Assembly (NCBI GenBank): GCA_903838035.1
Contig: CAILWW010000099.1
Location: forward strand, 1 to 36,001
Direction: 5' to 3'
Source: an uncultured Actinomycetes bacterium
GTDB taxonomy: Bacteria > Actinomycetota > Actinomycetes > Nanopelagicales > Nanopelagicaceae
Length of the DNA stretch: 36,001 bases
Part shown: piece by piece, positions 1 to 36,001 of the stretch
Position numbering within the stretch: the stretch's first letter is position 1
Layout: each line of letters starts with the position of its first letter
Made by a program: the position numbers and the translations under genes
The notes under the pieces: model-generated
The model's database searches: none
What the model was told of the DNA's origin: nothing
Seen by the model: the letters and a program-made list of their open reading frames with translations, nothing else

Positions 1-720
1 ATCGACGAAATTGAGAATGACGAGGCCATTTGCCAGCCGCAGCGCGGTCTCTACCGAATCGGTGATTCGTGATTTCGACTCTGATTTCACAGTCAAGCGA
101 TCTACAACTACTTCGATGGCGTGCTTCTCTTGCTTCTTTAACTTAGGGACATCTGCAATCGCATATACCGTTCCATCTACTCGAACACGAGCAAAGCCCT
201 GCACCGTAAAATCCTTGAATAGATCGAGAAATTCACCTTTGCGCTCTCGTATGACGGGAGCTAGGACGAGGAATTTGCTCCCCTCTTTCATTCCTAGAAT
301 CTGATCCACAATATTTTGTGGAGTCTGCTTGGCGATGGGCTTGCCACAATTTGGGCAGTGCGGGCGGCCAGCGCGAGCAAAGAGCAGTCGAAGGTAGTCG
401 TAGACCTCGGTAATTGTTCCCACCGTTGAACGTGGGTTTCGGTTGGTAGATTTTTGATCTATCGAGACGGCCGGAGAGAGCCCTTCAATGAAATCAACAT
501 CGGGCTTATCCATCTGACCCAGAAATTGACGCGCATAAGCTGAGAGGGACTCCACATATCGGCGTTGTCCTTCCGCAAAGATGGTGTCGAAGGCGAGCGA
601 AGATTTTCCAGAACCGCTTAATCCGGTAAAGACAATAAGCGCGTTTCGCGGTAAATCTAACGAGACATTCTTCAAATTGTGCTCGCGGGCGCCGCGAACT
701 ATTAGACGATCGGCGCTCAT
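1..720 (-). CDS. uvrA: Excinuclease ABC subunit A, N-terminal part (runs off the left edge)
   Basis: UvrA is the DNA-damage recognition ATPase of nucleotide excision repair; it loads UvrB at lesions. The reading frame is open over 240 codons from an ATG at 720 down to base 1, so the C-terminal three quarters lie outside the window. Visible features are the first Walker A motif GLSGSGKS at residues 33-40, the following family block with [18 protein letters not shown], and a CPNC half of the first zinc site near residue 123. The start codon directly abuts the uvrB stop (TAA then ATG, no gap), so the two genes are almost certainly co-transcribed and translationally coupled. A GGAAGAGG stretch about 10 bases upstream may act as ribosome binding site. 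Identity is certain; the truncation is caused by the window edge. Confidence 0.96.
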
Positions 721-2805
721 TTAGGTACCAGCCTCTTCCATTCCACGGAGCTCCTTCTTGAGCTCACGAATCTCATCTCGCAAACGTGCCGCTAATTCAA
801 AGGCGAGTTCTGCGGCAGCGGTCTTCATCTGTTCCGTCAGAGATTCTATGAGGGCGACCAGCTCTTGTCGTGGCAACGAATGAGCCTTATCCGAACTTAC
901 TTCCAGTCCGGCGGAAATCTGAGCTTTATTGCCCTTTGCGATGAAACTCACCCAGTCATCGGTATCTTCCGCCTCGGCCGTGATGAGGTCGGTAATATCG
1001 GCAATCTTCTTGCGCAGTGGCTTTGGATCAATGCCATGTTCGAGGTTATAGGCCACCTGCTTGGCTCGCCTGCGATTGGTCTCATCTATTGCTTGTGCCA
1101 TCGCTGGCGTGATGTTGTCGGCATACATATGGACCTCGCCCGATACATTTCGAGCGGCACGTCCGATGGTCTGAATGAGTGAAGTGGCAGAACGCAAGAA
1201 GCCTTGCTTATCTGCATCGAGAATGGCGACCAGCGAAACTTCCGGAAGGTCGAGACCTTCGCGAAGAAGGTTGATGCCGATGAGTACGTCGTATTCGCCA
1301 GAGCGAAGTTCTCGCAAGAGTTCAACCCGCCGCAAGGTATCGACTTCAGAGTGAAGATAGCGAACTCGTACACCTTGCTCCATCAAATAGTCGGTTAAAT
1401 CTTCCGACATCTTCTTGGTAAGTGTTGTCACTAGGACGCGCTCATTTTTAGCCGCACGGATATTGATCTCGTTGCGTAGATCATCAATCTGATTCTTAAT
1501 AGGCTTGATGATAATTTGTGGATCGATAAGTCCAGTAGGCCTAATGACTTGCTCGACTACATCACCGTGAACCTTCTCAAGTTCGTACTTTCCGGGTGTT
1601 GCAGAAAGGTAGACCGTCTGACCTTTGCGTTCTAGAAATTCATCAAACTTCAGTGGGCGGTTATCCATCGCACTGGGCAATCGAAATCCATGTTCTACCA
1701 AGGTTCGTTTTCTAGAAGCATCGCCCTCAAACATCGCCCCGATTTGTGGAACGGTAACGTGCGATTCATCGATGACCGTTAAGAAATCCTCTGGGAAATA
1801 ATCGAGCAGGCAGTTACCAGCTGAGCCAGCTGCGCGGCCATCGATATGACGGGAGTAGTTTTCGATACCCGAACAGAAGCCAAGTTGTTGAATCATCTCA
1901 ATATCAAAGGTTGTTCTCATGCGGATTCTTTGGGCTTCCAGAAGTTTTCCTTGTCGCTCAAAGAGATCAACGCGCTCCTCCATCTCCGCCTGAATCTGTT
2001 CGACGGCGCGCTTCATCGTTTCGGGTCCGGCGGCATAATGGCTGGCGGGGAAAACGTACATTTCGCTCTCATCGCGAATAATCTCCCCGGTGAGCGGATG
2101 CAAGGTCATAATTTTCTCGATTTCATCCCCAAACATCTCAATGCGAAGGGCGAGCTCTTCATACATAGGAATGATTTCGATAGTGTCACCACGCACCCGG
2201 AATGTTCCACGTTCAAAGGCCATGTCATTGCGGCGATACTGGATATCTACAAATTTTCGGAGAAGTTGATTACGCTCAATCGAATCTCCGACTTTGAGTT
2301 TGACCATTCGATCAACATATTCCTGTGGAGTTCCAAGGCCATAGATACAAGAGACCGTAGCAACCACGATCACATCTCTCCTCGTCAGGAGAGAATTTGT
2401 CGCGGAGTGACGCAATCGCTCGACCTCGGCATTAACCGAGCTATCCTTTTCAATGAAGGTGTCGGTCTGGGGAACATAGGCCTCAGGTTGGTAGTAGTCA
2501 TAATACGAGACAAAATACTCCACGGCATTGTTGGGCATCAGCTCTCGAAACTCATTTGCGAGCTGGGCAGCCAAAGTTTTATTGGGAGCCAAAACCAAAG
2601 TTGGTCTTTGAACTTGTTCAATTAACCAAGCGGTAGTTGCAGACTTTCCAGTTCCGGTTGCGCCGAGAAGGACTACATCCTTCTCCCCCGCCTCCAGCCG
2701 CTTGGTAATTTCAGCAATTGCATGCGGTTGATCGCCCGAAGGCACATAGTCGCTAATTACTTGAAAGGGATTAACTTTTCGCTCTAAATCCGTAACTGGT
2801 CGCAT
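721..2805 (-). CDS. uvrB: Excinuclease ABC subunit B
   Basis: UvrB is the helicase-like subunit that verifies damage and recruits UvrC. I place the start at the ATG at 2805 (694 residues), not at the upstream ATG at 2844, because the family begins with [16 protein letters not shown] and because this ATG overlaps the coaE stop in a TGATG junction typical of translational coupling. Seen: Walker A GATGTGKS at residues 48-55, the beta-hairpin region with [13 protein letters not shown], the DESHV box, helicase motifs including QTIGRAARN, and a C-terminal UVR domain rich in charged coiled-coil residues that contacts UvrC. Length is normal for the family. It lies between coaE and uvrA in a three-gene transcript. 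Confidence 0.97.
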
Positions 2806-3404
2806 CAATCCGCCTTGGCTCGCGGAAGAAGAGTGGTGTTCCACAACTCTTCCACTTGTCGAAGCAGGTGGTCGGAATCGCCATCGTTATTGATGATGTA
2901 GTCGGCAATAGCTTCACGCTCGGAATCGCCAACCTGCGCTGAAATTCGTCGCTCAATATCTGGCGCCGAAAGTCCGCGCTGGAGCAGCCGTTCTTTACGG
3001 AGGCTTTCTGAAGCTTTGACGGTGATAACACAATCAAATCTCTCTTTTCCGCCAGTCTCAACCAAAAGTGGAATTTGATGGATCACTACAGAATCTTTGG
3101 GAGCGCTTTTTACAATCGTATCTAGCCCCGACCTCACCAATGGATGAATAATGTTTTCCAGTTCGATTCGTTTTGCGGGATTGCGAAAAATTACTTCGGC
3201 CAATTTCTTTCGATCTATCTCACCGGCGCTGAGAATCTCATCGCCAAATTTGGCTATTACCTCTTCAAAGCCGGGCGTTCCGCGTTCAATTACATCTCGA
3301 GCGAGCTGATCTGCATCAATAACTATTGCACCTAATTGGGAGAAATATTGCCCAGCAAGAGATTTGCCGGAGCCAATTCCACCTGTGAGAGCAACGAGTA
3401 GCAC
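2805..3404 (-). CDS. coaE: Dephospho-CoA kinase
   Basis: Catalyses the last step of coenzyme A synthesis, ATP-dependent phosphorylation of dephospho-CoA. The 199-residue protein opens with the P-loop [10 protein letters not shown] at residues 7-16, followed by the CoaE-typical [13 protein letters not shown] segment and the HPLVR motif. The start is a GTG at 3404. It lies six bases downstream of a TAGAGT box and no Shine-Dalgarno is seen, suggesting a leaderless mRNA that begins at the GTG. Its stop overlaps the uvrB start (TGATG), so coaE heads the coaE-uvrB-uvrA unit. An rpsA terminator separates it from rpsA upstream. The rpsA-coaE-uvrB order is conserved in Actinobacteria. Confidence 0.95.
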
Positions 3405-3410
3405 GAGCCC

Positions 3411-3416
3411 ACTCTA
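3411..3416 (-). promoter_or_regulatory. Candidate -10 box for a leaderless coaE mRNA
   Basis: On the minus strand TAGAGT is followed by six bases (GGGCTC) and then the coaE GTG. Actinobacterial promoters need mainly a TAnnnT box six to eight bases before the transcription start, so transcription would begin on the start codon. No -35 match is obvious. It sits downstream of the rpsA terminator, so coaE needs its own promoter. Confidence 0.5.
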
Positions 3417-3442
3417 GCGAAGTGTCGTAGGCGTGATAAATG

Positions 3443-3476
3443 AAAAGGGCCCCGACCATTTACGGTCGAAGCCCTT
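3443..3476 (-). terminator. Intrinsic terminator after rpsA
   Basis: Within the 87-base gap between rpsA and coaE the minus strand folds into a two-part stem: AAGGGC pairs with GCCCTT, and inside it CGACC pairs with GGTCG around a short AT-rich loop. A TTTT run follows directly on the minus strand. This fits a Rho-independent terminator of rpsA. Confidence 0.75.
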
Positions 3477-3491
3477 AACGCTAGTGATTGC

Positions 3492-4844
3492 TTATTCAGC
3501 AGATCCTTCGCCATCAGCAGGAGCGGCTGCGGCATCTGCTGCCTTAGCCTCTTCCTTCTGCTTGCGGTGTGCCATAAAGCGAGCTTGAGCTTCGGCGTAA
3601 TGACGCTCCCACTCTTCACGTTGTGTTTCAAAGCCGGGACGCCACTCTTGGGTTTCGGCATCGAAACCTTCAGGGTAGATGAAGTTGCCTTCCGCGTCAT
3701 AGCGGGCTGCCATTCCATACTGAGTTGGATCGAATGCTTCGATCTCGACTTCATGTCCCTCGTTTGCTTGCTTAAGAGAAAGTGAGATACGACGACGCTC
3801 GAGATCGATATCAATAATCTTTACAAAGAGTTCATCGCCAACTTGGACAACCTGCTCTGGAATCTCAACGTGGCGTTCTGCCAACTCTGAAATGTGAACA
3901 AGTCCTTCGATTCCTTCGAATACTCGAATAAAGGCGCCGAATGGAACGAGCTTGGTAACTTCACCAGGAACAACTTGGTTAATCGCATGTGTGCGAGCAA
4001 ATGCTTGCCATGGATCTTCTTGGGTTGCCTTAAGTGAGAGTGATACGCGCTCGCGCTCGAAATCAACTTCGAGAACTTCAACAGTAACCTCATCGCCGAC
4101 TTCTACAACTTCTGAAGGATGATCGATGTGCTTCCATGAGAGTTCAGAGACGTGAACCAAACCATCTACGCCACCAAGGTCAACGAATGCGCCGAAGTTA
4201 ACGATAGATGAGACAACTCCTGTGCGGACTTGGCCCTTTTGTAGTTGATTCAAGAAGGTGGTGCGAGACTCTGATTGGGTCTGCTCGAGATAGGCACGAC
4301 GAGAGAGAACAACATTGTTGCGGTTCTTATCAAGTTCGATGATGCGAGCCTCAACTTGCTTACCAATGTATGGAGTCAAGTCGCGAACACGACGCATTTC
4401 TACAAGCGATGCAGGAAGGAAGCCACGAAGACCGATATCGACGATCAAGCCGCCCTTAACAACTTCAATGACAGTACCGACGACAACTTCATCGCGCTCT
4501 TTCTTGCCTTCAATTTCGCCCCAAGCACGCTCGTATTGAGCACGCTTCTTGGAGAGGATGGTGCGACCTTCTTTATCTTCCTTCTGTAGAACAAGCGCTT
4601 CGATCTTATCGCCGACTTTTACGAGATCTGCGGGATCAATGTCGTGACGAATAGAGAGTTCGCGGGATGGAATAACGCCCTCGGTCTTGTAACCAATATC
4701 AAGGAGTACTTCTTCGCGATCTACTTGAACAACAGTTCCGATGACGAGATCGCCATCATTAAAATTCTTAATTGTGCCTTCAATAGCGGCGAGAAAATCT
4801 TCGGCTGAGCCGATGTCGTTTACTGCAATTTGTGAGGGGGTCAA
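3492..4844 (-). CDS. rpsA: 30S ribosomal protein S1
   Basis: S1 binds mRNA on the 30S subunit and helps translation initiation. The 450-residue protein has four S1 (OB-fold) repeats, at roughly residues 33-105, 121-186, 205-275 and 292-360, each with the G-x-V / GAFV / L(V)H(I/V)SEL pattern. A charged, Ala- and Glu-rich tail follows. Four repeats instead of the six of E. coli S1 is normal for Actinobacteria. The family N-terminus (AVNDIGSAEDFLAAI) is intact. The only suitable start is TTG at 4844, four bases after a GGAG. A consensus-like promoter lies upstream and a terminator downstream, so rpsA is probably monocistronic. Confidence 0.96.
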   Translation of the reverse strand: MTPSQIAVNDIGSAEDFLAAIEGTIKNFNDGDLVIGTVVQVDREEVLLDIGYKTEGVIPSRELSIRHDIDPADLVKVGDKIEALVLQKEDKEGRTILSKKRAQYERAWGEIEGKKERDEVVVGTVIEVVKGGLIVDIGLRGFLPASLVEMRRVRDLTPYIGKQVEARIIELDKNRNNVVLSRRAYLEQTQSESRTTFLNQLQKGQVRTGVVSSIVNFGAFVDLGGVDGLVHVSELSWKHIDHPSEVVEVGDEVTVEVLEVDFERERVSLSLKATQEDPWQAFARTHAINQVVPGEVTKLVPFGAFIRVFEGIEGLVHISELAERHVEIPEQVVQVGDELFVKIIDIDLERRRISLSLKQANEGHEVEIEAFDPTQYGMAARYDAEGNFIYPEGFDAETQEWRPGFETQREEWERHYAEAQARFMAHRKQKEEAKAADAAAAPADGEGSAE

Positions 4845-4888
4845 GGTTCTCCGTAGGGATAGAAAGTAGTAGGAATGGGACGGGGCTA

Positions 4889-4917
4889 AGGCTACTTACC
4901 GCCACAGGCTGGGTCAA
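4889..4917 (-). promoter_or_regulatory. Candidate rpsA promoter (-35 TTGACC, 17 bp, -10 TAGCCT)
   Basis: On the minus strand TTGACC (4912-4917) is followed by exactly 17 bases and then TAGCCT (4889-4894). This gives a leader of about 38 bases before the rpsA TTG, containing a GGAG. It is the most complete housekeeping-type promoter in the left part of the window and is divergent to the MFS gene. Confidence 0.55.
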
Positions 4918-4948
4918 AACCGCTACCTCAATGGCAGTACAGCACAGA

Positions 4949-4954
4949 TATAGT
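4949..4954 (+). promoter_or_regulatory. Candidate -10 box for a leaderless MFS transporter mRNA
   Basis: TATAGT is followed by seven bases (GGGCGTA) and then ATG at 4962. No Shine-Dalgarno is present before this ATG. This favours ATG 4962 over the in-frame GTG at 4953, which overlaps the box. Confidence 0.5.
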
Positions 4955-4961
4955 GGGCGTA

Positions 4962-6188
4962 ATGAAGCGATATTGGGAGATTTTGAGGATGGCTACGGCC
5001 CGAAATCTCATGATCAGCGCCTTCCCGGCGCGATTGGCCTACGGCATGATCTCTTTGGGTATTTACTTCAAAGTCCAACAAGCCACTCACTCCATTGCCG
5101 CTGCAGGTCTGGCTGTTGGCTTAAATGGAGCGGCCGGAGCATTTACTGCCGGCCCTCGAGGGGCAATCATCGATCGACTTGGTATGAAATGGCCATTGCG
5201 ATTCTTAGTTCCCAGTTATGCAACGTTGATACTTATTTTCAATGCCGGCCACAGTCGCAATTACCTCATCACCCTGGCATTTATCCTTGGATTTACCGCT
5301 CCTCCAATTAATCTCTCCGTGCGTCCGCTTTGGAAAATTACGGTGCCCTCAGATTTACTCAGAAGCGCGCTCGCAATCGATACCGCGATCATGAATACAG
5401 TGGGAGTTTTTGGTCCAGTAATAGTCACCTTTCTTGCCCTCTCCAAAAATCCGCTTTGGGCGCTCTATCTCTGTGCCGCGCTGATGTATATCGGTGGCTT
5501 CGCACTTATGTCTCTACCCGTAACTCGAAGCTTTGTGCCAGAGAAGAAGGAGAAAGATTCTTCGGCGCTCTGGCGAGTTCCGGCAGTTCAAATCCTGGCG
5601 ATTGAAGGAGCTTTTATTGGCTTGGGAATGGGGGCATGGGATATCGGCGTTCCGGCTTTCGCAACGCTCAAGCACCAGCCGCATTTAGCCGGAACAATTT
5701 TGGCGATTATGGCGGGAGCAATTGTGCTTGGCGGATTCTTGGCCGGCCTTATCTCTCGTCAAACTTCTTCGCTGGCGGCGCTTCGAAAAATCTATCTCGG
5801 ATGGTTCGTTGTCAGTATTCCCTTAGCTGCCACGAACCCTGGGTTGACCATGTTTATCGTCACCGCCTGTATCGGTTTACTCGGTGGCGGTCTCCAAGTC
5901 TTCTATTGGGAGGTAATTGAGGCGGTTCGGCCGAAAGGATCGCAATCTGGAACTTTAGGTTGGCTCTGGACTATTGAAGGAACCATGTCAGCCATTGGCG
6001 CATCACTCGGTGGCTTCATATCGCAACACTTCTCCCCTCGCTATTGCTTTCTCACGATGACGGGCACCATCGCCATTGGTTTAATAATTATTACATTGGG
6101 TCGCAAGCGACTTCACGCAGCCGATCGGGCTCCTAGTGATGATGAAGATACTGAAGCCCTTGGAGATGTAATTTCCAATACTGATTAA
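4962..6188 (+). CDS. MFS-type transporter of unknown substrate
   Basis: A hydrophobic 408-residue protein with about twelve predicted membrane spans and a major facilitator pattern. The loop after span 2 reads GPRGAIIDRLG, resembling the MFS loop 2-3 signature, and a second half begins near residue 200 after a charged central loop (EKKEKDSS). The C-terminal tail is acidic and cytosolic. I cannot name the substrate; a drug or metabolite efflux role is the generic guess. The start is ATG 4962, chosen from the TATAGT box seven bases upstream; a GTG at 4953 is the alternative. It is one of only two plus-strand genes here, divergent from rpsA and convergent with polA, whose stop codon overlaps its own by two bases. 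An exact 119-base copy of its interior (5286-5404) recurs at the right end of the window. Confidence 0.85.
   Translation: MKRYWEILRMATARNLMISAFPARLAYGMISLGIYFKVQQATHSIAAAGLAVGLNGAAGAFTAGPRGAIIDRLGMKWPLRFLVPSYATLILIFNAGHSRNYLITLAFILGFTAPPINLSVRPLWKITVPSDLLRSALAIDTAIMNTVGVFGPVIVTFLALSKNPLWALYLCAALMYIGGFALMSLPVTRSFVPEKKEKDSSALWRVPAVQILAIEGAFIGLGMGAWDIGVPAFATLKHQPHLAGTILAIMAGAIVLGGFLAGLISRQTSSLAALRKIYLGWFVVSIPLAATNPGLTMFIVTACIGLLGGGLQVFYWEVIEAVRPKGSQSGTLGWLWTIEGTMSAIGASLGGFISQHFSPRYCFLTMTGTIAIGLIIITLGRKRLHAADRAPSDDEDTEALGDVISNTD
5286..5404 (+). repeat. 119-bp direct repeat, copy A (inside the MFS gene)
   Basis: Bases 5286-5404 are identical, in the same orientation, to 35883-36001. The match starts sharply (C at 5285 versus G at 35882) and runs to the last base of the window, so its true right end is unknown. 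This copy is in its natural context: it continues the MFS reading frame on both sides. Confidence 0.97.
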
Positions 6189-8776
6189 TGCGCTGCTAGA
6201 TCCCAGCTCGTACCGATTCCGATATTCACATCGAGCGGAACGGACAAATCAAAAGCCCCGCCCATCTCTTCCCGAATTAACGTAGATAAAGTCTCCTCTT
6301 CGCCCTTTGCCACTTCACAAATAAGTTCGTCATGCACTTGCAGAAGCATTCGAGATTTCAAGCCCTCTCGCTTGATGCGCGAGATAACGCTAATCATGGC
6401 TACCTTAATAATGTCTGCTGCCGAACCTTGAATTGGTGCATTAAGCGCCATCCGTTCAGCAACTTCGCGTCGCGCGCGGATATCGCTGGTGAGGTCTGGC
6501 AGGTATCTTCTTCGCCCAAGAATTGTCTCGGTATAGCCTTTTGTTGCCGCCTCTTTAACAACGCTCTTTAGATAATCTCGAATTCCACCGAAGCGCTCAT
6601 AATATTTATCCATCAGAGCCGCGGCATCACCTGGTGACAAATCAAGTTGCTGGGCCAGGCCATAAGAAGAGAGACCGTAAGCCAGACCGTATGACATCGC
6701 CTTGATTTGCCTGCGCATCTCCGGATCAACATCTGCGGGTTTAACGCCGAAGACCAAGGAGGCAACCGTTGAGTGTAAATCTTCACCCGATTTAAATGCC
6801 TCGATCAAGCGCGCATCTTTAGAAAGGTGGGCCATGATGCGCATCTCAATTTGGCTGTAATCAGCGGTCAGAAGGACTGTATATGGATTCTGTGAGACGA
6901 AGCAATCTCTGATCCGCCGACCCTCTTCGGTCCGAACCGGAATATTTTGTAGGTTTGGATTGGTCGAGGAGAGACGGCCGGTGGCGGCTACGGTCTGCTG
7001 AAAATTAGTATGGATTCGGCCATCCTTTGCCGTGGCAGAGATCAAACCCTCAACCGTGGTTAACAATTTGCTCGTCTCTCGAATACGTAAAAGATGTGCG
7101 AGCAATGGATGGCCGGTCTTGGCCATGAGCCAATCCAAGCTCTCGGCATCTGTCGTGAAACCTGTTTTAATCTTCTTCGTCTTTGGCAGGCCTAACTCTT
7201 CAAAGAGAACTACTTGGAGCTGCTTTGGTGACCCGACATTAAATTCATGACCTGCCTCTTTATGAGCAGATGCTGTCTCGCGCGCAACTTCAGCGGCAAA
7301 AAAAGATGAAAGCTCCTGCAACTTTCCCAAATCGACTCCGACGCCAACCTTCTCCATCTCGGCCAGATCTACCAAGACCGGAATTTCAAGTTTGCTCATG
7401 AGCTCGCCCATATTGCGCTCATCGAGTTCGTTGCGCAGAATCGGCACTAATTGATGAATCGAGAGTGCGCCTAGTCCGTCAAAGCTCTCGAAGAGAGTCT
7501 CCTCCCTCTCGGCATTTACCAGACCAAGAAATCTCTCGGTTAAATCAGCTAGGGTTAAATTTCGTCCACCAGGATTAATTAAGTAAGCGGCAAGCTCGGT
7601 ATCGAAAACTATGCCGGCAAGCGGGTATTTCCGAGCAATCTCTTTGCCACCGTGTACATATTTCTGAACTTGCTCATCGCTAAACCACGCACCGAAGTCG
7701 GATCCTTCAACTAAATAAAGTTCCTCATCATTCAGCGCCACAGCAAAGGCCTGAATCTCGCCCCCTTCCCATTGGCAATAAAGGGAGATGGGATCTTTAA
7801 CTCCTGAAATCTTCTTATCTAACTCAGCCGATGAAAGAAGTTTGCCTTGTACTTGCGGCTCCGCAGAAGTGGCCTTCTTACTCTCAACCTTTTGCTCTCC
7901 CCCGATTGCTTTAACGCGCTCTTTGAGCGCCTTAATCTCCAGGTTATCCAGGAGTTGATTTAGGGCCGGTGAGTCAACACCGTTCCACTTTAAATCTGCA
8001 ATGCTCGCATCAATCTCCATATCGGCGCGCAGATGAGTAAGTTCGTGGTTGAGGCGAACGCTCGCTAAATTCTCACGCAAGGATTCCCCAACTTTTCCTT
8101 TAATCTCATCGGCATGAGTCAATAGGTTCTCTAGCGAGTTGTACTCCACAATCCATTTAGCGGCGGTCTTCTCGCCAACTCCAGGAATTGAAGGCAAGTT
8201 ATCACTTGGGTCTCCACGAAGCGCTGCGTAATCTGGATACTGCGCCGGCGTCAGGCCGTATTTCGCTTCGACTGCAGCCGGGGTCATTCGTGCTAGGTCC
8301 GCCACGCCTTTCTTTGGATAAAGGACGGTGGTCTGTTCGTTGACGAGTTGAAAGGAATCTCGATCTCCGGTGCAGATGAGAACTTCGAAGCCTTCAGCCT
8401 CAGCTCTTTTAGCAAATGTGGCTATTACGTCATCGGCTTCAAAGCCTTCAACCGCAAAATGTCTTACGCCAAAGCTCTTCACTAAATCGAAGAGGTATGA
8501 GGTCTGGGATCTAAATTCGTCTGGGGTCGCACTTCGCTGCGCCTTGTACTCTGGAAATTTTTCACTTCGGAAAGTCTTGCGCGAGACATCAAAGGCGGCC
8601 GCGATATGTGTTGGCTTCTCATCGCGAATGAGGTTGATCAACATCGAGGCAAAGCCGTAAATCGCGTTAGTTGGCTGGCCAGATGCAGTAGCGAAATTCT
8701 CGACGGGCAGTGCATAGAAAGCTCGATAAGCCAATGAGTGGCCATCTATTAGGAGCAAACGCTTCGCTGAACTCAC
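6185..8776 (-). CDS. polA: DNA polymerase I
   Basis: PolA fills gaps and removes RNA primers. The 863-residue protein has an N-terminal 5'-3' nuclease (about residues 1-290, with GFEADDVIAT and GDPSDNLPSIPGVGEKTA). A degenerate 3'-5' exonuclease-like domain follows (about 310-470). The polymerase domain ends the protein, with motif A DYSQIEMR, motif B RRQIKAMSYGLAYG and motif C VHDE near residue 815. The DxE of exonuclease motif I is missing (CQWEGG stands in its place), so proofreading is probably lost, as in other actinobacterial and Taq-type enzymes. The O-helix carries Tyr (MSYG) where E. coli has Phe762. The start is GTG at 8776, six bases after a TAGAAT box. Its stop overlaps the convergent MFS stop. 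Confidence 0.97.
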   Translation of the reverse strand: MSSAKRLLLIDGHSLAYRAFYALPVENFATASGQPTNAIYGFASMLINLIRDEKPTHIAAAFDVSRKTFRSEKFPEYKAQRSATPDEFRSQTSYLFDLVKSFGVRHFAVEGFEADDVIATFAKRAEAEGFEVLICTGDRDSFQLVNEQTTVLYPKKGVADLARMTPAAVEAKYGLTPAQYPDYAALRGDPSDNLPSIPGVGEKTAAKWIVEYNSLENLLTHADEIKGKVGESLRENLASVRLNHELTHLRADMEIDASIADLKWNGVDSPALNQLLDNLEIKALKERVKAIGGEQKVESKKATSAEPQVQGKLLSSAELDKKISGVKDPISLYCQWEGGEIQAFAVALNDEELYLVEGSDFGAWFSDEQVQKYVHGGKEIARKYPLAGIVFDTELAAYLINPGGRNLTLADLTERFLGLVNAEREETLFESFDGLGALSIHQLVPILRNELDERNMGELMSKLEIPVLVDLAEMEKVGVGVDLGKLQELSSFFAAEVARETASAHKEAGHEFNVGSPKQLQVVLFEELGLPKTKKIKTGFTTDAESLDWLMAKTGHPLLAHLLRIRETSKLLTTVEGLISATAKDGRIHTNFQQTVAATGRLSSTNPNLQNIPVRTEEGRRIRDCFVSQNPYTVLLTADYSQIEMRIMAHLSKDARLIEAFKSGEDLHSTVASLVFGVKPADVDPEMRRQIKAMSYGLAYGLSSYGLAQQLDLSPGDAAALMDKYYERFGGIRDYLKSVVKEAATKGYTETILGRRRYLPDLTSDIRARREVAERMALNAPIQGSAADIIKVAMISVISRIKREGLKSRMLLQVHDELICEVAKGEEETLSTLIREEMGGAFDLSVPLDVNIGIGTSWDLAAH

Positions 8777-8782
8777 GCTCGG

Positions 8783-8788
8783 ATTCTA
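8783..8788 (-). promoter_or_regulatory. Candidate -10 box for a leaderless polA mRNA
   Basis: On the minus strand TAGAAT is followed by CCGAGC and then the polA GTG, with no Shine-Dalgarno. It is back-to-back with the thioesterase box in a 49-base divergent gap. Confidence 0.5.
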
Positions 8789-8812
8789 GGCTCTATCTCA
8801 TCCGACTCTCGG

Positions 8813-8818
8813 TAGACT
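8813..8818 (+). promoter_or_regulatory. Candidate -10 box for a leaderless thioesterase mRNA
   Basis: TAGACT is followed by seven bases (TCGGGTT) and then ATG at 8826. No Shine-Dalgarno is visible. It is divergent from the polA box. Confidence 0.5.
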
Positions 8819-8825
8819 TCGGGTT

Positions 8826-9233
8826 ATGGAAGATTTTCTTGAAATTATCCGAAAGCGCGGAGCCGGAGCCCTCGGTGAAAAAATGGGCATCGAAGTAATT
8901 GAAGCATCTCCCCAGCGGCTTGTGGCAACTATGCCGGTCGAGGGCAATACTCAACCAGTTGGACTGCTTCACGGCGGGGCGAGTGTTGTTCTCGCCGAAT
9001 CTCTCGGCTCTATTGGCACCCAACTTCATGCGGGTATGGATCGTCGAATCGTTGGAGTTGATATCAACGCCACCCACCACAAGTCAGCAACCTCTGGAAT
9101 CGTCACGGGAGTGGCCACAGCGATTTCACTCGGAAAAACGCTCTGCGTTTATGAGATCGTCATTACCAATGAAGCCGGAGAGCGAACTTGCACCTCTCGC
9201 ATTACCTGCATGATCTTGGCAAAGCGCGACTAA
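8826..9233 (+). CDS. Hotdog-fold acyl-CoA thioesterase (PaaI/YdiI-like)
   Basis: A 135-residue single-domain protein of the PaaI/YdiI thioesterase family, which hydrolyses acyl- or aroyl-CoA thioesters. The hotdog signature is clear: NTQPVGLLHGGASVVLAES at about residues 39-57, with the HGG turn and a Glu in the helix that serves as catalytic carboxylate in relatives, followed by VDINATHHKS. Members near this sequence include 1,4-dihydroxy-2-naphthoyl-CoA thioesterase of menaquinone synthesis, but the substrate cannot be read from sequence and no men genes are here. It is on the plus strand, divergent from polA and convergent with livF, with only six bases between the stops. The start at ATG 8826 fits the TAGACT box seven bases upstream. 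Confidence 0.88.
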   Translation: MEDFLEIIRKRGAGALGEKMGIEVIEASPQRLVATMPVEGNTQPVGLLHGGASVVLAESLGSIGTQLHAGMDRRIVGVDINATHHKSATSGIVTGVATAISLGKTLCVYEIVITNEAGERTCTSRITCMILAKRD

Positions 9234-9239
9234 ACAGAT

Positions 9240-9971
9240 TTAGTGATGGCCCTTTTCCGCGCCGGTACCAAGGTAGGCGGCACGAACTGCTGGATCATTA
9301 AGTAAATCTGAAGCCTTTGCTTCCTTCACTACGCTGCCAGTCTCAAGAACGTATGCACGGTGAGCACGTTGCAAGGCTTGCTGTGCATTCTGTTCAACCA
9401 AAAGAATTGTGGTGCCAAGCTTGTTGATCTCGGTGATGATGTTAAAGATATTTTGAATCATCATCGGCGCCAGACCCATGGAAGGCTCATCGAGCAAGAG
9501 CAACTTTGGGCGAGCCATCAGAGCGCGACCAATAGCCAGCATCTGTTGTTCACCACCGGAGAGGGTTCCGCCAGCTTGGGAAATTCGTTCCTTGAGCCGT
9601 GGAAATAGGTGATAAACCTTCTCCAAATCTTCTGCCATCTCGGCTGCGCGATCCTTGCGGAAGTACTTTCCAATTTCAAGGTTTTCCAGAACGGTCATTC
9701 CAGGAAAAATTCCGCGACCTTCTGGTGCTTGCGAAATTCCGATTTCCACGCGCTTATGTGCCGGCATCTTAGAGACATCTAGACCGTCAAAAATAATTGA
9801 GCCAGATGTCACTGGACGAAGTCCTGAGACCGTCTTCAAGGTTGTGGTCTTACCAGCACCGTTCGCTCCAATGAGAGTTACGATTTCGCCTTGATTGACG
9901 GTGACCGATATGCCTTTGATTGCTTCAATCTTGCCGTAGAAGACTCGTAGATCTTTAATTTCCAGATGCAT
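9240..9971 (-). CDS. livF: Branched-chain amino-acid type ABC transporter, ATP-binding protein LivF
   Basis: One of the two ATPases of a high-affinity amino-acid (HAAT family) importer. The 243-residue protein has Walker A GANGAGKTT, the signature TLSGGEQQM, Walker B LLLLDEPSMGL and a switch His in VEQN...AHRAYVLETG. The MHLEIKDLRVFYGKIEAIKG start and the short length are LivF-like. It overlaps the end of livG by 17 bases, with a GGAGC about eight bases before its ATG, and is the last gene of the liv operon. The substrate could be Leu/Ile/Val, another amino acid, or a short amide or urea; the ATPases do not tell which. Confidence 0.93.
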   Translation of the reverse strand: MHLEIKDLRVFYGKIEAIKGISVTVNQGEIVTLIGANGAGKTTTLKTVSGLRPVTSGSIIFDGLDVSKMPAHKRVEIGISQAPEGRGIFPGMTVLENLEIGKYFRKDRAAEMAEDLEKVYHLFPRLKERISQAGGTLSGGEQQMLAIGRALMARPKLLLLDEPSMGLAPMMIQNIFNIITEINKLGTTILLVEQNAQQALQRAHRAYVLETGSVVKEAKASDLLNDPAVRAAYLGTGAEKGHH

Positions 9972-10737
9972 CAGCGGGTGCTCCTAGGTAGGCCTCGATA
10001 ACTTTAGGGTCATTTTGTACAACTTGTGGAAGGTTGTCGGCAATCTTTACGCCGAAGTCCAACACAACTACGCGATCAGAGATGCCCATGATGAGCGACA
10101 TATCGTGTTCGATGAGAAGAACGGTATAACCGGCATCGCGAATCTTCTTGATAGTCGCGGCGAGTTCGACTTTCTCTTGCGGATTGAATCCTGCAGCAGG
10201 TTCGTCGAGAAGTAGCAGATCAGCTCCGGTACCCATGGCACGTGCGATCTCTAGTCGACGCTGTACACCATATGGAAGGTTTCTCGCTAAACGATCTTCA
10301 TACTCGGCGATTCCGATGAACTCGAGAATCTCATGCGCCTTCGCCTTTGCAGCCTTCTCGGTCTTGCGAGATCGAATTGATCCGAAGAGTGAGCCGATAA
10401 GACCAACTTTGCTATGGACATCGGTTGCGGTAATGACATTCTCTAAAGCGGTCATATCTCCCCAGAGCCGAATATTCTGGAAGGTACGGGCTACGCCAGC
10501 TTTGGTGATGTCGTAACGCTTCTTACCGACAAGTGAAGCGCCTTTAAATGTAATGTCACCTTCGGTGGGTTGATATACGCCAGTAATCATATTGAAAACC
10601 GTTGTCTTGCCAGCGCCGTTTGGTCCGATGAGGGCGAGGATTTCACCCTTGTTCACATGAAGATTTACCTCATTAAGCGCGGTTACTCCACCAAATTTCT
10701 TTGTGAGTCCTTTTAATTCAAGCAGCTTCTCAGACAT
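9955..10737 (-). CDS. livG: Branched-chain amino-acid type ABC transporter, ATP-binding protein LivG
   Basis: Second ATPase of the HAAT importer, 260 residues. Seen: Walker A GPNGAGKTT, the LivG-specific insertion after ITGVYQPTEGDITFKG with ARTFQNIRLW, signature LPYGVQRRLEIARAMG, Walker B LLLLDEPAAGFNPQE and EHDMSLIM with the switch His. The ATG lies inside the end of livM (ATGTCTGA, 8-bp overlap) and the gene overlaps livF by 17 bases, so the four membrane and ATPase genes form one tight block. The FNPQE after the Walker B Asp-Glu resembles the LivG consensus. Confidence 0.94.
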   Translation of the reverse strand: MSEKLLELKGLTKKFGGVTALNEVNLHVNKGEILALIGPNGAGKTTVFNMITGVYQPTEGDITFKGASLVGKKRYDITKAGVARTFQNIRLWGDMTALENVITATDVHSKVGLIGSLFGSIRSRKTEKAAKAKAHEILEFIGIAEYEDRLARNLPYGVQRRLEIARAMGTGADLLLLDEPAAGFNPQEKVELAATIKKIRDAGYTVLLIEHDMSLIMGISDRVVVLDFGVKIADNLPQVVQNDPKVIEAYLGAPADASGN

Positions 10738-11776
10738 TTGCGGCTCCAGATTTCTCTTGGCTCTTCAGAGGTTTCTCGCGCTTCTTGCGAGGCAGGATTC
10801 CATCTGGGCGGAAGTTCATAATGATAATCAGCGTCAAACCGAATACGAGCTGGCGCGCGTTTGAGATGAAGCGAATGCGCTCTGGAAGGTAGGCAAGAAA
10901 TACTCCTCCAAGTACCACTCCCCAAATATTTCCGATTCCTCCAAAAACAACACAGGAGAGAATGAGAACTGAGATATTGAAGGTAAATGCATCTGGCGAG
11001 ATATAGATCGCCTTGGAAGCATAAACAACTCCGGCCGCGCCGCCGACTCCTGCGCCGAGCACGAATGACCAAATCTTGTATCGAAGGGTGCGAACGCCCA
11101 TGAGTTCTGCAGCATCTTCATCTTGGCGAATGGCTTCCCAAGCGCGACCAGGCCTACGAACAGAGAGTCTGCGGATCATCCAAATTGTCAGAAGGATAAG
11201 AACCAGGACGAGCCAATAGAAAGAGTTCGGGGTCATGATATTGAAGTCAATCCCAAAGACCGATGGCGGGTTAGGAATATTTGCGATTCCGTTCGGGCCA
11301 CCAATTTTCATGGTATTGAGAGCGATGATGCGAACAATTTCTCCAAAACCAAGAGTCACAATTGCCAGATAATCTCCGCGCAAGCGAAGTGAAGGAATGC
11401 CGAGAAGCACTCCGGCGATCATCGCAAATGCAATACCGATGGGCAGAATTTCCCAGGTATTGAGTGATGTGTGAGTTCCAAGAATTGCCATTGTGTAGGC
11501 ACCAATTGCAAAGAAGGCCACATAACCAAGATCGAGCATTCCGCTCTTTCCCACCACGATATTTAGGCCAAGGGCCATCAGCACAAACATTCCTACTGGA
11601 TAGACCAAAACATCGGCATAGGAGCTAATTGGAGTATTGAGAATACTGGTGAAAGAGAAGTTTCCGGCAAAAGGAAGGAGCGCCGCAGCGGCGATTGCTA
11701 GAACCGCAAAGATCGAGCGTTGTGGCTTATTCCAGCCAGCCCACGCCGACGCACCTTTATCGCGAAGATTAATCAT
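10730..11776 (-). CDS. livM: Branched-chain amino-acid type ABC transporter, permease LivM
   Basis: Inner-membrane permease of the importer, 348 residues with a long hydrophobic N-terminal part and about nine to ten spans. The LivM signature is clear in LALGLNIVVGKSGMLDLGYVAF-type sequence near residues 67-90 and in the EAA-like loop WEAIRQDEDAAELMGV that contacts the ATPases. The C-terminal tail is basic (RKKREKPLKSQEKS). The start at ATG 11776 lies five bases after the livH stop with a GGTG upstream. It works with LivH as heterodimer. Confidence 0.93.
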   Translation of the reverse strand: MINLRDKGASAWAGWNKPQRSIFAVLAIAAAALLPFAGNFSFTSILNTPISSYADVLVYPVGMFVLMALGLNIVVGKSGMLDLGYVAFFAIGAYTMAILGTHTSLNTWEILPIGIAFAMIAGVLLGIPSLRLRGDYLAIVTLGFGEIVRIIALNTMKIGGPNGIANIPNPPSVFGIDFNIMTPNSFYWLVLVLILLTIWMIRRLSVRRPGRAWEAIRQDEDAAELMGVRTLRYKIWSFVLGAGVGGAAGVVYASKAIYISPDAFTFNISVLILSCVVFGGIGNIWGVVLGGVFLAYLPERIRFISNARQLVFGLTLIIIMNFRPDGILPRKKREKPLKSQEKSGAANV

Positions 11777-11781
11777 CTGGA

Positions 11782-12729
11782 TTACACCCTTGTCTGCTGA
11801 ACGGCTTCGCCGAATAGGCCGTTAGGTCGGAAGAGAAGAACGACAATGAGAACTACGAATACGGTAATCGACTTCCATTGGGAACCAAGGACTGCCGATG
11901 CATAGGTCTCTAGTAGTCCAAGAAATAGACCACCGAAAAATGCTCCACGGATATTTCCAATTCCACCGAGCACGGCTGCAGTAAAGGCGGCTAGACCAAG
12001 GCTGAAACCAATATTGAATTTCGTTGATTCGTAGACAGTCTCAAAGAAGAATGCGGCAGCACCTGTCATCAATCCACCGATGAGGAAGGTGGCCGAGATA
12101 ACTCGATTGAGGTTGATGCCCATGAGCTTGGCGGTCTCTTCATTCATGGAAACTGCGCGGATACCTTTTCCGAGGCGGGTGTTATTAACAAAGTATTGAA
12201 GGAAGAAGAACATAAGCGGCGCGACAATTACAACCATGAGTTGATCAACCCGAATATTTGCGCCTAAAAGCGTGACGAGTGAAGTTTTATGAAGTACTTC
12301 TGGGGCCGGCACGGCGCGTCCGGCGGTCATCAAGGAGACCGATTCGCTGATAACGATAGAGATGCCAATAGCCGAAATGAGCGGAGCCAAACGATTGGTG
12401 CCACGAGAGCGAAGTCTGCGATAGGCAATGAGCTCCACTAACATTGCGATTCCGCCAGATGCAAGCATCGATGCGATAAGGCAGGCCACCATGGTGAAAA
12501 TTAAGGTGAATCCGTGAAGGTCGCCGCTATTTGCCGGATGATTTAAAACATCGCGCGTCATGACCACGGTGGCAAAGGTGCCGACCATAAATATCTCGGA
12601 GTTAGCAAAGTTGATCATGCGTAGTACGCCATAGACCATGGTGTAGCCCAAGGAGATCAAAACGTAGATAAATCCCTGGGCTATGCCCGAAAAGGACAGC
12701 TGCCAGAACTGACTTATGAGGGTATGCAA
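11782..12729 (-). CDS. livH: Branched-chain amino-acid type ABC transporter, permease LivH
   Basis: Second membrane subunit, 315 residues with about eight spans. Typical LivH features are the N-terminal GIAQGFIYVLISLGYTMVYG stretch, RMINFANSEIFMVG, and the cytosolic EAA-like loop GIRAVSMNEETAKLMGIN. The start codon is TTG at 12729, supported by AGGAG six bases upstream and by full coverage of the family N-terminus. It follows livK after a 119-base gap that holds a strong palindromic terminator, so its expression depends on read-through from livK or on an unseen promoter. Confidence 0.93.
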   Translation of the reverse strand: MHTLISQFWQLSFSGIAQGFIYVLISLGYTMVYGVLRMINFANSEIFMVGTFATVVMTRDVLNHPANSGDLHGFTLIFTMVACLIASMLASGGIAMLVELIAYRRLRSRGTNRLAPLISAIGISIVISESVSLMTAGRAVPAPEVLHKTSLVTLLGANIRVDQLMVVIVAPLMFFFLQYFVNNTRLGKGIRAVSMNEETAKLMGINLNRVISATFLIGGLMTGAAAFFFETVYESTKFNIGFSLGLAAFTAAVLGGIGNIRGAFFGGLFLGLLETYASAVLGSQWKSITVFVVLIVVLLFRPNGLFGEAVQQTRV

Positions 12730-12795
12730 GTCGGTCTCCTAGATAAGCTCGGTAAATAAGTGAAAGGACTTCGTTTGATGTGCGGACTTTATACG

Positions 12796-12833
12796 AAAAA
12801 GAGGGCTCCCTGCTAGCAGGGAGCCCTCTTTTT
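12796..12833 (-). terminator. Perfect 38-base palindrome between livK and livH: strong intra-operon terminator
   Basis: A run of five A, then GAGGGCTCCCTG, a central CTAG, its exact complement, and five T form a perfect 38-base inverted repeat. On the minus strand it lies just after the livK stop and is followed by a TTTTT tract, so it reads as a Rho-independent terminator; by symmetry it works in both directions. Its position between the binding-protein gene and the permease genes suggests partial termination that gives more LivK than membrane complex, or a 3' stabilising hairpin on the livK mRNA. Confidence 0.88.
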
Positions 12834-12848
12834 ACTGATTAAAGGGGA

Positions 12849-14024
12849 TTACTTAATCTGACCTGTTGAGACGATGATTCCGCCCTTAACGAGGAATGAG
12901 TTAATAAATCCGGTTCCAGCAACATCGCCATTGGCATCGAAGGAGATGGCATTACCCATCAAGCCCTTGAATGAGCCCTTGTTGATGCAATCCTGGATCT
13001 TGTCACGTGTGTGGCTGCCAGCTGTGATGCAAGAAAGGATGATGTTTGTAGCATCGTAATCTTCAGTTGCATAGGTTCCTGGAGCAGTTCCGATGAGCTT
13101 TGTGAACTTATCGGTGATTGCCTTACCAGCATCCTGGAATACAGCTGAAGAAGCGGTCAAGCGAGCGCCTTCTGCTGCTGTTCCTGCATCTGTGATGAAT
13201 CCTGGGTCATATGTTCCATCACCAGAAGCGAAGATACCCTTGTATCCAGCGTTGCGAAGTTGCTTAACAAAACCAGCAGCTTGTGCATAGTAGCCAGAGT
13301 AGATAACAACGTTTGCCTTGCCAGCAGTGATCTTTGAGATAACTGGTGAGAAGTCAAGAGTTGTGTTTGTTCCATCAACGGAATCCTTGCCAACGACAGT
13401 TACGCCTGCTGATGCAGCAAGTGCCTTCTGTACGTATCCATCAAGGCCAACGCCGTATGAAGATTGATCGTTTACAACGTAGACAGCTGGAGCTGTAACA
13501 CCCTTGATTGCAAGGTGAGCCAATGAAGGACCCTGCTTGTCATCCTTAGATGGCAAACGGTGGAAGTAAGGACCACCAAAGTCAGACTTGACAGTTGGAT
13601 CTGTCAATGTAACTTTGGTAGCTGATGGAGAGATCATTGGGAGATGTGCTGCGCGGTAGTAAGGGAATGATGCAACTGAAGCACCTGAGAATGCAGGTCC
13701 AACGATTGCAACAATTGACTTATCCTTTGCAGTTCCTGGAGCAACTACTCCTGCGCCGGTACCTGAACCTTGATCATCAATCTCCTTGAGACCAATTTGG
13801 TAGCCAGGGTGAGCGGCGTTGTAAAGTGAAAGTGCGAATTGAACGCCTGCAATTTCATCGATACCGGTCTGCTTGTTATCGCCAGTTAATGGACCCTGGT
13901 ATCCGATGTAAAGCTTTGGGTTCTTTGGGTTTGAGAATGCTGCTTGTGCTGAAGTTGGGAGTGCTGAGCTCATGACGAGCGAAGCGGCAACAACGCCAAG
14001 AGCGATTTTCATCTTCTTGTTCAT
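12849..14024 (-). CDS. livK: Branched-chain amino-acid type ABC transporter, substrate-binding protein LivK
   Basis: Extracytoplasmic binding protein, 391 residues, of the periplasmic binding protein type 1 family of Leu/Ile/Val-type receptors. The N-terminus is a Sec signal peptide: MNKKMK, a hydrophobic core, and cleavage after SAQA near residue 28. The mature part starts with YIGYQGPLTGDNKQTGIDEIAGVQFAL, typical of the family. No Cys occurs in the signal region, so no lipobox is visible, which is unusual for a Gram-positive binding protein. The start is ATG 14024 with AGGAAGG five bases upstream. It heads the liv operon behind a promoter that contains a PHO-box-like repeat. Relatives bind branched-chain amino acids, amides or urea; the exact ligand is open. 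Confidence 0.92.
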   Translation of the reverse strand: MNKKMKIALGVVAASLVMSSALPTSAQAAFSNPKNPKLYIGYQGPLTGDNKQTGIDEIAGVQFALSLYNAAHPGYQIGLKEIDDQGSGTGAGVVAPGTAKDKSIVAIVGPAFSGASVASFPYYRAAHLPMISPSATKVTLTDPTVKSDFGGPYFHRLPSKDDKQGPSLAHLAIKGVTAPAVYVVNDQSSYGVGLDGYVQKALAASAGVTVVGKDSVDGTNTTLDFSPVISKITAGKANVVIYSGYYAQAAGFVKQLRNAGYKGIFASGDGTYDPGFITDAGTAAEGARLTASSAVFQDAGKAITDKFTKLIGTAPGTYATEDYDATNIILSCITAGSHTRDKIQDCINKGSFKGLMGNAISFDANGDVAGTGFINSFLVKGGIIVSTGQIK

Positions 14025-14102
14025 GTAGACCTTCCTGATTATGTTTCACAGACCTAATAAGCCTGCGGTATTACCTGTATCCCGGGACAGGGAAGCCAGA
14101 AG

Positions 14103-14130
14103 TTTATAGGTGAACTTGAGGTGAACTCAA
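14103..14130 (-). promoter_or_regulatory. livK promoter (-35 TTGAGT, 16 bp, -10 TATAAA)
   Basis: On the minus strand TTGAGT (14125-14130) is followed by 16 bases and TATAAA (14103-14108). It gives a leader of about 70 bases that contains a small hairpin (CCTGT pairing with ACAGG around CCCGGG, near 14075-14092) and an AGGAAGG ribosome binding site. The spacer is almost wholly filled by the tandem repeat annotated separately. Confidence 0.6.
14109..14126 (-). promoter_or_regulatory. PHO-box-like tandem repeat, 2 x GTTCACC at 11-bp spacing
   Basis: Two exact GTTCACC units (14120-14126 and 14109-14115 on the minus strand) lie 11 bases apart, one helical turn; the identity extends to nine bases each (AGTTCACCT). 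The actinobacterial PhoP regulator is known to bind 11-base direct repeat units with the core GTTCACC. Here they fill the -35/-10 spacer of livK, so a bound regulator would most likely block the promoter. Confidence 0.55.
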
Positions 14131-14175
14131 ACAAAACAGGGATAAAATGGGCATATTAACCCGATTGTTACATTT

Positions 14176-14196
14176 GGCTCGCTCTATCTGCGAACC
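14176..14196 (-). other. Stem-loop after the ANTAR regulator gene
   Basis: On the minus strand GGTTCGC and GCGAGCC pair (seven pairs, one G-T) around the loop AGATAGA, starting 16 bases after the regulator stop codon. No T run follows, so it may be a weak terminator or a 3' stabilising hairpin. It lies in the 187-base gap that otherwise holds the livK promoter. Confidence 0.35.
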
Positions 14197-14211
14197 GTTC
14201 TCCCCTACTGG

Positions 14212-14799
14212 TTACTTCTCAGGAACCGAATCCGGCGAGATAACCGCTTGGGCTACCTCCTTCATGGAGATACGGCGATCCATCGCGGCCCGTTGAATCC
14301 AACTAAAGGCCTCGGGCTCAGAGAGCGCAAGGGCTTGCATCAAAATTCCCTTTGCTCGGTCAATAATCTTTCGTGTTTCAAGACGCTCGTGTAAATCAGC
14401 AACTTCACCCTGCAAGGCCTTGAGCTGTACGTGGCGGCTAATCGCAATCTCAATGGCTGGAACCAGGTCCGAGATGGAGAATGGTTTGACGACATAGGCC
14501 ATTGCGCCGGCATCTCGAGCACGTTCGACAAGCTCGCGCTGGCTAAAGGCGGTGAGCATCAAAACTGGAGCGATATCGATAATCGAAGCTGCGGCGGTAA
14601 TGCCATCCATCTCCGGCATCTTTACATCAAGGATGGCCAGGTCTGGATTAAATTCCTTGGCCAGTGCGATTGCTTCTACGCCATTTGTCGCTTGTGCTAC
14701 GACTTCATATCCCGCTTCAGTGAGCATCTCGACTAAATCCAGTCGGATAATCGCCTCATCCTCGGCGACGAGAATGTGTGGCTTTTTATCGGTGCTCAT
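14212..14799 (-). CDS. pdtaR: ANTAR-domain response regulator (PdtaR-like RNA-binding antiterminator)
   Basis: A two-domain regulator of 195 residues. The receiver domain (about 1-120) has the acidic pair E13/D14, phospho-acceptor Asp58 in AILDVKMPEMDG, Thr83 and Lys105 in VVKPF. The C-terminal ANTAR domain (about 125-188) contains LETRKIIDRAKGILM and EPEAFSWIQRAAMDRRISM. ANTAR proteins bind paired RNA hairpins and prevent termination; Rv1626 (PdtaR) of M. tuberculosis has this architecture and is phosphorylated by the kinase PdtaS, which is not in this window. The start is fixed by family alignment at ATG 14799. That is one base after the 3' end of a tRNA-Leu gene. No Shine-Dalgarno at normal spacing and no TAnnnT box lie upstream. 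The liv operon follows. Confidence 0.93.
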   Translation of the reverse strand: MSTDKKPHILVAEDEAIIRLDLVEMLTEAGYEVVAQATNGVEAIALAKEFNPDLAILDVKMPEMDGITAAASIIDIAPVLMLTAFSQRELVERARDAGAMAYVVKPFSISDLVPAIEIAISRHVQLKALQGEVADLHERLETRKIIDRAKGILMQALALSEPEAFSWIQRAAMDRRISMKEVAQAVISPDSVPEK

Positions 14800-14800
14800 G

Positions 14801-14873
14801 TGCCTCGAGTCGGATTTGAACCGACACTGTGCGGATTTTGAGTCCGCCCTCTCTACCGTTGGAGTACCGAGGC
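14801..14873 (-). tRNA. tRNA-Leu, anticodon CAA
   Basis: A 73-base cloverleaf. The acceptor stem GCCTCGG pairs with TCGAGGC (one G-T), with discriminator A73. The D arm begins CTCC and ends GAG. The anticodon stem GCGGA/TCCGC closes the loop CTCAAAA with anticodon CAA. The variable region is only ACAGT. The T arm is GTCGG-TTCAAAT-CCGAC. No CCA is encoded; the gene is followed by C and then the ATG of the regulator. Most bacterial tRNA-Leu have a long variable arm, absent here, but A73 agrees with leucine identity. A perfect TATAAT lies upstream. Confidence 0.9.
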
Positions 14874-14882
14874 GTGCACCAA

Positions 14883-14888
14883 ATTATA
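14883..14888 (-). promoter_or_regulatory. -10 box (TATAAT) of the tRNA-Leu and regulator transcript
   Basis: A perfect TATAAT on the minus strand ends nine bases before G1 of the tRNA, so the primary transcript would have a leader of two or three bases before the tRNA. No clear -35 is seen. It lies in the 44-base gap after pyk. The regulator gene has no other promoter that I can see. Confidence 0.6.
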
Positions 14889-14917
14889 GGCGCATTTTCG
14901 GCAATTAAATTCGGGAA

Positions 14918-16360
14918 TTACTTCCGGTAGGCAGGAGCGATGCCATCAATGGCATCTCCCACGCGGTGAACGCGAAGGGCATTGGTCGAGCCAGGGATTC
15001 CGGGAGGCGCGCCGGCGACAATCACAACGCTCTCGCCCTTTTGTACGCGACCGGATTCGATCAAAATGGCATCAACCTGCTTAACCATCTCATCGGTATG
15101 AGCGACTGATGGCGCAATCATGGATTCAACGCCCCACGAGAGTGCCAACTGGTTGTAGACCTCGGTGACAGGTGTGAGCGCCCAGATCGGAATTGGTGAA
15201 CGTAGTCGAGACATCCGCCGAGCAGAGTCACCGGTTTGGGTAAAGGCAACGAGAATCTTTGCCTCCACGATCGCTCCAACTTCAGTTGCGGCCTTTGTGA
15301 TTGCTCCGCCCTTTGTATGGGGAATGTGATCTAGTGGAGGAATTCGAGTAAGCATTGCTTCCTCAGTACGGGCGATGATGCGAGCCATGGTCTTGACCGC
15401 TTCGATCGCAAATTCGCCAACGCTCGTCTCCCCCGAAAGCATGAGTGCATCTGCGCCGTCGAGAACAGCATTTGCACAGTCAGTCGCTTCTGCTCGGGTT
15501 GGAGTTGAATTTGAGATCATGGAATCCAACATCTGGGTGGCAACAATGACTGGCTTTGCCATTCCGCGGGCTAATTCGATGCATCGCTTCTGAACGAGGG
15601 GTACTTCTTCAATAGGCATCTCAACTCCGAGATCGCCACGCGCCACCATAATTCCATCAAAGGCATCAACAATCTCTTCCAGATTGGCAACTGCCTGCGG
15701 CTTCTCAATCTTGGCAATGACCGGGCGACGAATCCCCTCTTCATTCATGATGCGGTGCACATCTTTTACATCTGCAGCATTGCGTACAAAGGATAGGGCG
15801 ATGAAATCTGCGCCAGCGCGAAGACCCCAACGAAGATCCTCTTTATCTTTCTCCGAGAGCGCAGGTACTGAGACAGCAACGCCAGGAAGATTGATGCCTT
15901 TATTGTTAGATACCGCGCCAGGTTCGATGCATTTAGTAATGACATCGTTTCCCTTTACTTCGACTACTTCTACGGTCACTTTGCCATCATCAATCAGGAT
16001 GCGATCGCCCGCTTTGCAATCACCAGGAAGGCCCTTATAGGTCGTTCCTACGCGCTCTTTAGTTCCAACGACTTCATCTGTGGTGATGGTAAAAATGTCG
16101 CCGCGCTTGAGCTCGTGTGGTCCATTTTCAAAACGAGCAAGCCGAATCTTTGGGCCTTGCAAGTCGACCAAAATAGCAACTGGCTTATTGGCTTTAAGTG
16201 CAGCGGCGCGAACCCGATCTAGGCGAGCTTGATGCTCGTCATATCCACCATGGGAGAGGTTGAGGCGAGCCATGTTCATGCCGGCGGCGATTAACTCCGA
16301 GACTTTCTCTGGGGCTTCGACAGCTGGGCCCATGGTGCAAACAATTTTCGCTCTACGCAT
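14918..16360 (-). CDS. pyk: Pyruvate kinase
   Basis: Converts phosphoenolpyruvate and ADP to pyruvate and ATP, the last step of glycolysis. The 480-residue protein starts RRAKIVCTMGPA and contains MARLNLSHG with the catalytic Arg-Asn, LVDLQGPKIR, the active-site signature IAKIEKPQAV with the conserved Lys, and VARGDLGVEMP with a metal ligand. MLSGETSVG and a C-terminal allosteric domain (about 345-480) follow. Length is normal. The start is ATG 16360 with AAGG seven bases upstream. The gap to gltD is 27 bases. The conserved actinobacterial neighbourhood gltBD-pyk-regulator is kept. Confidence 0.97.
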   Translation of the reverse strand: MRRAKIVCTMGPAVEAPEKVSELIAAGMNMARLNLSHGGYDEHQARLDRVRAAALKANKPVAILVDLQGPKIRLARFENGPHELKRGDIFTITTDEVVGTKERVGTTYKGLPGDCKAGDRILIDDGKVTVEVVEVKGNDVITKCIEPGAVSNNKGINLPGVAVSVPALSEKDKEDLRWGLRAGADFIALSFVRNAADVKDVHRIMNEEGIRRPVIAKIEKPQAVANLEEIVDAFDGIMVARGDLGVEMPIEEVPLVQKRCIELARGMAKPVIVATQMLDSMISNSTPTRAEATDCANAVLDGADALMLSGETSVGEFAIEAVKTMARIIARTEEAMLTRIPPLDHIPHTKGGAITKAATEVGAIVEAKILVAFTQTGDSARRMSRLRSPIPIWALTPVTEVYNQLALSWGVESMIAPSVAHTDEMVKQVDAILIESGRVQKGESVVIVAGAPPGIPGSTNALRVHRVGDAIDGIAPAYRK

Positions 16361-16387
16361 ACGACAACCTTAATCTAGTTATAGAAA

Positions 16388-17845
16388 TTAAACAGTTAAT
16401 GGACGTGCTGTAGGCAAGATCGGCGCCGGAAGTTGCGTCTCCCCTACCAAGAATGTGTCCACTGCTGCCGCTGCGCTGCGACCTTCAGCAATTGCCCAAA
16501 CTATGAGAGATTGGCCGCGACCAGCATCTCCACAAACAAATACTCCTTCAACGTTTGTGGCAAATTCTTGATCGCGTTTGATATTTCCACGATCATCAAA
16601 TTCCACTTCAAGTTGAGTGAGTAGCTCGCTCTTCTCTGGCCCAACAAATCCCATAGCGAGGAAGGCGAGATCGGCGGGAATCTCTTTATGCGCGTTCTCT
16701 ACCTTCTCAAACTTTCCATTGACAAACTTTGTTTCAACAAGTTTAAGAGCGCGCAAATTTCCATCTTCACCACCGAGGAATTCCTCGGTGGAGACGGCGA
16801 ACAAGCGTTCACCTGATTCCTCATGTGCGCTGGAGACGCGGTAGATCATGGGATAAGTTGGCCATGGTTGTGCCGATGGTCGCTCTTCAGTAGGGCGAGG
16901 CATAATCTCTAGTTGGCTAACACTTGCTGCGCCTTGCCGAATTGCGGTACCTAAGCAATCTGCGCCGGTATCACCGCCACCGAGGATAACTACATGCTTT
17001 CCGGCAGCATTGATGGGGCTAGCGCCGGGCAACTCATTGAGTCCCTGCTTATTACCCCATGGCAGATACTCCATCGCCTGATGGATTCCCTTAAATTGAC
17101 GACCAGGTACATCGATATCTCGCCAGGCAGTAGCACCAATAGCTAGGACGACTGCATCATATTTCGCGCGAAGTGCGGCGCCGGTGATATCTACCCCAAC
17201 GTTTACGCCTGTGCGGAATCGAGTTCCCTCTTGTTCCATCTGTCGGATACGACGATCAAGAATAAACTTCTCCATCTTGAACTCTGGAATTCCATATCGC
17301 AATAGACCGCCCGGCTTATCGGCGCGCTCGTAAACAACAACGGTATGGCCGGCGCGAGTGAGTTGTTGGGCAATGGCAAGGCCAGCCGGACCAGAACCGA
17401 TGACCGCAACGGTTTTGCCAGTGATTCGGTCTGGGGCTTGGGCCACAACTTTTCCACTCGCAAAAGCCTCTTCGATGGTGCGTAACTCAATCTGCTTAAT
17501 AGTTACGGGATCGCCATTTATGCCAACCACACAAGCGGTCTCGCAAGGTGCAGGACAGAGGCGGCCAGTGAATTCTGGGAAGTTGTTGGTGGCATGTAAA
17601 CGATCAATCGCTTCACCGCGATCGCCTCGCCACATTAAGTCATTCCACTCGGGAATCAAGTTTCCAAGTGGGCAACCAGAGTGACAGAAAGGAATGCCGC
17701 AATCCATGCAACGTCCCGCCTGCTTCTGCAGCTCTCCTATGTTCTGCTCTTGGTAGACCTCTTTCCAATCCTTGATGCGAACATCGACCGGTCTACGAGT
17801 TGGGGTGGCACGAGGAGTAGTTAAGAAACCCTTTGGATCAGCCAT
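16388..17845 (-). CDS. gltD: Glutamate synthase (NADPH) small subunit
   Basis: The beta subunit passes electrons from NADPH through FAD and 4Fe-4S clusters to GltB. I place the start at ATG 17845 (485 residues). It has GGAGG six bases upstream and an ATGGCTGA overlap of 8 bp with the gltB stop, whereas the longer frame to 17884 adds residues unlike the family. Seen: Cys46, Cys49, Cys54 and Cys58 ([13 protein letters not shown]), Cys97, Cys101 and Cys105 (CPAPCETAC), an FAD dinucleotide fold [15 protein letters not shown] near residue 145, and an NADPH fold [12 protein letters not shown]. The C-terminus keeps [18 protein letters not shown]. It is translationally coupled to gltB. Confidence 0.96.
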
Positions 17846-20800
17846 TGATTGCCTCCATGATTGCCTCCTCTGCATTGCGGCCATCTCGTTCTGCTTGTGA
17901 GATAACTGCTAGCACCTTTGCATAATCCCGTGGCATTACCATCGAGATTCGAGATTTTTCAGTAGCCCAGTTAGCAAGTAGCTTTTCGGCAACTTGCGAA
18001 CCAGTCTCTAAATGGAACTTAATGAGTAGTGCCTTGAGCGGCTCCTCTTGGTCGGCAGGTAGCGGCAAGATATCTACGAGCTCTGGGTTGACGAGGCGGG
18101 AATCGAGATCGAGCACAAATGCGCGACCACCAGACATGCCGGCTGCAAAGTTGCGACCAGTCTTTCCGAGAACAACAGCAATGCCGCCGGTCATATATTC
18201 ACAACCATGGTCACCGACACCTTCGACTACCGCGGTAGCGCCGGAGTTACGAACACAGAAGCGCTCACCCACGAGACCTCGAATGAAGATTTCACCAGAA
18301 GTTGAGCCGTAGCCGATCACATTTCCAGCGATCACATTCTCTTCCGAGATCAAGGTTGCTTTCTCATCCGGGCGAACAATTATTCGACCGCCGGAAAGTC
18401 CCTTTCCAACGTAATCATTTGCGTCACCAAACATGCGAATCGTCAGGCCCTTTGGAATGAATGCACCTAGCGATTGACCGGCAGATCCATGGAGGTTGAG
18501 TTCAATAGTTCCATCCGGCAAACCTGCTCCACCGTATTTTCTGGTTATCTCTGAACCCAACATAGTTCCGGCAGTTCGGTTGACGTTACGAATGGCATGA
18601 TCGATAACTACCTGCTCGCCTTGCGCAATTGCTTTTTCTGCAAGTTCGATAATTTTATTATCCAAAGCCGCAGCGATCCCATGATCTTGTTCAATGGTAT
18701 TTCTGCGAGTTGGTGGAGTTCCATATGAAGGACCATGGAGCAATGGGGTTAGATCCAATCCACTTGCCTTCCAATGGTCGACCGCCACGCGCGTATCTAG
18801 TACTTCAACTTGGCCAATCGCCTCTTCCAACGTGCGGAAACCAAGTTTGGCCAACCACTCTCTAACTTCTTCGGCAATATATTCGAAGAAAGTCTCGATA
18901 AATTCAGGCTTTCCAGAGAAGCGCTTGCGAAGTTCTGGGTTCTGGGTAGCAACACCAACCGGACATGTGTCGAGATGACAAACACGCATCATGACACAAC
19001 CAGAAACAACGAGTGGAGCAGTGGCAAAACCGAACTCCTCGCCGCCAAGGAGCGCTGCAATAATGATGTCGCGGCCTGTTTTCATCTGACCATCAACTTG
19101 AACCACGATTCGATCGCGAAGTCCGTTGACCATCAGCGTTTGTTGAGTCTCGGCCAGACCAAGCTCCCATGGCGCACCGGCATGTTTGAGCGATGTCAAC
19201 GGAGAAGCTCCAGTACCACCGTCATGGCCAGAGATCAGGACAACATCTGCGTGAGCTTTAGAGACTCCGGCAGCTACCGTTCCGACTCCAACTTCAGCAA
19301 CAAGTTTGACGTGAATGCGAGCATCTCTATTTGCATTCTTTAGGTCGTGAATAAGTTGTGCCAAGTCTTCGATGGAGTAAATATCGTGATGCGGTGGCGG
19401 GGAGATCAAACCAACGCCTGGTGTTGAGTAACGAACTTTTGCTACCCATGGATAAACCTTTCCACCAGGAAGCTGACCACCCTCACCGGGCTTCGCGCCT
19501 TGTGCCATTTTGATTTGAATATCATCGGCATTGACCAGGTATTCGCTCGTGACACCAAAACGTCCACTCGCTACCTGCTTAACCGCAGAACGACGTAGAT
19601 CACCATTGGCATCACGAGTAAAGCGAGCTGGATCTTCGCCGCCTTCACCCGTATTGGACTTTCCGCCAATTCGGTTCATGGCAATTGCAAGTGTCTCGTG
19701 CGCCTCGGCCGAGATTGAACCGTAGGACATCGCACCGGTTGCAAATCGTTTAATGATTTCACTTGCTGGCTCAACTTCTTCAATCGGAACTTCCGGACGA
19801 AGTCCATCCTTGAAAGTAAAGAGGCCACGAAGTGTCATTAAATCCTTAGATTGATCATCCACTTTGTTTGTGTATCGCTTGAAGATGTCATAGCGCTTAT
19901 TGCGAGTTGAATGCTGAAGGGTGAAGACCGTCTCAGGATCAAAGAGGTGTGGTTCGCCCTCTCGGCGCCATTGGTATTCGCCGCCAATAGGCAGCCGCTT
20001 TGTACCTGGCACTTCACCCATCGGTGGGTAGGCAAGATGGTGGCGCTTAATAGTTTCATCGGCCAAAGTTGCTATTGAGACGCCACCCAAGCGAGAGGTA
20101 ACGCCAGTGAAATATTCATCGACTACCTCTCGAGATAATCCAATCGCTTCAAAAACTTGAGCGCCGGTATATGAAGCGATGGTGGAGATTCCCATCTTCG
20201 ACATCACTTTGAGTACGCCCTTACCAAGAGACTTAATGAGGTTTGCCACGGCCTTCTCTGGAGTAATGCCAGAGATAACTCCTTGTCGGACCAGATCCTC
20301 AGCAGATTCCATTGCAAGATATGGATTTATGGCAGCGGCGCCAAAGCCAACGAGGAGAGCAACATGGTGAACCTCGCGAACTTCACCTGTCTCCACGATT
20401 AAGCCGACCTTTGTACGAGTCTTCTCGCGAATAAGGTGGTGATGTACGGCAGCAGTAAGCAGAAGTGATGGAATTGGCGCTTCTTCCGCATCGCCGTCGC
20501 GATCAGAGAGAACGATCAAGTGCGCACCATCGGCAATTGCTTGTGAAACCTCTTGGCGAATCGCTTCAATACGTTCTGCCAGCGCCTCTCCCCCACCTTG
20601 AACTTGGAAGAGCCCACGAACAACATGCGCTTGGAATCCTGGCTGATTGCCATCGGCATTTACGTGAATGAGTTTTGCTAGCTCATCATTATCAATAACC
20701 GGGAAATCAATAGAAATTTGACGACATGAGGCTGGGCCGGGATCCAAGAGATTTTGCTCTGGCCCAAGTGTTCCACCCAGACTTGTGACAAGTTCCTCGC

Positions 20801-22358
20801 GAATGGCATCGAGTGGTGGGTTTGTCACTTGTGCAAAGAGTTGTACAAAATAATCAAAGAGCAAACGTGGCTTATCGGAGAGTGCTGCAATCGGAGTATC
20901 GGTACCCATTGAACCGAGTGGCTCCATGCCGCTCTTTGCCATGGGGGTAATGATTAATCGAAGTTCTTCCTCGGTATATCCGAAGGCGCGTTGACGGCGA
21001 AGCACAGATGAGTGGGGATAAACGATATGTTCGCGCGCAGGCAGATCAGATAGTCGTACTAAACCTGCATGTAGCCATTCGCCATAAGGGGCGGCATCAG
21101 CCAATGAATCCTTGATCTCATCATCTTCGATGATTCGACCCTCTTCAATATCGACTAAGAACATACGCCCTGGCTGAAGTCGACCCTTGCGCTCAATCTC
21201 TTCAGGTGCAAATTCCAAAACACCGGCCTCACTTGCAAGTACAACCATTCCACCTTTGGTTATCCAGAAGCGAGAAGGACGGAGTCCATTGCGATCTAGG
21301 ACCGCGCCAACTTGGAATCCATCGGTAAAAGTTACACACGCAGGACCATCCCAAGGCTCCATCATTGAGGAGTGGAAGGCATAAAAATCTTTTCGCTTCT
21401 GTGACATCGTTGCATGGTTCTCCCACGCTTCGGGAATCATCATCAACATTGCATGTGGGAGTGAACGACCTCCGAGGTAAAGCAGCTCAAGAACTTCATC
21501 AAAGGATGCCGAGTCAGAGCCAGAGTTTTCGACAATTGGGAATAATCGTTGCAGCTCTCCTGGAATTAAATCGCTCTTAAGTAGATTCTCGCGCGCTCTC
21601 ATCCAGTTACGGTTTCCGCGTACCGTATTGATTTCACCGTTATGGGCAATGAATCGATAAGGGTGGGCAAGTGGCCAGGAAGGGAAAGTATTAGTGGAGA
21701 AACGAGAGTGAACGAGCGCTAAGGGCGATGTGACTCGCTCATCTGCGAGATCTGGAAAGAACTCTTCCAGCTGACCGGTAGTGAGCATTCCTTTATAGAC
21801 AATTGTCCGAGTCGAGAGCGAAGGAAAATAAATTGGATGGGCATGTTCAATGCGCTTGCGAAGAGCATAGACCATTCGCTCGAGCGTCAAGTCGCTCTCC
21901 CCTGCAGCACCAGCAATGAAAAGTTGCTCGAACTTTGGCATTACTGAAAGCGCGGTCTTTCCCAAAGATGTTGAGTCAATCGGAAGTTCGCGCCAGCCAA
22001 TAACGACGAGACCTTCTTCTTTAGCAATCTTTGCCACTTCGCTGCGATGTTCAAATGAAGGATCGACAAATGCGATGCCAGTTGCATATGAGCCGACTTT
22101 TGGTAGCTCGTAATCACAGACCTCGCGATAAAAAGCATCTGGAATGCGTATCAAGATTCCGGCACCATCACCACTGTCAGGCTCGGCTCCGGTTGCGCCA
22201 CGATGCTCCATGTTGCGAAGCGCGAGTAGTGCTTGCGAAACTATTTCATGAGTGGGGTTCTTCTTTAGGGTTGCGACCATAGCAACGCCACAGGCATCGC
22301 GTTCTTGCAGCGGATCATAAAGACCTTGTGCTGCTGGCAGTGTGGAGAAAAGTGTCAC
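17838..22358 (-). CDS. gltB: Glutamate synthase large subunit
   Basis: Makes two glutamates from glutamine and 2-oxoglutarate. I choose GTG 22358 as start (1506 residues): it has AGGAG five bases upstream and yields a propeptide of 22 residues before Cys23 ([10 protein letters not shown]), the N-terminal nucleophile of the glutaminase domain after processing. The TTG at 22397 would add 13 unlike residues. Domains: class-II glutaminase (about 23-420), a central domain, and the FMN/2-oxoglutarate synthase domain (about 800-1160) with [16 protein letters not shown] 3Fe-4S cysteine cluster with spacing C-x5-C-x4-C lies in CHLDTCPVG near residues 1117-1128. A C-terminal beta-helix has repeated G-xx-G-xxx-G. 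Its upstream region holds a candidate operator and hairpins. Confidence 0.97.
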
Positions 22359-22418
22359 GAGCGCTCCTAAAGAACGGTCGGGACGACGGTGGCCCAACTA
22401 ACGAATTTCTGGCCTAGC

Positions 22419-22476
22419 CTCAAATCTTGAGAATCGAAGCAAGTGCGAAATCGTAGCAACCCCCGGGCTCCCCCGG
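22419..22476 (-). other. Two small hairpins in the gltB leader
   Basis: In the predicted 5' leader of gltB the minus strand can form CCGGG-GGAG-CCCGG (22463-22476) and CTCAA-GAT-TTGAG (22419-22431). They do not match a riboswitch I know, nor the hexaloop pair expected for an ANTAR target. Together with the promoter and operator they account for the 177-base gap between the metal transporter gene and gltB. Confidence 0.35.
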
Positions 22477-22489
22477 AAACACATTTTCG

Positions 22490-22505
22490 GTTATTGGTTT
22501 ATAAC
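22490..22505. promoter_or_regulatory. Palindrome GTTAT-N6-ATAAC overlapping the gltB -10 box
   Basis: A perfect inverted repeat of five bases per arm with a six-base spacer lies on top of the TATAAA box (22498-22503) proposed for gltB. Placement over -10 suggests a repressor site. It does not match the GlnR or AmtR consensus as I know them. Confidence 0.35.
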
Positions 22506-22525
22506 GATTTGGATGGCGTGGGTAA
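22498..22525 (-). promoter_or_regulatory. Candidate gltB promoter (TTACCC, 16 bp, TATAAA)
   Basis: On the minus strand TTACCC (22520-22525) precedes TATAAA (22498-22503) by 16 bases, giving a leader of about 130 bases to GTG 22358. The -35 match is weak. It is the best promoter I find in the gap. Confidence 0.4.
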
Positions 22526-22535
22526 CTTGCGAGCG

Positions 22536-23243
22536 TCAAATGCCCGACAAGTGAACTAGACCACCAATTCCTGCAGTAATCGCCATTCCCAAGCCTCCGC
22601 CGATGAGCACTCGCAGCGTGGTCTTTATATAAGGCGAACCCGCGGAGCGAGCTGAGATGAGCCCGGTTCCGAGCAGCCCAACCAGTGTTGCGATAACTAT
22701 TGGCAGCGATTTTCCGCCGTGGATTGGCAAGAGCGCTCCGATGAGGGGCACCGCTCCGCCCAGCGTGTAGCTAATGGCAGATGCAACGCCGGCTTGAAGT
22801 GGCTTAGCCTTTGTATGTTCAAATTGTCCAAGCTCATCGCGCAGGTGAGTACCAAGTGCATCATGCGCCGTCATAACTGAAGCTACTTCGGCAGCAAGTT
22901 CTCGAGTGAGTCCGCGTTCGATATAAATCTGAGTGAGTTCCTCGAGTTCGCCTTCCGGGTCTGAGGCAAGGTGGGCAATCTCCAACTGGCGATCGGCCTC
23001 TTCGATATCACTCTGTGAACGCACGGAAATAAACTCACCAACTGCCATCGACATAGCGCCTGCTGCAATTCCAGCCAGACCAACAGTGACTAGCGGTGAG
23101 CTTGCTTTTGCGGCGCTGACACCGATCATTAAAGAAGCGGTGGCGACAAGTCCATCGTTAGCACCAAGGACAGCAGCGCGCAGCCACCCTGATTTATGTA
23201 CCTTGTGGTGGCGGTTACGAATGTAGACATCTTCCAAACCCAT
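22536..23243 (-). CDS. VIT1/CCC1-family Fe2+/Mn2+ transporter
   Basis: A 235-residue membrane protein of the VIT1/CCC1 (DUF125) family, which moves ferrous iron or manganese out of the cytosol. The N-terminal signature WLRAAVLGANDGLVATASLMIGV-type sequence is at about residues 20-42, then GAMSMAVGEFISVRSQSDIEEAD with the membrane Met and Gly residues and the Glu-rich start of the cytosolic metal-binding helix. A hydrophilic stretch with repeated Glu (EGELEELTQIYIERG, about 95-110) follows, then three more spans. Five spans in total fit the family. The start at ATG 23243 lies six bases after TAGGAT, which begins with the lgt stop codon; an AGGA inside it could instead act as ribosome binding site. 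It follows lgt by nine bases. Confidence 0.9.
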   Translation of the reverse strand: MGLEDVYIRNRHHKVHKSGWLRAAVLGANDGLVATASLMIGVSAAKASSPLVTVGLAGIAAGAMSMAVGEFISVRSQSDIEEADRQLEIAHLASDPEGELEELTQIYIERGLTRELAAEVASVMTAHDALGTHLRDELGQFEHTKAKPLQAGVASAISYTLGGAVPLIGALLPIHGGKSLPIVIATLVGLLGTGLISARSAGSPYIKTTLRVLIGGGLGMAITAGIGGLVHLSGI

Positions 23244-23249
23244 GGACTT

Positions 23250-23255
23250 ATCCTA
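23250..23255 (-). promoter_or_regulatory. Candidate -10 box for the VIT gene, overlapping the lgt stop codon
   Basis: TAGGAT on the minus strand starts with the lgt TAG stop and is followed by AAGTCC and ATG. Because AGGA is also a possible ribosome binding site at seven bases, the leaderless reading is less secure than for polA or hisI. Confidence 0.35.
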
Positions 23256-24020
23256 GCGAACCGTACGATTACGGCGAATCAACATCGCGGTTGAGGTAAG
23301 GAAAACAATCAAACTTACCCAAATATTTAACCGGAGCCCCCAGAGGATATGAGCGGTATCAATTCGAAGCGCCTCGATCCACAAACGACCCAACGTATAC
23401 AGGCAGAGGTATCCCAAGAAAATCGATCCAGTTCCAAATCTCGCGGCGAACCAGTTAACTCTCATCAAAATTAGAGCGGCGGCAATGCACCAAATGGATT
23501 CGTAAAGAAAAGTGGGATGGAATGTGGCGAAATTTTCATATCCAGCTGGTCTCTTTGCGAAGGGAATAGAGAGCGCCCAAGGCAGATTTGATGGTTTTCC
23601 AAAGAGTTCGGCGTTGAACCAATTACCCCATCGACCAATCGCCTGGGCAATAAGAAGTGCTGGCGCAAGCGCATCAGCGAAGGCTGGGAAAGGAAGTGAA
23701 CGTTCTTGACGTGTAAAAAGGAAATAAGTCACGATCGTGCCAACCGCCACCGCGCCCCAAATTCCTAAGCCGCCTTGCCAAATTTTTAGCGCATCCCATG
23801 GATGTCCATGTGCGCCGAAATAAGCATCTGGTGAGGTGGCCAGGTGGTAGAGCCTGCCGCCAATGATTCCCGCAGGAATCACGTAGACCGCGATCTCATT
23901 GATCTCTTCTGGGCGGCCGCCATGAGCTTTGTATCTTGCGCGACCAATAAATATGGCCGCGATTATTCCGAGCAGAATAGCGAGTGCGTAAAAATGAATC
24001 GTTATCGGACCCAACGCCAC
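23253..24020 (-). CDS. lgt: Phosphatidylglycerol-prolipoprotein diacylglyceryl transferase
   Basis: Transfers diacylglycerol from phosphatidylglycerol to the lipobox Cys of prolipoproteins, the first step of lipoprotein maturation. Seven hydrophobic spans are visible, together with the Lgt signature AIGRWGNWFNAELFG, HPTFLYESIW and the GGRLYH motif. The first standard start codon is GTG 24020 (255 residues). Upstream and in frame, however, the sequence encodes IPTPSSATV joined to ALGPITIHFYALAI, which matches the conserved Lgt N-terminus (I-P-S-P-S, then G-P-I). The frame is open up to the preceding TAA at 24066-24068 and contains only ATT (24057-24059), ATC (24042-24044) or ATA (24063-24065) as starts. 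I keep 24020 as the conservative boundary; 24059 or 24065 is likely closer to the truth. Confidence 0.93.
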   Translation of the reverse strand: MALGPITIHFYALAILLGIIAAIFIGRARYKAHGGRPEEINEIAVYVIPAGIIGGRLYHLATSPDAYFGAHGHPWDALKIWQGGLGIWGAVAVGTIVTYFLFTRQERSLPFPAFADALAPALLIAQAIGRWGNWFNAELFGKPSNLPWALSIPFAKRPAGYENFATFHPTFLYESIWCIAAALILMRVNWFAARFGTGSIFLGYLCLYTLGRLWIEALRIDTAHILWGLRLNIWVSLIVFLTSTAMLIRRNRTVR

Positions 24021-24065
24021 CGTAGCTGAACTTGGCGTTGGGATGGAATACGAGGTAATTGCTAT

Positions 24066-24734
24066 TTACGCTCCAGCTGCAACAAGGGCTGCTTGGAATG
24101 CGGCTGGATCCATATACTGAGTATTGCGATCCAACTCTTTGCCATTTACAAGGACTGTAGGTGTGGCATTGACATTCTTTGCCGCTCCATCTGCCGCGAT
24201 GTTCTTTACCCAACCAGCGTAATTTCCATTCTCCACACACTTGGTGAATTTGGAAGAGGTAATTCCTACGCTTGCGGCAAGGCCTTCGAGCCACGAATTA
24301 GTTATGTGGCCACTGTTCTCGGTACCTTGATTGAGATAGAGCGAGTAGTGATAATCCAAGAACTTTCCTTGATCTGCTGCACAAGCTGCAGCATTTGCGG
24401 CGAGCACTGATTCGGCGCCGATAAAGGAGAGCGGGTGAAAGACAACCTTTACCTTATTTCCACGCGCCAGCGACTCAATGTAGGCATGGTTGATGGATTC
24501 AAAGCGCTGGCAGATTGGGCATTGAAAATCTTCCCAGATATCAACTTGGGGCTTGCCTGAATTATTAAATGCAATTCCGTAACCATTGGCCTTCACAACT
24601 GAACTTGGAGTCGCGGCATGATCGTTGCTCTTGCTGGAGAGAACGGTAAATAGAACGCCAACGGCTACTACAAATACAATCATGCCAATAACTAGACCGC
24701 GAAGGCCGCCATCTTTACCCTTTTGCTGCGCCAT
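24066..24734 (-). CDS. Membrane-anchored DsbA-like thiol oxidoreductase
   Basis: A thioredoxin-fold protein of the DsbA/BdbD-like group (thioredoxin_4), 222 residues. One membrane anchor (about residues 12-33) precedes the extracytoplasmic domain. The active site is Cys72-Pro-Ile-Cys75 in WEDFQCPICQRFE, and the cis-Pro loop is ATPTVLVNGKEL. A further Cys pair occurs in the helical insert (AAACAADQG and KCVENG). The start is ATG 24734, with AAGGAG seven bases upstream; an in-frame ATG at 24752 has none. It overlaps the end of the MauE-like gene by 20 bases, so the two are coupled and probably act as one redox pair. Its stop lies next to lgt. The substrate is unknown. Confidence 0.9.
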   Translation of the reverse strand: MAQQKGKDGGLRGLVIGMIVFVVAVGVLFTVLSSKSNDHAATPSSVVKANGYGIAFNNSGKPQVDIWEDFQCPICQRFESINHAYIESLARGNKVKVVFHPLSFIGAESVLAANAAACAADQGKFLDYHYSLYLNQGTENSGHITNSWLEGLAASVGITSSKFTKCVENGNYAGWVKNIAADGAAKNVNATPTVLVNGKELDRNTQYMDPAAFQAALVAAGA

Positions 24735-25218
24735 TGTTCTGCTCCTTGCCATCTAGTTCTGGTTTCTTATCTAATCCGAGTTTACCGTGCGGAAATTTAA
24801 TTAGGTAAAGCGCGCAGAGCGTGAGCCCGATATCTCGAATTATCTCCTGCATATATTTAGTATGGCCCGGCGCCACAGCTCCACCATTGCCAAAACATCC
24901 ACAATCAATCGAGAGACCTCGAGCCCAAGCTTGCGAGATCGCGGCGATGAAGAGCACCATCAAGGCTCCGCCAAACCAAGCGGTTTTTTTAACAGCGATT
25001 CCTATGACCAGAAGTAGGCCCGCACCTATTTCCAGCCAAGGAAGGGAGTGACCCAGAATCGATGCAAAGGAATTTGGCAAGAGTTGATAGGCGCGCACGG
25101 CAGCGGCTGCTTCATATGGCGCTTTTGCTTTCAGGACGCCGGCGAGGATAAGTACTCCCCCGAGAACTAGGCGAGCAAATAGAGTGACCCAATCTTTTGC
25201 GCCTGAAGAAATCTTCAT
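24715..25218 (-). CDS. MauE/DoxX-like membrane protein
   Basis: A 167-residue protein with four hydrophobic spans, of the MauE/DoxX membrane family. MauE proteins are linked to methylamine dehydrogenase disulfide formation, but stand-alone copies beside a thioredoxin-like protein are common and are thought to pass reducing or oxidising equivalents across the membrane. Seen: LARLVLGG-like first span, LPWLEIGAGLLL in span 2, and a DCGCFGNGG motif near residue 102 whose Cys pair is the probable redox site. The hydrophilic C-tail carries KPELDGKEQNNG. The start at ATG 25218 fits a TACCAT box seven bases upstream; a longer frame to 25248 adds residues without family support. The gene is coupled to the DsbA-like gene. 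Confidence 0.83.
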   Translation of the reverse strand: MKISSGAKDWVTLFARLVLGGVLILAGVLKAKAPYEAAAAVRAYQLLPNSFASILGHSLPWLEIGAGLLLVIGIAVKKTAWFGGALMVLFIAAISQAWARGLSIDCGCFGNGGAVAPGHTKYMQEIIRDIGLTLCALYLIKFPHGKLGLDKKPELDGKEQNNGAAKG

Positions 25219-25225
25219 AGGGAAG

Positions 25226-25231
25226 ATGGTA
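25226..25231 (-). promoter_or_regulatory. Candidate -10 box for a leaderless MauE-like mRNA
   Basis: On the minus strand TACCAT is followed by CTTCCCT (seven bases) and the ATG at 25218, with no Shine-Dalgarno. It lies in the 37-base gap after the small membrane protein gene. Confidence 0.45.
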
Positions 25232-25255
25232 ACGCAGACAGTAAGCAAATGCCTT

Positions 25256-25444
25256 TTATAAGGTGGGATCTTCTCCGGCCGTGAGTGAACTCCAAGTGCT
25301 GATAGGCGTTGAACTTTGCTTCTGCTTCTTGCCCGTGGCGCGCTGATATTTTGTTGACTGGCTTTTGCGAAGAGTTCGCACTATGAAGAGGATTGCTCCC
25401 ACAAATAATACAAAAACAACTGTAAGTTCAATATGAATTTTCAT
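25256..25444 (-). CDS. Small single-span membrane protein, unknown function
   Basis: A 62-residue frame. Residues about 7-24 form one hydrophobic span (LTVVFVLFVGAILFIV), followed by a strongly basic segment (RTLRKSQSTKYQRATGKKQKQ) and a Ser/Thr-rich tail, so the C-terminus should face the cytosol. Its ATG is three bases after the hisI stop codon and the coding direction matches its neighbours. I recognise no family. The hydrophobicity and positive-inside pattern favour a real gene, but no strong ribosome binding site is seen. It could be a spurious frame in a 230-base gap. Confidence 0.55.
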   Translation of the reverse strand: MKIHIELTVVFVLFVGAILFIVRTLRKSQSTKYQRATGKKQKQSSTPISTWSSLTAGEDPTL

Positions 25445-25447
25445 CGA

Positions 25448-25786
25448 TTAGAGCTCGCGATAGAAACAACTTCGAGATCCGGTGTGGCAAGCCGCACCCT
25501 CTTGCTTGACCTTAAGCAAAATTGCATCGCCGTCGCAGTCATATGAGATAGCCAGAACCTCTTGACTATTCCCAGAACTCTCGCCCTTCACCCAAATCCG
25601 TCCCCGACTCCTGCTCCAATAAGTTCCCCGCTTTGTCGCGATCGTTTGCAGCAGCGCTTCTCGGTTCATCCACGCCATCATCAGCACCTCATTGGTTACT
25701 GAATCTTGGGCGATCGCGGCAACTAAAGTTCCGGATGCGAAATGTTCCGAGATTTCTGTCGGAATCTCATAGATCTCATTAGCCAT
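25448..25786 (-). CDS. hisI: Phosphoribosyl-AMP cyclohydrolase
   Basis: Third step of histidine synthesis: opens the adenine ring of phosphoribosyl-AMP. The 112-residue protein is the HisI domain alone, without the HisE pyrophosphohydrolase that some bacteria fuse to it; hisE is not in the window. The family core is complete: [32 protein letters not shown], the metal-binding [12 protein letters not shown], and two further Cys in [16 protein letters not shown]. The ATG at 25786 follows a TAATAT box by six bases. The first three bases of that box are the hisF stop codon, and no Shine-Dalgarno is present. Confidence 0.95.
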
Positions 25787-25792
25787 GGCGCA

Positions 25793-25798
25793 ATATTA
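25793..25798 (-). promoter_or_regulatory. Candidate -10 box for leaderless hisI, overlapping the hisF stop codon
   Basis: TAATAT on the minus strand starts with the hisF TAA stop and is followed by TGCGCC and the hisI ATG. The absence of a Shine-Dalgarno in the nine-base gap supports a leaderless internal transcript. Confidence 0.45.
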
Positions 25799-26557
25799 GC
25801 GACGGACGCTATAGCCGGAACGAGATAACTCTGCTTTAACCTGCCCAATAGTTAAAGTTCCAAAGTGAAAGACGCTGGCCGCAAGCAGTGCATCGGCTCC
25901 AGATTCCAAAGCAGGTGCAAAATCTCCCAATGAGCCAGCTCCACCACTGGCAATGATTGGCACTGAAGAGATTGCTCGAACATCTTCAATCATGGGTAGG
26001 TCGTACCCCGCTTTAGTTCCATCGGCATCCATCGAGTTGAGCAGAATTTCACCGACGCCACGAGTGATTGCTTCCTCAACCCAAGCCAAGGCATCTATCC
26101 CAGTGCCGGTTCGCCCGCCATGAGTTGTGACTTCATAGCCTGATTTGGTTCCAGCGCGCCTGGCATCAACCGAAAGAACAAGCACTTGATCGCCGAAGCG
26201 ATCAGAAATTTCATTGATAAGTTCGGGACGAAGGATTGCGGCTGTATTTATGGATACCTTGTCCGCTCCGGCGCGAAGCAAAGTATTTACATCCTCGGCG
26301 GTGCGAATTCCCCCACCAACGGTTAATGGAATAAAAACTTCTTCCGCTGTCTGGCGCACAATATCTAGAGTTGTATTTCGCTCTTCAACGCTGGCAGAAA
26401 TATCGAGGAAGGTAAGTTCATCAGCGCCTTCTCGGTAATACTTTGCCGCTAGTTCTATTGGATCACCGGCATCCTTAAGATCTTGAAAGTTAACGCCTTT
26501 GACAACTCTGCCGCCAGCAACATCGAGACAAGGAATAATGCGCTTGGCCAGAGTCAT
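25796..26557 (-). CDS. hisF: Imidazole glycerol phosphate synthase, cyclase subunit
   Basis: Uses ammonia from HisH and PRFAR to make imidazole glycerol phosphate and AICAR. A (beta/alpha)8 barrel of 253 residues from ATG 26557. This ATG overlaps the priA TGA in an ATGA junction and yields the family start [21 protein letters not shown]; a second ATG at 26566 lies nine bases upstream in frame. The catalytic Asp residues are in CLDV (Asp11) and in LSVDARR, and phosphate-binding Gly loops occur in GGGIRT and ASGGAGS. It partners the HisH protein encoded two genes upstream. Confidence 0.96.
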
Positions 26558-27282
26558 GAGCGGCATACCTCGAGCGCTTCTTGGACGGTGAAGGCTCCAG
26601 AGTAAATAGATTTTCCGGCAATAGCGCCTTCAATGCCCAACTCCACCATCGCGCGTAGCGCTCTTAAATCTTCGAGCGTCGAAATTCCACCACTTGCAAT
26701 AACGGGTGCCTTTGTCGCCGCACACACTTGGGCAAGAAGTTCCAGATTGGGCCCGGTCAGAGTTCCATCTTTTGCCACATCGGTAACGATGTATCGCTGG
26801 CAGCCATCGCGGTCAAGACGTTCTAGAACTTCAAAGAGATTTCCCGCCTCTTGCGTCCAGCCCCGTGATGCGAGTGTGTGACCTCGTACATCTAGCCCCA
26901 CAGCAATTTTCTCACCGTGTTCGCGAATGATTTTTGCGGTCCATTCTGGGTTTTCTAAGGCGGCCGTTCCAATATTTACTCGCGCACAGCCAGTGGAAAG
27001 TGCGCGTGCCAATGATGCTTCATCTCGAATTCCGCCAGAGATTTCGACTTTGATATCGAGTTCGCCGACTATCTGCGCGATGAGTTCGTAGTTACTCCCC
27101 CGCCCAAAGGCAGCATCCAGGTCCACTAGATGTATCCATTGTGCGCCCGTACTTTGAAAATCTCGCGCGACTTCAATCGGCTTTCCGTAAGAACTCTCTT
27201 GATCAAGTTCACCCTGGAAGAGTCGAACTGCGCGGCCCTCTTTCACATCGATCGCGGGAAGTAAAATAAGTTCAGCGCTCAT
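26554..27282 (-). CDS. priA: HisA/PriA isomerase (histidine and possibly tryptophan synthesis)
   Basis: Isomerises ProFAR to PRFAR in histidine synthesis; in Actinobacteria the PriA type also does the TrpF reaction. The 242-residue barrel starts [24 protein letters not shown] with the first catalytic Asp, has ISGGIRDE, and carries the PriA-type loop SRGWTQEAG with its Trp. The second catalytic Asp is in [14 protein letters not shown]. The start is ATG 27282, in ATGA overlap with the hisH stop; an upstream ATG at 27294 is less likely. Bifunctionality is inferred from the loop, not proven. No trp gene is in the window, although trp genes often lie in this region in relatives. Confidence 0.93.
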
Positions 27283-27884
27283 GCCGCTACCCATCCATCA
27301 ACCCAGTTGCGAATAAGAGTAGCGCCCGCGGCGCCGCTCTTCTCGGGGTGGAATTGAGTTGCCACTACATGAGGCGCTTCAACTGCGGCTAGAAATCCTC
27401 CACCATATTCACAGATGGTATTGAGAGCATTGGGCACGTCAACGCGAGCCCCATAAGAATGGACAAAGTAAAAATGTTCGTCTTCGACCCCACTGAAGAG
27501 TCGAGATCCTGGTGCGCTTGTAACTGTGTTCCAACCCATGTGCGGAAGTATGGGTGAATTCAGACGTTCCACACTTCCTGGCCAGATGCCTAGCCCCTTT
27601 GTAGCTGCTTTCTCTTTACCTTCGGTGAAAAATATTTGCATACCAACACATATGCCAAAGAGCGGACGAGCGCTTGCCACTCGATTGGCAATAATTTTTT
27701 CGGCGCCGGCCGCAAAAAGTTGATCCATGCAGGCGGCATATGCACCGACTCCTGGGACAACAAGTCCATCCGCTGAACTACAAATATCAGGATCATTTGT
27801 GACAATCACATCAGGGTGCGCCTGGGCGAAGGCTCGATATGCAGAATGAAGATTGCCGGAGCCGTAATCAAGAATTGCTATCAA
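27279..27884 (-). CDS. hisH: Imidazole glycerol phosphate synthase, glutaminase subunit
   Basis: Class-I glutamine amidotransferase that feeds ammonia to HisF. The 201-residue protein begins [13 protein letters not shown] and carries the nucleophile Cys in [11 protein letters not shown] and the His-Glu pair in [10 protein letters not shown]. The start codon is TTG at 27884, overlapping the hisB TGA stop as TTGA; no ATG or GTG is available at the family N-terminus, so this TTG start is well fixed. The end overlaps priA by 4 bp. It is part of the hisD-C-B-H-A-F-I operon. Confidence 0.96.
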
Positions 27885-28465
27885 AGAACGCCTTTTGTGG
27901 AAGGAATTCCACTTGTGCGACCATCAATGGCAACCGCATCTCGCAGCGCGCGAGCTACTGCCTTGAACTGTGCTTCAAAAACGTGGTGCGCATTTCGCCC
28001 TTCAAGTACTCGAATATGAAGTGCAATGCGAGCCTCAGCAACGATCGATTCCCAAATATGACGACCTAACGTGGTATCAAAACTCCCAATGAGTTCCACA
28101 ATTTCTGGTTGCCGGTGAACAAGGTATGGCCGCCCAGAGAGATCTACTGCTGCCTGAACGAGAACCTCATCAAGCGGAACCATGGCATCGCCAAAACGCC
28201 TAATCCCGACCTTATCCCCGAGCGCGGCACGAAGCGCTTCTCCGAATGCCAGAGATGTATCTTCAACGGTGTGGTGAGAATCAACATCCACATCACCGGT
28301 GGTCTTTACTATGAGATCAAAGCCTGAGTGTTTTCCAAGTTGCGAGAGCATGTGATCGAAGAACGGGACACCTGTATCAACCGTGACATTTCCGGTGCCA
28401 TCTAGATTGAGATCAATTTGAACATGAGACTCTTTGGTCTTTCGATCAATCTTGGCGGTTCTCAT
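27881..28465 (-). CDS. hisB: Imidazoleglycerol-phosphate dehydratase
   Basis: Manganese-dependent dehydration of imidazole glycerol phosphate. The 194-residue protein is a single IGPD domain, not fused to a phosphatase as in E. coli. Metal-binding motifs: [30 protein letters not shown], and [19 protein letters not shown] near the C-terminus. The start is ATG 28465 with AGGGAGC six bases upstream. A 48-base gap separates it from hisC, the only sizeable gap inside the operon. The stop overlaps the hisH TTG. Confidence 0.96.
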
Positions 28466-28513
28466 GTGCTTGCTCCCTAGGGGTATTAATCGACTATGGA
28501 CGAAATAGTGGCT

Positions 28514-29599
28514 TTATTTTAACGCGAAGAGGCACTCAAGGAAGCGAGTATTTTCCGCGGGAGTTCCGACTGAAACACGCAAATGGCCAGGAATTCCCAC
28601 ATCGCGAATTAAAATTCCCTGATCCAGCATCGCTCTCCACAAAACCGCCGGCTCTTTGCTAAATCCAGAGAAGAGTATGAAATTAGCCGCGCTGGGTACG
28701 CACCCAATTCCATGTTCGATCATAGATTTAATCATGCGATCTCGCTCTATACGCAGCTGTGCAACTTCACCCAAAAGTTCATCGGAATGAGCCAGAGCAA
28801 CTAAGGCAAGTGCCTGCGTCTGGGCGCTCAAGTGATATGGCAAGCGAGTAATAAGCATGGCTTCAACCGTCTTGCGATCGGCAACCATGTAACCGACACG
28901 TGCGCCGGCAAATGCAAAGGCTTTACTCATTGTGCGAACAACAACTAAATGTGGGTACTTAGCCAGCAGAGTTATTGCCGATGGCTCTTCCGAGAATTCG
29001 GCGTATGCCTCATCAACAACCAAAAGTGCCCCAACTTCCGCTGCTGCTTGGGCTAGTAATTCGATCTCGCCAATAGGAAGGGAGTTTCCGGTTGGATTAT
29101 TTGGAGTAGTGATGAAAATAAGAGATGGATGCGCCACTTTAATCTCGGCGATGGCCACAGATGTATCTAATGTGAAATCTGCTCGCCTGGATCCATCAAC
29201 CCAGGCAACTCCAGTTGCGCGAGCGATGAGCGGATGCACCGAATAAGAAGGCAGAAATCCAATCGCACTTCGAGAGCCGAGCGCCAACATTAGCGTTTGT
29301 AAAATTTCATTTGAGCCATTGGCTGCCCAAATATTATTGAGGTCTAGGTTAGCTCCGGATGACTTATTTATATATGAGGCAAGCGCAGAACGGAGCTCGA
29401 GCGCATCTCGATCTGGATAACGATTAAGGTCGCGAAGAGCAGGCTTTAAGGCGCGAAGCATTTCTTCGGTGAGTTCTTCAGAGAGCGAGAAAGGGTTCTC
29501 ATTGGTATTTAGGGCGACTACTCCCTCAATTTGCGGCGCTCCATATGGAGTTAAGGTGGCAAGTGCGGGCTTAAGAGGAAGCCAACTCGGCCAACTCAT
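28514..29599 (-). CDS. hisC: Histidinol-phosphate aminotransferase
   Basis: PLP-dependent transamination of imidazole acetol phosphate. The 361-residue fold-type I enzyme has NENPF near the N-terminus, ANGSNEILQTL, the TTPNNPTGN loop, VDEAYAEF, and the PLP-Lys in RTMSKAFAFAGARVGY. The ATG at 29599 overlaps the hisD stop (ATGA). Length and motifs are typical of the actinobacterial HisC. It could also serve aromatic aminotransfer, as some relatives do, but the operon position fixes the main role. Confidence 0.95.
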   Translation of the reverse strand: MSWPSWLPLKPALATLTPYGAPQIEGVVALNTNENPFSLSEELTEEMLRALKPALRDLNRYPDRDALELRSALASYINKSSGANLDLNNIWAANGSNEILQTLMLALGSRSAIGFLPSYSVHPLIARATGVAWVDGSRRADFTLDTSVAIAEIKVAHPSLIFITTPNNPTGNSLPIGEIELLAQAAAEVGALLVVDEAYAEFSEEPSAITLLAKYPHLVVVRTMSKAFAFAGARVGYMVADRKTVEAMLITRLPYHLSAQTQALALVALAHSDELLGEVAQLRIERDRMIKSMIEHGIGCVPSAANFILFSGFSKEPAVLWRAMLDQGILIRDVGIPGHLRVSVGTPAENTRFLECLFALK

Positions 29600-30921
29600 T
29601 TCAACTCTTCTCGTCTTGCTGACATTGCTTCGCCATGGGCTGGTAAATCTTCTGAATTTGCCAAGGTGATTACTCGATCGGCAATCTCTTCGAAGGCTGA
29701 TTGCGAGTAATTAATAAAGCTGACACCTTTAAGAAAACTCTGGACAGATAGTCCACTGGAGTGACAGGCGCATCCACCAGTTGGAAGTACGTGATTTGAA
29801 CCTGCCGCGTAATCTCCTAGTGAAACCGGCGAGAAACGACCCAGAAAAACCGCACCAGCATTTCGAATTCCCAGCGAGGTTTTAACCGGATCAGCCGTGA
29901 TTAACTCCAAGTGTTCGGCTGCATAAGCGTTCACGACATCAATCCCTTGCTCTTCGTCATCAACTATGACAATGGCAGATTGAATTCCCGCGAGGGCTTC
30001 CCGAATTCGCTCTTGATGCTTAGTGAGAGATACCCGCTTTTCAAGTTCTATTTGTACCTGATCGGCTAACTTCATCGAGTTAGTGACAAGAATCGCGGCG
30101 GCAATGACATCATGTTCGGCCTGGCTAATAAGGTCAGCCGCTACCTCTCCAGCGAGGGCGCTTTCATCAGCAAGCACTGCAACTTCGGTTGGGCCAGCTT
30201 CGGAATCAATTCCGATCAGACCTCGAAGTGCGCGCTTTGCGGCGGCGACATAAATATTTCCAGGGCCAGTAACCATATCTGTGGGTTCACAGAGACCTTT
30301 AACTCCATATGCAAACATGGCGACCGCCTGCGCGCCACCGATTGCGTAAACCTCGTAAATTCCCAGAAGTGCACAGGTTGCCAAAATTGTTGGGTGTGGC
30401 AATCCGCCGAATTCTTTTTGCGGAGGTGAAGCAACGGCAATGCTGGGAACTTTTGCAATCAACGCGGGAATGACATTCATTATTACTGAACTTGGATAGA
30501 CGGCTCGACCGCCCGGTACATAAAGCCCAACCCGATCAACCGGAATCTGCTTGTGCGTGATCTCTCCGCCATCAATGACCATGGTCTTAATCTCGCTACG
30601 TACTTGATCGAGATGTCCAATACGAACTCGCGCAATCGCCGTTTCTAGCGCCGTTCGAATCTCCGGGGACAAAGTTTTTAAGGCGTTATCAATATCATCA
30701 CGTGAAACTTGAATTGCATTTGGTCTGATGCCATCGAACTTTTCCGCTAGATCGAGCAAATCATTCTCATTTGCGCGTGAGACCGTTGCCAGAATTGGTT
30801 CAATCGCTTTAAGCGCGGTATCAATATCCATTTCCGCGCGTGGCAGCAAGTGCTTATATTCGGCCTTTGATAAACGTTGACCCCGAAGGTCTACAAGGCG
30901 GAGGGATACTGGCTTCACCAT
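29596..30921 (-). CDS. hisD: Histidinol dehydrogenase
   Basis: Zinc enzyme oxidising histidinol to histidine in two NAD+-dependent steps. The protein (441 residues from ATG 30921) has VGLYVPGGRAVYPSSV, the signature GPGNIYVAAAKRAL, GPTEVAVLADE, and the C-terminal GDYAAGSNHVLPTGG with zinc and catalytic His. Three start codons lie in a row: TTG 30924, ATG 30921 and GTG 30918. No Shine-Dalgarno is present. A TAGAAT box beginning with the dnaE stop codon ends six bases before the GTG, so a leaderless start on GTG is possible. It opens the histidine operon just three to nine bases after the dnaE coding region. Confidence 0.96.
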   Translation of the reverse strand: MVKPVSLRLVDLRGQRLSKAEYKHLLPRAEMDIDTALKAIEPILATVSRANENDLLDLAEKFDGIRPNAIQVSRDDIDNALKTLSPEIRTALETAIARVRIGHLDQVRSEIKTMVIDGGEITHKQIPVDRVGLYVPGGRAVYPSSVIMNVIPALIAKVPSIAVASPPQKEFGGLPHPTILATCALLGIYEVYAIGGAQAVAMFAYGVKGLCEPTDMVTGPGNIYVAAAKRALRGLIGIDSEAGPTEVAVLADESALAGEVAADLISQAEHDVIAAAILVTNSMKLADQVQIELEKRVSLTKHQERIREALAGIQSAIVIVDDEEQGIDVVNAYAAEHLELITADPVKTSLGIRNAGAVFLGRFSPVSLGDYAAGSNHVLPTGGCACHSSGLSVQSFLKGVSFINYSQSAFEEIADRVITLANSEDLPAHGEAMSARREELK

Positions 30922-30924
30922 CAA

Positions 30925-30930
30925 ATTCTA
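30925..30930 (-). promoter_or_regulatory. Candidate -10 box for leaderless hisD, overlapping the dnaE stop codon
   Basis: TAGAAT on the minus strand starts with the dnaE TAG stop. The hisD ATG is three and GTG six bases further on. It is the only promoter-like signal seen at the head of the histidine operon. Confidence 0.4.
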
Positions 30931-33900
30931 GAGGCAATCAGGGCCGAGTAGAGATTTTAAATCCGCACTCAGGCTGGGCGAAGCGGTTACTCGAAGCGAA
31001 TCATCGATTTTAAGTACTAATCGTTTCTCGCCATCAGATAGCCGTAAATTGACCTCCCGCTTACCTGGATGTGATGCAAGTATCTCTTTGATTCGCTCCA
31101 CTACTGGTGGAGTACAACGAGACTGCTCCAGCGAGATCACAAATGGACCAGCCATAGCTGCCGCTCCGGTGGAGATATCTGGCAGCGAGAGATCGAGCGC
31201 ACTAATTTTTACCTGCTCTTCGCGCTTATCGACTCGCCCTCGGACGACAATCACTCGGTCTTCAATCAAGTTGAGCGCATGCTTTGTATATGAATTGGAA
31301 TAGAACATGACATCTATGGCGCCTTCTAAATCTTCAACAGTAACGATTGCCCAAGGCTGGCCTTGTTTGGAAACCTTGCGTTGAATTTGCGTGATCAGGC
31401 CGCCGATACTGATTATTGAATCATGCCCAACCGAGTCCTCTGATAGCTGACTAATTGGCATATCCACTGCCGCGCGAAGCATATGTTCTACTCCAAGCAA
31501 TGGATGATCTGATACATAGAGCCCAAGCATCTCTCGTTCATAGCTGAGAAGAAGCGCCTTCTCCCACTCGGTTTCTGGTACTCGAAGCTCTTCGCCGCCG
31601 ATGCTTGCAGTGGCTTCTCCGGTTGCGCTGCCGAAAAGGTCAAATTGCCCAACTGCTTCTGCGCGTTTGCTCTCGGCAACTGCATCAAGCGCCTCTAAAT
31701 AAATTTGGGTTAGCCCCTTTCGAGGGTGCCCAAGGGAATCGAAAGCGCCACCTTTGATGAGCGATTCAATCGTCTTCTTATTACAAACAATTGAATCCAC
31801 CTTGGCCAAGAAATCTCCGAAAGATGTATATCTCCCCTTCTCAGCACGACGGGCAACAATGGAGGCCACCACATTCTCGCCTACATTTCGAATAGCAGTT
31901 AAGCCGAAGCGAATATCTTCACCGAGGGGTGTGTAATCAGATCCTGATTCATTCACATCTGGCGAAAGTACTTTTATGCCCATCCTTCGACATTCATTTA
32001 GATATAACGCAGACTTATCTTTATCATCTCGAACACTGGTGAGCAGCGCCGCCATATATTCGGTCGGGAAATTTGCTTTGAGATATGCAGTCCAATATGA
32101 AACCAAACCATATCCGGCTGAGTGGGCTCGGTTAAATGCATAGTCAGAGAATGGGATTAGTGTCTCCCAAAGTTTGGCGATGGCAGCGGTCGAGAATCCA
32201 CCATCCTGCATTCCCTTTTCAAAATTCACATATTCTTTGTCGAGAATATCTTTATTCTTCTTACCCATCGCTTTACGCAATAAATCCGCGCGACCATGGC
32301 TAAAGCCGGCCAGTTTCTGGGCGATCGCCATCACCTGCTCTTGGTAAACAATCAGGCCATAGGTATCACCCAAAATATCGGAGAGTGACTCAGTCAACTC
32401 TGGATGGATAGATTCGACCGGCTTTCGCTTATTCTTGCGATCGGCGTAGTCGGTATGTGCATTTACACCCATCGGCCCAGGGCGATAGAGCGCAATCACA
32501 GCGGATATATCTTCGAAAGAGTCCGGAACCATCTGACGAAGCAGCGCCCGCATCGGACCGCCATCGAGTTGGAATACGCCTAACGTATCGCCGCGACCAA
32601 GCAACTCATAAGTTTTGGGATCATCTAGCGTCAGCGTAGCCAGATCAACATCTAAGCCTTTATTTGCTTTGATATTGAGTAGGGCATCATCTAAGACTGA
32701 AAGATTTCGAAGGCCAAGAAAATCCATTTTGAGTAGGCCAATAGCTTCGCAGGCGCCCATATCGAATTGGGTGATGATTGCGCCATCAGCTTCTCGTCTA
32801 TGAATGGGGATTACATCGAGCAATGGATAACGCGAGAGAATTACGCCAGCTGCATGCACTCCCCATTGCCGCTTTAAACCTTCCAGGCCAATAGCGGTAT
32901 CTACGATCTTCTTTGAATCAGGATCACTCTCATAGAGTGCGCGAAATTCTCCGGCTTCGCCATATCGATCATTATCTTTATCGAAAACACCAGAGAGGCT
33001 GATGTCTTTACCCATGACAGATGGCGGTAGCGCCTTTGTGAGTTTGTCACCAATGACATATGGATAGCCCAGAACTCTCGTGGAATCTTTGAGGGCTTGC
33101 TTAGACTTAATGGTTCCGTAGGTGATGATCTGGGCGACTCGATCTTCACCATACTTCTCGGTGGCGTAGGCAATCATCTCCGAGCGGCGACGTTCATCGA
33201 AATCGAGATCAATATCGGGCATCGAAATACGTTCTGGGTTGAGAAAGCGCTCAAACAAAAGGCCATGTTTGATGGGGTCGAGTTGGGTAATTCCTAAGGC
33301 ATAGGAGACGAGCGAGCCCGCGGCCGAACCGCGACCGGGTCCGACCCGAATTCCAACTTCGCGGGCATGGGCACAGAGATCAGCAACCACCAAAAAGTAT
33401 CCGGGGAAGCCCATCTTGACCATCACATCGAGTTCGTAATTAAGTCGCTCGTTATATTCGGCCGGAATATCCCCGCCCATCCGATCCGAGAGTCCTTTGC
33501 TGGCCAAAGCGCGCAACCAGGAATCTTCGCTCTCTCCTTTTGGAACTTTAAACTCTGGCATTAAATTTTCATTTTCACGCATCTCGACATTGCAGCGTTC
33601 AGCAATCAAGAGCGTGTTATTGCAACTCTCCGGAATATCTTTGAAAAGCTCGCGCATAGATTCCGAACTCTTAAGATAGAACTCATCATTATCAAATTTG
33701 AATCGTTTGGGATCGGCCATGGTGGAACCTGATTGGACGCAGAGAAGTGCTTCGTGTGCTCCGGCATCCTCATGCTTTGTGTAATGCAGGTCGTTGGTGG
33801 CAAGTAACGGCAATTTGAGATCTTTCGCCAGCTTCATCAAATCGGCTTTTACTCGTGATTCGATCTCGATTCCGTGATCCATAACCTCTAGAAAGTAATT

Positions 33901-34470
33901 ATCCGCACCGAAAATATCTCGAAAATCGCTCGCGGCAGCCTTGGCTTCTTTGTAGGCACCCATTCGTAATCTGGTTTGAACTTCGCCACCGGGGCATCCA
34001 GTTGTTGCAATAATTCCGGTGGAATATTTAGCGAGTAACTCTCGATCCATGCGGGGCTTGTAGTAATAACCTTCTAGTGAGGCAAGCGAGGCCAACTTAA
34101 ATAAATTTGCTAAACCCTCATTATTTTCCGAGAGCAGAGTCATGTGGGTATATGCCCCGCCACCAGATACATCATCCTCGCCGCCATCGGCCCATTTGAC
34201 TCGACGTTTTTCAAAACGGCTCTCTGGCGCAACATAAGCTTCGATTCCAATAATCGGCTTTACGCCAGCCTTCTTTGCCTTCTTATAAAAATCATAAGCA
34301 CCAAAGACATTTCCATGATCAGTCATGGCTATGGCCGGCATCTCTTGTCGGGCTACTTCCTTAACTAATTCATCCACTCGGGCAGCGCCATCGAGCATGG
34401 AGTACTCCGTATGAACGTGCAGATGCACGAAACTTTCGGAATTAGCCCCGGGACTCGGATTTGTGGACAT
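30928..34470 (-). CDS. dnaE: DNA polymerase III alpha subunit
   Basis: Replicative polymerase, 1180 residues, DnaE1 class. The N-terminal PHP domain (about 1-290) begins FVHLHVHTEYSMLDGAA and keeps its metal-binding His and Asp motifs (AMTDHGNV, TNDLHYT). In mycobacterial DnaE1 such an intact PHP domain provides 3'-5' proofreading, and I infer the same here. The polymerase core has the catalytic Asp residues in PDIDLDFDERRR, then the beta-binding region and an OB fold (ISIGGLITQIQRK) near residue 1010-1100. The start is ATG 34470, seven bases after TAATCT and without a Shine-Dalgarno, in the 23-base gap after rluD. Confidence 0.97.
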   Translation of the reverse strand: MSTNPSPGANSESFVHLHVHTEYSMLDGAARVDELVKEVARQEMPAIAMTDHGNVFGAYDFYKKAKKAGVKPIIGIEAYVAPESRFEKRRVKWADGGEDDVSGGGAYTHMTLLSENNEGLANLFKLASLASLEGYYYKPRMDRELLAKYSTGIIATTGCPGGEVQTRLRMGAYKEAKAAASDFRDIFGADNYFLEVMDHGIEIESRVKADLMKLAKDLKLPLLATNDLHYTKHEDAGAHEALLCVQSGSTMADPKRFKFDNDEFYLKSSESMRELFKDIPESCNNTLLIAERCNVEMRENENLMPEFKVPKGESEDSWLRALASKGLSDRMGGDIPAEYNERLNYELDVMVKMGFPGYFLVVADLCAHAREVGIRVGPGRGSAAGSLVSYALGITQLDPIKHGLLFERFLNPERISMPDIDLDFDERRRSEMIAYATEKYGEDRVAQIITYGTIKSKQALKDSTRVLGYPYVIGDKLTKALPPSVMGKDISLSGVFDKDNDRYGEAGEFRALYESDPDSKKIVDTAIGLEGLKRQWGVHAAGVILSRYPLLDVIPIHRREADGAIITQFDMGACEAIGLLKMDFLGLRNLSVLDDALLNIKANKGLDVDLATLTLDDPKTYELLGRGDTLGVFQLDGGPMRALLRQMVPDSFEDISAVIALYRPGPMGVNAHTDYADRKNKRKPVESIHPELTESLSDILGDTYGLIVYQEQVMAIAQKLAGFSHGRADLLRKAMGKKNKDILDKEYVNFEKGMQDGGFSTAAIAKLWETLIPFSDYAFNRAHSAGYGLVSYWTAYLKANFPTEYMAALLTSVRDDKDKSALYLNECRRMGIKVLSPDVNESGSDYTPLGEDIRFGLTAIRNVGENVVASIVARRAEKGRYTSFGDFLAKVDSIVCNKKTIESLIKGGAFDSLGHPRKGLTQIYLEALDAVAESKRAEAVGQFDLFGSATGEATASIGGEELRVPETEWEKALLLSYEREMLGLYVSDHPLLGVEHMLRAAVDMPISQLSEDSVGHDSIISIGGLITQIQRKVSKQGQPWAIVTVEDLEGAIDVMFYSNSYTKHALNLIEDRVIVVRGRVDKREEQVKISALDLSLPDISTGAAAMAGPFVISLEQSRCTPPVVERIKEILASHPGKREVNLRLSDGEKRLVLKIDDSLRVTASPSLSADLKSLLGPDCL

Positions 34471-34477
34471 CTATCGG

Positions 34478-34483
34478 AGATTA
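34478..34483 (-). promoter_or_regulatory. Candidate -10 box for a leaderless dnaE mRNA
   Basis: TAATCT on the minus strand is followed by CCGATAG (seven bases) and the dnaE ATG. It lies in the gap between rluD and dnaE, so dnaE may be transcribed apart from lspA-rluD. Confidence 0.5.
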
Positions 34484-34493
34484 CTACTGCGGG

Positions 34494-35450
34494 CTAGAGC
34501 TGAGGGTGCTCTGAAAGAATTTGCAGCGAGCGTGTCAGGTCAGCTGGATACTCTGTTTGAAATTCCACGCGCTCCCCGCTGCTTGGGTGAATAAAGGAGA
34601 GCTTTTTTGCATGCAGCCATGGGCGCCGAATCTCAAGTCGGTCAGAGACGGTGTGGTCTGCACCATAGGTGACATCCCCTACCAATGGGTGGCGAAGGGC
34701 CGAAAAGTGGACTCGGATTTGATGAGTTCTCCCGGTTTCAAGTTCAATTTCTAATAAAGAAACCGCTGGAAAAAATTCGAGCGCCGTGTAATGAGTGATA
34801 CTTGGTTTTCCATCGGCAACGACGGCAAATCGATAATCCTCCCGCGGATGTCGATCAATAGGTGCATCGATCGTTCCTTCTGATGGATCCATATGTCCTT
34901 GAACTAGTGCGTGATAAATTTTATGCACAGTGCGATCTCGAAATTGCTGCTTGAGATGGCTATAGGAATTTTCATTCTTGGCCACCACCATTAATCCAGT
35001 TGTGCCGACATCGAGGCGATGAACAATTCCTTGTCGCTCGGCAGCACCACTGGTGGAGACTTGGTAGCCCGCTGCGATGATTGCACCAATCACGGTGGCA
35101 CCGGTCCAGCCCGGACTTGGATGAGCGGCAATTCCAGCGGGTTTATCAATCACGATGACATCTGCATCATCATAAATAACTTTGAGTCCATCGATCGGCG
35201 TTGCTTGGAGCGAAGGAGGCGCCTTGGGTGCCGGCATCAGAATTTCTATATATTGATCTGTAGAAACTTTCTCAGATTTAGCTAGCTTCTTCCCGTGGGA
35301 GCTGACCTCCCCCGCGTCTATGAGCGAGACAACTACTGACCTGGAGAGGCCAAGTAACCGTGCCAGTGCGGCATCCAAGCGTTCACCATCTAGGCCATCT
35401 GGTACAAGTACAACCTTGCTCTCACGCGCAATACTCGGGTCGGTATTCAT
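34494..35450 (-). CDS. rluD: Ribosomal large subunit pseudouridine synthase, RluD family
   Basis: Converts specific uridines of 23S rRNA to pseudouridine. The 318-residue protein has an N-terminal S4 RNA-binding domain (about 18-85, RLDAALARLLGLSRSVV) and an RluA/RluD catalytic domain with VIDKPAGIAAHPSPG, the catalytic Asp in GIVHRLDVGTTGLM, and the late motif LETGRTHQIRVHFSALRHPLVGD-type region. Its ATG at 35450 overlaps the lspA stop in an ATGA junction. The lspA-rluD pair is conserved in many Gram-positive bacteria. The exact target uridines cannot be read from sequence. Confidence 0.94.
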   Translation of the reverse strand: MNTDPSIARESKVVLVPDGLDGERLDAALARLLGLSRSVVVSLIDAGEVSSHGKKLAKSEKVSTDQYIEILMPAPKAPPSLQATPIDGLKVIYDDADVIVIDKPAGIAAHPSPGWTGATVIGAIIAAGYQVSTSGAAERQGIVHRLDVGTTGLMVVAKNENSYSHLKQQFRDRTVHKIYHALVQGHMDPSEGTIDAPIDRHPREDYRFAVVADGKPSITHYTALEFFPAVSLLEIELETGRTHQIRVHFSALRHPLVGDVTYGADHTVSDRLEIRRPWLHAKKLSFIHPSSGERVEFQTEYPADLTRSLQILSEHPQL

Positions 35451-35882
35451 GCTCTCCTGTCGTGGGTGATCGGCTTTATGCCGCGCATATTGAGAATGAC
35501 GATCAAGCCCGCACCGATAACAATAGAGGTATCTGCCAGGTTAAATATCGGCCAATGCGGGAGTTCTATCCAGTCAATAACACGCCCCTGCAGTGGCGAG
35601 CTCGCTCTAAAAACTCGATCAATCTCATTTCCGAGAATTCCGCCGATAACAAAACCAAGGGCAACAGCCCAAGGGCTCGAGGTAATGCGCGTACTCCACC
35701 AGAGCAGAATGAGAATGACCAAGAAGCCAAAGAGAGTAAGAAATATGGTTTTGCCGGTTGCCAAATTAAAGGCCGCACCTGAGTTGGAGGCCAAATGGAA
35801 TTGAAGTAAAGCGCCAAGAATTCGAACAGGTTTATCTGAGAGATATTTCAGGGCAATGCTCTTGGTGATGTAATCGGTGGTG
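35447..35882 (-). CDS. lspA: Signal peptidase II (lipoprotein signal peptidase), 5' end replaced
   Basis: LspA cleaves the signal peptide of diacylated prolipoproteins after Lgt has acted. The native part, about 145 residues, starts at TDYITKSIALKYLSD, equivalent to the conserved D-x-x-T-K at the end of the first span. It includes LASNSGAAFNLATGK, then GNEIDRVF and FNLADTSI with the two catalytic Asp residues, and a short basic tail. The first membrane span and the real start codon are missing. From base 35883 rightwards the sequence is the antisense of the MFS gene, so the frame continues to an ATG at 35989 with 35 foreign residues. The stop overlaps rluD. The core gene is certain; the N-terminus shown here is not authentic. 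Confidence 0.93.
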
Positions 35883-36001
35883 CTTGGATTTACCGCTCCT
35901 CCAATTAATCTCTCCGTGCGTCCGCTTTGGAAAATTACGGTGCCCTCAGATTTACTCAGAAGCGCGCTCGCAATCGATACCGCGATCATGAATACAGTGG
36001 G
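35883..36001 (+). repeat. 119-bp direct repeat, copy B, fused to lspA at the window end
   Basis: Identical over all 119 bases to 5286-5404 in the MFS gene, same orientation. It begins abruptly two codons before the conserved LspA Asp and runs to the last base. As part of a plus-strand gene it would encode MFS residues from about 109 onward without a start. It is out of context here, and suggests a chimeric join or the edge of a duplication. Confidence 0.97.

Follow-up and report, generated by a model that had tools for sequence, protein, structure and literature searches.

A 119-base copy of an MFS transporter gene at the contig end beside lspA is most probably a remnant of the assembly graph

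The last 119 bases of the stretch of DNA analyzed here, read ahead of a truncated lspA, are with a probability of about 95% a residue of the de Bruijn graph at one end of a contig assembled from short metagenomic reads and not a product of biology. The window is the complete contig C99 (36,001 bp), one of the 110 contigs of a draft genome that totals 1.35 Mb and is 87% complete; the copy lies flush with the right end of C99. The comparison of sequences within the window revealed that positions 35883 to 36001 equal positions 5286 to 5404 at 119 of 119 bases and in the same orientation, with the break exactly at 35882/35883, in agreement with the mismatch-free copy described in the original prediction. 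The repeat is exactly 119 bases long, with a mismatch already at the base to the left of 35883 and a right limit that is set by the contig end only. Exact repeats of this length are far above the chance expectation. No third copy of the segment was found in a search of the whole genome, and the 32-mer spanning the junction had no exact match among viral contigs, a result that carries no weight for any of the explanations.

The two sites differ in what surrounds the shared bases. Positions 5286 to 5404 (forward strand) are the genuine copy, lying inside the gene of an MFS transporter (4953 to 6188, forward strand) whose frame is open across the site. This gene consists of 411 uninterrupted codons, matches the Pfam family MFS_1, and has full-length homologs of ~411 amino acids in relatives of the same genus. 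At the right edge, positions 35447 to 35882 (reverse strand) encode genuine signal peptidase II (lspA), which lacks its 5′ end as the assembly stops there. It matches Pfam Peptidase_A8 (PF01252), and the alignment with relatives is normal from the motif TTDYITK onward; none of the residues before this motif could be convincingly aligned with the relatives. The part of the frame ahead of the joint is encoded by 35883 to 36001 read antisense to the MFS gene, and the resulting fused frame of 180 to 184 amino acids, although open across the joint, is not a real protein. Thus, the original prediction was right that LspA is normal and in frame past the joint and that antisense MFS sequence alone precedes it. 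The scan of contigs with LspA returned no second genome of the same species, only relatives with 41 to 56% identity.

The length of the copy is explained by the way in which contigs of this genome end. We compared the outermost 300 to 400 bases of those contigs of the same genome that are at least 3 kb long (sequences below this size appear as N), which gave 141 readable ends, including both ends of C99. Exact flush overlaps were found in 13 end pairs, with lengths of 141 (five pairs), 119 (three), and 99 bases (one), and a single pair each of 136, 121, 112, and 67 bases; these last four match no k value. The k list of MEGAHIT includes 99, 119, and 141, and its contigs break with end overlaps of length k (PMC10914622). 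From these overlap lengths, we infer that the assembler was of the MEGAHIT type. The suggestion that 119 might be a k-mer size of the assembler, made on the condition that the window end is also the contig end, is borne out on both counts, since C99 stops at 36001 and the flush overlaps cluster at 141, 119, and 99. One of the three 119-base overlaps involves the left end of C99 itself: positions 1 to 119 (no strand assigned) are shared, exactly and flush, with the beginning of contig C104. This joint, at k = 119, is genuine, and uvrA continues through it in frame. Since 119-base end overlaps recur and the C104 join is correct, such overlaps are here marks of the assembly graph, and the number 119 reflects the word size of an assembler rather than anything biological. 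The copy at the right end is likewise flush with the contig end and has a length that is one of the recurring k values; positions 35883 to 36001 (no strand assigned) are accordingly classed as a false contig-end tail and not as part of lspA, given their identity to 5286 to 5404, the contig end at 36001, and the recurrence of 119 among the end overlaps. Elsewhere in the assembly, the ends of C11, C20, and C36 and the start of C26 carry short tandem repeats with copies ~9 to 47 bases apart, and such repeats are another cause of contig breaks.

The relatives show what should stand upstream of lspA. Their gene order is ileS, a traR/dksA-like gene, lspA, rluD, and dnaE. The traR/dksA-like gene, which encodes a zinc-finger protein with a long Lys/Ala-rich start, lies directly upstream of lspA in all five same-genus loci that were read. 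In four of the five, ileS is visible beyond traR; in the fifth (G009), the contig ends inside the repeats. In the genome under study, the right end of another contig, C96, carries ileS and the start of traR and stops inside the latter, after the Lys/Ala repeats, at ...KVRSP. The true continuation hence differs from the tail and is located elsewhere, with ileS and the traR start on C96 arranged as in the relatives. The possibility that the Lys/Ala-rich match of C96 to the whole TraR-like protein was low-complexity noise was considered and rejected, the C96 end being read as the true start of traR. In the end segment of C96 (78323 to 78622), the contig stops shortly past the Lys/Ala-rich tandem repeat that codes for this start, and contig C8 of G009 ends in the same repeat. 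That a contig of G009 also ends in the traR repeats implies that this spot is difficult for short-read assembly.

The C-terminal part of traR was not found in this bin, and the same query was positive in all eight same-genus relatives searched. Between the RSP codons of traR and the point corresponding to the lspA break, five relatives have 668 to 677 bp. Judged from gene order and these distances, the right end of C99 is predicted to face the right end of C96 across a gap of ~0.67 kb (~670 bp). Since both the rest of traR and the start of lspA are missing, the end of C99 falls in an assembly gap and bears a false 119-base tail.

This arrangement bears on the idea that a fragment of the MFS gene was really inserted into lspA in this lineage, which was among the explanations first put forward. 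The frame, open over 184 codons across the joint, is what such an insertion can claim in its favor, but the copy is 100% identical to its source and stops precisely where the contig does. Moreover, the insertion would cost an essential enzyme its start and some of its first membrane span, and the normal upstream ileS-traR is present on C96 and stops in the same gap. With synteny and the 119-base length both against it, we reject this explanation as almost certainly wrong.

The same data weigh against a structural variant present in some of the cells, in which the 30.6-kb segment from 5286 to 35882 would be duplicated head to tail or excised as a circle, with a joint at 35882/5286. The tandem duplication was likewise one of the explanations offered originally. 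The orientation of the copy is the one expected for such a joint, and the construction of the graph implies that some sequence data must have connected both points. Nevertheless, neither end point has a repeat, a transposase, or an integrase, the match extends by 0 bases to the left, the surrounding genes are housekeeping genes, and the 119-base length is already accounted for by k. A duplication would also keep the normal path from lspA to traR, which no contig of the bin has (the eight of eight relatives serving as a positive control), even if, in a genome that is 87% complete, the assembly gap alone may be the reason why this joint is missing. Taken together, these points make a duplication or circle very improbable.

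The preferred explanation, an artefact of the graph at the contig end, was also the one favored originally, and it agrees with the window being a whole contig, with the k-length end overlaps, and with the presence of ileS-traR on C96. The tail could have arisen as follows. Near the gap, a stretch of chimeric reads or a local extension would have linked the lspA path to the node of 5286 to 5404, presumably in the k = 119 round. The lspA path would have stopped on this 119-base node because the node has two entrances, the second one coming from the MFS gene. With k raised to 141, the assembler would then have found an unbroken path through the MFS gene, leaving the 119-base node hanging as a tail on the lspA contig. 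Some points speak against a pure artefact: the overlaps of 136, 121, 112, and 67 bases are not k values, and the graph needs some sequence spanning 35882/35883, so that a few real molecules with this joint may have existed.

The tail has consequences for the use of this assembly. Programs that predict genes will annotate a chimeric LspA here whose N terminus, over ~36 to 40 amino acids, is false. At the same time, the contig ends provide an order, in which C104 joins the left end of C99 and C96 would follow its right end after the ~0.67-kb gap. Elsewhere in the window, between the genes of a liv-type substrate-binding protein and a permease, we observed a 38-base palindrome without mismatches that contains runs of A and T (12796 to 12833). 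The folding of this region gave −33.4 kcal/mol with a z score of −8.2, and the palindrome resembles an intrinsic terminator acting in both directions or a hairpin that would attenuate the transcript.

The closest known counterparts of the C99 tail are the k-length end overlaps of contigs assembled with MEGAHIT, metaSPAdes, or IDBA-UD, on which COBRA relies (PMC10914622). The overlaps used by COBRA have the length of the maximum k and join contig ends, whereas the tail of C99 corresponds to 119, a k below the 141 also seen in this assembly, and has its second copy inside the same contig. In both, exact repeats as long as k abut a contig end, and the identical length recurs between further contig ends of the assembly.
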